In this document: piece by piece, positions 1 to 64,000 of the stretch
How positions within the stretch are numbered: the stretch's first letter is position 1
How the letters are laid out: each line of letters begins with the position of its first letter
Assembly (NCBI GenBank): GCA_021773115.1
Contig: JAJFKS010000006.1
Location: 62,001 to 126,000 of the forward strand
Source: Woeseiaceae bacterium
GTDB lineage: Bacteria; Pseudomonadota; Gammaproteobacteria; Steroidobacterales; Woeseiaceae
Length of the DNA stretch: 64,000 nt
Direction of reading: 5' to 3'
Made by a program: the position numbers and the translations under genes
Notes under the pieces: generated by a model
The model's input: only the letters and a program-made list of their open reading frames with translations
The model's database searches: none
Told to the model about the DNA's origin: nothing

Positions 1-636
1 ATTTCGACACTGCTGGAGATTCTCGCGATCCTGTCGAGAGGCGATGTTCGCAGCGAGGTTCTGAATGAGCTGGACCACCAAATCAGCGCCTTGGGGCGGT
101 TCCAGAGCCATACCGGGGTCGACGGGGGTCGCCTTGGCAACCTGATGCACAATCTTTCTACCAGCCGCGAAGAAATATCATCGATTGGCACGGGCTACCT
201 GCAGTCGCTTAAGGACAGTCATTTCCTGAATGCGATTAAACATCGCAGCGCAATTCCAGGCGGCACCTGCGAATTCGACCTGCCGGAGTACAGTCATTGG
301 TTGCGCCAACCGATTGGCCGGCGCCAAACCGACATGACGAATTGGATTCAGGCAATTCGCCCGCTGTGCGACGGTGTGAGTGAAGTACTTTGGCTAATCC
401 GCGAGAGCGCGCAACCCAAAGAGCGTCACGCATCCAACGGCATGTTCCAACACAACATGCAAAAGGACGCCAATTGCCGCTTGTTGCGTGTCAGTCTTCA
501 GAAGGGTTCCGACCTGTTCCCTGAAATTAGCGGCAGCCAGCATCGATTTACGATACGTTTTTTGGAGTGGTCTGCTGTCGGCCAGCGAGCAACGCAGACA
601 GCGAGCGACGTGCCGTTCCAGCTTTCGATTTGTTGA
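1..636 (+). CDS. zapD: ZapD, FtsZ-ring associated protein (5' end outside window)
   Basis: Frame 1 is open from the first base, so the gene begins upstream; the track start at 91 is only an internal TTG. The 211 visible residues align with E. coli ZapD (about 247 aa) from memory, including IPGGTCEFDLP, the NGMFQHN stretch and the C-terminal PEISGSQHRFTIRFLEW. ZapD is a cytoplasmic protein that bundles FtsZ filaments at the division site. It converges on mutT with only 3 bp between the stop codons. In E. coli the small gene yacG lies between zapD and mutT; it is absent here. Roughly 40 N-terminal residues are missing because of the window edge, not because the gene is broken. Confidence 0.93.
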   Translation: MSTLLEILAILSRGDVRSEVLNELDHQISALGRFQSHTGVDGGRLGNLMHNLSTSREEISSIGTGYLQSLKDSHFLNAIKHRSAIPGGTCEFDLPEYSHWLRQPIGRRQTDMTNWIQAIRPLCDGVSEVLWLIRESAQPKERHASNGMFQHNMQKDANCRLLRVSLQKGSDLFPEISGSQHRFTIRFLEWSAVGQRATQTASDVPFQLSIC

Positions 637-639
637 GGT

Positions 640-1032
640 CTAGTGGCGCTGCTGCAACGCGGTCACGACGGGAACATCAGCCGGCAACAGTTCGGCAGCA
701 TCAAGAAATTCCGATGGAACCCAGCGTAATTCCTGACCTTCGCGGCCAACCGGTTTGCAATTCCAGCGGCTGACAATAAAAAACTCGATCGAGACGATGC
801 GGTCATCGTACTCATGACGCAGATTCATAAACGAAGAACTTTCGGTGACCTCGATACCAAGTTCTTCGGCCAGTTCACGCGATAGAGCGCGCTCCGCCGA
901 TTCGCCGGGCCCGATCTTACCGCCTGGAAATTCCCAGAGACCGTTGAACGGTCCACCACCGAGGCGCTCCGCGATCAGTACCCGGCCTTTGCTATCGCAG
1001 AGAATTCCCGCAGCGACGTTGAAGTGATCCAT
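640..1032 (-). CDS. mutT: MutT, 8-oxo-dGTP diphosphatase (Nudix)
   Basis: A Nudix hydrolase of about 130 aa, the usual MutT size. The Nudix box is complete (GPGESAERALSRELAEELGI, near residues 40-60), with the REL..EE catalytic core that binds Mg2+. The family removes 8-oxo-dGTP from the nucleotide pool and so limits A:T to C:G transversions. The track start at 1038 is a TTG; the ATG at 1032 (MDHFNVAAG) fits the family N-terminus better. It follows secA by 9 bp on the same strand, as in E. coli where mutT is co-transcribed downstream of secA. No fused thiamine-phosphate synthase-like domain is present, unlike in pseudomonads. Confidence 0.93.
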   Translation of the reverse strand: MDHFNVAAGILCDSKGRVLIAERLGGGPFNGLWEFPGGKIGPGESAERALSRELAEELGIEVTESSSFMNLRHEYDDRIVSIEFFIVSRWNCKPVGREGQELRWVPSEFLDAAELLPADVPVVTALQQRH

Positions 1033-1041
1033 CGGCAAAGT

Positions 1042-3918
1042 TTACGCGTTCAACTTGCCGTGGCATTGCTTGAATTTCTTGCCGGAACCGCAGGGGCAAG
1101 GTTCATTGCGGCCGATCTTGCGTTCGCCGCGGACGAACGGCTCCGGCGCGGCAGCTGCGGGTACGGGGTCCGGATTCGATCCGGGTTCCGGTGCCGCACC
1201 CAGCGCAGACGCCGCAGCGTGCTGAAACTTCATCTTGTCAGCCGCCTGTTTTCGCTCCGCCATCTCGTTGAGATCTTCTTCACCCTGAATACGGATGCGC
1301 GAGAGAATACTGATCGTGTCGTATTTAACCTGCTCCAGCATGGTGCCGAACATTTCAAATGCTTCGCGCTTGTATTCCTGCTTGGGATTCTTTTGCGCGT
1401 AGGAACGCAAACCTATGCCCTGACGAAGGTGATCCATCGATGCCAGATGCTCTTTCCAATGATGGTCCAGTTGTCGCAGCATGACCTGCTTTTCAACGCC
1501 GCGCATCAGTTCCGCACCGATGCTGGCGGCTTTCCTTTCGTATACGCTTTGCGCTTCTGCGATGCTGCGTGCAGCAATTCCTTCCGAATTTAAGGTCCTG
1601 TCATCAGCAATCCACTGCGACACATCCGCCTGCACGCCAAAGTCCGCCTCGAGTACTTTGCTCAAGCCATCGGCGTCCCACAATTCTTCCAGGCTACCTG
1701 GCGGAATATATTGTTCGGCCGTCATGCCGACAACCTCTTCGCGGATAGCATTGACAGAGTCTTCAATATCGTCGGCGTCCATGAGTTCCGCGCGCTGGTG
1801 GTACACCACCTTGCGCTGATCGTTGGCGACATCATCGTACTCAAGCAGATTCTTTCGGATATCGAAGTTGTGCGCTTCAACCTTGCGCTGCGCACGCTCA
1901 ATCTGGCGTGACAACAACTTGCTTTCAATCGCCTCACCTTCACGCATACCGGCGCGCGATAGCAAGCTCTTGGTGCGCTCCGGATCACCGAAGATTCGCA
2001 TCAGGGTATCTTCCATCGACAGGTAAAAACGGCTCGATCCCGGGTCACCCTGACGACCGGAACGCCCGCGTAGCTGGTTGTCGATGCGTCGGGATTCATG
2101 CCGTTCCGTGCCGATGATATGCAGTCCACCGGCCTCCAGCACCTGTTCGTGGCGCTGTTGCCACTCCGCTTCTATCGCGGCGGCATCTGCTCCTTCGCCC
2201 GCCTCTTCCAGCGCCGCGTCGAGGCTGCCGCCCAGCACAATATCGGTACCGCGGCCTGCCATGTTGGTCGCGATCGTAATGGCTGCAGGTCGACCAGCGT
2301 TCTGAACGATTTGCGCTTCGCGTTCATGCTGCTTGGCGTTCAGGACTTCGTGTTTGATATTCTGCTTCTTTAACATCGATGACAGCAGTTCAGAGGCTTC
2401 AATTGACGTCGTACCCACCAGCGCCGGCTGGCCGCGCTCGCGACAATCGATAATGTCTTCAATGATGGCTTCGAATTTGTCTTTTGCCGTCAGGTAGACA
2501 AGGTCGGGCTGGTCATCGCGTATCATGTCTTTGTTCGTCGGAATCACCACGACTTCGAGGCCATAGATCGACTGAAACTCGAAAGCTTCGGTATCGGCTG
2601 TACCGGTCATGCCCGACAGCTTGTTGTAAAGGCGGAAATAATTCTGGAAGGTAATTGACGCGACCGTCTGATTTTCCTGCTTGATTGAAACGCCTTCTTT
2701 GGCTTCAACCGCCTGGTGCAAACCGTCGCCCCAGCGTCGACCGGGCATCGTGCGGCCGGTGAATTCATCAACGATGATGACCTCACCGTCTTTGACAATA
2801 TAGTCGACATCCTTCTGATACATCACGTGCGCACGCAAAGCTGATCCCAAGTGGTGCAGCAACTTGATGTTAGCGGCGTCGTACAGGCTTTCGCCTTCGG
2901 ATAACAATCCAGCCTGCGTCATCAGGGCCTCAACCCGTGAGTGCCCCTCTTCTGTAATGTGTGCCTGCTTGCCTTTTTCATCAACGGTATAGTCGCCACG
3001 TACCACGATTTCACACGATGCGACCTTGCCTTCGAGGTCGGTCATAACTAGATCAGCATCGCGTGTTTCGGCGAGGCTGACAGCAGCCTCGAGCGTCAAC
3101 TCTTCGTCCGACTCGCCTGCGATCCGAATTTTATTCGCCGGAATATCAAAATTTATTGGGTTCTCGGCTTCCGTGTGGCGTCGCAGTTTGGGTATCAGTT
3201 TGTTGATCTGGCCGTACAGATCCGTGCTGGATTCTGCGGGCCCTGAAATGATCAACGGTGTTCGCGCTTCATCGATGAGAATCGAGTCGACTTCGTCCAC
3301 GATCGCAAAATTCAATTCTCGCTGAGATTTATCAGCTGTCGAGAATGCGAGGTTGTCTCGCAGGTAGTCGAAACCGAGCTCGTTGTTCGTCGCGTAAGTA
3401 ATATCGCACTGATACGCCGCGCGCTTCTCATCGGCCGTCTGGCCGCTTCTTGAAACACCCACTGTCAGACCCAGGAAATCATATATCGGACGCATCCAGT
3501 CGGCGTCTCTTTGCGCAAGGTACTCGTTGACGGTCACAATATGCACACCATCGCCGCTGATCGCATTGAGGTAAGCAGGCAGAGTCGACATCAAGGTCTT
3601 GCCTTCACCGGTACGCATCTCGGCAATATTGCCGTCGTTCAGCACCATGCCACCGATCAGTTGTACGTCGAACGGTCGCATATGCATCGTCCGTATTGAT
3701 GCCTCGCGAGCGACGGCAAACGCTTCCGGCAAGAGATCCTGCAGGGATTCTCCATCCTTGTAGCGCTGCTTGAATTCAGCTGTCTTTGCCTGCAGCGCTG
3801 CGTCATCGAGCGCCTTAAGGCCGTCTTCCAGCGCGTTGATTGCTTTGACTGATTTTGCGTACTGACGCACCAGTCGCTGGTTGCGACTGCCAAATATGCT
3901 TGTCAGGAAATTGGCCAC
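1042..3918 (-). CDS. secA: SecA, preprotein translocase ATPase
   Basis: The motor of the Sec pathway: it binds preproteins with SecB and drives them through SecYEG. Visible are the Walker A MRTGEGKT, Walker B-like VDEVDSIL, the helicase motif MAGRGTDI, and the C-terminal zinc/SecB-binding motif [14 protein letters not shown]. The track start at 3942 is a TTG. A GTG at 3918 ([13 protein letters not shown]) has AGGGAG about 5 nt upstream and matches the usual SecA N-terminus, giving about 958 aa; this is longer than E. coli (901) mainly through the linker before the zinc tail. It lies downstream of the M23 peptidase gene, with about 150 bp between them that may hold its own promoter. Confidence 0.97.
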
Positions 3919-4072
3919 TGAGGCTCCCTGGGGTCCGGTCAAACAAAGGCCGCTATTCTAAGGTGTCGCGGGGCTATTTAAAATCGAATGTCGCGATTTA
4001 TGGGCAAAAATCACGATCACAAGGACCCGGGCGACAAAGCACCGTATCTTAATGGAGCGGGTGGTTTCGAAC
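3919..4072 (-). promoter_or_regulatory. Intergenic region upstream of secA, weak promoter candidate
   Basis: This 154-bp gap between the M23 peptidase stop and the secA start is AT-rich in its middle on the minus strand. A TAGAAT hexamer at 3955-3960 (minus) is a fair -10 box, 17 bp from a poor -35 (TTTTAA). I see no SecM-type leader ORF, which E. coli uses to tune secA. The promoter call is a guess. Confidence 0.25.
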
Positions 4073-5005
4073 TTACTTCGAGGCGTCGCGGATAAACTTC
4101 ACTGGATTCACGCGGCTACTGTTGTGCAGGACCTCGAAATGCAGGTTCGGTCCGGTAGCACGGCCGGTTTCGCCCATCAGGGCAACGACCTGTCCTTTCT
4201 TGACCTCATCGCCGACGGAGACGAGATTCTCGGAGTTGTGCGCGTAGCGCGTTGAATATCCGGAACCGTGGTTGATTTCAACCATGATGCCGTAGCCGTA
4301 CCGATCCGCCGACCAGGTGACGACTCCATCAGCGACTGCGACGATTTCTGCGCCGTTCTTGCCAGCGAAGTCGATGCCGGTGTGGTTTGCAGCTTTACCG
4401 GTAAACGGATCCGTGCGTTTGCCGAAATAGGAGGATATCCAGCCTGCGCCAACCGGCCGGCCTTGCGGATAAACCCGGTCCTTCAGGTTCTGGTTCATCA
4501 AGACGCTCTCAAGCACATCGAGTTGCGCCTCGCGACTACTTAACTGGGCACCCAGCATGTCCATCGCTTCGATCATATGCGGCACGGCGAGATTCGGTAC
4601 CAGCGCCACCGGCTCTTCCGGACCACCGATTGCCGGATCCGAGTCAAAGTCGAATTCGCCATCATCGATATCTGCCATGTCGGTCAAACGGCGACCCAGC
4701 GCATCAAGGCGAATAACCCGTGCGTTCATTTGTGCAATTCGAATCGACAACGCGTCCAGCGTATCTTCATTGTCCTGGCGAATTGAATTAATAATATCCC
4801 GCTGCTGTTGCAGCTCGCCTGTAAGTTCCTCGAGTTCGTTTATGCTGATGCCAGAACCGGTTCGCGACGCGTGCCAGGAACCGGCGACAAAACCAACACC
4901 GATTATCAGCACCGCAATGGCGGCGATCGCAGAACCTGCTGTCAGGCCAGTCAAATTCATCTGGCGAGGCGATCCGAACCCCTTGCCGAAGATAACTACA
5001 TTCAT
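4073..5005 (-). CDS. M23-family murein endopeptidase, membrane-anchored
   Basis: A 310-aa protein with one N-terminal membrane segment (about residues 22-43), a coiled-coil-like stretch rich in Glu/Gln (about 52-110) and a C-terminal LytM/M23 domain. The zinc ligands are visible in NHTGIDFAG (HxxxD) and LHFEV (HxH). Such proteins cut peptide cross-links in murein, or activate amidases if degenerate; here the metal ligands look intact, so it is probably an active enzyme facing the periplasm. It is divergent from the DUF721 gene and upstream of secA, a position where Pseudomonas-type genomes also carry an M23 gene (from memory). The exact substrate cannot be read from sequence. Confidence 0.9.
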   Translation of the reverse strand: MNVVIFGKGFGSPRQMNLTGLTAGSAIAAIAVLIIGVGFVAGSWHASRTGSGISINELEELTGELQQQRDIINSIRQDNEDTLDALSIRIAQMNARVIRLDALGRRLTDMADIDDGEFDFDSDPAIGGPEEPVALVPNLAVPHMIEAMDMLGAQLSSREAQLDVLESVLMNQNLKDRVYPQGRPVGAGWISSYFGKRTDPFTGKAANHTGIDFAGKNGAEIVAVADGVVTWSADRYGYGIMVEINHGSGYSTRYAHNSENLVSVGDEVKKGQVVALMGETGRATGPNLHFEVLHNSSRVNPVKFIRDASK

Positions 5006-5312
5006 GTTTTACGTCCCCGACGCATCCGGTTAGACGTCGTCGTAATAGTGCAAGTCGCAGAGTCGCAGAGCCATTGCTCGCGTCCGCTTGTTCGCGTTGT
5101 TATAAACTTGCTGTCCCTGCTCAATTCGGTAGCTCCGCTGCCCTAGGATCGCTCCCTTAGACCGGTGGTTTTGCGACCCCGCCTTTCAGCGGGTTTGCCT
5201 TTCTCGTCCCGAAACTATGCATAATGTCGGAAATCATTACAAGACAAGGCCCCGGGAACGGTGACCGGGATCACCCCAAAGAGGATAAAAGCGCTAACTG
5301 CGTCACATTAAA
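5006..5312. other. Divergent intergenic region, M23 peptidase / DUF721 gene
   Basis: These 307 bp contain no gene I can support. They hold a short tandem repeat (two copies of AGTCGCAG, 5053-5068), a small GC hairpin followed by a T-run on the plus strand (CCCGC-CTTTCA-GCGGG-TTT, 5178-5196), an AT-rich TATGCATAAT stretch near 5216-5225 that could be a -10 region for the DUF721 gene, and a second small hairpin at 5260-5275 (GGTGA...TCACC) in its leader. None of these is strong alone. Confidence 0.4.
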
Positions 5313-5612
5313 ATGTCGTCCGAGAAGCTTATAGACCTGCTAAATCCCAGCAAGGACGGGGACTTAGGCGAACTCATCGGGCGTGCGCGGCAGATGGGTG
5401 AGCTGACAGGCATTCTGTGCAAATCGCTGCCAGCGGCAGATCAGGGCGCCATTGTGGCCGCGAACGTCAGGGATGGCGGTGAATTGGTCGTAATTTGCGC
5501 GTCGTCCGCCTGGGCTGCGAAGTTGCGCTATCGCAGCGACAAGCTGCTAAAAGTCGCGCTGGACGCCGGGATCAATGCCTCCAGCTGTCGCGTCTGCGTC
5601 AGCCAGAACTAA
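5313..5612 (+). CDS. DUF721 / DciA-like protein (possible helicase loader), short form
   Basis: A 99-aa protein of the DUF721 family, recognised from the DLGELIGRARQMGELTGILCKSLPA start and the LVVICASSAWAAKLRYRSDKLL core, and from its position beside lpxC and secA. The family includes DciA, the ancestral loader of the replicative helicase DnaB in bacteria without DnaC; I infer that role here only from family membership. It is shorter than many DciA proteins: the KH-like DUF721 core is present, with no long C-terminal extension. It is transcribed alone on the plus strand and converges on lpxC with 24 bp between stops. Confidence 0.75.
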   Translation: MSSEKLIDLLNPSKDGDLGELIGRARQMGELTGILCKSLPAADQGAIVAANVRDGGELVVICASSAWAAKLRYRSDKLLKVALDAGINASSCRVCVSQN

Positions 5613-5636
5613 CAACATGAAACGGGGTATAGGCGC

Positions 5637-6545
5637 TTATGCATACGAGGGTGTTGCGTAGGAAATAGGCGCTTTTTTCGAATCGCTGAAGGTCACCTCC
5701 TCCCACGAGGACTGATCGGCCAGCATGGCACGAAATAATTTGTTGTTGAGATCGTGCCCGGATTTGTAGGCGCGCAATTCGCCAATCAGGCTGTGCCCCA
5801 GCAGGTAGGCGTCTCCGATCGCATCGAGGATCTTGTGAATGACGAACTCGTTGGCATAGCGCAGGCCGTCCTCATTCAAGATCCGATAGTCGTCCAGCAC
5901 AATCGCATTATCCATACTGCCGCCGAGCGTTAAATTGCGCTCACGCAAGGCCTCGACATCGCGCAGAAAACAGAAAGTCCGCGCGCGGCTGACTTCTTTA
6001 AGAAACGACGTCGACGAAAAATCGATCGTCGCCTGCTGGCTTAGCTTATTAAAAACCGGGTGGTTGAAGAACACCTCGAAGTTGACTTTGAAACCATTAA
6101 ACGGATGCAGCTCGGCCCACTTGTCGCCATCTTCGACACGAACCTTCTTCTTGATGCGAATGAATTTCTTCGGCGCGTTTTGTTCTTCAATTCCTGCGGA
6201 TTGCAACAGGAATATAAATGGACCCGCGCTACCGTCCATGATGGGCACTTCGGGTGCAGAAAGATCAACATACACATTGTCGATTCCCAGACCTGCCAAT
6301 GCTGACATCAAGTGTTCGACGGTCGCTACCTTGACGCCGTCTTTAACCAGTGTCGTGCCAAGCATTGTTTCACCGACCAGCTGCGGGTCAGCCTTGATAT
6401 CAACCGGCTCTTCGAGATCAACGCGACGAAACGTAATACCGGCATTGGCTGCGGCCGGTCGCAAAGTCATATAGACCTTCTCACCAGAATGCAGTCCGAC
6501 GCCGGTGGCGCGGATCGATGTCTTGAGCGTTCGTTGTCTCAGCAT
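5637..6545 (-). CDS. lpxC: LpxC, UDP-3-O-acyl-GlcNAc deacetylase
   Basis: The zinc deacetylase of the first committed step of lipid A synthesis, in the cytoplasm. Zinc and catalytic motifs are visible: [15 protein letters not shown] (metal His and adjacent acid), [24 protein letters not shown], and [10 protein letters not shown] with the catalytic His. The track start (6584) is a TTG; ATG at 6545 begins [21 protein letters not shown], which matches the E. coli start MIKQRTLKR, giving 302 aa. It follows ftsZ at the distal end of the dcw cluster, as in enterics and pseudomonads. The C-terminus is ordinary for non-enteric proteins; a FtsH degron cannot be judged by eye. Confidence 0.97.
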
Positions 6546-6662
6546 TTCGGGCGGAAGATTAGCATAAAAATTTCTCACTACCAAAAACTATCGGGATTTC
6601 AATTTGTTAGATCATTTCAATCATGTAAAAGCGAGAAGCCTGCGTCCGGAGGCAATGAGGTA

Positions 6663-6688
6663 GCCGGCCCGGAATCATCCGGGCCGGC
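6663..6688. repeat. Perfect inverted repeat in the ftsZ-lpxC spacer
   Basis: Arms GCCGGCCCGGA and TCCGGGCCGGC (11 bp each) around an ATCA loop. It would form a very stable hairpin in the ftsZ 3' transcript or in the lpxC leader. On the minus strand it is not followed by a T-run, so it is not a simple intrinsic terminator for ftsZ; it may stabilise the 3' end or pause RNA polymerase. Confidence 0.6.
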
Positions 6689-6706
6689 AAGCGGAGTTTA
6701 CCTGCC

Positions 6707-6732
6707 CCGGGCAGTAGTCTGCCCGGTTTTTT
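6707..6732 (+). terminator. Intrinsic terminator facing ftsZ (plus strand)
   Basis: CCGGGCAG-TAGT-CTGCCCGG followed directly by TTTTTT at 6727-6732. The U-run is only on the plus-strand transcript, which is opposite to ftsZ and lpxC. No plus-strand gene ends just upstream (the DUF721 gene ends 1.1 kb away and lpxC is antisense in between), so it would stop antisense or read-through transcription before it enters ftsZ. Confidence 0.6.
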
Positions 6733-6740
6733 CTGTTGCC

Positions 6741-7883
6741 TTAGTCGGCCTGGCGCCGCAGGAAGGCCGGAATATCCAGCAACTCTTCCTGCAAACCGTT
6801 GCCTTCCAGACCGTCGCCGACGGCGCGTTGACGCTGCACGGTTGGCTTGTCGAGAGTCTGGTAGTTTGGCTCAGTGTGTGTCGCCGGTCGACGCACGATC
6901 CGCATGGGCGATTCGGCATTAGCAGCCTGACGGCCGAGACCGGTCGCAACCACCGTGACACGAATGCGATCCGTCATCTCGGGATCAATGACCGTGCCCA
7001 CGACAACCGTTGCGTTTTCGGACGCGTATTCCTTAACGGTGTTGCCGACTTCCTGGAACTCGCCGATTGAAAGATCCATGCCTGCGGTGACGTTGACGAG
7101 GATACCGTTCGCGCCCTTCAGGTTGATGTCCTCCAGCAGCGGGCTCGATGCGGCGGCTTCGGCCGCTTCTCGCGCGCGATCTTCGCCGGACGCTTCGCCG
7201 GAGCCCATCATTGCCATGCCCATTTCAGACATTACAGTGCGGACGTCGGCAAAATCGACGTTGATCAGGCCGGGTCGCGTAATCAACTCGGCAATGCCCT
7301 GGACTGCGCCCTGCAGAACCTGGTTCGCGGCACGGAATGCATCCAGCAAGGTTGTCTCGCCACCCAGCACAGTCAGAAGCTTCTCGTTGGGGATCGTGAT
7401 CAGCGAGTCGACATACTTGCCGAGTTCCGCGATGCCATGTTCGGCAATCTGCATACGCTTACCACCTTCCATCAGGAACGGTTTGGTAACAACCGCGACC
7501 GTCAGGATGCCAAGTTCCTTGGCGACCTGAGCTACGATCGGTGCCGCACCGGTTCCGGTGCCACCACCCATACCGGCCGTAATGAACAGCATGTCGGCGC
7601 CTTCGATCGCTTCCAGAATACGGTCGCGGTCTTCCATGGCAGCCTGCCGGCCAATGTCAGGATCAGCGCCGGCGCCGAGTCCTTTCGTGATGTTGCATCC
7701 AATCTGCAACGATGTCCGTACACGTGATCCCTTGAGTGCCTGCGAATCCGTATTCGCACAGATGAAATCGACACCTTCGATGCCGGTTTCAACCATGTGT
7801 GCGACCGCATTGCCACCACCGCCACCGACACCGATGACTTTGATGACCGCACTTGAGCTATGCGCATCCATTAATTCAAACAT
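6741..7883 (-). CDS. ftsZ: FtsZ, tubulin-like division GTPase
   Basis: The 380-aa scaffold of the division ring. The tubulin signature GGGTGTG ([12 protein letters not shown]) and the N-terminal [10 protein letters not shown] nucleotide loop are intact. The final residues [12 protein letters not shown] are the conserved tail that binds FtsA and ZipA/ZapD-type partners, separated from the core by a variable linker. A strong Shine-Dalgarno GGAGGAAG lies just upstream of the ATG. It follows ftsA with a 42-bp gap, the longest in this part of the cluster, where an extra promoter could sit. The zapD gene at the left edge encodes one of its partners. Confidence 0.98.
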
Positions 7884-7925
7884 TGAGTCTTCCTCCGCTG
7901 TGTAACTTTTGTGGTACTACAATTA

Positions 7926-9164
7926 TCAAAATTGGCCCTGGAACCACGACCTCATGCGGTCCCAGACATCCCCTAAGTTGCCGCCGATCGGCGTACTGCG
8001 CCGGTCACGGCGTGACAGATTTTCGAAGCCGTACAGCAACAGACCAACACCGGTGGCGTAGATCGGGTTGCGTATGACATCCGTAAGTCCATCGACGTAC
8101 TGTGGCGACCCGAGCCGCACCGGCATGTGAAACACTTCCTCTGCCAGTTCAACCGCGCCTTCCATTTTTGCGCTGCCACCCGTGATAACCACGCCGGCTG
8201 CAATCAATTCCTCGAACCCGCTGCGACGTAATTCGTCACGTACGAGGCCGAACAGTTCTTCATAACGAGGCTCGACAATCTCTGCGAGTGTCTGACGCGC
8301 CAGTCGCCTCGGTGGACGGTCGCCAACACTTGGCACTTCAATCGTTTCGTCCGGATTGGCGAGCTGCGACAGCGCGCAGGCATATTTAATCTTGATCTCT
8401 TCCGCGTATTGCGTCGGCGTCCGCATCGAGACTGCAATATCATTCGTAACCTGGTCGCCCGCGATCGGGATTACCGCTGTGTGCTGAATCGCGCCACCGA
8501 GAAACACGGCGATGTCGGTTGTGCCACCACCAATATCGATGATGCATGAGCCAAGCTCTTTCTCATCATCGGTCAGGACGGAGTAACTCGAAGCCAATTG
8601 CTCGAGAACGATGTCGTCGACCTCAAGTCCACAACGCTGCACACACTTGACGATATTTTGTGCCGCACTTTCAGCGCCTGTGACCATGTGCACTTTCGCC
8701 TCCAGCCGAACGCCCGACATGCCAATCGGCTCGCGAATTCCTTCCTGATTATCGATGACGAATTCCTGCGGCAGGATGTGTAGAATTTTCTGGTCAGCCG
8801 GAATGGCGACTGCGCGTGCAGCATCGATTACGCGGTCCACGTCACTGGCGCTGACTTCAGAGTCACGAATGGCGACTATGCCGTGTGAATTGAGACTGCG
8901 GACGTGACTGCCGGCAATACCGGTATAAACCGAATGAATATCGCAGCCCGCCATCAACTCCGCTTCTTCAATCGCGCGCTGTATCGAGTGCACGGTGGAT
9001 TCGATGTTGACGACAACACCCTTCTTCAAACCACGTGACGGGTGCGAACCGATTCCGACAACCTCAATATTGCCCTCGTCGTTCACTTCACCGACAATCG
9101 CCACAACTTTCGAGGTGCCGACATCGAGTCCGACAATCAAATTTTTGTCAGGCCGTTTGGACAT
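7926..9164 (-). CDS. ftsA: FtsA, actin-like membrane anchor of the Z-ring
   Basis: A 412-aa actin/Hsp70-fold ATPase. The phosphate-1 motif (IVGLDVGTSKV), phosphate-2 motif (CIIDIGGGTTDIAVF) and adenosine motif (VVITGGSAKM) are visible. The C-terminal LGDVWDRMRSWFQGQF is the amphipathic helix that ties FtsZ polymers to the inner membrane. It starts directly after the ftsQ stop codon and precedes ftsZ, the standard dcw order, so ftsQAZ are probably co-transcribed. Confidence 0.98.
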   Translation of the reverse strand: MSKRPDKNLIVGLDVGTSKVVAIVGEVNDEGNIEVVGIGSHPSRGLKKGVVVNIESTVHSIQRAIEEAELMAGCDIHSVYTGIAGSHVRSLNSHGIVAIRDSEVSASDVDRVIDAARAVAIPADQKILHILPQEFVIDNQEGIREPIGMSGVRLEAKVHMVTGAESAAQNIVKCVQRCGLEVDDIVLEQLASSYSVLTDDEKELGSCIIDIGGGTTDIAVFLGGAIQHTAVIPIAGDQVTNDIAVSMRTPTQYAEEIKIKYACALSQLANPDETIEVPSVGDRPPRRLARQTLAEIVEPRYEELFGLVRDELRRSGFEELIAAGVVITGGSAKMEGAVELAEEVFHMPVRLGSPQYVDGLTDVIRNPIYATGVGLLLYGFENLSRRDRRSTPIGGNLGDVWDRMRSWFQGQF

Positions 9165-9977
9165 TCAATCTGTTCCTCTGGCGGCAAGCATTTCGCGCGC
9201 CGCCCGTTCCGGATCGTCAACCGGAGCATTCGATCCACTCTTCCAGCCAATTGTGAAACCGTTGCCATAACGCATATCAACAAAGTCGATGTCCGCTGCA
9301 CGGCTCGTAATGATGTCCGCCACCACATCAAGAAAGAGTGTGGTTCGATTAGCCACGGCCCGGCGGCCAAGGCGTACTTCAATGCCATTACCCAGCGTCA
9401 TTTCCCAGGAGCCGCGCGTATCAAGGTGCACACGACGCACATCGAGACCCAATGGAATTAGCTGCTCGCGGACCGCCAGATAACGTGCGGCGACTTCCGA
9501 CGCTGTGCGGTCGGGTCCACTTAAACGAGGCAATTCCGCGGGTACATGCCGGACGTCACTGACGAACAACTCGCCGCGCGTATTCAGCAGCCCGCTGTCA
9601 CCCCATACTGCAGCCGGCACTTGTTCCGTAACGGCGATTGAAATTCGACTGGGCCAGCGTCTCGCTACTCGTGCCTGATCAATCCACGGCAAGGCCACAA
9701 TCTGTTCCCGAATACGATCGATATCCGCACCGACAAAACCGGCATCGATTTCCTCACTGATCGCCGCTTCGATATTCAGCGCGCTAACACGCAGAAACGG
9801 GCCGCTGATTTCAATGGATGAAATTTCACGATCCAGCAACTTCAAACTGACCTGGTATGTCGCGAATATAATTGCGAGCGCAATCAATGGCGCAACGACT
9901 CGCCCGATACGAATCGTCGGAAAATTAAATCGCCTTTCGGCTTTCTGCTTGCGTCGTCGAGCCTGTTTACGCGCCAT
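9165..9977 (-). CDS. ftsQ: FtsQ, divisome bitopic protein
   Basis: A single-pass inner-membrane protein that links early and late divisome proteins through FtsB/FtsL. From the chosen ATG (MARKQARRRKQKAERR) it has a very basic cytoplasmic N-terminus, one membrane segment (about residues 28-48), a periplasmic POTRA domain (ISSIEISGPFLRVSALNIEAAI...) and a FtsQ C-terminal domain, about 270 aa in total. The track start at 10055 would lie deep inside ddl; the ATG at 9977 overlaps the ddl stop by 11 bp, which fits the tight packing of the cluster. Confidence 0.95.
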   Translation of the reverse strand: MARKQARRRKQKAERRFNFPTIRIGRVVAPLIALAIIFATYQVSLKLLDREISSIEISGPFLRVSALNIEAAISEEIDAGFVGADIDRIREQIVALPWIDQARVARRWPSRISIAVTEQVPAAVWGDSGLLNTRGELFVSDVRHVPAELPRLSGPDRTASEVAARYLAVREQLIPLGLDVRRVHLDTRGSWEMTLGNGIEVRLGRRAVANRTTLFLDVVADIITSRAADIDFVDMRYGNGFTIGWKSGSNAPVDDPERAAREMLAARGTD

Positions 9978-10965
9978 TGGCCGCCACCTCGAGGTTTGCA
10001 GAAGCTTCGTCACTTGCGAAACTCGTTTCCAAAATTCTCCAGCACAGTTCATCAAAGTCGATGCCGCTGGCTTTTGCTGCCATCGGCACGAGGCTATGAC
10101 TGGTCATCCCCGGCACGGTATTCACTTCGAGCACGAGCGGCTGACCATCCGCGCCGGTCATGAAGTCGATCCGGCCCCAGCCTTTGCACCCGATTTCATT
10201 GAATGCGGCAACCGAAAGATCCGCATAAAGCTGCTCTTCGGCAGCGCTGGTGGTACCTGGGCAATGGTATTCAGTGCGGTCTGATTCGTATTTCGCACGG
10301 TAGTCGTAGAAAACCCGCGGCGTGGCGATTCGAATGCTTGGCAGCGCCTGACCCTGCAACACAGCAACGGTGAATTCATCGCCGTTGATGCAGCGTTCCA
10401 TCAGCACCGTGTCGCCGTATTGCATGGCCGCGTCGATTGCGCCATTCAGCTCGGCGCGCTCAAAGACTTTTGACATACCAACACTTGAGCCTTGGCCGGA
10501 CGGCTTGACAATTAGTGGAAACTCAAGCTGTTCAGCAGCAATGGACGCCTGGGCATGGGACTTGATCGCCGCATAGTCTGGCGTCGGAATGCCTGTGGCA
10601 TCGAAAAGGTGTTTACTACGCACCTTGTCCATCGCAATTGCGGACGCCATCACTCCGCTTCCTGTATAGGGGATATCCAGCCATTGCAATGCGCCCTGCA
10701 ACGCGCCGTCCTCACCGCCGGGTCCGTGCAAGGCAATCCACACGCGATCAAATCTGGCATTCGCAAACTCGGCCATTGTTTTGTCCGCAGGATCCCAGGC
10801 ATGTGCATCAATACCGCGTGCCAGCAGTGCTTTGAGAACCCCGGTACCACTATCAATCGACACTGCGCGTTCACTGGAGTCGCCCCCCAGCATGACGGCG
10901 ACGCGACCGAAATCGGACGCGTCGTTGATGGCCTGGCGTTGCTCGAGCATGACCGGCTGCTTCAC
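9967..10965 (-). CDS. ddl: D-alanine--D-alanine ligase
   Basis: An ATP-grasp ligase of 332 aa that joins two D-Ala before MurF adds the dipeptide to the murein precursor. Visible are the N-terminal VAVMLGGDSSERAVS, the ATP-grasp loop FPLIVKPSGQGSSVGMSKV, and the C-terminal VLEVNTVPGMTSHSLVP that holds the metal ligands and binds the second D-Ala. It overlaps murB by 4 bp upstream and ftsQ downstream, the DdlB position of the dcw cluster. Which of Ala, Lac or Ser is used cannot be settled by eye, but the cluster position argues for D-Ala. Confidence 0.97.
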   Translation of the reverse strand: MKQPVMLEQRQAINDASDFGRVAVMLGGDSSERAVSIDSGTGVLKALLARGIDAHAWDPADKTMAEFANARFDRVWIALHGPGGEDGALQGALQWLDIPYTGSGVMASAIAMDKVRSKHLFDATGIPTPDYAAIKSHAQASIAAEQLEFPLIVKPSGQGSSVGMSKVFERAELNGAIDAAMQYGDTVLMERCINGDEFTVAVLQGQALPSIRIATPRVFYDYRAKYESDRTEYHCPGTTSAAEEQLYADLSVAAFNEIGCKGWGRIDFMTGADGQPLVLEVNTVPGMTSHSLVPMAAKASGIDFDELCWRILETSFASDEASANLEVAANGA

Positions 10966-11861
10966 GACGGTAGCTCCCCAACGATGCGAACTTCATGAGT
11001 CAGCTCGACACCGTGTACATCGAAGACCGTTTGCCGAACATACTCAATGAGCTCTTCGATATCGGTTGCAGATGCCTCGTCACGATTGATTATGAAGTTC
11101 GCATGCTTTTCAGAGACTTCCGCACCACCAATGCGATGCCCTTTCAAACCGGCTGCTTCGATCAGGCGCGCCGCGTGGTCGCCGGGTGGATTGCGAAATA
11201 CGGAGCCGCAACTTGGCAGCCCAAGTGGCTGCGTCGACTTGCGGCGCGCCAGCATCGCGTTCAAGGTTTCGAAACTCGGCGTCACGTCCTGCTCAAAACG
11301 GAAATCGGCGCCGAGAAACCATTCGTTTGCCGGTCCGGTTACGCTGCGATAAGCAATCGAATACTCGCCCGGCGCGCGCTGATGAATTTCACCGCGGCGA
11401 TCAATGGATCTCACCGAGTCGACTCGTTCCCAGGTCTCGCCACCGTGAGCACCGGCGTTCATCGCCAGGGCACCGCCGACTGTGCCCGGAATACCGGCAA
11501 AAAATTCTGACGGGCCGAGATTCCAACGAATACATTGACGAGCCAGTTGCGTACAGGGAACTCCTGCGCCGGCGCGCACGAGATAGTGATCTACGCGCTC
11601 AAGGTCGCGCAGAATTTTGCTTGCCGAGACAACCACACCGGGAAGGCCACCGTCGCGGACCAGCAAATTGCTGCCAACCCCATGCCAGAATATCGGCGTC
11701 GAAGCATCAAGTCGCATCAGAAATTCGCTGAGGTCTTCGACACTCGCGGGTACGAAGAATTCTTGCGCCGGGCCGCCGGCGCGCCACGACGTATGACGAC
11801 TCATTGGTTCGTCGTAGCGAATCTCGCCTTGCACTGTCTGGTCTCGTGCAGCAGCCATCAC
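10962..11861 (-). CDS. murB: MurB, UDP-N-acetylenolpyruvoylglucosamine reductase
   Basis: A 299-aa FAD/NADPH enzyme that reduces the enolpyruvyl group to make UDP-MurNAc. The FAD-binding stretch ([17 protein letters not shown]), the [18 protein letters not shown] loop and the catalytic serine motif ([13 protein letters not shown]) are present. Its length and the missing insertion loop resemble the short type IIb MurB rather than the E. coli type I enzyme (342 aa). It overlaps murC and ddl by 4 bp each. Confidence 0.96.
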
Positions 11862-13282
11862 CTGTGCACCTTCAGTACGTGTACGTTACTGATCAGCCCA
11901 GGCAATTCGCTCGCCCAGGCGCCGATATCGCCAGCGCCCATCGTCAGTACCAAGTCGCCGTCTTGCAGCAAATCCAAGAGTACGGGCTGGACGTCATCCA
12001 GTGATTTCACGAACACGGGCTCGACCGATCCGCGGCTGCGTACGGCCCTTGCCATCGCACGACCATCGGCACCCGCGATGGGATCTTCGCCCGCCGCATA
12101 GACTTCAAGCAGCACGAGCACATCTGCGTCACTGAGGATGGTTGCAAAATCGTCCATCAAGTCACGAGTCCGGGAATAGCGGTGTGGTTGAAAAATCAAG
12201 ACCACGCGTTTGCCCGGCCAGCCCGACCGCGCCGCCGCGAGCGTCGCGGCTATTTCCGTGGGGTGGTGACCGTAGTCATCAACCAGCATCACAGTTCCAA
12301 CGGATGTCTTCACATCACCCATGCGCTGGAAGCGACGGTCAATGCCCTCGAATTTCTGCAGCGCGCTGACAAGCGCCTCATCGCTGATTTTCAATTCGTC
12401 GGCAATAGCAATTGCCGCCAAAGCATTTCGAACATTGTGCATGCCGGGAAGCTGCAGGCTGACATGCAATGCGTTGTCATTGCCCCTGCGCCGAACGTCG
12501 AAAGCCGAGCTCGCTTCCGTGAACACGATGTTGCTTGCGCGAACATCCGCATCGTCATTGGTGCCATAGGTCGTTACGGACCGGCCGATGTCGCCGAGAA
12601 CGGTGTTGACGCCGTCGTCGTCAGTGCAGACGACTGCCAGCCCGTAAAATGGCAGATTGTGAAGAAACTCGATGAAGCTGCCTTTCAGTTTCTCGATATC
12701 ACCATCATAGGTAGACATGTGGTCTGCATCGATATTCGTGACCACAGCGAGCATCGGCTTAAGGTGCACGAACGAGGCATCGCTTTCGTCGGCTTCCGCA
12801 ACCAGGTAGTCGCCCTCGCCGAGGCGCGCGTTGGCATCTGCACTTTTAAGACGACCGCCGATAACAAAAGTTGGATCCAGACCGCCTTCTGCAAGCACGC
12901 TCGCAACCAGGCTTGTCGTTGTCGTCTTGCCGTGGGTGCCGGCGACGGCGATCGAGTAACGAAAACGCATCAACTCGGCAAGCATCTCTGCACGACTGAC
13001 CACCGGCATCAGCCGCTCTTTGGCCATGGCAACTTCAGGGTTGGTTTCATCGACCGCGCTGGAAACAACGACGGCATCTGCGTCGCGGATATTTTCGGCA
13101 GCGTGGCCGATGAATATGGTGGCGCCCTGTGTCTCAAGGCGCCGTGTCTGTTTGTTCGGCTTCAGGTCGGAGCCCTGTACCGCATAGCCCAGGCTCAGCA
13201 TCACCTCGGCAATACCGGACATGCCGGAACCGCCGATACCGACGAAATGAACACAATGAATGCGGCGCATACGCTCGATCAT
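11858..13282 (-). CDS. murC: MurC, UDP-MurNAc--L-alanine ligase
   Basis: A 474-aa Mur ligase that adds L-Ala to UDP-MurNAc in the cytoplasm. The N-terminal UDP-binding motif ([17 protein letters not shown]) and the ATP loop [11 protein letters not shown] are intact, and the C-terminal domain carries the [11 protein letters not shown] motif typical of MurC. It is joined to murG and murB by 4-bp overlaps. The long antisense ORF of 446 aa over it is a coding shadow. Confidence 0.98.
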
Positions 13283-14367
13283 GCTGGCGCCCCCGCGAGC
13301 TGCAAACAGAGTTCGGTTATTCGACTAAGCGCGTGCGGCTTGGCCAGTTCACGCGCTCGTTCAGCGCGTCGCAGTAAGGTCGAGCGCGATTGCAGCCAGT
13401 CTTGCATCAGGTCCGCAAGTCGTTGCGGCGTCAAATCTTTTTCCTGGATGACAACTGCGGCTTCGGCACCAACCATCGGCTGCGCATTGGCAGTCTGGTG
13501 GTCGTCAACCGCACCCGGATAAGGCACCAGCAGTGCCGGCACACCAACGGCGCAGAGCTCGGCGATCGTCAGCGCACCGGAGCGACACACGACCAGATCC
13601 GCCCATGCATACGCCTCGGCCATATCCTCGATAAATGGCAGCAGCTCAACCGCGACGTCGTGCTCAACGTAAGCCTGTTGCGCGATTTCAAACGTGCGCT
13701 CACCGCATTGATGGCGCACAACGGGGCGCGCGTCGGCATCGAGCAGCGCAAGCGCTGCAGGAACCGCCTTGTTCAACGCCAGCGCACCCTGGCTACCACC
13801 GAGAACAAGCAGTCGTAAAGGACCGCGCCGCGCCGGGTAGCGATGGGACGGAGCAGGCACTGCGGTGATGTCTTCGCGTACCGGGTTGCCCACAGTTTCT
13901 GCGACGACACTGGAATTAAAACTGCCCGGGAAGGCTTGCAGCACAACCCGGGCAAGACGCGCCAGAAGACGGTTGGTTAAGCCTGCTGCGGCATTCTGTT
14001 CGTGGATCAGTAGTGGCCGACGCGTCAACCAGGCGGCAATACCGCCAGGGCCACTCACGAATCCACCCATGCCGAGCACAGCAGCAGGACGACGACGAAA
14101 AATTACAGCGAGCGATTGCAGCAACGCCCAAACGAGTTGTATTGGGGCGATGATCAACGCCAGCAGGCCTTTACGGCGCAGCCCCTTAACGCTGATCCAT
14201 TCGATATCGATACCGGCTTCCGGTACCACGCGCGATTCCAGCCCACGATGCGTTCCGAGCCAGACGACTTCGCGTGAATGCGCCTGCAAAGCACGTGCAA
14301 CCGCGAGCGCCGGATAGACATGTCCACCGGTACCCCCTGCCATGACCAGAATCGGGCGCGCGCTCAT
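13279..14367 (-). CDS. murG: MurG, lipid II-forming GlcNAc transferase
   Basis: A 362-aa GT28 glycosyltransferase at the inner face of the membrane that converts lipid I to lipid II. The first G-loop [14 protein letters not shown], the second loop [14 protein letters not shown], and the donor-binding region ([24 protein letters not shown]) are visible. It overlaps ftsW and murC by 4 bp. Confidence 0.98.
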
Positions 14368-15557
14368 GACTTGCCACCTTTTTTGCCACGTTTGCGATTC
14401 ACGGGCTTTGCATCAACTGCGAGTTCGTGATGAATCCTGAGCAGCAGCGCAACGCAGATCATCGTGATAATCAGACTGCTGCGTCCATAACTGATCAGCG
14501 GCAGCGTAAGTCCCTTTGTCGGTAACAAGCCCATGTTCACGCCGATATTGATAAATGCCTGAATACCGAGCCAAGTGCCGAGACCGATCGCGAGGTACGC
14601 GTCAAAAAAACGCTCGGCATCGGCCGCGCGCATGGCGAGTTTGAATACTCGCCATAGCAGCGCGAGGAAAATGGCGATCAGTAACAGCGAACCGACGAGG
14701 CCGAATTCTTCCGCATAAACCGCAAAGACGAAATCCGTGTGTGCTTCGGGCAGATAGAAAAGTTTTTGTACACTGTCGCCCAATCCAACGCCAAACCATT
14801 CCCCTCGACCGATGGCAATGAGTGATTGTGTGAGTTGGAATCCGGAGTTGAATGGATCCGCCCAGGGATCAAGGAATCCAGTTAGCCGCTGCATGCGGTA
14901 TGGCGAGGCCACCGCCAGGGCTGCAAGCACGAGGATTGCCGCCGTAAAGAACACCAAAAAATCGCGAATACGCGCACCAGCGACGAACATCATGACCAGC
15001 GCCGTCGCCAGCAATACAACCGTTGCGCCGAAGTCCGGCTCCGCGAGCAGCAGCACGCAGGCAACACTGAGTACAATCATCGGTCTCAGGAAGCCGGTAA
15101 ATTCCTCGCGGACACTCTTGTTGCGGCGTACAAGATAGCCAGCCAGGTAAAGAATGAAACACAGTCGGGCAGGCTCTGAGACCTGCAAATTCATGATGCC
15201 TATTCGCACCCAGCGCGTGCTGCCGTTGACTTCGCGGCCAACGCCGGGAATTAACACAACCAACAACAGCAACAGCCCGAGTAACAGCATCACCGGACCC
15301 AGGCTTCTCCAGACCTGCATCGGCACGAACAGGCACACAAACCCCGCGGCACCGCCGATCGCAGCGGCCAGCAATTGCCGCTGTATATAGAAGAACGGAT
15401 TGTGTGTCGCGTTGTCGGAAATCGAGATTGACGCAGACGCAAGAATGACGAATCCGCCCATCAGCAATGCCAACACAAGGCCGAGCAATACCGGGTCGAT
15501 CTGCAATTCCGTCTTCATGCGTGCGGGAAATGGCATCGTTACGCTCTGAGTCGTCAT
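14364..15557 (-). CDS. ftsW: FtsW, SEDS septal murein polymerase
   Basis: A polytopic SEDS glycosyltransferase (about ten membrane segments) that polymerises lipid II at the septum together with FtsI. The track start at 15674 lies inside murD; the ATG at 15557 ([14 protein letters not shown]) overlaps the murD stop as ATGA and gives 397 aa, close to the family norm. The conserved RWVRIGIMNLQVSEPARL segment (cytoplasmic face) and the C-terminal LISYGRSSLIITM are visible. The final tail is lysine-rich (KRGKKGGKS). Confidence 0.96.
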   Translation of the reverse strand: MTTQSVTMPFPARMKTELQIDPVLLGLVLALLMGGFVILASASISISDNATHNPFFYIQRQLLAAAIGGAAGFVCLFVPMQVWRSLGPVMLLLGLLLLLVVLIPGVGREVNGSTRWVRIGIMNLQVSEPARLCFILYLAGYLVRRNKSVREEFTGFLRPMIVLSVACVLLLAEPDFGATVVLLATALVMMFVAGARIRDFLVFFTAAILVLAALAVASPYRMQRLTGFLDPWADPFNSGFQLTQSLIAIGRGEWFGVGLGDSVQKLFYLPEAHTDFVFAVYAEEFGLVGSLLLIAIFLALLWRVFKLAMRAADAERFFDAYLAIGLGTWLGIQAFINIGVNMGLLPTKGLTLPLISYGRSSLIITMICVALLLRIHHELAVDAKPVNRKRGKKGGKS

Positions 15558-16897
15558 CGTTTCAACGCCTCCACCGCGCTGCAAAACATGTCGCCGCGGT
15601 GCATGTAGTTTCGATACTGATCCAGGCTTGCACAGGCGGGTGCCAGCAGAACGGTGTCTTCCGACTCGGCGCATTTGGCAGCCATGCTCACCGCTGCGCC
15701 CATCGTGTCAGCAAAATGCACCGGCATGACTGTATCGAGTGCGTGTGCGATTTTCTCGGCGTCCTTCCCGATCAGCACTGCGCCGCGCAACTTACCCTCT
15801 ACCGCTTCGGACAATTCGCGGAAGTCGCCGCCCTTGCCGTCCCCGCCAGCGATTAACACCAGCATGGAGTCAACAGATTTGATCGACGCGACAGCCGCTG
15901 CAACATTGGTCGCCTTGGAATCATTGATGTAGTCAACCGCGCCAATGCGCGCGACGAATTGCATGCGATGCGGTAGCCCGGGATATTCCACCAGCACCTG
16001 TAGCATTGCGGCCACCTCGAGTCCGAGCAGCTCACCGGCCGCCAATGCAGCAAGCGCGTTGAGCTGGTTGTGTGCGCCGTACATCGCAAGCTCACGGCAC
16101 GACAGCAGCAGTGTTGCTCCGCGCGCCAGGTAGGTCTGACCGTCATCAACGCGCAAACCGTAGTGACCCTCCTCCGGCTCGTCGGCGCCAAAGCTGATTA
16201 CTGTCCCACAACGACGTACATGTTCGGCAGCGACAGCATCTGCACGATTAAACACTGCAGAATCGGCCTCACGGTATACTCGATATTTGGTTTTCCGGTA
16301 TTCGGTCTCATCCGCATGCCAGTCAAGATGATCGGGCGAAACGTTTAGCAGTACGGCAACTTTCGCTGGCAGTTTTTGTGTGCGGTGCAGCTGAAAACTC
16401 GACAGCTCAAGAATATAGATGTCCGGTGTTTCCTCGATGAGCAAATCAAGTGCGGGTTCACCGAGATTGCCGCCGGCGAGGACCTTGCGCCCGTCGGCCC
16501 TACACATCTGGTACAGCAATGTCGTTACCGTGCTCTTGCCATTTGAGCCGGTAATTGCGACAAACGGTGCGCGCGCGTCACGTGCGAACAGCTCGACATC
16601 AGAAATGATTTCAATGCCTTTCTTGATTGCACTTTGCAATACGGGCTGGCTATCAGAGATGCCGGGCGACGCAATTATCCTGTTGATCGACTTCGGCAGC
16701 TTGATGTCGCCGAGCAATACCTCGGCATCCGGGCTGATCGCCTTGAGTTCGTCAAGACCCGGTGGCTCGACACGGCTATCAAAATACCTTGCGTTCTGGC
16801 CGTTCCTTTTGAGGTAGCGGGCAACTGACAATCCCGTCGCACCCAGTCCTACGACGAGATTGGCTGTAGCGAACTCGTTTTTACGGGCGGCGTTCAT
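15554..16897 (-). CDS. murD: MurD, UDP-MurNAc-L-Ala--D-glutamate ligase
   Basis: A 447-aa Mur ligase that adds D-Glu. Seen are the N-terminal [15 protein letters not shown] Rossmann motif, the ATP loop [15 protein letters not shown], the HLDWH motif and the C-terminal [19 protein letters not shown] typical of MurD. It overlaps mraY and ftsW by 4 bp. Confidence 0.98.
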
Positions 16898-17979
16898 CGT
16901 ATTTTCAAACTCGCAAGACCGACCAGCACCAGGATGACCGTTATGATCCAGAAGCGAACGATAACCTTGGGCTCAGCCCAACCCTTCAGTTCGAAGTGGT
17001 GATGCAGGGGCGCCATACGAAAGACACGTTTACCGGTGAGCTTGAATGATGCGACCTGGATGATGACCGATAGTGTTTCGACGACGAACACACCACCCAT
17101 GATCGCCAGCACAATTTCCTGCCGAACCATCACAGCAACGGTACCGAGTGCCGCGCCAAGTGACAGTGCGCCGATGTCGCCCATGAATACCTGCGCCGGA
17201 TAGGTGTTGAACCACAAGAAGCCAAGCCCGGCGCCCGCCATCGCAGCACAAAACACCATGATTTCGCCGGTCCCTGCAACGTAAGGAATGCCTAAATATT
17301 CGGAAAAGTTGGTGTTACCGGTGACATAGGCGAACAGGCCGAGTGCGCCACCAACGAGTACGGTCGGCATTATTGCGAGCCCGTCGAGGCCATCGGTCAG
17401 GTTTACAGCATTGCTGAAACCAACAATAAAAAAGTACGTTACGACGACCTGAAACATGCCAAGCGGGATCGACAGATCCTTGAAATACGGAATCAGTAAT
17501 GAAGTCTGAACGACTTCATCGGTCGCCGTAACGTACAGAGCAATGGCGGCAATGATCGCCGCCGCAGACTGCCAGAAGATTTTTTGCTTCGCGGAAATAC
17601 CGGCGGGGTTTTGCAATACGAGTTTCTTGTAGTCATCGACATAGCCGATGACGCCAAATGACAATGTGACGAACAGTACGATCCAGACGTAGTGGTTCTC
17701 GAGGTCGGCCCAAAGTATCGTGGCTACCGATATCGCGGTGAGGATCAATGCGCCACCCATCGTTGGGGTGCCGGCTTTCAACAGGTGAGTTTCAGGGCCA
17801 TCTTCACGCACAGGTTGACCGAGCTGATTGACGCTCAGGCTTTTGATCATTCTTGGACCAACAATGAACGAAATGATCAACGCCGTTAACGCGCCGAGAA
17901 TTGCACGCATCGTCAGGTAGTTGAACACGTTAAAACCGGATTCAAACTGCGCCAGGTATTCTGTCAGATAGAGCAGCAT
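16894..17979 (-). CDS. mraY: MraY, phospho-MurNAc-pentapeptide translocase
   Basis: A ten-helix membrane enzyme (361 aa) that transfers phospho-MurNAc-pentapeptide to undecaprenyl phosphate to make lipid I. Family motifs visible: the DDxxK-type GYVDDYKKL, the [10 protein letters not shown] motif and the HHHFELKGW loop near the C-terminus. It starts at the last base of the murF stop and overlaps murD by 4 bp. Confidence 0.98.
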
Positions 17980-19337
17980 CAGGCTTTTTTCCTCGCTGCG
18001 TCACTGGCACGCATCGCGACAACAACGCGCTCCATACGCATGGAGCGTGATCCTTTGACCAGCACGTTGACCGACGAATGTGCTTGCAAAAGGTCTGTTA
18101 TCAGTGCATCCAGGCTGCCGTACCAAGAGGCTCCTTCGCCAAATCCATCAACGCAGTTTCGCGCGAGATCGCCGAACGCGAACAGGCGATCAATCCCGCA
18201 TGCTCGCGCCGACGCCCCAACCTCGCGATGCAGATCCTCTGCATCTTCTCCGAGTTCTTTCATGTCACCGATGACGAACCAGCTCTCGCCGGCCAGGCTT
18301 GCCAGAAATTCCGCGGCTGCGATAACGGACAACGGGTTTGCGTTGTAGCTGTCATCAAACAGCGTGCATCCGTTGATACCCGCGACCGGCTGCAGGCGCC
18401 CGCCGACTGGCGAAATGTGCTCTAGTGCTGCCTTGATTTTCGCCGGGCTGATATTCAACGCTGTCGCAATTGCTGCGGCCGCGCAGGCGTTACGTATATT
18501 GTGCCTGCCCGGCACTGGCAGTGACACAGCCACACTCTTGCCCTTTAGCCGCAATAAGAATGTTGATCCCGCTGCGGACGTTGTGATCTCAGTTGCACGA
18601 ACGTCCGCCGTTTCTGTAAATCCGAAGCTGAGAGTGGCTACGTCAGCTACCAATGAACACCAGTATTCATAGTAGTCGTCGTCGGCATTCAATACCGCGA
18701 CGTCGGGACGATCATCGTTTCTCAGTAATTCACCCTTCGCATTGGCAACGCCTTCAATCGAGCCAAAGCCTTCCAGGTGAGCGGCACCCGCGTTCGTGAT
18801 TGCAACCACATCCGGGTTTGCCAGCGATGCCAGGTAGGCAATTTCACCGGCGTGATTCGCACCCATTTCCAGGACGGCGTACTCGTGCTCGTCCCGGATG
18901 CGAGTGAGCATCAAGGGCATGCCGATGTCATTGTTCAGATTGCCCTCTGTTGCCAGCGTTGGCGCTTCGCTTGCAAGACAGGCTGCAACCATCTCCTTGA
19001 GCGTCGTTTTACCATTGCTGCCTGTAATTCCAACAACGCGCACGTTCTTGCTATTGCGCCAGGCTGCACCGAAACGGCCAAGTGCAAGCCGGGCATCGTC
19101 AACTTCAATCTGTGCTATTGCGCTATCAGTTTTGCTGCTGACGACGGCACCCGCTGCGCCATTCTTGTGCGCCGTCGCAACATAGTCGCGGCCGTCGAAA
19201 TTCGGACCTTGCAGCGCGAAGAACAGCTCGCCGTCCCGAATGGAGCGCGTGTCTGTGCTGACGCCTTGAAACAGACGATCATCGCCACACAATACGCCGT
19301 TCATACAATCAGCCGCAGCGACAAGCGAATTAATCAT
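17979..19337 (-). CDS. murF: MurF, D-Ala-D-Ala adding enzyme
   Basis: A 452-aa Mur ligase that adds the D-Ala-D-Ala made by Ddl to UDP-MurNAc-tripeptide. The ATP loop [13 protein letters not shown], the [15 protein letters not shown] motif specific to MurF, and [10 protein letters not shown] are present. It overlaps the murE end by 8 bp and abuts mraY. Confidence 0.97.
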
Positions 19338-20835
19338 GGGCCATGTCCCCGACCGAAGCGGCGGCGCTTGCGATTGCCAGGTCCGAGAACGCTATGCGTT
19401 CCCCCGCGATCTGCTGGTAGTTCTCGTGGCCCTTGCCCGCGATCAATACAACATCCGTCGCACCGGCATTTGCAACCGCCCAGGCGATCGCCGCAGCACG
19501 ATCTTCGATCACTATTGCGTGATCCGCTGTGCTCATGCCAGCAACAATTTGGTCAATAATCGATTGTGCGTCTTCGTTGCGCGGATTGTCGCTCGTCACA
19601 ACAACGCGATCGGCGAGGCGCACGACGATTTCGCCCATCAATGGACGCTTGCCGCTGTCGCGATCTCCGCCACAACCAAACACACACCACAATTCGCCGC
19701 GACAATGTGGACGCAATGCTCGCAGTGCCGAATCAATTGCGTCAGGCGTGTGCGCGTAATCGATGTAAATCGCAGCGCCTGCCAGTGGCACGCGTTGCAT
19801 GCGCCCGGGCGGCGCTTCAATCAGCTCGAATACATCACAGGCCTGTTGAAAATCGACACCCTTGTTGAGCAAATAGGCGAGCACGATCGCCGCGTTTGCA
19901 ACGTTAAAGTCACCCGGTATCGGTAACGCAAACCGCCCATCTCCCCAGGAGCTGATGAAGCTAATATCAGATCCCTTCGCGCTGGCGACAAGCGAACGCA
20001 CGTACAGGTAAGGCCGCCCGTTGGCGACGCGATCAATATTCGTTGAAACCGTAACGACATTTTTGCCGCAGCGAGCTGCTAACTCGGCACCAAACTCGGA
20101 ATCCAGGTTGACGATGCGTGTTTCCGATTCGTAATCGAGGAACAGGCGCGCTTTTGCCTCGAAGTAAGTCCGCACATCGCCGTGGTAATCCAGGTGATCG
20201 CGGGTGAGGTTGGTAAAAAGCACCGCGTCAAATACAAGGCCGTCGATACGTCTTTGCGAAAGCGCGTGCGACGAGACCTCGATCGCTGCGTGAGTCGCGC
20301 CTTGTTCGACAAAACTTGCAAGCTGCCCATGCATTTCAATAACCGCCGGCGTCGTCATACCCGCGCCGCCCTGTAGATCATCAATGCCGAACCCCAGGGT
20401 TCCAAGGTAAGCGCAGCGCTGGTCCAGCTGCTGCAAACATTGCGCGAGCAGCCAGGCAACGGTGGTTTTGCCATTGGTCCCTGTGACGCCGATTGTTTTC
20501 AGTACTTTTGATGGATAGCCATAAAAACGATTCGCAATCTCGCCAAGTTTTTCGCCCAGGTTTTCGATCGCAATCGTTGCCACACCGATGTCGTTTGGTT
20601 CCTTTGCGGTGCTCGAATCCCAGGCCACAGCACAAACGCCCGCGTCGAGCGCTTGCTGAAGGTAGTCCAGACCGTGACTGCCGATGCCCTCGCACGCCAG
20701 GAAAAGAAAACCTGGCCCAAGCTTTCGGCTGTCGCTGGCGATACCGTGCACCGCGATCTCCGGCGCATCTGCAATGTCGTGCAGCAGGCCCGCCAGGCTC
20801 ATGGTTGACTGAATTTTCATCGCGGGCACGCTCAT
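19330..20835 (-). CDS. murE: MurE, meso-DAP-adding Mur ligase
   Basis: A 501-aa Mur ligase that adds the third stem residue. The ATP loop VTGTNGKTTVAWLL is intact. The TSDNPRNED motif carries DNPR, the known signature for meso-diaminopimelate rather than L-lysine, so this organism makes DAP-type murein as expected of a Gram-negative. The gene overlaps ftsI by 4 bp upstream. An in-frame ATG at residue 6 (MKIQST) is an alternative start. Confidence 0.97.
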   Translation of the reverse strand: MSVPAMKIQSTMSLAGLLHDIADAPEIAVHGIASDSRKLGPGFLFLACEGIGSHGLDYLQQALDAGVCAVAWDSSTAKEPNDIGVATIAIENLGEKLGEIANRFYGYPSKVLKTIGVTGTNGKTTVAWLLAQCLQQLDQRCAYLGTLGFGIDDLQGGAGMTTPAVIEMHGQLASFVEQGATHAAIEVSSHALSQRRIDGLVFDAVLFTNLTRDHLDYHGDVRTYFEAKARLFLDYESETRIVNLDSEFGAELAARCGKNVVTVSTNIDRVANGRPYLYVRSLVASAKGSDISFISSWGDGRFALPIPGDFNVANAAIVLAYLLNKGVDFQQACDVFELIEAPPGRMQRVPLAGAAIYIDYAHTPDAIDSALRALRPHCRGELWCVFGCGGDRDSGKRPLMGEIVVRLADRVVVTSDNPRNEDAQSIIDQIVAGMSTADHAIVIEDRAAAIAWAVANAGATDVVLIAGKGHENYQQIAGERIAFSDLAIASAAASVGDMAHD

Positions 20836-22574
20836 GGACTCGCGTCCCGGTCCGCCATCGCTTGCATGACGCTGCCGGGGTCGCGGGCAGGCATCGCATC
20901 GGGTGGAACGGCCAACAGCCGTAGAGACTCGGACATGACGTCGGCGAAAACCGGCGCCGCCACGTCGCTGCCGTAATACAACTCGCCACCGGGCTCATCG
21001 ATAACGACCACGGTTGCCAGTCGAGGATTACTCGCCGGTGCCAGGCCTGCAAAAATTGAAATGTACTTGTCCTGTGAGTAACCGCCTTTTGCGAATTTCC
21101 AGGACGTGCCAGTTTTACCGGCGACTCGATAGCCGTCAATTGATGCTTTGGTACCCGTGCCGCCGGGTCGCACGACTTCTTCGAGCATGCGCCGAACCGC
21201 ATTCGCGGTATCGGCCGTTATGATGCGCTCACCGGCCGGTGCATCGTCCAGCGCGAACAGTGAAATCGGCTGCATCATGCCGCCGTTGCCGAGCGCTGAA
21301 TAAGCCTGAGCAAGCTGTAAAGGTGTTACTGAAATTCCGTAACCGTAGGCGATCGTCGCCTGACTGATCGGTCGCCAGTTACTGTAATGCGACAACATGC
21401 CAGCCGATTCCCCGGGAAATCCGCTGCTGGTCATTTCGCCGAGGCCGAAGTGCGACATCGTGTTCCACAGCTGATCCGCTTGCAGGTTCATCGCAACCTT
21501 CGTTACGCCGACGTTGCTGGAGCGCGCAAGAATTGTCGTCAGGCTGATGCGGCCCAGGTTTCTGCTATCTTCAATCTTCTTCGCGCCGACGGTGACGAAT
21601 CCAGGCGCCGTATCGACCACGCTACTCGGTCGATACTGGCCGCTCTCGAGGGCAGCGGCGACGATCAGTGGCTTGATACTCGACCCCGGTTCGAATATGT
21701 CAGTGATGGCACGGTTGCGATAACGCTCGGCAACGAACTGAGAACGATCATTCGGGTTGTATGTTGGCTGATTCACCATCGCCAGCACTTCACCGGTCTT
21801 GACATCGAGAATGACAACGGATCCGGATCTTGCGTTGTGCGTTTTGACCGCGGCTTTCAATGTGCGGTAGGCCAGGTACTGCAAGCGCAAATCAATGCTG
21901 GTGCGCAAGTCCTTGCCATGGTGTGGCGGTCGGATGCTTTCGACGTTTTCGATCGACCGACCGAGCCGGTCTTTCAATACCCGCTTGGCGCCCGGCTCAC
22001 CCTCCAGCCAGTGGTTCATTGCGAGCTCAAGACCTTCCTGACCTTCATCATCAATATTGGTGAATCCAACCAGGTGACCCGTTACCTCAGAAGCGGGGTA
22101 GTAACGGCGGTACTCACGCTGCACGTTAATGCCCGGCAACTTCAAAGCCATGACGTTCTGCGCTGCACTCGGATTCAGATGGCGCTTCAGGTACAGAAAT
22201 TCTTTGCCCATGCTGCGCGTGACGCGACGCATTAAGATATCGGGATCGACATCCAGCACCTTCGCCAGGTCAGGCACTTTATTAACGGCGCTCGCGAACT
22301 CTTTAGGATTCACCCAAATACTATCCACCGGTGTACTGATAGCCAGCGGCTCGCCATTGCGATCAAGGATCGTGCCGCGATGCGCAGAAATTGATTCAGT
22401 TCTGAGGTGTCTGGTATCCGCCTGCTGATTCAGGAAATCCTTATCGAGCACCTGCAAGTGAACGGCGCGTGCAACCAGCGACGATGCCACCAGCGCGAAA
22501 AACGCCATCACCAGCGTCACCCTGCCGATGAATCGTTTCGCCGCCTTTTGTTTTGTCTCTGCACCGCGCGTCAT
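20832..22574 (-). CDS. ftsI: FtsI (PBP3), septal transpeptidase
   Basis: A class B penicillin-binding protein of 580 aa with one N-terminal membrane segment (about residues 17-38), a pedestal domain and a transpeptidase domain. The active-site triplets are visible: SSIK (in FEPGSSIKPL), SSN (in ARSSNVGVTK) and KTG (in VAGKTGTSWK). It makes septal cross-links with FtsW. It overlaps ftsL and murE by 4 bp each. Confidence 0.97.
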   Translation of the reverse strand: MTRGAETKQKAAKRFIGRVTLVMAFFALVASSLVARAVHLQVLDKDFLNQQADTRHLRTESISAHRGTILDRNGEPLAISTPVDSIWVNPKEFASAVNKVPDLAKVLDVDPDILMRRVTRSMGKEFLYLKRHLNPSAAQNVMALKLPGINVQREYRRYYPASEVTGHLVGFTNIDDEGQEGLELAMNHWLEGEPGAKRVLKDRLGRSIENVESIRPPHHGKDLRTSIDLRLQYLAYRTLKAAVKTHNARSGSVVILDVKTGEVLAMVNQPTYNPNDRSQFVAERYRNRAITDIFEPGSSIKPLIVAAALESGQYRPSSVVDTAPGFVTVGAKKIEDSRNLGRISLTTILARSSNVGVTKVAMNLQADQLWNTMSHFGLGEMTSSGFPGESAGMLSHYSNWRPISQATIAYGYGISVTPLQLAQAYSALGNGGMMQPISLFALDDAPAGERIITADTANAVRRMLEEVVRPGGTGTKASIDGYRVAGKTGTSWKFAKGGYSQDKYISIFAGLAPASNPRLATVVVIDEPGGELYYGSDVAAPVFADVMSESLRLLAVPPDAMPARDPGSVMQAMADRDASP

Positions 22575-22858
22575 GGCCGTTCAATTACGTAGATTTCCGA
22601 AGAATCCGGACGCGCCAGCGACAGGTCATCTTTCGCAACCCGCTCGATGCGCGCATGTGTGGCCCAGGTGCTTTGCTCAATCTGCAACTGACCCCATTCA
22701 ATATTCAATTCGTCACGCTCGCGCGTCAGCGCTTCGAGCTCAACAAACAATTTTCGGGATTCGTGTTTCGTGTACACAATGGCTATTGAGCTCAACACGC
22801 AGACCAGCGCGAAGACGAAAACCAGCAGGAATGGCTGATGTGATTTCATGAGCTGCAT
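22571..22858 (-). CDS. ftsL: FtsL, divisome bitopic protein
   Basis: A 95-aa single-pass protein between rsmH and ftsI. The track ORF starts at 23077, deep inside rsmH; the ATG at 22858 (MQLMKSHQPF) overlaps the rsmH stop as ATGA. It has a membrane segment at about residues 8-28 and then a heptad-like coiled coil (KLFVELEALTRERDELNIEWGQLQIEQ), the layout by which FtsL pairs with FtsB and FtsQ. FtsL sequences are poorly conserved, so position and architecture carry the call. Confidence 0.93.
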   Translation of the reverse strand: MQLMKSHQPFLLVFVFALVCVLSSIAIVYTKHESRKLFVELEALTRERDELNIEWGQLQIEQSTWATHARIERVAKDDLSLARPDSSEIYVIERP

Positions 22859-23793
22859 CAGTTTCGCTCCGCGATTCGCAAGCGCGCGCTGCGCGAGCGA
22901 CGGTTCTCGTTGACCTCGGCAGTCGTTGCTTTGACGGCCCTGCCAATCGCACTCAATTTCGGGCGAAATTCGTCCGGCATCGATGGCATGCCGCGATACT
23001 GTTCCGGCTCTCGTGAGGTATCGCGAACAAATCGCTTTACGATTCGATCTTCCAGCGAATGGAAACTGATGACACACAATCGGCCACCCTTGCGAAGCAC
23101 CGCGAGTGATTGCTGCAACACTGATTCGAGTTGTTCGAGCTCACCGTTGATCGCGATTCGGATTGCCTGAAAGGTTTTGGTCGCCGGATGCTTTTTCTGC
23201 GCCCGCGCCTTTCCCGGAACCGCCGCCTCTACCAGCTTCGCCAGCTGTAGCGTCGTCCGGACAGGCGATTCAACACGAGTCGATACGATTGCGTTGGCAA
23301 TGCGTTTCGCAAACGTTTCTTCACCGTAGGCGCGTAACACGTGAATCAGCTCCCGCTCTTCCACAGACTGAAGCCAGTCACTCGCCGACGTGCCTGAGTC
23401 CGGGTCCATTCGCATATCGAGTGGGCCGTCGCGGAGGAAACTGAAGCCGCGATGGGCTTCATCCAGTTGCGGCGAGGAGACTCCCAGGTCGAAGAGCAAT
23501 CCATCGACTCGTCCGAGCAGGTCTCTTTCACCAATGATTTTCTGAAGTTCTGCAAGCTCACCTCTAATTAGTTCAAAGCGCGGATCGTCGGTCAGGGAAA
23601 GTGGCGCTGAAGCAATTGCGTCCGGGTCTCGATCGATACCGATCAGTCGTCCGTTCGAATTAAGCCGCTTCAGAATCTCCCCGCTGTGACCTCCGCGACC
23701 GAACGTTCCATCGACGTAACAGCCGTCTTGTTTTATTTCCAGCCCTTCGAGGACCGGCCCCAGCAGTACCGGAACATGCTCGTTACTGCTCAT
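22858..23793 (-). CDS. rsmH: RsmH (MraW), 16S rRNA C1402 N4-methyltransferase
   Basis: A 311-aa SAM-dependent methyltransferase. The SAM-binding motif YVDGTFGRGGHSGEIL, the LLFDLGVSSPQLDEAHRGFSF motif and the C-terminal VISFHSLEDRIVKRF are characteristic. It methylates N4 of C1402 in the ribosomal P site; RsmI, encoded at 43136-43975, adds the 2'-O-methyl group on the same nucleotide. It is the second gene of the dcw cluster, 15 bp after mraZ. Confidence 0.98.
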   Translation of the reverse strand: MSSNEHVPVLLGPVLEGLEIKQDGCYVDGTFGRGGHSGEILKRLNSNGRLIGIDRDPDAIASAPLSLTDDPRFELIRGELAELQKIIGERDLLGRVDGLLFDLGVSSPQLDEAHRGFSFLRDGPLDMRMDPDSGTSASDWLQSVEERELIHVLRAYGEETFAKRIANAIVSTRVESPVRTTLQLAKLVEAAVPGKARAQKKHPATKTFQAIRIAINGELEQLESVLQQSLAVLRKGGRLCVISFHSLEDRIVKRFVRDTSREPEQYRGMPSMPDEFRPKLSAIGRAVKATTAEVNENRRSRSARLRIAERN

Positions 23794-23808
23794 GCGATAA
23801 ACCGCCGC

Positions 23809-24258
23809 CTAGAAGGAAATTGATTCAAGGTCGGCGGGCATTTCACCGTCATCTTCTTCAGACAGCCATGCGTCGCGTTTCTCGTTCCAGGTTGCTTCAT
23901 CCCATAATTCAAACTTGTTGCCCTGACCGATCAGCATTGCTGTTCGCTCAAGGCTCGCGAATTCGCGGAGTTCTTTCGAAACCAGAATTCGCCCGTTGTT
24001 ATCCATGTCGACCTCGGTCGCATAACCGACCATAATTCGCACGATTCGCCGTGCGATTTTGTTCATGCTGGGCAGACGCACCAATTTTCGTTCGAGCTCT
24101 TCCCAGTCGGGCATCGGGTACACGAGGAGGCAGTGGTCCTTGTCGACAGTCACGATCAAATGGCCCTCACAACGGGCGATAAGCCGCTCCCGATACCGGG
24201 TCGGTATTGCCATACGCCCCTTGGCGTCCAGTGATACTTTCGTTGCCCCTCGAAACAC
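23809..24258 (-). CDS. mraZ: MraZ, transcriptional regulator of the dcw cluster
   Basis: An AbrB-like DNA-binding protein with two SpoVT-AbrB repeats, each with a conserved DxxGR core (LDAKGRMAIPTRYRE and MDNNGRILVSKELRE). The track start at 24327 would place the N-terminus on the MraZ operator itself; a GTG at 24258 starts VFRGATKVSLDAKGR, matching E. coli MFRGATLVNLDSKGR, giving 149 aa. In E. coli MraZ represses its own operon by binding 10-bp-spaced TGGG repeats just upstream; the same repeats are present here. Confidence 0.95.
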   Translation of the reverse strand: MFRGATKVSLDAKGRMAIPTRYRERLIARCEGHLIVTVDKDHCLLVYPMPDWEELERKLVRLPSMNKIARRIVRIMVGYATEVDMDNNGRILVSKELREFASLERTAMLIGQGNKFELWDEATWNEKRDAWLSEEDDGEMPADLESISF

Positions 24259-24312
24259 GATGATTCGGACGTGCCTGGAATCGCTCTTCTGGCGCGATAT
24301 CCGGGCTGGGCG

Positions 24313-24336
24313 CCCAGTTCCTCCCACTTTTTTCCA
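24313..24336 (-). promoter_or_regulatory. MraZ operator (three TGG(G/A) repeats at 10-bp spacing)
   Basis: Read on the minus strand: TGGAAAAAAG, then TGGGAGGAAC, then TGGG, each repeat start exactly 10 bp from the next (24336, 24326, 24316). This is the arrangement of the E. coli MraZ box. It lies just downstream of the -10 box, where bound MraZ would block transcription. Confidence 0.8.
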
Positions 24337-24345
24337 CTTTTCAAC

Positions 24346-24374
24346 ACTATAGGGATGGCCCTTGTGGTGGTCAA
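24346..24374 (-). promoter_or_regulatory. Sigma70 promoter of the dcw cluster (Pmra)
   Basis: On the minus strand, TTGACC (24374-24369) and TATAGT (24351-24346) are separated by exactly 17 bp. The predicted start site, near 24339, sits at the edge of the MraZ repeats. It is the best-formed promoter I see in the window and is correctly placed for the long mraZ-to-ftsZ transcript. Confidence 0.8.
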
Positions 24375-24448
24375 CAACAGCTTGTAATTATTTGTTGTTG
24401 TACAGGGACTTAGGGGCGAACCAGTGGCTGAAAAAGGGCGAAGTGTGG

Positions 24449-24498
24449 CAAGCTTCGCGCTAATAAAATCAGGTGCTTGTAGCTACTTCTTCGACTGG
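24449..24498 (+). repeat. Left copy of an island-flanking intergenic repeat
   Basis: Contains GCTTCGCGCTA (24452-24462), a 7-bp spacer, then CAGGTGCTTG (24470-24479) and a trailing TTCTTCGACTGG. The same blocks in the same order occur on the opposite strand at 42620-42671, with a 2-bp spacer. No other copy was noticed in the window by eye. The two copies face each other around the respiratory island. Confidence 0.6.
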
Positions 24499-24620
24499 CG
24501 CTGATGAAGGAGTCGGAAAATGGCGACAGGACCCATTCTCGGGTCTCACCCGGCAGAGACGCCGGGCATCGCGCAAGCTCGCCTCAAAGACGCTCTGATA
24601 GTGATATAAGCCAATGAATA

Positions 24621-26741
24621 TTAAGGGTTTTTATTGCCGAGGCGGTAGCTGAAGCCGATTCCGACGATAAGGGCGTCGTCATCGTAAGGCCTTGCTCCGA
24701 GAGACAATATCACCGGAATCGCCGACGGGCTGACGCCGTCCAGCGACCAATCAGCCGTTTCGAATTGCTGATAGCGGACATCGATCCCCAGCGACAGCGT
24801 CGTGGAGCGTCGCCAGTCCAGTTTGAGCCTAAAGAAATCGAAGCTTGAGGTCAGGCTCGGGAACTGATCTGCTGCGGCGCCTGGTGTATCGATGCGGATT
24901 TTCGACTCGCCTTCCGACCGTGAGTAGTCGAGAGTCAGGTCAACGGCACCGCCAAGTTGGCGCAATCGCAGGCCTGCCCCATACAGCGTGAATTCATCAT
25001 CATGGCTTGCACGCCAGTCCTCACTGGCAAACTGCTCGCTGCCTGCCTGCCTGGATTCGAGTTTTTCAAAGCCACTGTTCACGAACAGGGACTTTGTGTC
25101 GGAGATGGTCCAGCTGACATCCGCGGTAACAGACAGCTCATCGCCGGAAAGCAGCCCAAGTCGCGACTGCGTGTATTCATCTTCAGCCTGTAGCCCGCTG
25201 ATCGAAATCGCCAGCGGCAGTTCAGACGGCGACCAGGAAAATCGCAATTCGCCGAAGCGGCGGTAACGATAGGCAAGATTGTATTTGCGTAAGACGGGAT
25301 TCTGGTCGAACGATAATGCGACTGACTCGTTATATTGATCGATGTCCCGTTCCGATACGCCACCTCGTGTGTCGATTTCCAGAGATGACGTCGGTCGCCA
25401 GCGCACCCTGCCCCAGCCCGTGTCCTCCGACTGGCTCTTGACTTCCTGATTATCGCGATCGGTGTCCACTCGATCATAGCCGCCGGAAACCCGAACCGTA
25501 TCAAACAAGTCGTAGTCAGCGCTCAGCTTCAGCTTGCCCCGCTCGAAACTGTAGGGTGTGTTCATTTCGGCATCGCCGCTCAGGACGCTGTCAACAATGA
25601 CGCGCTCCCATAAGGCCTCTGGCGTCTTATTGTCTCGTTTGTCGAAGCGATAACTTAGATTGACCCGCGATTTTCTGATTGGCCTTGTACTTAACGCGAA
25701 CGCCAGATTCGTCGTATCGACGTCACCACCCAGGGAGTTGCGTGGCAGGGGTGCTGGATTGAGGGCAGGATTCGTCGTATAGGCGAGAAAACCCGCGTCC
25801 TGGTCGATATTACCCAGTGCGGCCGAGGCACTGATAACTGTCCTGTAACGCGGCATCGAATAGCCACCCGATAGCGTTAGCTGCTGAAACTGGTTATCCG
25901 GTGGCTGTGCACGCAGTAGCGTGTCAGTGCCCAGTGGCGCGCTAAACGAAAACGGCTGCTGCCAGCGCGTGGCAGCATCGCTGCTCTCGAAGTCGGAGAG
26001 ATGCCAGCCGAGTAACACGAAACCGCTTTCTGCGTCATAACGCAGGCCAAGATCGACGCTGTCGGTCGTATAATCAAATGACGCAGGCAACAGACTTGCA
26101 TTGCTGAAGGTAGAGCCGCCCGCGATTTTCAGACCATCGTATTGCTGGCGGCGTAATTCAGCCGAAATACTGAATTGATTTGGCAGTTGGTAACGACCAC
26201 CCAGTTCAAGAATTCGCCGGTCACTCTGAATCGGCCGCGGTGTCAGGCTGGCATCGAGCGCAGTGAACTGTGAGGTCAGCGGCGCAGGTGCCCAGCCACC
26301 CGGGAGCAGCAGGTCCCCGTTTGTCGAATTCTGAAAAATACTCGAGCTTGTATCGAATCGTCGGCGCGGAATATCCCGCCACGAAACATTGATCTCGTAA
26401 ACGCCAGGCCGCCCGGCCTCAACGTGTGCGCGACGTGAATCAAGTCCAAGATCAGCAACTTCCCATTGCACTCGATAGCCATCGCTCGCGTATCGGCCCT
26501 CACCGTCGACGTTTGCGTAGGCACCCTTGTCATCGTAGCCGTTGGCATCGCCGAGGTAGGCGGAGTCGTCGCTAACACTGCTGACACCCAGCCGAAAATC
26601 GGCGCTGTGTCCTTCAGCAAATGGACAGTATTCGCAGACCCACTCGCTGGTGTCCGGAGCATCCGCCATGGTCGACGCGGCCATCAGTAGCAGCGTGCCT
26701 GCCGACAGGGCCCTGTATCCGGTGCGCGACGTGGTCATCAT
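24621..26741 (-). CDS. mtrB: MtrB/PioB-family outer-membrane beta-barrel
   Basis: A porin-like barrel of about 706 aa that in Shewanella wraps MtrA and lets electrons cross the outer membrane to MtrC. From the chosen ATG there is a signal peptide (RALSAGTLLLMAASTMADA) followed by WVCEYCPF, the N-terminal CxxC seen in the MtrB family, then repeated amphipathic strands with alternating aromatic and polar residues to the end (GIGFSYRLGNKNP, a typical C-terminal barrel strand). The track start at 26963 lies inside mtrA; ATG at 26741 or the next codon overlaps the mtrA stop. It is the last gene of an mtrC-mtrA-mtrB operon, the Shewanella order. Confidence 0.9.
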   Translation of the reverse strand: MMTTSRTGYRALSAGTLLLMAASTMADAPDTSEWVCEYCPFAEGHSADFRLGVSSVSDDSAYLGDANGYDDKGAYANVDGEGRYASDGYRVQWEVADLGLDSRRAHVEAGRPGVYEINVSWRDIPRRRFDTSSSIFQNSTNGDLLLPGGWAPAPLTSQFTALDASLTPRPIQSDRRILELGGRYQLPNQFSISAELRRQQYDGLKIAGGSTFSNASLLPASFDYTTDSVDLGLRYDAESGFVLLGWHLSDFESSDAATRWQQPFSFSAPLGTDTLLRAQPPDNQFQQLTLSGGYSMPRYRTVISASAALGNIDQDAGFLAYTTNPALNPAPLPRNSLGGDVDTTNLAFALSTRPIRKSRVNLSYRFDKRDNKTPEALWERVIVDSVLSGDAEMNTPYSFERGKLKLSADYDLFDTVRVSGGYDRVDTDRDNQEVKSQSEDTGWGRVRWRPTSSLEIDTRGGVSERDIDQYNESVALSFDQNPVLRKYNLAYRYRRFGELRFSWSPSELPLAISISGLQAEDEYTQSRLGLLSGDELSVTADVSWTISDTKSLFVNSGFEKLESRQAGSEQFASEDWRASHDDEFTLYGAGLRLRQLGGAVDLTLDYSRSEGESKIRIDTPGAAADQFPSLTSSFDFFRLKLDWRRSTTLSLGIDVRYQQFETADWSLDGVSPSAIPVILSLGARPYDDDALIVGIGFSYRLGNKNP

Positions 26742-27658
26742 CGCATTAACTTCGAACCGGACAGATGGTTCGATCCATGTACCTGGGAGTGGCAATTCAT
26801 GCAACTTTGTCCAAGTAAGTACTGCGACGGCAGGTCCGACGCCAGGCCATCGGTGCCATAGGCGATGCTGGGATGACCCGCCTGCGCATGGCAGCCCTGG
26901 CACAAAAGCGGCGCGCGTTTTGTCAGCATGCCCGAGTGATTCGAGCCATGTGCTGCGTGACACAAGCCACAGTCCTCACTAACTGGCGCGTGCTCCCACA
27001 GGAACGGGCCACGTTTTTCGGCGTGACAGTCAACGCAAGTATCGTTAAGGGTCTGCCGCGCCATAATGTTGGATGCATCGTCGGCATGCGTACTGTGGCA
27101 GCCGGTACACGTCATCTTGTCGTCGAAAAGCGGATGCCCGAAGGCTTTTAGCGTGTCATTACGCTGTCGCTGGTGGCAATTGCCGCAAACCTCGACCTGT
27201 GTCGCGACCTGCTGCACAGCATCTACCGCTGCGTGGCTGGTATGACAATCCGAGCAAGCAAGCTCATCGCTCGGGTGTGCACCATTGTGCCAGCCAAAAC
27301 CGACATCATTGCTGTGACAGTCCAGGCACATTCCGTTTTGTGCTTCGATTGACGCCACCGACCCTGGGTGGAAGGCAAAAATCGCCGGTCTTTCCGCGCC
27401 GCGTCGCACGCGCCCTGCGTGCGAGTCGCCGGGCCCGTGGCACGCCTCGCATTGCAACTGTCCGTGCCCAAAAGGACCGCGAGCATCCGACGGCACCGCG
27501 TGCTTCGTCTTGAAGATTGCCAGCGTCGTCGCATTATCGTGACAAGACAGGCAGGTATCAGCACCCTTGCGGCTGTATTCGGAGTCCTGGCCACGGACAT
27601 TTGATACGGCGACAGTCAGGAGGAGGACTGTCGCCATAAGCAGAGCGAAAATCCTCAC
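26738..27658 (-). CDS. mtrA: MtrA/DmsE-family periplasmic decaheme cytochrome c
   Basis: A signal peptide (VRIFALLMATVLLLTVAVSNVRG) precedes a protein of about 283 aa with exactly ten CxxCH sites (CLSCH, CEACH, CLDCH, CSDCH, CGNCH, CTGCH, CVDCH, CGLCH, CQGCH, CMNCH) in two pentaheme halves, as in MtrA and DmsE. It is expected to form a heme wire inside the MtrB barrel. The track start at 27679 is a GTG; a GTG at 27658 has GGAGG 7 nt upstream and gives a normal signal peptide, so I prefer it. It lies between the MtrC-like and MtrB genes. No DMSO reductase genes accompany it, which favours an MtrA role over DmsE. Confidence 0.93.
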   Translation of the reverse strand: MRIFALLMATVLLLTVAVSNVRGQDSEYSRKGADTCLSCHDNATTLAIFKTKHAVPSDARGPFGHGQLQCEACHGPGDSHAGRVRRGAERPAIFAFHPGSVASIEAQNGMCLDCHSNDVGFGWHNGAHPSDELACSDCHTSHAAVDAVQQVATQVEVCGNCHQRQRNDTLKAFGHPLFDDKMTCTGCHSTHADDASNIMARQTLNDTCVDCHAEKRGPFLWEHAPVSEDCGLCHAAHGSNHSGMLTKRAPLLCQGCHAQAGHPSIAYGTDGLASDLPSQYLLGQSCMNCHSQVHGSNHLSGSKLMR

Positions 27659-27679
27659 CCAAGCGCCTCCGATGTCCAC

Positions 27680-29911
27680 CTAGTTGAAGTCAAACTCACC
27701 GACACCGTGCACCACTTTGACATCTGCAGTTCGGCCGGGCCCGTGGCATAGCTGACAGGTCTCTACACCCGAGGAAATCAGGGCGCTGTCCGCCGCCTTG
27801 GTTGCCGCGAAATCACCACCGTTTTGCAACATGTGCTGTTTCGCCAGATCACTGCTATGGCAGGCTGAACAAACTGATGAATTAGGCGACACCACAAGGT
27901 CATCGGTCGGTGATAGCAAGTCGGCACCCACATCAATAGTCGTGGCAAGAACATTCGCCGGATCGACCGGATAGTATCCGCCTTCAACGTGGCAGCCTTC
28001 GCAGTTGTTCAGGCGACCTGGATAAACAAAGTCGAAGCTATGCGGAGCGTTTCCAAATCCGCAAACCTCATACGGCTGCCCACTGACCTCGGATCCGTGC
28101 AATGCATGGATCATGTACTTCATATCGATCGAAACATCGTCGCTCCCGAATTCGACCGCACAGTTGCCCGCACGGCGATTGATATCGGTTGCATTCGGAT
28201 TGTGGCAGGTGACGCAAACCTCAGGATTGTCTGTACGATTGTTGCCGTGCATTGACAAGCTCTTATGACAGTCAGCGCACTTCGTGATTGCGACGGCGTT
28301 GCGGCGCGCGACTGGCGCCGCATCCGTAACGGCTGCGTAGGCAACAGCATTTGTTACCGCGACCCTTTCAATGACGCCGTTGACATCGACCGCCGGATGA
28401 CCATCCATCGTGACCGCCAAACTACCGGACACGCTGGCAGGCACCGGTATCGGTGACGTGACACTAAAGATGCCGCCGCCCTCAGCGACGGATGTGCCAC
28501 CACAGGCTGTCAACGGATTCATCGACAATGGCTGACCCGGCGCGGCGCCGGTATCCGTATTTGCGTAGTCACGGGTATTCCACGCGATGCCGATCGCCAG
28601 TCGACTCGCGCCACCGGCACAGGTTGTAAAGACGACGTCATTCTGAATGTCGTACGGTGCATCGCCATTGGTGGGATCTGTGACGGAGAAGCGAACGACC
28701 GGTGTTTCGCCGACACCGGTATTGCTGACGTCAACGATATTGTACTGGAATCCCTCGCTGGCGAGTGCCGCCGGTATCTCATGCGCGACTGCTGTTCTGG
28801 CATCGCCATTATTAATCGTAGCGTCCGGTCCGTGACAATCCAGGCATTGCGTATCGTCAGTGAAGGTAAAGTTTCCAGGATGCCCGCCATTCGCAAAATC
28901 GATGTCGTCGTGACATGAGCCACAAGTTTCTCGATTGGCGACCAACCGCCAGTTGCTCGCATCGGGCGTATCCGCGTCAGACTCATCGTGGCAGGTTGAG
29001 CAATTGCGGACGTCCTGCGGAAATATGACACCGGAATAGTCATGCAGCGCGCCACCGAAGCCGATAACTGAATATCCGTTCGCAAGACTTGCACCGTTGT
29101 GAATCTTGTGGATCATCACTTTCATGTCCACTTTGCCACCCCAGGCCTCGTTCACCGTATCGCCGTCAATTGAAGACGGGTTGTGGCAAGTGACACAGTA
29201 GGTCACATCCGTTCTGGCGCCACCGTGAAACTCAAGCACGTCGTGGCATGCATTGCAGGTGTCGTTGTCGACGATGTCACGGGTAAACGTTGGCACACCT
29301 CCCGCCGGAACGAAGTCGAAAATTCCATTCGAGGAATTGGGCGCCTGGCCACGAATCTCGATACCCAGCCGATGACTCTTGCTCGCGTCAAACACCGGAC
29401 CGCCGGGGTAGGCGGTTAGCGCCTGAGCAAAGGTGTATGAATAAGTGCCGTCCGCATTATCGGTGAACGTACCCGAAGTGGCCGTCTCCGTATTGGCCTG
29501 GGCATTTGGAATGCCCGCACTGTTGCGCGTCACGTAAGACTGCCATTCGCTCGATCCGCCGCTGGACAATGGCGCCGGGGACAATTGCGACAGCACGAAT
29601 CGTATATCGCCGGCGGGCAGCCCAAATAGGCCCTGGGTAAGGTCATTGCTCAGCCTGAGTTCTACCGTCGGAGCACCTCCCCCGCTGGGTACTGATACGC
29701 TGGTAACCTCAATGTTGATCGAAGTCGCGCTGTCTACGGGTACCCCGTTGCCACTCGATGGACCCGGCGGCCCCGGTGGACCTGCAGTACCCGGTGGACC
29801 GGCGGCACCTGTGGCGCCCGCGCTGCCATCGCTGCCGCTACAACCCGTTAACAAAATCGCTGAGATTATTAGGCTGGCCCAAATAGCCTGCTGACATATC
29901 CGGTAGTGCAT
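27680..29911 (-). CDS. mtrC: OmcA/MtrC-family decaheme outer-membrane lipoprotein
   Basis: A surface cytochrome of about 743 aa. The ATG at 29911, with GGGGAAA upstream, starts a lipoprotein signal peptide ending in LLTGC. After the lipidated Cys comes a short collagen-like Gly-Xaa-Pro linker (GAAGPPGTAGPPGPPGPSSG), then beta-rich domains and ten CxxCH sites in two groups of five (CNACH to CLDCH, CADCH to CQLCH), the four-domain MtrC/OmcA plan. A further cysteine pair (VFTTCAGG and LTACGG) could form a disulphide in the second beta domain. The protein would exchange electrons with extracellular metals, humics or partner cells. First gene of the operon. Confidence 0.92.
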   Translation of the reverse strand: MHYRICQQAIWASLIISAILLTGCSGSDGSAGATGAAGPPGTAGPPGPPGPSSGNGVPVDSATSINIEVTSVSVPSGGGAPTVELRLSNDLTQGLFGLPAGDIRFVLSQLSPAPLSSGGSSEWQSYVTRNSAGIPNAQANTETATSGTFTDNADGTYSYTFAQALTAYPGGPVFDASKSHRLGIEIRGQAPNSSNGIFDFVPAGGVPTFTRDIVDNDTCNACHDVLEFHGGARTDVTYCVTCHNPSSIDGDTVNEAWGGKVDMKVMIHKIHNGASLANGYSVIGFGGALHDYSGVIFPQDVRNCSTCHDESDADTPDASNWRLVANRETCGSCHDDIDFANGGHPGNFTFTDDTQCLDCHGPDATINNGDARTAVAHEIPAALASEGFQYNIVDVSNTGVGETPVVRFSVTDPTNGDAPYDIQNDVVFTTCAGGASRLAIGIAWNTRDYANTDTGAAPGQPLSMNPLTACGGTSVAEGGGIFSVTSPIPVPASVSGSLAVTMDGHPAVDVNGVIERVAVTNAVAYAAVTDAAPVARRNAVAITKCADCHKSLSMHGNNRTDNPEVCVTCHNPNATDINRRAGNCAVEFGSDDVSIDMKYMIHALHGSEVSGQPYEVCGFGNAPHSFDFVYPGRLNNCEGCHVEGGYYPVDPANVLATTIDVGADLLSPTDDLVVSPNSSVCSACHSSDLAKQHMLQNGGDFAATKAADSALISSGVETCQLCHGPGRTADVKVVHGVGEFDFN

Positions 29912-30018
29912 AGATTTCCCCGTTTGTGCGGCGCGGCGGAGCGCATTCACGCGCGTCTCTTGTGTAGTACATCTTTTAGCAGTTGCAGATGGATATTCTT
30001 ATCGTGTGAATGCACAGC

Positions 30019-30035
30019 GTAATTGCGGCAATTAC
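30019..30035. promoter_or_regulatory. Perfect 17-bp palindrome, candidate operator
   Basis: GTAATTGCGGCAATTAC: 8-bp arms around a single central G. It lies 76 bp before the plus-strand operon and about 108 bp before the mtr start, a good site for one regulator to control both. The half-site does not match a regulator I can name. Confidence 0.55.
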
Positions 30036-30081
30036 CTACAGGGATATCTGTCCGTTCGTGAAACAATCAGCTGTGGTTAGA

Positions 30082-30095
30082 TTGTCGTCAATCAA
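30082..30095. promoter_or_regulatory. Partial FNR-like site
   Basis: TTGTCGTCAATCAA matches the FNR consensus TTGAT-N4-ATCAA perfectly in the right half and at three of five positions in the left. It sits only 15 bp before the start codon, so it would act as a repressor site for the plus-strand operon, or at a distance on the mtr side. Confidence 0.25.
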
Positions 30096-30110
30096 AACAG
30101 GGTATAAGCG

Positions 30111-30719
30111 ATGCAACAAATGAGCGGAATTATTCTCTTGATTATGCTCGGCCTGCCAGGAGCCGCGTTGGCAAGCGACTTGCAGGCTACCATCGGCGCC
30201 TGCGCCGACTGTCACGGCGACAATGGCGTCAGCCGGTGGGATGACGTACCCACGATCGCTGGCATCGATGCCTTTGTTGGCTCGGAAGCACTGTTTATTT
30301 ATCGCGACAGGGAACGGCCCTGTTCCAAGTCAGACTATCGCCAGGGTGATACCGCGCGCGCCGCCACCGACATGTGCGAAATCGTCAGCCAAATCAGCGA
30401 CACTATGATTGAAGACATTGCAGCGCATTTCAGCGAGCTGCCGTTTGTTGCCGCACAGCAGGATTTCGACGCTGCCAAGGCGGCGCTTGGCCAAACAATT
30501 CACGAACAAAGCTGCGAACGCTGTCATTCGGGAGGCGGCAGCAAGGCTGACGACGAAGCCAGCATCCTCGCAGGACAATGGAGTGGCTACCTTAGAACGG
30601 CATTTGCCGAATACGCATCGGGTCAACGTGAGCAGCTTGACAAGATGAAAGCGGCTATGGACTCACTCAGCGCCGAAGATACTGATGCTTTGATTCACTA
30701 CTATGCCAGCCAGCAATGA
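30111..30719 (+). CDS. Diheme cytochrome c, like the FccA subunit of flavocytochrome c
   Basis: A periplasmic cytochrome (202 aa) with a signal peptide (IILLIMLGLPGAALAS) and two CxxCH hemes (CADCH, CERCH) in two c4-like halves. The second half (CERCHSGGGSKADDEASILAGQWSGYL and the C-terminal HYYASQQ) resembles the diheme subunit of Allochromatium flavocytochrome c sulfide dehydrogenase, as I remember it. No FccB flavoprotein is encoded nearby, so it probably serves as a stand-alone electron carrier. An extra cysteine pair (RPCSKSD, TDMCEIV) lies in the first half. It starts the operon with the NTF2-like, NapC-like and frdCAB genes and is divergent from mtrC. Confidence 0.85.
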   Translation: MQQMSGIILLIMLGLPGAALASDLQATIGACADCHGDNGVSRWDDVPTIAGIDAFVGSEALFIYRDRERPCSKSDYRQGDTARAATDMCEIVSQISDTMIEDIAAHFSELPFVAAQQDFDAAKAALGQTIHEQSCERCHSGGGSKADDEASILAGQWSGYLRTAFAEYASGQREQLDKMKAAMDSLSAEDTDALIHYYASQQ

Positions 30720-31090
30720 GCAGCGTCGCTCCCGACCGATTGGTGTTGGAGAATCTTTTCGCCGCGATTGACGCGATGGATACCGCGAGGTTTACCGATT
30801 TCTTTAAAGACGATGCACTATTCCGCTTCGGGTCAGCACCCGTAACCGCCGGCAAAGCAGCGATCGCCGAGGCGGTCAGTGAATTTTTCAGGAGCATCGC
30901 GGCCCTTCGGCACGATATTGACTTTGTGATATCCCAGGGTGACGCAATAGTTGTCGAAGGTTGTGTGACTTACACCCGACATGACGGTCGTCGTGTCGTT
31001 CTCCCTTTCGCCAACATAATCACGATGGATGGATCAAAGATCGCTAATTACAAAATCTACCTGGACATCGCGCCGCTGTATGCGGACTAA
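30716..31090 (+). CDS. NTF2/SnoaL-like small protein
   Basis: A 124-aa protein with the cone-like NTF2 fold pattern: an N-terminal helix pair (LENLFAAIDAMDTARFTDFFKDDALFRFG), an APVTAGKAAIAEAV segment and a C-terminal sheet (VVEGCVTYTRHDGRRVVLPFANIITMDGSKIANYKIYLDIAPLY). There is no signal peptide, so it is cytoplasmic. Its start overlaps the preceding stop (ATGA), so it is translationally coupled to the cytochrome gene. Members of this superfamily can be enzymes, ligand binders or structural subunits; nothing here fixes which. A role in cofactor handling or regulation for the operon is a guess. Confidence 0.8.
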   Translation: MSSVAPDRLVLENLFAAIDAMDTARFTDFFKDDALFRFGSAPVTAGKAAIAEAVSEFFRSIAALRHDIDFVISQGDAIVVEGCVTYTRHDGRRVVLPFANIITMDGSKIANYKIYLDIAPLYAD

Positions 31091-31096
31091 CCCACT

Positions 31097-31726
31097 GTGC
31101 AAGAAGACAACGTGAAAACTCCATCGAAGCTCTGGGCCAAACCCCGCAGCAAGTGGCTGCTCGGTATTCCAATCGGTGCGTTTCTGGCGTTCGCCCTGGG
31201 TGCGATTGGCCTTGGCACGACCAACTACGTATTGCATGCAAGCAGCACAACAGCGTTTTGCTACACCTGTCATTCGCATGAAAATTTCATAAAACCCGAG
31301 TATGAAGCGTCCAGCCATTTTGCCAATGCATCCGGAGTTCGAGCAACCTGCGCCGATTGCCATCTGCCGCACGACAACTGGTTCGAACTGGTCTGGACGA
31401 AAATGGTCGTATCGCTGGATGTCATTCCGGAGTTAGCGGGAAAACTGGATACTGCGGAGAAATACGAGGCTCATCGAGCCGACATGGCGCAAACGGTATG
31501 GCGACATTTCAAGGAAAATGACTCCAAATTTTGCCGTAGCTGCCACAGCATCGAGGCAATGGACCTGGCTGCGCAGAATAGAACATCAGCACGACGGCAT
31601 TCACAAGCCGAAGAAAATGGGCAGACCTGTATCGACTGCCATTACGGCATAGTTCACAAAGAACCTGAAAATGCGACTACGTTATTTGACGCAATCGCCG
31701 CCGAGTTTGCCGAACCGTCCGAATAA
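31097..31726 (+). CDS. NapC/NirT-family tetraheme quinol dehydrogenase
   Basis: A 209-aa protein with one N-terminal membrane anchor (about residues 20-45) and four CxxCH sites (CYTCH, CADCH, CRSCH, CIDCH), the NapC/NrfH/CymA plan. The last heme region (CIDCHYGIVHKEP) is typical of NapC. Such proteins oxidise quinol in the membrane and pass electrons to periplasmic partners. There is no nitrate or nitrite reductase nearby, so its partners are likely the FccA-like cytochrome and, through it, MtrA, a role like that of CymA in Shewanella. Start: GTG at 31097 or GTG at 31112. It overlaps frdC by about 56 bp. Confidence 0.9.
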   Translation: MQEDNVKTPSKLWAKPRSKWLLGIPIGAFLAFALGAIGLGTTNYVLHASSTTAFCYTCHSHENFIKPEYEASSHFANASGVRATCADCHLPHDNWFELVWTKMVVSLDVIPELAGKLDTAEKYEAHRADMAQTVWRHFKENDSKFCRSCHSIEAMDLAAQNRTSARRHSQAEENGQTCIDCHYGIVHKEPENATTLFDAIAAEFAEPSE

Positions 31727-32423
31727 GCGGCCAGTTACGGCCACCGCACACCGCGAGTTCTTGCTCGAATTATTGAGTGGCGGCAGTGGCCTGTTTCTCG
31801 CGCTCTTTATGTGGGGTCACATGTTACTGGTCGGGTCAATCCTCACCGGGCAACGGGGCTTCGACTGGATGGCCAACACGCTGGAAGACTATTACATCGC
31901 GCAACCCACCGTCATCATCATCTTTGGCCTGTTTCTGCTGCACGCGGTATTGGCCAGTCGCAAGATTCCAGCGCAATTGCGCGACCGGGCAGCGCTTAAA
32001 AAACTGGCGCGCGACTTGCGGCCGCACGAAGAATCACTGCTGTGGATCTGGCAAGTCCGGACCGGTATGGCGGTACTGGTGCTCGGAAGCTTCCATATTA
32101 TTCTTCTGGCACTCGACGTACTCACCCCGCTGTTCGGAGACCGTAGCGGGATCGAAGCGGTCACGAGTATTGCGCGGGTACGGGCGGGCCTCTGGCTGCC
32201 GTATGCCATCCTGCTGATCTGTGTCGAGTTCCATGCCAGCGTCGGACTCTATCGACTCGCCATTAAATGGGGCGGCGGCTCGCGCGTGTCGCGAAACACC
32301 CTGCGGCGAATCGAAAAACTCCTGCTTTGGTTTTTCCTGGGGCTCGGCGCTGTTGTCTTGCTGGTGCTCGCCGGCGTTGTGCCGGCACCGCTGGAGTTTC
32401 TCGTCGCAGTGGAGGCCGTTTGA
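31671..32423 (+). CDS. frdC: FrdC, diheme cytochrome b subunit of quinol:fumarate reductase (Wolinella type)
   Basis: A 250-aa five-helix membrane subunit. From memory it aligns with Wolinella FrdC: SGLFLALFMWGHMLLVGSIL, then FLLHAVLASRKIP, LGSFHIILLALD and VEFHASVGLYRLAIKWG. The four His in these segments are the expected ligands of two b hemes, and the Glu before the last His (VEFH) corresponds to the residue of the proposed E-pathway. The start overlaps the NapC-like gene by 56 bp; the first 25 residues are not conserved, so a later start is possible. It is followed by frdA with a TGATG junction. Confidence 0.9.
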   Translation: MRLRYLTQSPPSLPNRPNKRPVTATAHREFLLELLSGGSGLFLALFMWGHMLLVGSILTGQRGFDWMANTLEDYYIAQPTVIIIFGLFLLHAVLASRKIPAQLRDRAALKKLARDLRPHEESLLWIWQVRTGMAVLVLGSFHIILLALDVLTPLFGDRSGIEAVTSIARVRAGLWLPYAILLICVEFHASVGLYRLAIKWGGGSRVSRNTLRRIEKLLLWFFLGLGAVVLLVLAGVVPAPLEFLVAVEAV

Positions 32424-34348
32424 TGCGCTCAATCGAAAGTACCGATGTGCTGGTGATTGGCGGCGGACTGGCTGGAGAGCGCGCAGCGATCGAAGCTGCC
32501 GCGGCCGGGCAGAATGTCCTGATTCTGTCGCTTGTGCCGCCGCGTCGCAGCCATAGCTGCGCGGCCCAGGGCGGCATGCAGGCTGCCCTCGGCAACTGCG
32601 TAAAAGCCGAGGGCGACAATCCTTGCATTCACTACAAGGATACCGTTCGCGGTTCAGACTGGGGCGCGGACCAGGACGTTGCGCGACTGTTTGCGGAGCA
32701 GGCGCCGCGAGCAGTACGTGAACTCGCCCACATGGGCGTACCGTGGACACGCGTGCGCGGCGGAAACAACAGTTATTTCATTCGCGGCGAGCGGGTCAGT
32801 ATCGACGAGTCTGTCGACAATGACGGCCTGATCATGCATCGCGATTTCGGTGGTACCGCGAAATGGCGTGCCTGTTATGCGGCAGCCGGCACCGGTCATG
32901 CTGTGCTCTATGCGATCGATAGCGAAGTGGTGCGACTTGGCATCAATGTCAGGGACCGCGTCGAGGCTGTACAACTCATCCACGATGGTCAGCGCTGCTT
33001 TGGCGCGATTGTACGTTGTCTGCGCAGCGGCATTTTCTTTCCGGTGCTCGCCAAAGCGACCGTTATCGCGACCGGCGGGCACGGCCGAATATTTGGCCAA
33101 TACACGACAAACGCGACCATAAATGAAGGCATGGGGGCGGCGATCGCTCTGAATACCGGTGTTGTGCCGCTGGGGAACATGGAGGCCGTGCAGTTTCACC
33201 CCACCGCACTGGCGCCGAGTGGAATATTAATCACAGAAGGCTGCCGCGGCGATGGTGCCTATCTGCTGAATCGACAGCTGCAGCGCTTCATGGTGGACGC
33301 CGAGCCGGAAAAACAGGAACTCGCCAGTCGTGATGTGGTGTCGCGCCACATGGCGGTTCAAATGCGGGATGGACATGGCGTCGATACGGCGTTCGGACCG
33401 CATTTATGGCTCGACCTCCGACACCTGGGTGCCGAACACATCCGAACAAAGTTGCGTGAAGTTTTCGATATTTGCCGAGATTTTGTTGGTATTGATCCCG
33501 CTAACGAACTCATTCCCGTTCGACCCACGCAACACTATTCAATGGGCGGCATTCGCGTGAACCGTGACGGGCAGGCCTACAACCTGGGCGGCCTGTTTGC
33601 GGCCGGTGAAGCCGCGTGCTGGGATATGCACGGCTTCAACCGGCTCGGCGGCAACAGCCTGGCTGAGACTATCGTCGCAGGGCGTATCGTTGGGCAATGC
33701 GCCGCGGAGTTCGCAAAAGGCTGTCGCCTGGACGCACAACTGGACATCGCGACGGATGCCTGTGATCAGGCCGAACGGCGCGCCCGTAACTGGTTACAAC
33801 GAAGCGGTACCGGACCGAGCATCTATGCCATTCGCGACGAAATGGCGGAAACGATGATCAACCGCGTTGGCATTTTCCGGAATGGCGACGAACTGGAGCA
33901 AGCGCTTAGCGAACTTCAAGCGCAGTTGCTTGCCTGCAACGTAGCGGTACTCCGTAGTAAAGCACCCGGAATGAATCCTGAACTGACTTTCGCCCTGCGA
34001 CTCGAGAATATGCTGAAACTCGCCATCATTACCACCATGGGTGCCCTCGCTCGCACCGAAAGTCGCGGCGCACACAGCCGCACGGATTTTCCGCTTCGAG
34101 ATGACGATCGGTGGCTAAATCGCACGCTGGCCCGCTGGCCGACCGGCCGTGATGAGCCGGAACTGACTTACGAACCGGTCGGATTGCTCGACTTGCCACC
34201 GGGACACCGCGGCTATGGCGACGATTCGCGAATCCCGATGCGACGCTCAATCGATGAGTACAACGCCGAGGTCGATGGGCTGCAAAAAGCAGCGGGGCGC
34301 ATCGATTTGATGGGCGCGCAAGGCCGGACAGCAGGGAGCGCCGCGTGA
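32423..34348 (+). CDS. frdA: FrdA, flavoprotein subunit of fumarate reductase / succinate dehydrogenase
   Basis: A 641-aa flavoprotein. The FAD-binding VLVIGGGLAGERAA lies at residues 9-22, and RSHSCAAQGGMQAA carries the His for covalent FAD. Substrate-binding motifs are visible: QFHPTALAPSG, the catalytic Arg region ELASRDVVSRHMA, RPTQHYSMGG, and DMHGFNRLGGNSLAE. The track start at 32267 is inside frdC; the ATG at 32423 fits. The length and gene order C-A-B match epsilonproteobacterial fumarate reductase rather than the sdhCDAB operon. Sequence alone does not decide the direction of the reaction. Confidence 0.93.
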   Translation: MRSIESTDVLVIGGGLAGERAAIEAAAAGQNVLILSLVPPRRSHSCAAQGGMQAALGNCVKAEGDNPCIHYKDTVRGSDWGADQDVARLFAEQAPRAVRELAHMGVPWTRVRGGNNSYFIRGERVSIDESVDNDGLIMHRDFGGTAKWRACYAAAGTGHAVLYAIDSEVVRLGINVRDRVEAVQLIHDGQRCFGAIVRCLRSGIFFPVLAKATVIATGGHGRIFGQYTTNATINEGMGAAIALNTGVVPLGNMEAVQFHPTALAPSGILITEGCRGDGAYLLNRQLQRFMVDAEPEKQELASRDVVSRHMAVQMRDGHGVDTAFGPHLWLDLRHLGAEHIRTKLREVFDICRDFVGIDPANELIPVRPTQHYSMGGIRVNRDGQAYNLGGLFAAGEAACWDMHGFNRLGGNSLAETIVAGRIVGQCAAEFAKGCRLDAQLDIATDACDQAERRARNWLQRSGTGPSIYAIRDEMAETMINRVGIFRNGDELEQALSELQAQLLACNVAVLRSKAPGMNPELTFALRLENMLKLAIITTMGALARTESRGAHSRTDFPLRDDDRWLNRTLARWPTGRDEPELTYEPVGLLDLPPGHRGYGDDSRIPMRRSIDEYNAEVDGLQKAAGRIDLMGAQGRTAGSAA

Positions 34349-35094
34349 GCAAGCAAATGACATCCGTACCCCGACACCTGACCTTTGAAATATTTCGCTT
34401 CAATCCGCATGAGCCGGACGGTGAACCGCACATGCAGCGGTTCGAAATAGAAGAAACACCCTACATGTCGCTGTTCATTGCCCTGAACAAGATCCGTGAA
34501 ACTCAAGATCCCAGCCTGCAATTCGACTTTGCCTGCCGCTCGGCGATTTGCGGCTCCTGCGGCATGATGGTGAACGGCAAACCGTCACTGGGGTGCCGGA
34601 CCCTGACAGCGGACCTGCCCGAACTGATCCGACTGCAGCCATTGCCCGTGTTCAAACTGATCGGGGACTTGTCTGTCGATACCGGCGTCTGGTTTCGTGA
34701 AATGGCCCAGAGCACGGAGGCCTGGATTCACGCCAAAGAAGCTTTCGACCCGCAGGCCGATGAACAACGCATGGATGACGAACTCGCGAATACTTTGTAC
34801 GAAAGTGATCGTTGCATCGAATGCGGATGTTGCGTTGCCGCTTGTGGCGTAGCTCGCATTACAAAAGACTTCAAGGGTCCGGCCGGCCTGAATCGTATTG
34901 CACGCTTTATGATGGATCCGCGTGACGAGCGTGGCGATCAAGACTGGTTCGAGGTCATCGCCAACAAAGACGGTGTATTTGCTTGCCTCGGCATGATGGC
35001 CTGTCACGACATCTGTCCGAAGGAACTGCCTCTGCTCGAGGTTTACGCCTATCTGCGCCGTAAGGCACTCACGACAAAGTCCCGAGACGACTAG
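34345..35094 (+). CDS. frdB: FrdB, iron-sulfur subunit of fumarate reductase
   Basis: A 249-aa protein with the three expected clusters: [2Fe-2S] in CRSAICGSCGMMVNGKPSLGC, [4Fe-4S] in CIECGCCVAAC, and the [3Fe-4S]/[4Fe-4S] remainder in CLGMMACHDICPKELP. It wires FrdA to the FrdC hemes. It overlaps frdA by 4 bp and is the last gene of the operon. Its TAG stop lies inside a perfect palindrome shared with the stop of the converging CBS gene. Confidence 0.93.
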   Translation: MSKQMTSVPRHLTFEIFRFNPHEPDGEPHMQRFEIEETPYMSLFIALNKIRETQDPSLQFDFACRSAICGSCGMMVNGKPSLGCRTLTADLPELIRLQPLPVFKLIGDLSVDTGVWFREMAQSTEAWIHAKEAFDPQADEQRMDDELANTLYESDRCIECGCCVAACGVARITKDFKGPAGLNRIARFMMDPRDERGDQDWFEVIANKDGVFACLGMMACHDICPKELPLLEVYAYLRRKALTTKSRDD

Positions 35095-35114
35095 TGCCTG
35101 TTAACAGGCACTAG
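35091..35114. terminator. 24-bp perfect palindrome holding both convergent stop codons
   Basis: Arms CTAGTGCCTG and CAGGCACTAG flank a TTAA centre, so the whole 24 bp is a perfect palindrome. The frdB stop (TAG, 35092-35094) and the CBS gene stop (TAG on the minus strand, 35113-35111) are mirror images inside it. The hairpin forms in both transcripts and probably acts as a bidirectional end point, although neither side has a real T-run. Confidence 0.6.
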
Positions 35115-35515
35115 TGCTTTGCGATCTCACCAAGGGCTCGCAACACATCGCGGCGGCTGATCTGGCCAACCAGGCGATTGTCTTTGAGCACCGGGAAACG
35201 TCGAAAGCGTGATTCAATAAATAACTCGGCGAGGTCGATAATGCTCATGTCTGCATCGACTGTCTTTACATCGGTGACCATCAGCTCCGATACCGGGCCA
35301 CCCGGCTGGTGGTGATATCCGGCGGTCAAGACAACCTGCATGCAGTCGAACTCGGAGATCATGCCGATCAAGTTTCCCTGCTTATCGACGATCGGTGCAC
35401 CTGCAATTCGCTTCTCAACGAGTTCGTGAATGACATCCAGCACGTCAGTATCGGGCGTAAACGTTACCAGGCGGCCCGACATATAGTCTTTTACCAGTAC
35501 CGATTTCGTTGCCAT
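35111..35515 (-). CDS. CBS-pair domain protein at the end of the nqr operon
   Basis: A 134-aa protein made of two CBS motifs (residues about 8-60 and 75-128) and nothing else, without membrane segments. CBS pairs usually bind adenine nucleotides and sense energy state. The track start at 35596 is inside nqrM; the ATG at 35515 has AAGGGA upstream and starts MATKSVLVKDYMSG. It follows nqrM by 11 bp on the same strand, so it is likely co-transcribed with the Na+-NQR genes; a regulatory link to respiration is inferred from position only. Confidence 0.88.
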   Translation of the reverse strand: MATKSVLVKDYMSGRLVTFTPDTDVLDVIHELVEKRIAGAPIVDKQGNLIGMISEFDCMQVVLTAGYHHQPGGPVSELMVTDVKTVDADMSIIDLAELFIESRFRRFPVLKDNRLVGQISRRDVLRALGEIAKH

Positions 35516-35526
35516 TTGCGTATCCC

Positions 35527-35700
35527 TTATTTCGGTTCGCGCTTTCGGCATTTGCCACTGCAAAGATCGCAGCCACCGCCATTCAGCCCACCACAACTAC
35601 CTTTAATGGGTTCCCGGCCAGCCAGCACGCCAATGCCCATGGCACCGACAACGGCGATGACAATGACAAAACTCAGCAGAATCGTGACCGCGACAGTCAT
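35527..35700 (-). CDS. nqrM: NqrM, Na+-NQR maturation protein (DUF539)
   Basis: A 57-aa protein below the length cut-off of the track. The reading begins MTVAVTILLSFVIVIAVVGA, one membrane helix, and continues with a short Cys-rich tail, SCGGLNGGGCDLCSGKC. That is the hallmark of NqrM, which in Vibrio and Klebsiella is needed to assemble the Fe site held by Cys residues of NqrD and NqrE. It sits 3 bp after the nqrF stop, the usual place for this gene. Confidence 0.9.
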   Translation of the reverse strand: MTVAVTILLSFVIVIAVVGAMGIGVLAGREPIKGSCGGLNGGGCDLCSGKCRKREPK

Positions 35701-35703
35701 GGC

Positions 35704-36948
35704 CTAGCCTCCAAAATCGTCAAGCAGTATATGATCATGGGTCACACCCAGATCCTCGAGCATCGCAACCACCGCTGAATTCATCATCGGTGGGCCACAC
35801 AAATAATACTCACAATCTTCAGGTGCCGGATGCTGTAGCAAGTATTCATCGCGCAGCACCTTGTGTATGAAACCCGTGTACCCGTCCCAATCGTCTTCGG
35901 GCATGGGCTCTGACAAAGCAAGATGCCAGCTGAAATTTTCATTTTCAGCAGCGAGCTCGTTAAACTCGTCGACATAGAATGCTTCGCGCAAACTGCGTGC
36001 GCCGTACCAGAATGTCATTTTGCGCTTCGAATGCAAGCGCCGGAGTTGATCGAAAATATGCGCACGCATTGGCGCCATTCCGGCGCCGCCACCGATGAAA
36101 ACCATTTCGTTTTGAGTGTCCCTCGCAAAAAACTCACCGAAGGGGCCGGACACGACAACATGATCTCCGGGTTTGAGACCGAATATGTAAGACGAAATAA
36201 TGCCTGGAGGAATCTTTTCACTTGAGCCGGGAGGAGGCGTAGCGATACGAACATTCAGCTTAACGATTCCCTGCTCCAGCGGATAATTCGCCATTGAGTA
36301 AGCGCGTGAAGTCGGGGACTTGACGTGCGACTCGTAGCGCCAAAGATTGTAGCGATCCCACTCCTCACGAAAACGTTCGTCGATGTCAAAATCAGCGAAC
36401 CGCAAGTTATGCGGCGGGCATTCAACCTGCACATAACCACCTGCTCGAAATTCCATTGTCTCGCCCTCTGGCAGGCGCAACACCAGCTCCTTGATAAAAC
36501 TTGCGACAGAGCGGTTCGATACGACCTCACAATGATATTTTTGTACGCCGAAGACCTCGTCCGGCACCTGCACATTCATCGCTTGCTTGACGGTCACCTG
36601 GCAGGAAAGACGTACGTGGTCGGCCGCTTCCCGTTTGTTGATCAACGAGGTTTCCGTCGGCAAAATCGCGCCACCGCCGGACATCACTTTGACCCGACAC
36701 TGTCCACAACTGCCGCCGCCCGCACAGGCTGAAGGCACGAGAATGCCCCCCTCTGCCAATCCCTGCAGCAATTTACTGCCAACGGGAACGTCGAGTTTGC
36801 GGTCGTTGTTGACCAACACTGTCACTGTGCCGGTATCAACAAGCTTGCTCCTCGCCGCCAGGATGAGCAGCACCAGCAAGAGAATAATTATCGTAAACAG
36901 CACCATGCCGGCGCCGACTTCAAGCAAGACTGCTGAGCTGATGCTCAC
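35704..36948 (-). CDS. nqrF: NqrF, NADH-oxidising subunit of Na+-NQR
   Basis: A 414-aa subunit with an N-terminal membrane helix (about residues 10-32), a [2Fe-2S] ferredoxin domain ([10 protein letters not shown] and the later RLSCQ) and a ferredoxin-NADP reductase-like domain with FAD motif RAYSMANYP and NADH motif [17 protein letters not shown]. It takes electrons from NADH and passes them to the [2Fe-2S] centre. It overlaps nqrE by 4 bp. Confidence 0.97.
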
Positions 36949-37553
36949 AGCTGGATACCCGACAGGCCCATAAAACCAAGCGACATCAACCCGACGATGA
37001 TGAACGTAATGCCGAGTCCCTGCAGCCCATCCGGGACGTCACTGTAGCGAAGCTTCTCGCGAATACCGCTGAGTGCAACGATGGCGACAGCCCAGCCGAA
37101 TCCGCTGCCAAAGCCATAGACGACGCTCTCGGAGAAGTCGTATCGCCGTTCGACCATGAATAACGTGCCGCCCAGAATCGCACAATTGACAGTGATCAGC
37201 GGCAGGAAAATTCCAAGCGCGTTGTAGAGTTTCGGAACGTATCGGTCGAGCGCCATTTCGAGAATCTGTACCAGTGCCGCGATCACGCCGATGTAGACCA
37301 CCAGACCCAGAAAACTCAGATCGACATCGGGTAAGCCTGCCCAAGCCAGCGCACCGTCTGTCAGCAGGTAGGTTGAAATCAGGTAGTTGACCGGAACGGT
37401 GATGGCCTGCACTGCAACAACCGCAACGCCAAGTCCCAGCGCTGTTTCAACCTGTTTCGATACGGCAAGAAATGTGCACATGCCGAGGAAAAACGTAAGT
37501 GCGAGGTTTTCGACAAACGCGGCTTGTAAGAAAAGGTTGAAGTGCGCAGCCAT
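36945..37553 (-). CDS. nqrE: NqrE, membrane subunit of Na+-NQR
   Basis: A 202-aa six-helix protein. The Cys residues in [10 protein letters not shown] and TVNCAILGG lie in the half-helices that, with those of NqrD, hold an iron centre inside the membrane. It overlaps nqrF by 4 bp and nqrD by 1 bp. Confidence 0.97.
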
Positions 37554-38215
37554 TACAATATCTCGGTGCGATGAACTTCATGGATCTGGTAGTCGGGCTT
37601 TTCGACCTGTTTGGGCCGCAACGTCCTAATCAGCCAGATAAGTAAGCCGATGATGAAAAACGCACTTGGAGGCAACAGCATCAGTCCGTTCGCCTCGTAC
37701 CAGCCTCCGTCGCCCGCCAAAGGCAGAATCTGATAACCGAGCAGGCTGCCGGCGCCAAACAACTCACGCATCGTAGCCACGAATATCAAAATGGCGCTGT
37801 AGCCAAGCCCGTTGCCCAGGCCATCGAGAAAACTCATGCCCACACCGTGCTTCATCGCATACGCCTCGGCGCGACCCAGGATGATGCAGTTCGTGATGAT
37901 CAAGCCCACAAAAACCGACAACTGTTTGCTGGTCTCATAGGCGTAGGCCTTTAGCAGTTGATCCACGACGATCACAAAGGACGCTATGATTGTCATCTGA
38001 ATGATGATGCGAATATTATTGGGAATGTAATTTCGAATACTGCTGATCGCGGCGCTCGACATCATCGCTACACCGGTCATCGCCGCACACATCAGCAGTG
38101 CCGGCAGTAGCGACGTCGTCACTGCCAGTGCCGAACAAATGCCAAGCACCTGTAGGGTCACAGGATTGTTGTCGACCAGCGGATCGAACAACACCTTGCG
38201 ATAATCAGCCATCAT
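37553..38215 (-). CDS. nqrD: NqrD, membrane subunit of Na+-NQR
   Basis: A 220-aa six-helix protein, pseudo-symmetric partner of NqrE. The iron-binding Cys are seen in [10 protein letters not shown] and [13 protein letters not shown]. The C-terminal tail is polar and cytoplasmic. It overlaps nqrC by 11 bp. Confidence 0.97.
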
Positions 38216-39011
38216 TTGCAGTCCCCGAAGCTAGCTTCTGCAGATAGGGGCCAAATCCGTGCGGTCCCATCCAGTATTGCAGCAAATGCGTGACGCCGCG
38301 TCCGGTCAGTGTCGCCCCCGCCAATCCGTCGACCTGATGGACTGCTCCATCACCTGCAAGCACTTTGCCGCGCACAATCTCGATCCGCAGCGCGCCGCTC
38401 TCGTCGCTCAACACTTTTCCGGACCACTGTGCACGCCAGTCGGGTTTGTCAATCTGATCGCCAAGGCCCGGCGTTTCTCCGTGGTCATAGAAACGCAGAC
38501 CGCGAATTGTGTTGCCGTCCGGCTCGAGGGACAGATAGCCATACATCGTTGACCAGAGTCCCGATCCATAGACCGGCAGAACTATTTGTGTGACCTTGCC
38601 CTGATTCCTGACGAGATAGACCGGTGCATAAATTGCTCGGCGACGTACACCCGCAATGTCCAGTTCTGCCGGCACATTAACGCTGAGTTCGGGATTATTC
38701 GCCGCTTCAAGTGGGTCGAAACTGTACGGATCAATGTCACGAACATAGTCGCCTGTCCGAAGATCGACCAGACGTGTATCGATTGCTGAAAACTGTGCTT
38801 CGACATCACCGCCTGCCTCGTAGATTCCCGCCACCTCGAGAACAATCGTCTGCCGATACAAGTCCTCGTTACGCTGTTGCTGCGGTTTCAAAATGACAGC
38901 AGCCGCCGAAACGAGTACCGAACAAAACAGGCTGACAGCGATCGCCACACGCAAGGTATTGCCGATGCCATCTCGATTGCGTGTCGGTTTGCTGGTCGTC
39001 TCCTCAGGCAT
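38205..39011 (-). CDS. nqrC: NqrC, covalent-FMN subunit of Na+-NQR
   Basis: A 268-aa protein with one N-terminal membrane helix (about residues 17-38) and a periplasmic FMN-binding domain. The flavinylation motif is [11 protein letters not shown], where the last Thr of the S/AGATxT motif takes FMN from the ApbE transferase. No apbE gene is in this window, so it must lie elsewhere. It overlaps nqrB by 8 bp. Confidence 0.96.
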
Positions 39012-40215
39012 TGCGCTTCACTCGCCGTCGGATGTTTGAACGAGTTACGAAGTAATCGATGATCGGCGCAAAGATGTTGCCAAACAGTATCGCCAGCATG
39101 ATGCCTTCCGGGAAGGCCGGATTGATCACTCGAATCGCATAGGTCAGCGCGCCGACAAGTAAGCCGAATATCCAATGGCCCAACATCGTGTCCGGCGCGC
39201 TGACGGGATCTGTCGCCATGAAGATTGCACCGAATGCAAATCCGCCAAGCGCCACGTGCCAGTGCCACGGCATTGCCAGCATCGGGTTGCCGCTATCCAT
39301 GCCGCCAAACAACAGTGCCGGGATAATGAGACCGGCGAACACGGCGACGATAATCCGCCAGGACGCGATACCCGTGTAAACGAGCAATAAAGCACCAAGT
39401 AAACAGGCTGCCGTCGACGTCTCACCGAGCGATCCCTGAATTTGCCCAAAAAACGCCTGCGAATAGGTCACACCGCTGGCAAGAACTCCCTGCAAGCCTT
39501 CGACCGCGCTGATACCGAGCGCCGTTGCACCGCTGAACCCATCAACCGGTGTCCACACGGCATCGCCCGACATTTGCACCGGATAGGCAAAATACAGAAA
39601 CGCGCGGCCAACCAAAGCAGGATTCAGAAAATTCTTGCCGGTTCCACCAAAGACTTCTTTGCCGATCACAACGCCAAAACTGATGCCGATTGCAACCTGC
39701 CACAATGGCGTTGAGGCAGGCAGGATCAGTGCGAAAAGCATCGACGTGACAAAGAAACCCTCGTTGACCTCGTGATTGCGCACACTCGCGAACAACACTT
39801 CCCAGAATCCGCCTGCCGCCATGGTGACGGCATAGATCGGTAGAAAATACAGAAATCCGTGGACGAAGTTATCGTAGAAACTATTCGCGTCGTAGCCGGC
39901 GCCGAGCACGCCTAAAACTGCGCCGCGCCATCCTGGTGCCACATCAACGCCGAGCAGCGCCATGGCCGTATTCGACTGAAACCCGGTATTCCACATGCCC
40001 ACCAGCAAGCAGGGTGTGACGGCAAACACAACCAGGATCATTACCCTTTTGAGATCGATTGCGTCGCGTACGTGCGGCGAGCCACGCGTCACATCGGGCG
40101 GCGAGTAGAACAGCGTATCGACCATCTCGTAGATCGCGTTGAATTTCTGCAGGCGGCCACCGCGTGCAAATAAGGGTTCAAGGCGGTCGAGAAATCCGCG
40201 TAAGCCCTTCTTCAT
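39004..40215 (-). CDS. nqrB: NqrB, covalent-FMN and Na+-channel subunit of Na+-NQR
   Basis: A 403-aa polytopic subunit that carries a covalent FMN (motif DGFSGATALGI), riboflavin and the main Na+ path. Helices are spread through the chain, with an N-terminal cytoplasmic segment (FLDRLEPLFARGGRLQKFNAIYEMVDTLFYSP) that is typical of the family. It overlaps nqrA by 4 bp. Confidence 0.97.
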   Translation of the reverse strand: MKKGLRGFLDRLEPLFARGGRLQKFNAIYEMVDTLFYSPPDVTRGSPHVRDAIDLKRVMILVVFAVTPCLLVGMWNTGFQSNTAMALLGVDVAPGWRGAVLGVLGAGYDANSFYDNFVHGFLYFLPIYAVTMAAGGFWEVLFASVRNHEVNEGFFVTSMLFALILPASTPLWQVAIGISFGVVIGKEVFGGTGKNFLNPALVGRAFLYFAYPVQMSGDAVWTPVDGFSGATALGISAVEGLQGVLASGVTYSQAFFGQIQGSLGETSTAACLLGALLLVYTGIASWRIIVAVFAGLIIPALLFGGMDSGNPMLAMPWHWHVALGGFAFGAIFMATDPVSAPDTMLGHWIFGLLVGALTYAIRVINPAFPEGIMLAILFGNIFAPIIDYFVTRSNIRRRVKRNA

Positions 40216-41558
40216 CCGTTCGCCTCAATCTCGTTCAGGTTCATCCGCAAATATGGTCCGTATTCATACTTGCCGTTGCAGACAAAGGAACACAGTGCGA
40301 GATCCTCTTCATCCAGTTCGAGACACCCCAGCGCTTTTGCCTTGTCGGTGTCTTCGACCAGCAGGGCTTTCAGCAAAGGCGTCGCCAGTATGTCGAGCGG
40401 CATGACGCGCTCGAACGTGCCGATCGGCACCATCGCTCGCGGACTACCGTTTTGCGATGTACCGAGCCGGAAGCGACCGCGGTGAAGCAAGTGCCCCGTG
40501 TAGGCTCGCAATGCAGAATATTTGCCATTGCCTGGTCGCATCCAGGAGAGGAACTCGCGTTCTCCACCTTCGGGCAACAACGTGAGCTGGTTGTGGTAGC
40601 GACCGAGCCACGCCAGGGGTCCGGAGGCACGATGACCCGACAATGCGGAACCGCTGATCACGCGCAAGGCACCATCGAGTGTTTCACCGTGTAGCAAATC
40701 GGTGGTGCTGGCGCCGACACGAGTCCGGAGCAGGCTCGGCCGTGACGCCATGGGTCCGCACATCGCAATGACGCGCTGCGTCGGTAAGCGGCCTGTCAAG
40801 AACAGCTCGCCGATCGCAATGACGTCGAAATAACGCAGATGCCAAACCCTGCGTGATTCACTCACGGCGTGCAGGTGGTGAATGTGTGTTCCGACCAGCC
40901 CGGCGGGATGCGGGCCGGCGAATTCGACCGGCTTAAAGCTGCCCTCATTCGGTGGGGAAATCCTTGAGTTCGGTGCCGTACAAATGTAGACCGGCCCTTC
41001 TGTCAATTGTGAGATTACGCGCAGGCCAGCCGAAAAATTGTCAGCGCACTCAGCGACGACGATCTCCGGATCAACGGCGAGCGGGCTCGTGTCAATGGCG
41101 GTCACGAAGATCGCCGTTGGCTTCGTATCGGGCGCAGGAACCCGGCTAAAGGGTCGGGTTCGGAGTGCAGTCCAGAGACCTGATGCCAACAAATTGTCGC
41201 GAACTACAACGTCGCCCAGGGAAGCCAGATCCGCAGGCGAACAGTGAAGAAATGATTCAGCATCCTCGCCGTCGAGCCTGATGACGATCGACTGCAACGC
41301 GCGTCGCGCGCCGCGGTTGATCTGGACGATTTCGCCACTGCCGGGCGATGTGAAACGGACGCCCGGATTCGCATTGTCAGTAAACAGCGTTTGCCCAAGC
41401 CGCACCCGGTCGCCGACTGCCACCTCCATGCTCGGACGCAGCCCGACAACATCCGTACCCAGGACCGCAACGGAAGCGACTGGCCAAGCGTCTCTAATGA
41501 CCGGCTCCGGTGCGCCATCGAGGGGAATATCCAGGCCTTTTCGTAGGCTAATTCGCAT
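40212..41558 (-). CDS. nqrA: NqrA, cytoplasmic subunit of Na+-NQR
   Basis: A 448-aa peripheral subunit implicated in quinone binding. The ATG at 41558 starts MRISLRKGLDIPLDGAPEP, the usual NqrA beginning; the track start at 41654 lies inside the upstream prenyltransferase gene. The PSMEVAVGDRVRLGQ barrel-sandwich segment and MRPGNGKYSALRAYTG are visible. It is preceded by the prenyltransferase gene with a gap of 13 bp, so the two are probably in one operon. Confidence 0.96.
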   Translation of the reverse strand: MRISLRKGLDIPLDGAPEPVIRDAWPVASVAVLGTDVVGLRPSMEVAVGDRVRLGQTLFTDNANPGVRFTSPGSGEIVQINRGARRALQSIVIRLDGEDAESFLHCSPADLASLGDVVVRDNLLASGLWTALRTRPFSRVPAPDTKPTAIFVTAIDTSPLAVDPEIVVAECADNFSAGLRVISQLTEGPVYICTAPNSRISPPNEGSFKPVEFAGPHPAGLVGTHIHHLHAVSESRRVWHLRYFDVIAIGELFLTGRLPTQRVIAMCGPMASRPSLLRTRVGASTTDLLHGETLDGALRVISGSALSGHRASGPLAWLGRYHNQLTLLPEGGEREFLSWMRPGNGKYSALRAYTGHLLHRGRFRLGTSQNGSPRAMVPIGTFERVMPLDILATPLLKALLVEDTDKAKALGCLELDEEDLALCSFVCNGKYEYGPYLRMNLNEIEANG

Positions 41559-41571
41559 GCGGTGTTGTCGA

Positions 41572-42558
41572 TCAGGCGGCGAAAATGGCGACGTACAGCG
41601 CAAATATTGCAAGCCACAACGAACCCAGAGTATGAATAGCGAGCGTTGACTCAATCGCTGCCGTCAGTCGCTGTCGATCCGCGATACCCTCGCGAATTGC
41701 GCCGGCCGCCCTGACTACCAGGATCAGCAATCCAATGGGTAACAGGACGACCGTGATCGGGAGCTGACCACGGACAGCCATCGTAATCACCGCCAGAACG
41801 GCAATGACCTGAATGGCGACGTACAGAATCGCGGTACCGCTGAGCCCTAGTCTTACCGGCAATGTATTTTTACCGTTTGAGCCGTCCGGGCGAATGTCGG
41901 GCACCTCATTGATTAACAGGATCGATGCAACCCAGGCGCTGATCGGTACCGCAAAAAGCAGCGACTCAAGGTCGACGACACCGCTCTGCAACCACGCGGC
42001 CCCGGTGACCGGCAATATGCCAAAGGCTACGCCGACCGCGGTCTCCCCGAGTCCCATCGATGCCAGTCGGACCGGGCCCAGCGAATACATGACTGCCAAT
42101 AAGACACCTGTCATGCCGAAGCCGAGCACCACCCAACCACGCATCAACATCAGTACCAATCCGGCAATCGCAGCGACGGTGAGCAGGCTGATTCCCAGTC
42201 GTGCCATACCGGAAACAGACATGATTCCCGTCTGGATAAATCGCGAACCGCCGGTATAGGGGTAAATACGATCGTCATTGCTGCGGTCTGTGCCGCCGAA
42301 GTCGTCACCGACGTCATTCAGCACATTGGCGCCGGCATGCACACAGGCGGTCGCCAACAGTGCCAGAAGAAATACAACGAAATCGAACTGCCCCGCGACA
42401 TGAAAACCCCAGGCCGTGCCTGCTATGACCGGTAGCACGGATGCCGGAAAAAACTTCGGACGTGTGGCGTTGAACGCGCGGTTGGCATTGGCCCGGAACG
42501 AATCACCGCGGAATTGCTGCACGGAAGGTCCGGTTACCTCAAGAGAGTCTGGCGGCAT
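41572..42558 (-). CDS. UbiA-superfamily prenyltransferase, MenA-like
   Basis: A 328-aa polytopic protein. The two Asp-rich motifs of the UbiA superfamily are present: NVLNDVGDDFGGTD and NEVPDIRPDGSNGKNTLPV. The second, with the following RLG, resembles MenA (dihydroxynaphthoate octaprenyltransferase) more than UbiA or heme O synthase, and GGSRFIQTGIMS also fits MenA. If so, it makes demethylmenaquinone. It is the first gene of the nqr operon, which suggests that the quinone it makes is used by the neighbouring enzymes. The first 25 residues are polar and not conserved. A different aromatic acceptor is possible. Confidence 0.8.
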   Translation of the reverse strand: MPPDSLEVTGPSVQQFRGDSFRANANRAFNATRPKFFPASVLPVIAGTAWGFHVAGQFDFVVFLLALLATACVHAGANVLNDVGDDFGGTDRSNDDRIYPYTGGSRFIQTGIMSVSGMARLGISLLTVAAIAGLVLMLMRGWVVLGFGMTGVLLAVMYSLGPVRLASMGLGETAVGVAFGILPVTGAAWLQSGVVDLESLLFAVPISAWVASILLINEVPDIRPDGSNGKNTLPVRLGLSGTAILYVAIQVIAVLAVITMAVRGQLPITVVLLPIGLLILVVRAAGAIREGIADRQRLTAAIESTLAIHTLGSLWLAIFALYVAIFAA

Positions 42559-42720
42559 GCGTCGCTCCTGTTAATTAATATCGACTGACTCACGCAGCAG
42601 GTAGACAGCCGCTGCCGGACCTGTCGGAAGAATTTGCTTCGCTTGCAAGCACCTGTATAGCGCGAAGCAAGGCAAACCTGGAATAGGCGATATTACCTAT
42701 CGGCGGCCGCAACCAGGAAA
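42559..42720. other. Spacer between rnpB and the prenyltransferase-nqr operon
   Basis: No gene. Read on the minus strand it starts after the rnpB 3' end with a hairpin-prone stretch (CCTGG...ATAGG...CCTAT.CCAGG followed by TTTGCC) that may terminate rnpB. Next comes the right copy of the island-flanking repeat, then the leader of the prenyltransferase gene with a clear AGGAGCG Shine-Dalgarno. Confidence 0.5.
42620..42671 (-). repeat. Right copy of the island-flanking intergenic repeat
   Basis: On the minus strand: GCTTCGCGCTA, TA, CAGGTGCTTG, then a tail with TTCTTCCGACAGG. It matches the copy at 24449-24498, which is on the plus strand. This copy also has a 9-bp stem (TTGCTTCGC and GCGAAGCAA) around the CAGGTGCTTG block, not conserved in the left copy. 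Confidence 0.6.
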
Positions 42721-42721
42721 G

Positions 42722-43123
42722 GTGAGAAAGCCGGAGCCAGCAATAAGCCGGGTTCTGTCTACGACAACCATTCATCTGGGACAGCCGTCACCGACTGCCT
42801 CAAGCAACCTACCCGGGAGTCCGCTCGGAACCGGCGGTGGACAAACACCCAGACACCCCTTTTGGGGGCGTTGTGCGCTGCCCTACTCCCCTATTTGGTC
42901 TTGCTCCGGGCGGGGTTTACCGTGCCGCGAACTGTTACCAGTCGCGCGGTGCGCTCTTACCGCACCTTTTCACCCTTACCGACTTGCATCGGCGGTCTAT
43001 TTTCTGTGGCACTTTCCATAGGCTCGCGCCTCCCAGGCGTTACCTGGCGCCCTGTCCGAAGGAGCCCGGACTTTCCTCTGCAGCGAACTGCAGCGATTGT
43101 CTGGCCAACTCCGGCTTTCTCGG
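42722..43123 (-). ncRNA. rnpB: RNase P RNA (bacterial type A)
   Basis: The catalytic RNA that matures tRNA 5' ends. On the minus strand the 5' end GAGAAAGCCGGAG and the 3' end CTCCGGCTTTCTC are perfectly complementary and make helix P1. Between them are the conserved blocks GAGGAAAGTCCGGGCTCC, GGTAACGCCTGG, GGTAAGGGTGAAA, GGTGCGGTAAGAGCGCACC, ACTGGTAACAG, GGTAAACCCCGCCCGGAGCA and CAGAACCCGGCTTAT near the 3' end, in the same order as E. coli. Ends are set from P1 and may be off by a few bases. It lies just downstream of rsmI. Confidence 0.96.
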
Positions 43124-43131
43124 TGGCAGAG

Positions 43132-43161
43132 TTTATCAGGATCCGGCGCTGTTAAGCTCAA
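43132..43161 (-). promoter_or_regulatory. Candidate rnpB promoter inside the rsmI 3' end
   Basis: On the minus strand TTGAGC (43161-43156) and GATAAA (43137-43132) are 18 bp apart, with the predicted start about 10 bp later at the first base of P1. The -10 box overlaps the rsmI stop codon. Confidence 0.5.
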
Positions 43162-43975
43162 GCAAGCGTTCGTACAAGGCATTCTTTTTCTCGCCGCTAA
43201 GCCTGGCGGTGATTTTGGCCGCATCTTTGGCCGGCAGATGCTCGGCCAACACCAGCAGCATGCGATCGACGTCATAGTTGGACTTCGCGACCGCCGGTGC
43301 GCCGCCAACGACGATAACAAACTCACCTTTGCCGACAATCCTCCCATCGACAAGCCTGGATTGAATCTCGCTCAACGTGCCCTGGATACACTGTTCATGC
43401 AGTTTGCTGAGCTCCCGCCCGATAAATGCGATTCGCTGAGCACCGAAAACCTCCACCATGTCATCGATACATTCCTGAACGCGATGTACCGATTCGTAAA
43501 ACACCATCGTGCGTTGTTCGTTCGCCAGCGCCTGAAAACAGGTTTTTCGGGCGGATGCACGATTCGGCGGAAAGCCTTCAAAACAAAAGCGGTCCGTCGC
43601 AATTCCGGCAGCGGAGAGCGATGCGGTCACGGCGCTGGGTCCGGGTATCGGTGAAACGGCAATGCCGTTTTGATGAGCTTGGCGCACCAGTCGAAAGCCG
43701 GGGTCGCTGACCAATGGCGTTCCGGCATCGCTGACAAGGGCGACGGATTCGCCGTCCAAAAGCGTCTTGATCACCTTGCCAAGCACCTTTTCCTCGTTGT
43801 GATCATGCAATGCCATAAGTCGCGATTTGACCCCGATTGACATTAGCAATCGCCCGGTGTGGCGGGTATCCTCGGCAGCAATAAGACTCACGTCGGCGAG
43901 CGTCTGACGGGCGCGCGACGTCAGATCCTCAAGATTGCCAATTGGCGTTGCAACTACATACAGTGTGCCGCTCAT
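43136..43975 (-). CDS. rsmI: RsmI, 16S rRNA C1402 2'-O-methyltransferase
   Basis: A 279-aa SAM-dependent methyltransferase of the tetrapyrrole-methylase fold. Motifs: VATPIGNLEDLTSRARQTL at the N-terminus, LVSDAGTPLVSDPGFRLV, PGPSAVTASLSAAGI and CFEGFPP. It acts on the same nucleotide as RsmH. It is divergent from lpoA with only 34 bp between start codons, so the promoters must overlap, and it is followed by rnpB 13 bp after the stop. Confidence 0.97.
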   Translation of the reverse strand: MSGTLYVVATPIGNLEDLTSRARQTLADVSLIAAEDTRHTGRLLMSIGVKSRLMALHDHNEEKVLGKVIKTLLDGESVALVSDAGTPLVSDPGFRLVRQAHQNGIAVSPIPGPSAVTASLSAAGIATDRFCFEGFPPNRASARKTCFQALANEQRTMVFYESVHRVQECIDDMVEVFGAQRIAFIGRELSKLHEQCIQGTLSEIQSRLVDGRIVGKGEFVIVVGGAPAVAKSNYDVDRMLLVLAEHLPAKDAAKITARLSGEKKNALYERLLELNSAGS

Positions 43976-44009
43976 CGGGCGTCGGACCTTTTATTGTTCA
44001 GTGGGAAAT

Positions 44010-45958
44010 ATGGTTTTGATTTTAGAACATCCTGCGGCCAAACCTCGCTCGCTGGCAAGCCTTGTGGTTTTGCTGCTCGCGACATTGCTATTGGGCGCCT
44101 GCGGAACCACCGGCTTTGCCGGCTTATCTGGATCCGGCGAGCAACGCGCGGCACGCATGGGTGCCGCGGGCCAGCACAATGATGCGGCCGGCGCTTATAT
44201 CGGCCTTGCCTCGGCCGCCATCGGCACAGAACGCGATCGCCTGACACTGCTGGCGGTTGAACAATGGCTTGATGCGGGCGACGTGATGCGAGCAAGGCGT
44301 GCGCTGGGGAGCGTCCCTAAGCCGGCATCCGGCGCGTTGTTGCCGATCTGGAATACCAATACCGCGGCCCTGGCCTTGTATCAGGGCGATGCCGATGCCG
44401 CGCTGGCCATACTCGAACCACTGAGTCGCGGACCGCTAAGCACGCGCGACAGACTGCGCGTCGAAGCGCTGCGTGCCGATGCCTGGTTTCAGAAACAGGA
44501 TCCGGCGCGCGCAATCGAACTCATGACGCAACGTGAAATCTGGATTGATGGCGCGAGCGACATTGAACGCAATCGAAACCGGCTGTGGCAGGGCTTGCTT
44601 TTTAGCAATCCGCAAGTCCTGCGCGAAGCGGCCGAGCTTGCCCTGGACGCCGAAACCCGGGGTTGGCTGACGCTGGGATCGCTGGCGACCACGACCGGAC
44701 AACAGGGTATTGGCTGGAGCAACGGTGTTGCACGCTGGCGCGCCGCGAATCCGACACACCCGGCGCTGGCGATTCTTGGCGATATTGAAAGGCTCGACCC
44801 GGAGTTGCTGGAATACCCGAGGCAGGTGGCACTGCTGCTTCCGCTATCGGGCCGCGCCGCGGCCGCAGGCACTGCGGTGCAGAACGGCTTTCTCGGCGCG
44901 TACTTCGCGACGGCCAGCGCACTGGATGACCGGCAATCCGTGCGCGTCTATGACGTCAACGCCGAAGGCGGCGCGAGTGCTGCCTATCACGCTGCCGTCG
45001 CCGATGGCGCCGAGTTCGTTGTCGGTCCATTGCTGAAAGATGACGTTACCGAACTGGCGAATGACATCCTGGTACCGGTGCCGGTTCTGACACTCAATTA
45101 CGTTCCGGATGAGTCTCTGGCACCACCGGGACTGTTCCAGTTTGCGCTCGCACCGGAAGACGAGGCTGCGTCGGCTGCGCAGCGGGCGCTCGGTGATGGC
45201 TATACACGGGCTGTCGCGCTGGTCCCGAGCAACGAATGGGGGCGCCGCGTACTGGACAGTTTTGCCACGGAATTCGAGGGCCTTGGCGGGAAGCTGCTGG
45301 ATTACAGAAGTTACAGCCCTGACAAGCAGGATTTTTCGACAGAAATCGAAAACCTGATGGGCCTGAGCGGCAGTTTCCAGCGCTACACGCGCCTGCGCGC
45401 AAACATCGGAACGAACCTACAGTTCGACCCGCGTCGGCGACAGGATGCAGAATTCATCTTCCTGGCTGCCGACGCCGGCCCCGGACGATTATTGAAGTCA
45501 CAGCTAAAATTCTTTTACTCCGGCGACCTGCCCGCTTATTCGACGTCCTCATTAAACTCACTCGATGGCCGCTCCAATTCAGACCTGAACGGGATCATGT
45601 TTGCGGACACACCGTGGCTAATCGATCCACAACCCTGGATTCGCTACCTCCCGGAGCTGTACGCAAAACACTGGCCGGAAGAACGGCGTCTCGGCCGCCT
45701 GCACGCGATGGGCTACGACGCCTACAATCTGGTTGCCTCACTGTATGCCTACCGTGGTGGTGAAATGCCCGAAATTGATGGCGCAACCGGCGTACTGTTT
45801 CTCGATCGGCAGGGCCGCATTCACCGCCGTCTTGCCTGGGCGCAATTTCAGCGCGGTGAAGCCGTCGCCCTGCCCCACCTGAATGCGCTGGGTGGACCCA
45901 TACAGGACATCAGTAGCAATGGCGAACTGATCGCGCCAGGCGCTGCCGATGATGCACC

Positions 45959-45986
<28 letters not shown>
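44010..45986 (+). CDS. lpoA: LpoA, outer-membrane lipoprotein activator of PBP1a
   Basis: A lipoprotein of 658 aa; the ATG at 44010 precedes a signal peptide ending LLLGAC. The N-terminal half is helical and TPR-like (repeated Ala-rich helices to about residue 260). The C-terminal half resembles periplasmic Leu/Ile/Val-binding proteins (QVALLLPLSGRAAAAGTAVQNGFLGAYF, then FVVGPLLKDDVTELA). In E. coli LpoA reaches through the murein layer to stimulate PBP1a. The order rsmI / lpoA-yraN-diaA is the same as in E. coli. It overlaps yraN by 28 bp. Confidence 0.93.
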
Positions 45987-47004
<1,018 letters not shown>

Positions 47005-47014
47005 GAGCGCGCTG

Positions 47015-47422
47015 CTACTTGACGATTGTCAGGTGGGGCCTGGAACGGGTTTCTTCGATCTCGTCGGGCAACGCCGCCGGACTGATCTGATCGGCGGTTT
47101 CCGTGTCATGGGAAAAGATCATGCCCTGACCGGTTTCCCGCGCATAGATTCCAAGCACCGATTTCATCGGCACCCAGACGTCAAAGGCGATACCGCTGAA
47201 GCGCGCCCGGAAACTGACTGCATCGTTGCTTAGTTTGAGATTGTGTGCCGCCGACTCGCTGATATTCAGAATGATCTTGCCATCTTTGACGTGCTCGGGC
47301 GGCACGCAAACGCCATCGACCGAGGTGTCGACAACAACGTGCGGTGTGTGCGAGTTATCCCCCATCCATTCGTGCATTGCACGAATCAGGTATGGACGTT
47401 TTGAACGCTTGGCATTATTCAC
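47015..47422 (-). CDS. sspB: SspB, ClpXP specificity adaptor
   Basis: A 135-aa protein with the SspB N-terminal fold (SKRPYLIRAMHEWMGDNSHTPHVVVD), the NISESAAHNLKL and FSARFSG-like segments (VSFRARFSGIAFDVWVP), an acidic linker and a C-terminal ClpX-binding tail (RPHLTIVK). It delivers ssrA-tagged and other substrates to ClpXP. It lies 84 bp downstream of sspA on the same strand and converges on diaA with 10 bp between stops. Confidence 0.95.
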   Translation of the reverse strand: MNNAKRSKRPYLIRAMHEWMGDNSHTPHVVVDTSVDGVCVPPEHVKDGKIILNISESAAHNLKLSNDAVSFRARFSGIAFDVWVPMKSVLGIYARETGQGMIFSHDTETADQISPAALPDEIEETRSRPHLTIVK

Positions 47423-47506
47423 GAATATTATTCTTGAATTTCGCTTGGTGCGGCAAGTTTAGCACCGATTTCAGCGGCGGCTTACAGACTTAACTTAAGA
47501 CAGCAA

Positions 47507-48136
47507 CTACAGCCTCATTTCCTGTTCAAGTTCGGTCAGACTTTGTTGAAACGAGCGCCGTGCAAAGACCCGGTCCATGTATTCCTCAATGGCTTCGGTG
47601 TTCTTGCCCAGATCGATGCCGTACACCGGCAAACGCCACAACAGCGGCGCAATTGTGCAGTCAACCAGGGAAAATTCTTCGCTCAGGAAAAACGGTCGTG
47701 CACCGAACAACTCCGTACTCTGCAGGATACTTTCACGCAGCATTTTGCGCGCCTTGGTGCCGAGCTTGCCGTCAGCGCTGGACTCCGCCTCTTCCGCGAT
47801 GGAATACCAGTCGGTCTCGATGCGAAACAGCGCCAGCCGGAATTGTGCACGCGTAACCGGATCAACCGGCATTAACGGCGGATGCGGAAAGCGCTCGTCC
47901 AGGTATTCGACGATGACACGCGAGTCGTACAAAGTCAGGTCGCGATCCACCAGAGTTGGAACCGTATGATAGGGATTGAGATCCATCAGGTCCTCTGGCA
48001 AGTCCGGACCTGCGACGTTGGAGATTTCAATATTGATGTTCTTCTCAGCAAGCACTAGCCGAGTACGATGACTGTGAATATCAGTCGGTCGCGAGAATAG
48101 CGTCATTACTGACCGCCTGTTGGCTACTACTGCCAT
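47507..48136 (-). CDS. sspA: SspA, RNA polymerase-associated stringent starvation protein
   Basis: A 209-aa glutathione-S-transferase-fold protein without enzymatic activity in the family. It shows the N-terminal thioredoxin-like domain (RRSVMTLFSRPTDIHSHRTRLVLAEKNI), the PYHTVPTLVDRDLTLYDSRVIVEYLDERFPHPPLMP linker with the conserved PHPPL surface patch, and an all-helical C-terminal domain. It binds sigma70-RNA polymerase in stress. It starts at the last base of the petC stop, so petABC-sspA-sspB form one unit. Confidence 0.95.
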   Translation of the reverse strand: MAVVANRRSVMTLFSRPTDIHSHRTRLVLAEKNINIEISNVAGPDLPEDLMDLNPYHTVPTLVDRDLTLYDSRVIVEYLDERFPHPPLMPVDPVTRAQFRLALFRIETDWYSIAEEAESSADGKLGTKARKMLRESILQSTELFGARPFFLSEEFSLVDCTIAPLLWRLPVYGIDLGKNTEAIEEYMDRVFARRSFQQSLTELEQEMRL

Positions 48137-48900
48137 TATTTTACATCCTTCCAGATTTGTTTTTTGAGCATGCGGGCAATGATGAAGAAGAAAGTCAAAA
48201 ACATCAGAACCCAGACACCCAGCTTGCGGCGGTCAGAACGAATCGGCTCCGCCATGTAGGCCAGGAAATTGACGGTGTCGCGGACGAATTCGTCGTAGTC
48301 TTCGGAATCCATTTTGCCGGCAACGCGTTGCTCGAAGCCGTCAAAACTGACCGTTACCGAACCATCGTCGTTGTGGTGTTCAGAGAAGTTCGCAGATTGG
48401 TATCCCTGCAGCTCCCACAATACGTGCGGCATGCTGGTACCCGCGAGCACCACGTTGTCGACACCGGTTGGGCTGTCTTTATCGATATAAAATCCCTTCA
48501 GGAAATTATAGACATAGTCGACACCTTTGGCTCTTGCCATTAGCGACAAATCCGGCGGTGTCTTGCCAAACCAGCGCGCCGAGTCTTTTGGCGGCATCGA
48601 AACCTGGATGACCTCGAAGGTCTTTTCTGCATTAAACATCAGGTTGTCGATCAGCATTTTTTCGGGCAGATCAAGGTCCTTGCCGATAGTCTTGAAACGC
48701 ACATACTCCGCCGAGTGACAGCCGGAACAATAGTTCATGAAGTTCGCAGCGCCGCGTTGCAGAGAATTGATGTTATCGCGATCGACATTTGCGGGCTCAA
48801 GGGCCACACCGCCGCCGGCGGCAGATGCCTCCACTGCGATGAAACATGCCGCAGAGGCCACGACTGCTGCCAATTTTTTGATTCGATTCATGTTATGCAT
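48136..48900 (-). CDS. petC: PetC, cytochrome c1 of the bc1 complex
   Basis: A 254-aa protein with a signal peptide, a single CSGCHSAEY heme site, a downstream region with the likely Met ligand (QVSMPPKDSARWFG), and a C-terminal membrane anchor (VWVLMFLTFFFIIARML). It passes electrons from the Rieske protein to soluble c cytochromes. It overlaps petB by 8 bp. Confidence 0.97.
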   Translation of the reverse strand: MHNMNRIKKLAAVVASAACFIAVEASAAGGGVALEPANVDRDNINSLQRGAANFMNYCSGCHSAEYVRFKTIGKDLDLPEKMLIDNLMFNAEKTFEVIQVSMPPKDSARWFGKTPPDLSLMARAKGVDYVYNFLKGFYIDKDSPTGVDNVVLAGTSMPHVLWELQGYQSANFSEHHNDDGSVTVSFDGFEQRVAGKMDSEDYDEFVRDTVNFLAYMAEPIRSDRRKLGVWVLMFLTFFFIIARMLKKQIWKDVK

Positions 48901-50143
48901 GGTAGACCACCCTTTCCGGCACGGGCTTAGTCTTGTCTATCGCCGTGTAATACGGCATCAGCAGGAAGAATGCGAAGTAGATAACGGAAAAAATTCGCGC
49001 AGCCAGGACATACATCGGGTCGGCCGGCATCGTCCCTAGCCATCCCAGCACCACGAACGTGACTACGAAGATCGACAATGCGGACTTGTAAATCCAGCCA
49101 CGATAACGAATGGATTTGACCCGCGACCGATCCAGCCACGGCAGAAACAGCGGCAAGACGACCGACAGACCGAAGAGGATGAATCCCCACAACTTGTCAG
49201 GAACAGCGCGCAAGATTGCGTAAAACGGTGTGAAGTACCACACGGGTGCAATGTGTTCCGGTGTCGCCGTCAGATTGGCTGGCTCGAAATTAGCGTGCTC
49301 CAGAAAGTAGCCACCCATATCCGGTGCGAAGAACACGACGCCACTGAATATCATCAGGAAGACGATGATGCCGACCAGATCTTTTGACGTGTGATAGGGA
49401 TGAAAAGCGACACCGTCCAGCGGCACACCATCGGCGTCCTTGAGCTTCTTGATCTCGATGCCGTCGGGATTATTGGAACCGACGTGGTGTAACGCGACGA
49501 TATGAACAAAAACCAGCGCGACCAGCGCCAGCGGCAAAGCGATGACATGCAGCGCAAAAAATCGATTCAGCGTGACATCCGAGATTGAGTAATCGCCACG
49601 AATGATCTCGACCAGCGCGTCGCCGATCCAGGGAATCGCGCCAAACAGCGAAATAATGACTTGTGCGCCCCAGTAAGACATCTGGCCCCAGGGCAGCAGA
49701 TACCCGGCGAAGGCCTCAGCCATCAGCACCAGGAAAATCAGCATGCCGAGAATCCAGATCAGCTCGCGCGGTTTCTTGTACGAGCCGTACAGCATGGCGC
49801 GAAACATATGCAGATAGACGACGATAAAAAAGAACGACGCACCCGTTGAGTGCATATAGCGAATCAACCAGCCCCATTCAACATCGCGCATGATGTATTC
49901 GACTGATGCAAACGCTTCAACCGCCGACGGCTTGTAATTCATCGTCAGAAAAATGCCGGTGACAAGCTGAATGACCAGAACCACGGTTGCCAGCACGCCA
50001 AATATGTACCAGATATTGAAATTCTTGGAAGCGTAATACTCGGTGATATGCGCTTTCATCGTCTCCGTATAGGGAAAACGATCATCGATCCACTTCATGA
50101 AGCCGCCTTGCGGTTTGCCCACTTCTGCTTCGATTCTCGACAT
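48893..50143 (-). CDS. petB: PetB, cytochrome b of the bc1 complex
   Basis: A 416-aa eight-helix protein with two b hemes. Seen are MRDVEWGWLIRYMHSTGASFFFIVVYLHMFRA with heme-ligand His, GYLLPWGQMSYWGA, and FFALHVIALPLALV. The Qo-site motif usually written PEWY reads PVWY here (HIAPVWYFTPFYAIL), a natural variant that I recall from other beta- and gammaproteobacteria. It shares its first base with the petA stop. Confidence 0.97.
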   Translation of the reverse strand: MSRIEAEVGKPQGGFMKWIDDRFPYTETMKAHITEYYASKNFNIWYIFGVLATVVLVIQLVTGIFLTMNYKPSAVEAFASVEYIMRDVEWGWLIRYMHSTGASFFFIVVYLHMFRAMLYGSYKKPRELIWILGMLIFLVLMAEAFAGYLLPWGQMSYWGAQVIISLFGAIPWIGDALVEIIRGDYSISDVTLNRFFALHVIALPLALVALVFVHIVALHHVGSNNPDGIEIKKLKDADGVPLDGVAFHPYHTSKDLVGIIVFLMIFSGVVFFAPDMGGYFLEHANFEPANLTATPEHIAPVWYFTPFYAILRAVPDKLWGFILFGLSVVLPLFLPWLDRSRVKSIRYRGWIYKSALSIFVVTFVVLGWLGTMPADPMYVLAARIFSVIYFAFFLLMPYYTAIDKTKPVPERVVYHA

Positions 50144-50730
50144 TACGCTGCTCCTGAGTCCTGACCGATTAATACCAGGTCATCCCGGACAAAGCGGTGC
50201 GGAGGAACCCGCAAATTGGTCGGGGCCGGTACACCCTTGTAAACGCGCCCCGCAAGATCAAATTTCGAGCCGTGGCACGGGCAGAAAAAGCCGCCATCCC
50301 ATTCTTCCGCTGGCCGTACCGGGAAATCCTCGAGTGGCGCACAACCCAGGTGCGTACACGAACCTTCAACGACCAGGTACTCGGGTTTAACCGAGCGGGT
50401 CGCATTAGCCGCGTAAGGCGGCTGTTGCTCCACGACCTTGGATTCCGGATCCCGGAGAACGTCGTCATGATTCTGCAGCAAGGACAGCATGCCCTTGGTA
50501 CGCCGCAACACAAACACCAGTTTGCCGCGCCACAGGACACGAATCATCTCGCCCGGCTGAAGTGATCCTATCGGCACCTCAACAGGCGCGCCAAGGGCCT
50601 GCGCACGCGCACTCGGCTTCAGCGAGGATATAAAAGGAATTGCAGCGAGACCAGCACCGGCCAAACCGGTGACAGCGGTCGCTATCGTAAGAAAATGACG
50701 CCTGTTCCGATCAAGGTCGTCTTCGTTCAT
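50143..50730 (-). CDS. petA: PetA, Rieske iron-sulfur subunit of the bc1 complex
   Basis: A 195-aa protein with a Tat-like N-terminus ([19 protein letters not shown]) that stays as a membrane anchor, and the Rieske motifs CTHLGC and CPCHGS that bind the [2Fe-2S] cluster through two Cys and two His. It is the first gene of petABC-sspA-sspB, with GGGAG upstream of the ATG. It is divergent from the DegS-like protease across about 210 bp. Confidence 0.97.
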
Positions 50731-50941
50731 CGGGCACTCCCATACGCCGTTCTTTTGACGGCCTGTTTTACAGCGCTTTGTTGCTTAATAGTGATACTGA
50801 TAGATTTGCAGCAGACTCGGTTTGGCGTCAGGATGACGATTGCCCCGGGGCTCGATGCGGAACCACGGCGCATTATACACGGGGCGTATCGAAATTGGCT
50901 AGCCGCTACAAAGAGTCAGCAGAGGATTACAAGGTCATCGC

Positions 50942-52012
50942 GTGACCCAGTTGAAGTCAGCGCTCGTTTTCTTGTTGCAGTCGATCGTCGTTGGCCTGGC
51001 GGTCGCGTTTATCGTCGTGCTCGTGCGTCCTGACCTGATGCCGGGGTTTTCCGCGGAAAAACAGCCCGTAAGTTACGCCGATGCCGTCGATCTGAGTGCC
51101 GCATCAGTCGCCAATATCTACACCAAGCGACTGGTCCAGGACGACAACGCAGAGGGTAACCGGGCCCGATTTCGGATTGAAACAAGTTTTGCATCTGCCG
51201 TAATTATCGATCCAGAGGGCTATCTGGTTACCAATTATCATGTCGTTGCGACGGCTGCCGAGATTCGTGTTCAGCTCAGTGATGGCCGAATTACAGAGCC
51301 AGTGACGGTCGGGGTCGACGCGGAGACCGACCTGGCGCTACTGAAAATCGATCTCGGCACCTTGCCAGCCATCGCCATCGGGCGGTCCGACAATCTACGC
51401 ATTGGCGATGTGGTACTCGCCATCGGCAATCCCTATGGACTCACTACCTCGGTGACTCAAGGCATCGTTAGCGCGACCGGTCGGGGATTGCTCAATCTCG
51501 TCACCTTCGAGAACTTCATTCAGACCGATGCGGCCATCAACGCGGGCAATTCAGGTGGCGCACTCGTCAACAGCCACGGCGAACTGGTGGGCATCAACAC
51601 CGCCGTGCTGGCCCAGGACCCGGGGACGGAAGGCATCGGATTTGCCATTCCGGTGGACCTGGTGCGCGGCGTCATTGACCAAATCAAGCAAAATGGCCGC
51701 GTCGTGCGCGGCTACATGGGCTTACTGCCGGACGACCTGACCAATTCCGAGCGTGCCGCGATGGGCATTGAGAGCGGCAACGGAATCCTGCTGACCGACG
51801 TTTATGCTGCCGGCCCGGCCGCAGCGGCCGGCCTGCAAGTGGGTGACATCGTGCTGGAGATGAATGGCGAGCCGGTTTTTTCACAACGCCAGGCATTGCT
51901 GATCGCGGCCAGTACGCGGCCTGGTGACACACTGGATGTGACTGGTCTGCGCGATGGCCAGCGCTTCCAGACGACCGTCACGGCAGTGGAACGGCCCGAG
52001 GAACCGCGCTAG
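50942..52012 (+). CDS. DegS/AlgW-like periplasmic serine protease (HtrA family)
   Basis: A 356-aa protein with one N-terminal membrane anchor (about residues 6-28), a trypsin-like domain with the triad His (TNYHVV), Asp (ETDLALLK) and Ser (NAGNSGGAL), and one C-terminal PDZ domain (GILLTDVYAAGPAAAAGLQVGDIVLEMNG). One anchor and one PDZ is the DegS/AlgW plan, used to start sigmaE signalling by cutting RseA/MucA. The turn before the His is SFASAVIID rather than the usual GSGVI. Start is a GTG. No rse genes are in the window. It converges on murA. Confidence 0.92.
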   Translation: MTQLKSALVFLLQSIVVGLAVAFIVVLVRPDLMPGFSAEKQPVSYADAVDLSAASVANIYTKRLVQDDNAEGNRARFRIETSFASAVIIDPEGYLVTNYHVVATAAEIRVQLSDGRITEPVTVGVDAETDLALLKIDLGTLPAIAIGRSDNLRIGDVVLAIGNPYGLTTSVTQGIVSATGRGLLNLVTFENFIQTDAAINAGNSGGALVNSHGELVGINTAVLAQDPGTEGIGFAIPVDLVRGVIDQIKQNGRVVRGYMGLLPDDLTNSERAAMGIESGNGILLTDVYAAGPAAAAGLQVGDIVLEMNGEPVFSQRQALLIAASTRPGDTLDVTGLRDGQRFQTTVTAVERPEEPR

Positions 52013-52039
52013 GGCCCTTCACCCGGGACTTGAGTCGCC

Positions 52040-53549
<1,510 letters not shown>

Positions 53550-53733
53550 AAAACGGTATATCTTCTTGGCGGCGGCTCACGCGGCATGAGCACATCAACG
53601 GCGCGCAGTGTAACCGCAATCAACACGGCTTCCCAATGGCCGGCAATGATTGTGTATTATATTCGGCCCGCAGCGGCTGGCCGGCTTCGAATTCTGCTTG
53701 TCACCCGCTGCATTTTAGTAAATACGGTAATCT

Positions 53734-54714
53734 ATGTTCGGCGAAAGCTTTCTTTCAAATGGTATTTCCGTCATTGCAGGACTGGTGGTCCTTATTTGGG
53801 GTGCTGACCGTTTCGTTCATGGCGCCGCATCGGGGGCCCGCAATCTTGGCATCGCACCGCTGTTGATTGGCCTGACAGTCGTCGCTTTCGCGACGTCGGC
53901 CCCTGAAATCCTTGTATCGGTCGTGGCAGCGCTGCGAGGGGAATCAACGCTGGCCTTTGGCAATGCCATCGGTTCGAACATCGTAAATATCGGCCTGGTG
54001 CTGGGATTGACGGCGACTATCCGGCCAATTCCGCTCGAATCGAAAACCCTGCGACGCGAGATGCCCGCCCTGCTTGCGGTCTCGCTACTGACCGTTTCCC
54101 TGTTCCTGGACACTTATCTGAGCCGGGTCGATGGCATTGTCATGTTGACCGGTCTGGTTATCGTCATGGTCTGGCTGACGCGCCTCGGCATTCGATCTGC
54201 TGACAACGACACGCTAAAGACGGATTTCGAAGCAGAAATTCCGGATAACGTCAGTATGAAGGCGGCACTGATCTGGCTCGTGATTGGATTGGGCGCCTTG
54301 CTGGTCGGTGCGGACTGGCTGGTGGACGGCTCGATCGGCATCGCGCAGAAACTCGGCGTCAGTGAAATCGTCATTGGCATCACGCTGGTCGCCTTTGGCA
54401 CCAGTGTGCCCGAACTGGCCGTTTCTCTGGTCAGTGCGTTGAGAGGTGAATACGGCCTCGCCATTGGTAACATCGTTGGATCCAATATTTTTAATCTGCT
54501 GGCAGTTATCGGTGTCGCCGCGACGATTCAGCCCGCCACATTTGCACCGAGTGTCTTGTCTTTGCATGTTTTTGTCATGGTCGCCTTCACATTGGTGCTA
54601 TTTGCGATGACCTACGACTACGACGGCAAAGCGCAATTGTCGCGGCTGGAAGGCATTGCCCTGCTGATCGCCTATGTCTCATACGAAGCCTATGTTGTGA
54701 CTCAAAACATATAG
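53734..54714 (+). CDS. CaCA-family Na+/Ca2+ exchanger-like protein (YrbG type)
   Basis: A 326-aa polytopic protein with two inverted alpha repeats: ATSAPEILVSVVAALRGESTLAFGNAIGSNIVNIGLVLG and GTSVPELAVSLVSALRGEYGLAIGNIVGSNIFNLLAVIG. The Glu and Asn/Ser residues in them bind cations. About ten membrane helices are visible, with an acidic cytoplasmic loop near the middle. E. coli yrbG also lies upstream of kdsD. The ion pair actually exchanged is not known for this branch. Confidence 0.92.
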   Translation: MFGESFLSNGISVIAGLVVLIWGADRFVHGAASGARNLGIAPLLIGLTVVAFATSAPEILVSVVAALRGESTLAFGNAIGSNIVNIGLVLGLTATIRPIPLESKTLRREMPALLAVSLLTVSLFLDTYLSRVDGIVMLTGLVIVMVWLTRLGIRSADNDTLKTDFEAEIPDNVSMKAALIWLVIGLGALLVGADWLVDGSIGIAQKLGVSEIVIGITLVAFGTSVPELAVSLVSALRGEYGLAIGNIVGSNIFNLLAVIGVAATIQPATFAPSVLSLHVFVMVAFTLVLFAMTYDYDGKAQLSRLEGIALLIAYVSYEAYVVTQNI

Positions 54715-54746
54715 AATAGGGTCAGTTTCCAATCCGAGGGCTACCC

Positions 54747-55730
54747 TTGCCTGACAAGCTAACAAACGACGAAATACTCAAATTGGCTGGCGAAGTTCTC
54801 GCGATAGAGGCGCGCGCTGTTGATGCACTGCGGTCACGGCTAGGCGAGGATTTTATTGCCGCTTGCGAATTGTGTCTCGCAACACCCGGTCGGGTCGTCG
54901 TCAGTGGCATGGGGAAGTCGGGCCACGTAAGCAACAAGATCGCGGCCACCCTGGCCTCGACCGGAACGCCGGCGTTTTTCATGCATCCGGCAGAAGCCAG
55001 CCACGGTGACCTGGGCATGATTACGAGCCAGGACCTTTTACTGGCTGTTTCTTACTCTGGCGAGACAGCAGAAGTCGTCACCATTCTTCCCGTTGTGAAG
55101 CGAATCGGCGCGAAGCTGCTGGCGATCACCGGCAATCCGGAATCGACCATGGCGAAAGCGGCCGACGTGCACCTCGACATCAGCGTTTCTGAAGAAGCCT
55201 GCCCGCTCAATCTTGCGCCGACAGCGAGTACAACGGCAACGCTCGCAATGGGCGACGCACTCGCGGTCGCTTTGCTAAAGAGCCGCGGATTTACCGCCGA
55301 CGATTTCGCACGATCGCACCCAAGCGGCAGCCTCGGAAAAAGACTTCTATTGCGCGTATCGGATGTTATGCGCACCGGTGATCGAATTCCTTCGGTTCAG
55401 GCCAATGTAAGTTTGCGAGACGGCCTGATGGAAATGACCGACAAAGGCCTGGGTATGACGGCAATCGTCGACGACCGCGGCGCGATAAAAGGCATCTACA
55501 CTGACGGTGATCTGCGTCGCACACTCGATACCGGCGCCGACATCCACACAACAATTATTGGTGACGTCATGCATAGCAACTGCAAGACAACCAAAGCCGA
55601 CGTACTTGCTGCGGAGGCGATGCATATTCTCGAAGCAAACAAAATAACATCACTGCTGGTTGCTGATGATGACAACAAGCTCATCGGTGCCTTGAATATT
55701 CATGATCTGTTCCGGGAGGGACTGCGATGA
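54747..55730 (+). CDS. kdsD: KdsD, D-arabinose-5-phosphate isomerase
   Basis: A 327-aa enzyme that makes arabinose 5-phosphate for Kdo, the inner-core sugar of LPS. It has an N-terminal SIS domain (VVVSGMGKSGHVSNKIAATLASTGTP, HPAEASHGDLGM) and two C-terminal CBS motifs (from about residue 205). The start is a TTG with GAGGG 6 nt upstream. It overlaps kdsC by 4 bp. Confidence 0.97.
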   Translation: MPDKLTNDEILKLAGEVLAIEARAVDALRSRLGEDFIAACELCLATPGRVVVSGMGKSGHVSNKIAATLASTGTPAFFMHPAEASHGDLGMITSQDLLLAVSYSGETAEVVTILPVVKRIGAKLLAITGNPESTMAKAADVHLDISVSEEACPLNLAPTASTTATLAMGDALAVALLKSRGFTADDFARSHPSGSLGKRLLLRVSDVMRTGDRIPSVQANVSLRDGLMEMTDKGLGMTAIVDDRGAIKGIYTDGDLRRTLDTGADIHTTIIGDVMHSNCKTTKADVLAAEAMHILEANKITSLLVADDDNKLIGALNIHDLFREGLR

Positions 55731-56221
55731 GTGCCACTGCACTTGCTTCGATCCGACTGGTTGCATTCGATATCGATGGCGTTTTTACCGACGGTCGATT
55801 CTATTTGTCGGACGAAGGCATTGAGTCCAAGGCGTTTCATACCCAGGACGGCTACGGCGTCCGCCAGTTGCTCGGTGCCGACATTGCTGTCGCGGTCATC
55901 AGCGGCCGCTCATCCGGTGCCGTGGCCAAGCGAATGGCCGAGCTTAAAGTTCGACACGTGGTGCAGGGTTGCAGCAATAAGGTCGCAGCACTGGACGAAA
56001 TAATTACGAAACTCGGTATATCCGCCAGTGAATGTGCCTACGTCGGCGATGACCTCCCGGATTTGCCGTTGCTGCAACACGTTGGCTACCCGATCGCTGT
56101 TGCCAATGCGGTACCCGCGGTACACAAGCAATGCCTGTATTCGACAAGAGCGAGCGGTGGTGTTGGTGCTGTACGCGAAGTTTGTGAACTTGTACTGGAC
56201 GCGAAGGGTCAGCACTCATAA
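55727..56221 (+). CDS. kdsC: KdsC, Kdo-8-phosphate phosphatase
   Basis: A 164-aa C0-type HAD phosphatase without a cap domain. The catalytic motif is FDIDGVFTDG, with AVISGRSSGAVAKRM (motif II/III region) and VGDDLPDLPLL (motif IV). It removes phosphate from Kdo-8-P. E. coli KdsC is 188 aa; this one is shorter at the N-terminus but retains all motifs. It shares the base of its stop with the lptC start (TAATG). Confidence 0.96.
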   Translation: MSATALASIRLVAFDIDGVFTDGRFYLSDEGIESKAFHTQDGYGVRQLLGADIAVAVISGRSSGAVAKRMAELKVRHVVQGCSNKVAALDEIITKLGISASECAYVGDDLPDLPLLQHVGYPIAVANAVPAVHKQCLYSTRASGGVGAVREVCELVLDAKGQHS

Positions 56222-56793
56222 TGAATTCGAAGTCGCTAACACCCATTATTGTTTTGTCCGTTGCTGCTTTTGGCAGTTGGTATCTCGCACGTTCGAATTC
56301 GTCGCCGGACACTGATGCATTTCCTTTCGACCCGGTGTATCACGGCTACTACCTTAAGAATGCCCGCATCCTGGGTACCGGTCCGGACGGCAAGAATCTG
56401 TATGAGATCGAAGCGCAGCATGCCGAACAACAGGAAGACGAGCGTATTGAGTTTTCCAATGTTCGAATTCGCTACTCGCCGGCGAGCGAGGTGCCCTGGA
56501 TTGTGAATGCCGACAACGCCAGCCTCAAGTCGGACAATCCGATGATTACGTTGCGCGGCCACGTCAAGATATCGAACGCCAGCGACTCGAGCAACGGCGT
56601 CTCGAACAGTGGCGAAACGGAAATTCGAACGCAGTACCTGGAGTTGAATCCGGAGCGCTATATCGCCGAGACGGACAAGCGAGTACAGATTCGATTTGGC
56701 TCCCGCAGCGTGACAGCGACGGGCATGCTAGCATCGCTCGAAGATGACCGAATTGAACTCAAAGCCAATGTTCGCGGTAAAATCGTGCCCTGA
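56221..56793 (+). CDS. lptC: LptC, LPS transport protein anchored in the inner membrane
   Basis: A 190-aa protein with one N-terminal membrane helix (TPIIVLSVAAFGSWYLA) and a periplasmic beta-jellyroll (KNARILGTGPDGKNLYEIEAQHAEQ is the usual start). It takes LPS from LptFG and passes it to LptA. Lies between kdsC and lptA. Confidence 0.94.
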   Translation: MNSKSLTPIIVLSVAAFGSWYLARSNSSPDTDAFPFDPVYHGYYLKNARILGTGPDGKNLYEIEAQHAEQQEDERIEFSNVRIRYSPASEVPWIVNADNASLKSDNPMITLRGHVKISNASDSSNGVSNSGETEIRTQYLELNPERYIAETDKRVQIRFGSRSVTATGMLASLEDDRIELKANVRGKIVP

Positions 56794-56794
56794 A

Positions 56795-57448
56795 ATGAAA
56801 ATACGACTGCCTACCCCGACCTGCCTGCTGCTGTTGATTGTGATCGCGATGCCGGCACTTGCCGGTGCCCAGGACCTTGATCTCAATCTCAGTCGCCTTC
56901 CCTGGGATATTAACGCCGAAACCGCAGACTTTGACGGCGAAACCGGGTCAATTGTCTATACCGGCCTGCGCTTCTCGCAGGGCAGCACATCCATTGAAGC
57001 CGACGAAGGGCGTGCCGATAACCGCGAGCAAAAGAATCGGGTCTGGCAGTTCAACGGCAACGTGCTGATCATCGTAAATAACGGCTATATCAAATGCGAT
57101 TCCGCCGTGTTGCACTTCGAAGGCAATATACTGAGCCTGGCCACGGTGACCGGCAGTCCGGCATCGTTCGAACTGAAGCGACTGGACGCGAACGATGCGA
57201 CCCACGCGGAGGCTGGACGTCTCAGTTACGATGTCAGGAAAGGCACGATCGAGTTTTCGAAACAGGCAACGATTACAGAAAGCGGCAATCAGATCTCGGC
57301 CGAACTTTTCGTCTACAACATTCCCGAGCGCCGCATTCTTGCCGACGCGGCAGGAACAGACGATGGTCGTGTTCGAGTCATCTATACACCAGCTGAAGGC
57401 GAGGTCGACGCGCTGCAGGATCGCGAGGATGAAAACGAAAATCCATGA
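56795..57448 (+). CDS. lptA: LptA, periplasmic LPS bridge protein
   Basis: A 217-aa periplasmic beta-jellyroll protein; the ATG at 56795 (the track start at 56744 is inside lptC) begins a signal peptide [25 protein letters not shown]. The Ile/Trp [20 protein letters not shown] start and [19 protein letters not shown] are OstA-like. It forms the bridge between LptC and LptD. Slightly longer than E. coli LptA (185 aa), with an acidic C-terminal tail. It overlaps lptB by 4 bp. Confidence 0.95.
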
Positions 57449-58170
57449 GCATCCTTAGCGTTCAAGAAATCTCCAAGAGTTACAAATCACGGAAAGTTGT
57501 CAAAAGCCTCACGCTGGAAATCAAAAGCGGCGAAGTTGTCGGACTGCTGGGGCCGAATGGCGCAGGCAAGACCACCGCTTTCTACATGATCGTCGGGCTG
57601 GTGTCGGCTGACAGCGGAAATATCCTGCTGGACGGCCAGGACCTGACCGCCAAGCCCATGCACGAGCGCTCCAAACTCGGGTTGGGCTATCTGCCGCAGG
57701 AAGCCTCGATATTTCGCCGCTTGAGTGTGGAGGACAATATTCTCGCGATTCTCGAAAATCGCAAGGACCTGGACCGCGCCGGACGCGAGCAGGAGCTTGA
57801 AACGCTACTCGACGAACTGCATGTCGGCCATGTTCGCAGCAGCCTCGGTATCAGCCTCTCCGGCGGCGAACGTCGGCGAGTCGAGATCGCGCGCGCCCTC
57901 GCCGCAGACCCGCTGTTTGTGTTGCTCGACGAACCGTTTGCCGGGGTCGACCCCATTTCAGTTCTGGATATTCAGCGCATCATCCGGCATTTGTGCGAGC
58001 GCGACATCGGCGTGCTGATTACTGACCATAATGTTCGCGAAACGCTCGGTATTTGCAGCCGTGCCTATATACTCAGTGACGGCAGTCTTATCGCCGCCGG
58101 GTCGCCCGAAGACATTCTTGAGAATCAACATGTTCGAGAAGTGTATCTCGGACAAGAGTTCAAACTCTGA
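57445..58170 (+). CDS. lptB: LptB, ATPase of the LPS exporter
   Basis: A 241-aa ABC ATPase. Walker [10 protein letters not shown], signature [15 protein letters not shown], Walker [15 protein letters not shown] and the H-loop TDHNVRET are intact, and [19 protein letters not shown] is the Q-loop stretch typical of LptB. It powers extraction of LPS by LptFG, whose genes lie elsewhere. Confidence 0.97.
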
Positions 58171-58210
58171 GGCATAGTGCAACAATGAGAAGATTTAAAA
58201 GTCGTCGTAC

Positions 58211-59605
58211 ATGCTAAAACCCTCGTTGCAACTAAAGCTTGGCCAGTCACTAACGATGACGCCTCAGCTACAGCAGGCCATTCGCCTGTTGCAGTTGCCC
58301 ATCCTCGACCTAAACGCCGAGATCCAGGAGGCCCTCGAAGAAAACATCATGCTCGAAATGGAGGACCTGCCCGACGTTCCTCGAACCACTTCCGACTCGA
58401 CTGCAGAAGTCGAGACCATCAAGGCAGACGAACAATGGGAGGCGCGTGCTGCAGAGCGCACACAGGACAGCGGCTGGAACGGCGAAGGGCGCCCGATTAG
58501 CGAATTTGCCGACGAGTCGGGCGAGTCCCTGCACGAACATTTGTACTGGCAGCTCGAAATCGAGAATTTCACCGTCCGTGAGGCCCTGATCGGCGAGGCG
58601 CTGGTCGATTCGATAAACGACGACGGCTACCTGGTCGGTGACATCGACGATATTACCACCGGCCTCGATGAAGACCCGCCAATCACGACCGAGGAAGTCG
58701 AAAAAGCGCTGCTTAAAGTTCAGCGCCTGGATCCGGTTGGCGTCGGTGCCCGCAATCTGTCCGAATGCATTATGCGGCAAATCGAACAACTCGACCCGAA
58801 GACGCCCGGTATCAAGCTGGCCCTCGACATCGCGCGTGATCACCTCGATCTGGTCGCGAGCCGTGACTACGGGGAATTGCGTCGCGGACTGCGAATTTCA
58901 GAAGACAATCTGCATGAAGCGCTTGCGCTGGTGCGCGCCTGCAATCCCAAGCCCGGCCTTTCTGTCAGCCCGGCAACCGCCCAATACGTCATCCCGGATG
59001 TTTTTGTTCGAAAAATCGATAATCGCTGGCAAGTCGAGATCAGCCCGACCGGTGTGCCACGCCTGTCAGTAAACCAGCAATACGCAAAGCTGCTCCGAGG
59101 CAGCGGTGAACACGCCGTGTTGAAGACTCAGCTACAGGAAGCAAGATGGCTGATCCGCAGCCTCGAAATTCGCAACGAGACCCTGCTGAAGGTCGCGACC
59201 AGCATCGTTTCGCGTCAGAAAAGCTTTCTCGATCACGGCGAAGAATCCATGAAACCGATGGTACTGCGCGATGTGGCCGAAGAAATCGGCATGCACGAGT
59301 CGACGATTTCACGGGTGACGACCAACAAGTACATGCATACGCCCCGTGGCGTGTTCGAATTCAAGTATTTCTTCTCCAGCCACCTGTCGTCCGATGATGG
59401 CGAGGGGCAGTCCTCTACGTCGGTTCGCGCAAAAATCAAGAAGATGATCGGCGCGGAGAACCCGGCGAAGCCGCTCAGCGACAGCAAGATCACGAACTTA
59501 CTGAAAGGTGAAGGGATTACGGTTGCGAGACGGACAGTCGCGAAGTACCGTGAAGCTATGAACATCCCGTCGTCGAGCGATCGCAGGAATCGTGAGACCC
59601 GCTAG
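58211..59605 (+). CDS. rpoN: RpoN, sigma-54 factor
   Basis: A 464-aa sigma54. Region I (LKLGQSLTMTPQLQQAIRLLQL) binds activators, an acidic region II follows, region III contains the core-binding and helix-turn-helix parts, and the RpoN box ARRTVAKYRE is near the C-terminus. It directs transcription that needs enhancer-binding ATPases. The position after lptB and before hpf-ptsN-rapZ is standard. Confidence 0.98.
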   Translation: MLKPSLQLKLGQSLTMTPQLQQAIRLLQLPILDLNAEIQEALEENIMLEMEDLPDVPRTTSDSTAEVETIKADEQWEARAAERTQDSGWNGEGRPISEFADESGESLHEHLYWQLEIENFTVREALIGEALVDSINDDGYLVGDIDDITTGLDEDPPITTEEVEKALLKVQRLDPVGVGARNLSECIMRQIEQLDPKTPGIKLALDIARDHLDLVASRDYGELRRGLRISEDNLHEALALVRACNPKPGLSVSPATAQYVIPDVFVRKIDNRWQVEISPTGVPRLSVNQQYAKLLRGSGEHAVLKTQLQEARWLIRSLEIRNETLLKVATSIVSRQKSFLDHGEESMKPMVLRDVAEEIGMHESTISRVTTNKYMHTPRGVFEFKYFFSSHLSSDDGEGQSSTSVRAKIKKMIGAENPAKPLSDSKITNLLKGEGITVARRTVAKYREAMNIPSSSDRRNRETR

Positions 59606-59697
59606 CCGCCAAGGCTTGAAAATGTAAAAAAAGGAGCAAAATTAAACCGTTAGGCAGGTACGAGAAAAACACAAGACATTATCAACAGGAGACAACT

Positions 59698-60018
59698 ATG
59701 CAATTGAATGTTTCAGGCCACCACATCGAAGTCACGGACTCACTGAAGAGCTATGTTGAGTCCAAAGTTGAGAAAATAGCCCGTCACTTTGACGTAGTGT
59801 CTGACGTCCATTGTATCCTGACCGTCGAAAAACTCCGCCACAAAGCTGAGGCAACAGTGCATGTAAATGGTGGTACGATCTACGCCGATCACACTGAAGA
59901 GGACATGTACGCCGCGATCGATGGTCTCGTAGACAAACTTGAGAGACGGGTGAGAAAGTATAAAGAAAAGCTCGTTGATCACCACGCCAGAGACAAAGAC
60001 AAAATCAGGTACGCCTGA
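59698..60018 (+). CDS. hpf: HPF, ribosome hibernation promoting factor (short form)
   Basis: A 106-aa protein of the HPF/RaiA family: MQLNVSGHHIEVTDSLKSYVESKVEKIARHF and DMYAAIDGLVDKLERRVRKYKEKL. The short form without the C-terminal dimerisation domain works with RMF to make 100S ribosomes in gammaproteobacteria. A good AGGAGA Shine-Dalgarno precedes the ATG. The 92-bp AT-rich gap after rpoN may hold its own promoter. Confidence 0.96.
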   Translation: MQLNVSGHHIEVTDSLKSYVESKVEKIARHFDVVSDVHCILTVEKLRHKAEATVHVNGGTIYADHTEEDMYAAIDGLVDKLERRVRKYKEKLVDHHARDKDKIRYA

Positions 60019-60079
60019 CTCGCACAGGATCTGTGCGGTCAGCCGGCCGCACAGATCGCCGCGAATAGAACCCACCCCA

Positions 60080-60574
60080 ATGCTGCTTGAAGACATCATC
60101 CAACCGGACGGCGTGTTATGTAACGCCAGTGCCCGAAGCAAGAAACACTGCCTGGAAATTCTCAGCGAATTGCTGATTCGCCGCAGTCCGGATATTGCCA
60201 GCGAAGTTATATTCGCCTGCCTTAATGATCGCGAACGACTCGGTTGCACTGGCCTCGATCGCGGCGCCGCGTTTCCACATTGTCGCGTCGAGGGCCTGAG
60301 TGAGAGTCATGCAGCCCTGATTAAACTGTCGGAACCGATCGAATTCGACGCTGCCGACGGCGAATTGGTCGACCTCGTGTTTGGCATGGTTGTGCCGACA
60401 GAGCTAAACGACGAACATCGCGCCGACATCAAAATGATCACGCAAGTTTTAGCCGATGAAGGATTGCGTTCTCGCCTGCGCAGCACGCAGTCAAGCAAGG
60501 AACTCTATGATGCCTTGTTGAACGGTTCAGCACTGATATCACCGGACCCGGTACGCGCAGTGCAGGTGTCCTGA
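60080..60574 (+). CDS. ptsN: PtsN, nitrogen-related PTS EIIA protein
   Basis: A 164-aa EIIA-Ntr. The phospho-acceptor His is in GAAFPHCRVEGL, followed by PIEFDAADGELVDLVFGMVVP. The ATG at 60080 (MLLEDIIQPDGVLCN) is the usual start; the track start at 59975 is inside hpf. PtsN is normally phosphorylated by PtsP through NPr and signals nitrogen and K+ status. Neither NPr (ptsO) nor hprK is next to it, unlike in related gene clusters. Confidence 0.94.
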   Translation: MLLEDIIQPDGVLCNASARSKKHCLEILSELLIRRSPDIASEVIFACLNDRERLGCTGLDRGAAFPHCRVEGLSESHAALIKLSEPIEFDAADGELVDLVFGMVVPTELNDEHRADIKMITQVLADEGLRSRLRSTQSSKELYDALLNGSALISPDPVRAVQVS

Positions 60575-60601
60575 CATCCAGCGTATTCGACGGCATTCAC
60601 A

Positions 60602-61489
60602 ATGAGCAGAAATCTTCGCTTGATTATCGTCAGTGGACTGTCCGGCTCCGGAAAATCGGTTGCGCTGCATGTATTGGAAGATCTGGGCTACTACTGCATC
60701 GACAACATACCCGCCTCGCTGCTGAAATCCGCAGTCCGCGAAGTGCATTCGGGTGAAGGACCGGCGGCCGAACTGGTGGCCGTTGGCGTGGATGCACGCA
60801 ACCGCCCAAAGGATATCGAAGCCCTACCCGGCCTGATTGATGAGCTCCGCGAGCTCGGCATTCGAACCGATATCCTGTTCCTCGATGCCACCGATGAAGT
60901 ATTGCTGAAGCGTTACAGTGAATCGCGGCGGCGCCACCCACTCGCGTCGTACGGAACCGAACTTCGCAACGCAATAGCATCAGAACGTGAGATCCTGACG
61001 CCGATCAACAACGCGACAGATCTGATAATCGACACCTCGCAAACCAGTATTTACGAACTCGCCGATGTCATCCGGGAGCGCGTTGACCGCCGCAAATCGG
61101 ATTCCCTGTCGGTATTGATCGAATCGTTCGGTTACAAACACCGTATTCCGGCTGATGCCGATTTTGTTTTTGATATGCGATGCCTGCCGAATCCCTATTG
61201 GTCAGCAGACCTCCGCGGCCTGACCGGGCTCGACAAGGAAGTGATTGAATTTCTCAACTCGCACAGCACCTTCACTGAAATGTATGACGATATCGTCAGT
61301 TTTCTCAACCGCTGGATTCCAAAGTTCGAAGAAGCTCACCGTGGCTACCTGACGATCGCAATTGGCTGTACCGGTGGTCAGCATCGCTCGGTCTGTATGA
61401 CCGAGAAAATCGCGGCGACGCTTCGCCGCAATCACGAACCGGTACTAACGCGCCACAACAACCTCGCTGACCGCCAGCTGCAACAATAG
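60602..61489 (+). CDS. rapZ: RapZ, RNase adapter / nucleotide-binding protein
   Basis: A 295-aa protein with an N-terminal P-loop domain (IVSGLSGSGKSVALHVLEDLGYYCIDN) and the C-terminal RNA-binding domain (NPYWSADLRGLTGLD, and IAIGCTGGQHRSVCMTEKI). In E. coli RapZ senses glucosamine-6-phosphate and guides RNase E to the small RNA GlmZ. It starts 27 bp after ptsN. Confidence 0.97.
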   Translation: MSRNLRLIIVSGLSGSGKSVALHVLEDLGYYCIDNIPASLLKSAVREVHSGEGPAAELVAVGVDARNRPKDIEALPGLIDELRELGIRTDILFLDATDEVLLKRYSESRRRHPLASYGTELRNAIASEREILTPINNATDLIIDTSQTSIYELADVIRERVDRRKSDSLSVLIESFGYKHRIPADADFVFDMRCLPNPYWSADLRGLTGLDKEVIEFLNSHSTFTEMYDDIVSFLNRWIPKFEEAHRGYLTIAIGCTGGQHRSVCMTEKIAATLRRNHEPVLTRHNNLADRQLQQ

Positions 61490-61525
61490 CGCCTGCCAGC
61501 AGCTGGGCTGGTAAACTCCGTCCGC

Positions 61526-62875
61526 ATGGACGCTCCCGAGAAAGCAAAAGACAACCTCGAGCTGCTGCGACAACAGCTGGATGGCGGTCGCATGCGCTCG
61601 GCGCGCGTCATGATAAACAGCCTGACGGCTTCCGAACTGGCGCGCCTGCTCGAGTCTCTGCCGCGCAAGAAACGCGCCATGCTCTGGGAAATACTCGATC
61701 CGGGAATTGAAGGCGACATTCTCGTCGAGCTTTCCGACGAGGTCCGCGACAGTCTACTTGAGGGAATGGCGACTGAGGAATTGATCGCCGCCACCGAGGG
61801 CATGGAAGTCGATGACCTCGCCGATCTCCTCATAGACTTGCCTGAAGCGGTCACCCAGGAGGTCCTGCAGTCACTGGACCAGCAGGATCAGGATCGTGTG
61901 CGGCAGGTGCTTGCCTATGACGAGGAAAGCGCCGGCGGCCTGATGAACGTCGACATTGTGACCGTGCGTCCCGATGTCACGCTTGAGGTGGTCTCACGTT
62001 ACCTGCGAGCTGTCGGCAAAATTACCGACGGCACGGATTCGATATTTGTCGTCAGCCGTGACAACACCTACGTCGGCTCGCTGTTCCTGTCTCGCCTGCT
62101 AACGAACGACGCCGATGAAATGGTCGCCAACATCATGTCGACCGATATCATGCCGATTCCGGCAAACACGGCTTCGACCCAGGTTGTCTGGGAATTCGAA
62201 AATCGTGATCTTCTGTCAGCACCCGTTGTCGATAAGGATTTCCGCGTGTTGGGCAGAATTACAATTGACGACGTTGTCGATGTCATTCGTGACGAAGCCG
62301 AACGCTCACTAATGAGTGCCGCAGGCCTCGATGAGGAGAGTGACATGTTCGCACCGGTCGTCAAAAGCGCTGCACGCCGCGCGCTTTGGCTGGGCGTGAA
62401 CCTGGGCACCGCATTTTTAGCGGCTGCAGTTGTGGACAAATTCCAGACAACCATCGACAAAATCGTGTTGCTCGCCGTTCTGATGCCGGTTGTACCCAGC
62501 ATGGGCGGCGTGGCCGGGACGCAATCGCTCACGATCATTACGCGCGCCATCGCACTCGGCCAGGTTAACCGGGATAACGCCATGGGTATCTTGCGCAAAG
62601 AATTGATGGTCGGCATCTTAAACGGGGTCGGCTGGGCGATCGTCGTTTCGATGGTGACGTACTGGTGGTTTAACGATTGGCGCATTGGCGGAATTATTGG
62701 CGCCGCGCTGATTATCAATTTGTTTGTTGCGGCACTTGCCGGGTTCAGTATTCCTCTGATTCTGAAGCGAATGAATGTTGACCCTGCACTTGCCGGCGGT
62801 GTCGTGTTGACGACAGTGACGGATGTTATCGGCTACTCGGTATTTCTCGGACTGGGCGCAGCACTGTTGCTCTAG
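61526..62875 (+). CDS. mgtE: MgtE, Mg2+ channel/transporter
   Basis: A 449-aa protein with an N-terminal superhelical domain rich in acidic residues (about 1-130), two CBS motifs (about 135-255) and five C-terminal membrane helices (from about 280), ending with the pore region GGVVLTTVTDVIGYSVFLGLG, whose Asp lines the Mg2+ path. The N and CBS domains sense cytosolic Mg2+. It follows rapZ by 36 bp; in xanthomonads mgtE also ends the PTS cluster (from memory). Confidence 0.95.
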   Translation: MDAPEKAKDNLELLRQQLDGGRMRSARVMINSLTASELARLLESLPRKKRAMLWEILDPGIEGDILVELSDEVRDSLLEGMATEELIAATEGMEVDDLADLLIDLPEAVTQEVLQSLDQQDQDRVRQVLAYDEESAGGLMNVDIVTVRPDVTLEVVSRYLRAVGKITDGTDSIFVVSRDNTYVGSLFLSRLLTNDADEMVANIMSTDIMPIPANTASTQVVWEFENRDLLSAPVVDKDFRVLGRITIDDVVDVIRDEAERSLMSAAGLDEESDMFAPVVKSAARRALWLGVNLGTAFLAAAVVDKFQTTIDKIVLLAVLMPVVPSMGGVAGTQSLTIITRAIALGQVNRDNAMGILRKELMVGILNGVGWAIVVSMVTYWWFNDWRIGGIIGAALIINLFVAALAGFSIPLILKRMNVDPALAGGVVLTTVTDVIGYSVFLGLGAALLL

Positions 62876-62888
62876 GGTCAATTGGGCA

Positions 62889-64000
62889 CTAGTCGTATTT
62901 GCCGATGCGGCTCAGGTCTCTCTTGATCCATTCGGGTGCGAATAAGCGCGGCACCTCTTTTCCGGTCACGAATTCCACCAGTTGCTCTTTAACGTTCATC
63001 GCATCGCGATAACCCAAGGCAATCAATTCACGCGTATAGGCCCGCTCAAACAACAGAAAGCTCAAGAGGCGACTCTCGCTGCGTTGCTTGCCGCTGATGC
63101 CTTGAAGTAGTGCACGAATCGCGAATGGCAGTTCCTGCCGGTGCCGTGTGGCTATGGCTCGCAGATCTTCACTCGGCACAACGAGCATCGTATCGATAGG
63201 CCTGACCGCCGCGAGCGCACCTGTTCGATTTTCATCGGGTATCGCGTCCAGCAGATCGTTGATACGCGTGATTCGTTCAAGGTCAGAGTACAGACCATCC
63301 ATGAATAGCGTATCGAGCATGTAACCTGCGATCTGCGCGAAGCTCGGCATCGGTCCAAGCTCTGTGGGTGCGGCGTCTCCGGTCTCATCACGTATGCCGA
63401 TGACGAGGATTCGGTCAGCGCCGAGGTGTACCGCCGGGCTCAGGGGTGTCGCTTGTCGCATCGCACCGTCACCGAAATACTCATTGCCGATCTGTTGCGG
63501 CGGGAATAACAACGGCACCGCGATACTCGCCATCAGGTGATCCAGACTCAGATGGGCGGACTTCCCCAGGCGGCGTGTTCGATCCCAATTCTGCAATGAT
63601 TTCTCGCCTTCGTAAAAGGACGTTGAACGCGCTGAATCGTAGCCGGCTGCAGTAACCGCGACGGCTGAGAGTGCGCCAGTATCGATTGCACTTTGGATCC
63701 GCGGAAAATGAACGTTTCGGCGTAGCAAGTCGCGCAGCGGCGCATTGTCCAGTAATGATTTGGGCGTGCCGACCAGCCAGCCACCCAGGACGATTGATGA
63801 CAGCCAGTGCAGGCTGCTCTTGAGCATCGTCAGATTGTCAGTTTTATACACCTGGTGGCTGCGAAAGTGAGCCCATACATGTTCCAGCTCGACAATAGCC
63901 GAGCGGAAATGTCGCGCTCTGGACGCCAGTACAACCGAATTCACGGCGCCAGCCGACGTGCCACTAATGACCGCGAACGGACTGGCGCAGGTCTTGGGCA
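62889..64000 (-). CDS. Patatin-like phospholipase (5' end outside window)
   Basis: The frame stays open to the window edge; the track start at 63944 is only an internal GTG. The upstream codons read PFAVISGTSAGAVNSVV, which supplies the patatin nucleophile motif GTSAG. The catalytic Asp is in YFGDGAMRQATPLSP. So it is a Ser-Asp dyad lipid acyl hydrolase (RssA/YchK type), without a visible membrane segment in this part. The C-terminal 150 residues are helical and of unknown role (LLSFLLFERAYTRELIALGYRDA). It converges on mgtE with 13 bp between stops. Confidence 0.88.
   Translation of the reverse strand, partial: PKTCASPFAVISGTSAGAVNSVVLASRARHFRSAIVELEHVWAHFRSHQVYKTDNLTMLKSSLHWLSSIVLGGWLVGTPKSLLDNAPLRDLLRRNVHFPRIQSAIDTGALSAVAVTAAGYDSARSTSFYEGEKSLQNWDRTRRLGKSAHLSLDHLMASIAVPLLFPPQQIGNEYFGDGAMRQATPLSPAVHLGADRILVIGIRDETGDAAPTELGPMPSFAQIAGYMLDTLFMDGLYSDLERITRINDLLDAIPDENRTGALAAVRPIDTMLVVPSEDLRAIATRHRQELPFAIRALLQGISGKQRSESRLLSFLLFERAYTRELIALGYRDAMNVKEQLVEFVTGKEVPRLFAPEWIKRDLSRIGKYD

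Follow-up and report, generated by a model that had tools for sequence, protein, structure and literature searches.

Three adjacent genes lie on the minus strand at positions 24621-29911 of the window, the whole 64,000-nucleotide stretch of DNA that was analyzed from a Woeseiaceae gammaproteobacterium. The first, mtrC (27680-29911), encodes a surface decaheme lipoprotein of the OmcA/MtrC family whose ten CxxCH motifs form two groups of five, C-terminal to the lipobox LLTGC. It scored 510.6 bits against TIGR03507 (curated cut-off, 209) and matched the structures of MtrF (PDB 3pmq) and 6r2q_C. It is directly followed by mtrA (26738-27679), which encodes a periplasmic decaheme cytochrome with ten CxxCH motifs (TIGR03508, 253 bits; curated cut-off, 192). 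The start of mtrB (24621-26741) overlaps the end of mtrA; its product is an outer-membrane barrel with a CEYC (CxxC) motif close to the mature N-terminus, and it was recognized by both TIGR03509 (355.8 bits; curated cut-off, 240) and PF11854 (E 5e-121). A preliminary description of this DNA had placed three such genes here in the mtrC-mtrA-mtrB order of Shewanella; the coordinates, the heme counts, the CxxC motif and the C-A-B order were all borne out. Its statement that there is no second mtr set holds genome-wide: in an MtrC/MtrF domain profile search of the whole genome (4.41 Mb, 99.6% complete), the cut-off was passed at one locus only, and no second set was found.

In MtrC, a collagen-like Gly-X-Y stretch (GPPGPPGP; window 29741-29833, minus strand) separates the decaheme domains from the lipid anchor. 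It is present in relatives too and may serve as a stalk. On the other side of the gene set, the dcw cluster (mraZ, rsmH; window 22858-24327) adjoins mtrB. The same arrangement was seen in the nearest relative, G100 (L163), and in none of the other loci fetched.

The three proteins were compared with the chains of the MtrCAB complex in PDB 6R2Q. MtrA matched chain A with an E value of 9e-73, MtrB matched chain B with 1.2e-67, and MtrC matched chain C with 3e-30. The AlphaFold model of MtrB, built from 45 sequences, had a pLDDT of 90.6 and displayed 24 long strands plus two interrupted pairs, which fits a 26-strand barrel. It superposed on 6r2q_B with TM-scores of 0.88/0.93, an rmsd of 2.4 and 25% identity in the structural alignment; the next solved folds were TonB-dependent receptors, with TM-scores near 0.4. 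The model of MtrA was poor (pLDDT 65) and contained no hemes, and the evidence taken from it is therefore restricted to its fold match, the sole significant one being 6r2q_A. Homology to 6R2Q suggests that MtrA would sit inside MtrB and be joined to MtrC as one complex. The mtrCAB locus is real and complete, and it is predicted to encode a trans-envelope electron conduit.

Trees of MtrC, MtrA, and MtrB pointed the same way, since the nearest locus was identical for all three proteins and each fell inside a mostly Woeseiaceae clade. The closest relative found was JAJFKU010000017 (L090; MtrC identity, 76%), and many of the named relatives are Woeseiaceae metagenome-assembled genomes. Among the 107 Woeseiaceae genomes searched, 51 carried MtrC (E below 1e-60). 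Plasmid transfer was considered and rejected: among 72,556 plasmid records there was one weak match, of 28% identity, from Photobacterium. The conduit is not new to the Woeseiaceae, for mtrCAB has already been reported in Woeseiaceae/Woeseiales genomes (PMC12175321; PMC12687941; PMC11442690). The reading of the locus as a conduit stood, supported by the family models, the 6R2Q chains, the MtrB model and the three trees; the suggestion that it lies in a lineage where such a system was not known to be described did not, and the locus proved larger than the span first assigned to it.

The additional part is a divergent plus-strand operon, pdsA-snoaL-cymA-frdCAB (30111-35094), located 200 bp upstream of mtrC and outside that span. 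Its first gene (30111-30719) encodes a periplasmic diheme cytochrome with two CxxCH motifs. Its homologues stand beside mtrC in relatives, and we call it PdsA-like because its score against NF049874, 187 bits, is below the curated cut-off of 330. Next comes a gene for a SnoaL-like protein (30716-31090; PF12680, E 9e-16), which is kept in the cluster across Woeseiaceae. The third gene (31097-31726) encodes a CymA/NapC-type tetraheme quinol dehydrogenase, an assignment made from the NapC/NirT domain (PF03264, E 3e-60) and four CxxCH motifs rather than from a CymA-specific model. Downstream of frdCAB lie a CBS-domain gene, nqrF-A and then a gene for a MenA-like prenyltransferase.

The three frd genes together have the features of a di-heme (type B) quinol:fumarate reductase. 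FrdC, the di-heme cytochrome b subunit (31671-32423, start codon uncertain; plus strand), matched 2bs2_C with an E value of 3e-26 and keeps all four heme-ligand histidines as well as the two glutamates, Glu66 and Glu180, of the menaquinol-using Wolinella enzyme. The flavoprotein subunit FrdA (32423-34348, plus strand) scored 924 bits against NF006383 (cut-off, 663) and matched solved structures (5xmj_A, 1e7p_A), and the iron-sulfur subunit FrdB (34345-35094, plus strand) scored 370 bits against NF010071 (cut-off, 264). Apart from this FrdA, the source genome encodes a more distant SdhA/FrdA homologue (40% identity). The frdA gene of the mtr locus was found in 39 of 51 MtrC-positive and 9 of 56 MtrC-negative Woeseiaceae genomes (Fisher p 2e-10, uncorrected for shared ancestry). 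Since the remaining 12 of the 51 lack it, the conduit does not require FrdCAB. The Geobacter FrdCAB is bifunctional (PMC12307469); therefore, the Woeseiaceae enzyme could oxidize succinate during metal respiration and otherwise reduce fumarate.

The upstream neighborhood was also surveyed in the 22 clusters in which MtrC identity was 52% or higher and the upstream sequence extended for 8.5 kb or more. The pdsA gene was present in 20/22, frd in 13/22, cymA in 7/22, and a module built around an eleven-heme/cytochrome b561 protein in 12/22. In relatives, pdsA and snoaL stay close to mtrCAB, and the inner-membrane module takes one of two forms. The first is cymA, in many cases accompanied by a gene for a HemN-like radical SAM protein; the second is a two-protein pair, consisting of the eleven-heme (undecaheme)/b561 protein and a five-heme (pentaheme) NapC-like protein. 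This pair takes the place of cymA in many relatives, for example at L044:13461-16870 and its equivalents in L039, L041, and L174. The pair is possibly an alternative quinol dehydrogenase.

The CymA of Shewanella is linked to menaquinone. In the source genome, neither menD (80 bits; cut-off, 244) nor menB (113 bits; cut-off, 343) was found above its cut-off, and MqnA/D were not found; at the cut-offs used, a de novo menaquinone pathway was not detected there. The menD result was shared by 105 of 107 Woeseiaceae genomes. The searches do work within the family, because they recovered menD, menB, an isochorismate synthase-like gene and a menA fragment in G029 (on L132) and menD in G094. A complete lack of menaquinone enzymes was ruled out by the MenA-like gene at 41572-42558 (minus strand), directly upstream of nqrA. 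The MenA-like product exceeded the cut-off of TIGR00751 (114.9 bits vs 102) and fell below that of NF004751 (157 bits vs 264). Its gene occupies the spot upstream of nqrA in 9 of the 13 MtrC-positive genomes in which the spot is visible. The four in which it is absent there are G021, G120, G121, and G029; of these, G029 carries men genes of its own. Homologues with 47-53% identity also occur near mtrCAB in seven distant loci (L094, L100, L117, L121, L123, L124, L129).

A second pdsA-hemN-cymA set is located on contig 13 (L034:2935-10253), back to back with ubiU, ubiV, ubiD, and ubiT. UbiT, UbiU, and UbiV scored above their own cut-offs, and the operon represents the O2-independent ubiquinone pathway. 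Hydrogenase-maturation (hyp) genes follow. The link between ubiU and MtrC across genomes was weak (8 of 10 ubiU-positive genomes being MtrC-positive; p 0.03, uncorrected). The methyltransferases of the source genome were listed, and none was assigned to RquA, for which a reference model was lacking. Ubiquinone, rhodoquinone, and menaquinone finished from scavenged 1,4-dihydroxy-2-naphthoate (DHNA) are possible candidates for the quinone. The extracellular electron transfer of Lactiplantibacillus plantarum, which uses exogenous quinones, offers a partial precedent (PMC10746273). We tentatively propose, as an idea that is somewhat doubtful, that Woeseiaceae may drive MtrCAB without de novo menaquinone, with CymA and the menaquinone-type FrdCAB being fed either by ubiquinol, which the ubiUVT-ubiD operon would supply in the absence of O2 as well, or by a naphthoquinone that the nqr-linked, orphan MenA-like enzyme would finish from a scavenged precursor such as DHNA. 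If so, extracellular respiration would hinge on another quinone or on cross-feeding. The quinone gap makes it testable whether respiration through MtrCAB and CymA needs de novo menaquinone.

Considering the conduit together with its neighbors, we regard it as probable (roughly 0.72) that the system exports respiratory electrons, from quinol through CymA, the PdsA-like protein and MtrCAB to an extracellular acceptor. Quinol in the inner membrane would be oxidized by the CymA-type tetraheme protein, and the PdsA-like diheme cytochrome would carry the electrons across the periplasm to MtrA. MtrA, sheathed by the MtrB barrel, would pass them to MtrC at the surface for the reduction of Fe(III)/Mn(IV) oxides or of some other acceptor outside the cell, with Nqr and FrdCAB acting on the quinone pool. 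What the data show directly is the gene content, the heme counts, the MtrB fold, the conserved clustering and the co-occurrence, whereas we infer the assembly of this path, its outward direction, its acceptor and its coupling to FrdCAB. Outward flow is favored because the partners are of the PdsA and CymA types and the source genome shows no strong RuBisCO match. Against the path, the PdsA-like match is below its curated cut-off and no de novo menaquinone genes were found at the cut-offs used. For most organisms with MtrCAB, direction cannot be inferred from genes (PMC8805035).

The reverse direction, with electrons drawn by MtrCAB from Fe(II), minerals or partner cells and delivered by the PdsA- and CymA-like proteins to the quinone pool or to FrdCAB for the reduction of fumarate, appears unlikely, and it has several points in its favor. 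The PioAB homologues of MtrAB run inward, and MtrCAB is reversible in the laboratory. Moreover, frd genes beside mtr might support both directions (PMC8805035), and RuBisCO was commoner in MtrC-positive (11/51) than in MtrC-negative (2/56) Woeseiaceae, in uncorrected counts. Given this frequency of the RuBisCO large subunit, some MtrC-positive relatives may be autotrophs that possess a conduit. In the source genome, however, the RuBisCO-like match was weak (71 bits, as compared with 417-469 bits in 12 relatives), and autotrophic iron oxidation was rejected for this organism on that basis. Furthermore, its PdsA- and CymA-like neighbors resemble the characterized partners of metal-reducing MtrCAB systems (PMC8805035).

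Electrons could also flow outward for a purpose other than growth, with the excess being discarded at oxic-anoxic boundaries for redox balance or survival and no dedicated respiratory acceptor. A cytochrome bc1 complex is encoded in the window, indicating that the organism is not exclusively anaerobic, and a de novo pathway for a low-potential quinone was not found in the source genome, both of which are consistent with this role; yet in many relatives the conduit is coupled to frdCAB and a complete set of feeder genes, which points to a respiratory chain, and we consider mere electron disposal very unlikely. A conduit of the DmsE/DmsF type, whose electrons would go to a terminal reductase outside the cell (DMSO reductase, for example) and not to metals, is brought to mind by the MtrA family model TIGR03508, which is named for DmsE. 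The presence of a full-length surface decaheme MtrC and the finding of no molybdopterin reductase match among the genes at 24621-35094 make it highly improbable, close to negligible. Respiratory electron export stays the preferred reading. Woeseiaceae are widespread in sediments (PMC12175321, PMC12687941); equipped with a conserved conduit, a feeder of its own and a linked complex II, these bacteria would be candidate contributors to metal respiration in the seabed.

Several known systems resemble this locus. Published mtrCAB of sediment Woeseiaceae (PMC12175321; PMC12687941; PMC11442690) belong to the same family and comprise the same three genes. Those papers describe their presence in metagenome-assembled genomes, and the accessible parts do not take up the frdCAB neighborhood, the swapping of one inner-membrane module for another, or the quinone gap. 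The present analysis adds the conserved feeder and frdCAB neighborhood, the two inner-membrane modules that can stand in for each other, and the quinone question. The Shewanella MtrCAB (PDB 6R2Q, from S. baltica) shares the gene order, ten hemes in each of MtrC and MtrA, the CxxC of the barrel and the MtrB fold; the Woeseiaceae locus differs in that it has neither omcA nor a second mtr set and in that pdsA, cymA, and frdCAB adjoin the conduit genes. The MtrCAB-PdsA-CymA system of Vibrio natriegens, likened here by its description (PMC8805035), is similarly encoded with PdsA and CymA partners. In contrast, the PdsA-like protein of the present locus scores below its cut-off, frdCAB is added, and menD and menB were not found in the source genome. 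The FrdCAB enzymes of Wolinella and Geobacter (2BS2; PMC12307469) share the four heme-ligand histidines, Glu66 and Glu180 of FrdC and an FrdA match with an E value of 1e-202, but none of the known markers of de novo menaquinone synthesis was found in the Woeseiaceae source genome. An frd operon beside mtrCAB has been noted earlier in betaproteobacteria (group 4; PMC8805035); that operon is frdABCD, whereas the one in the Woeseiaceae locus is of the di-heme Wolinella/Geobacter type.
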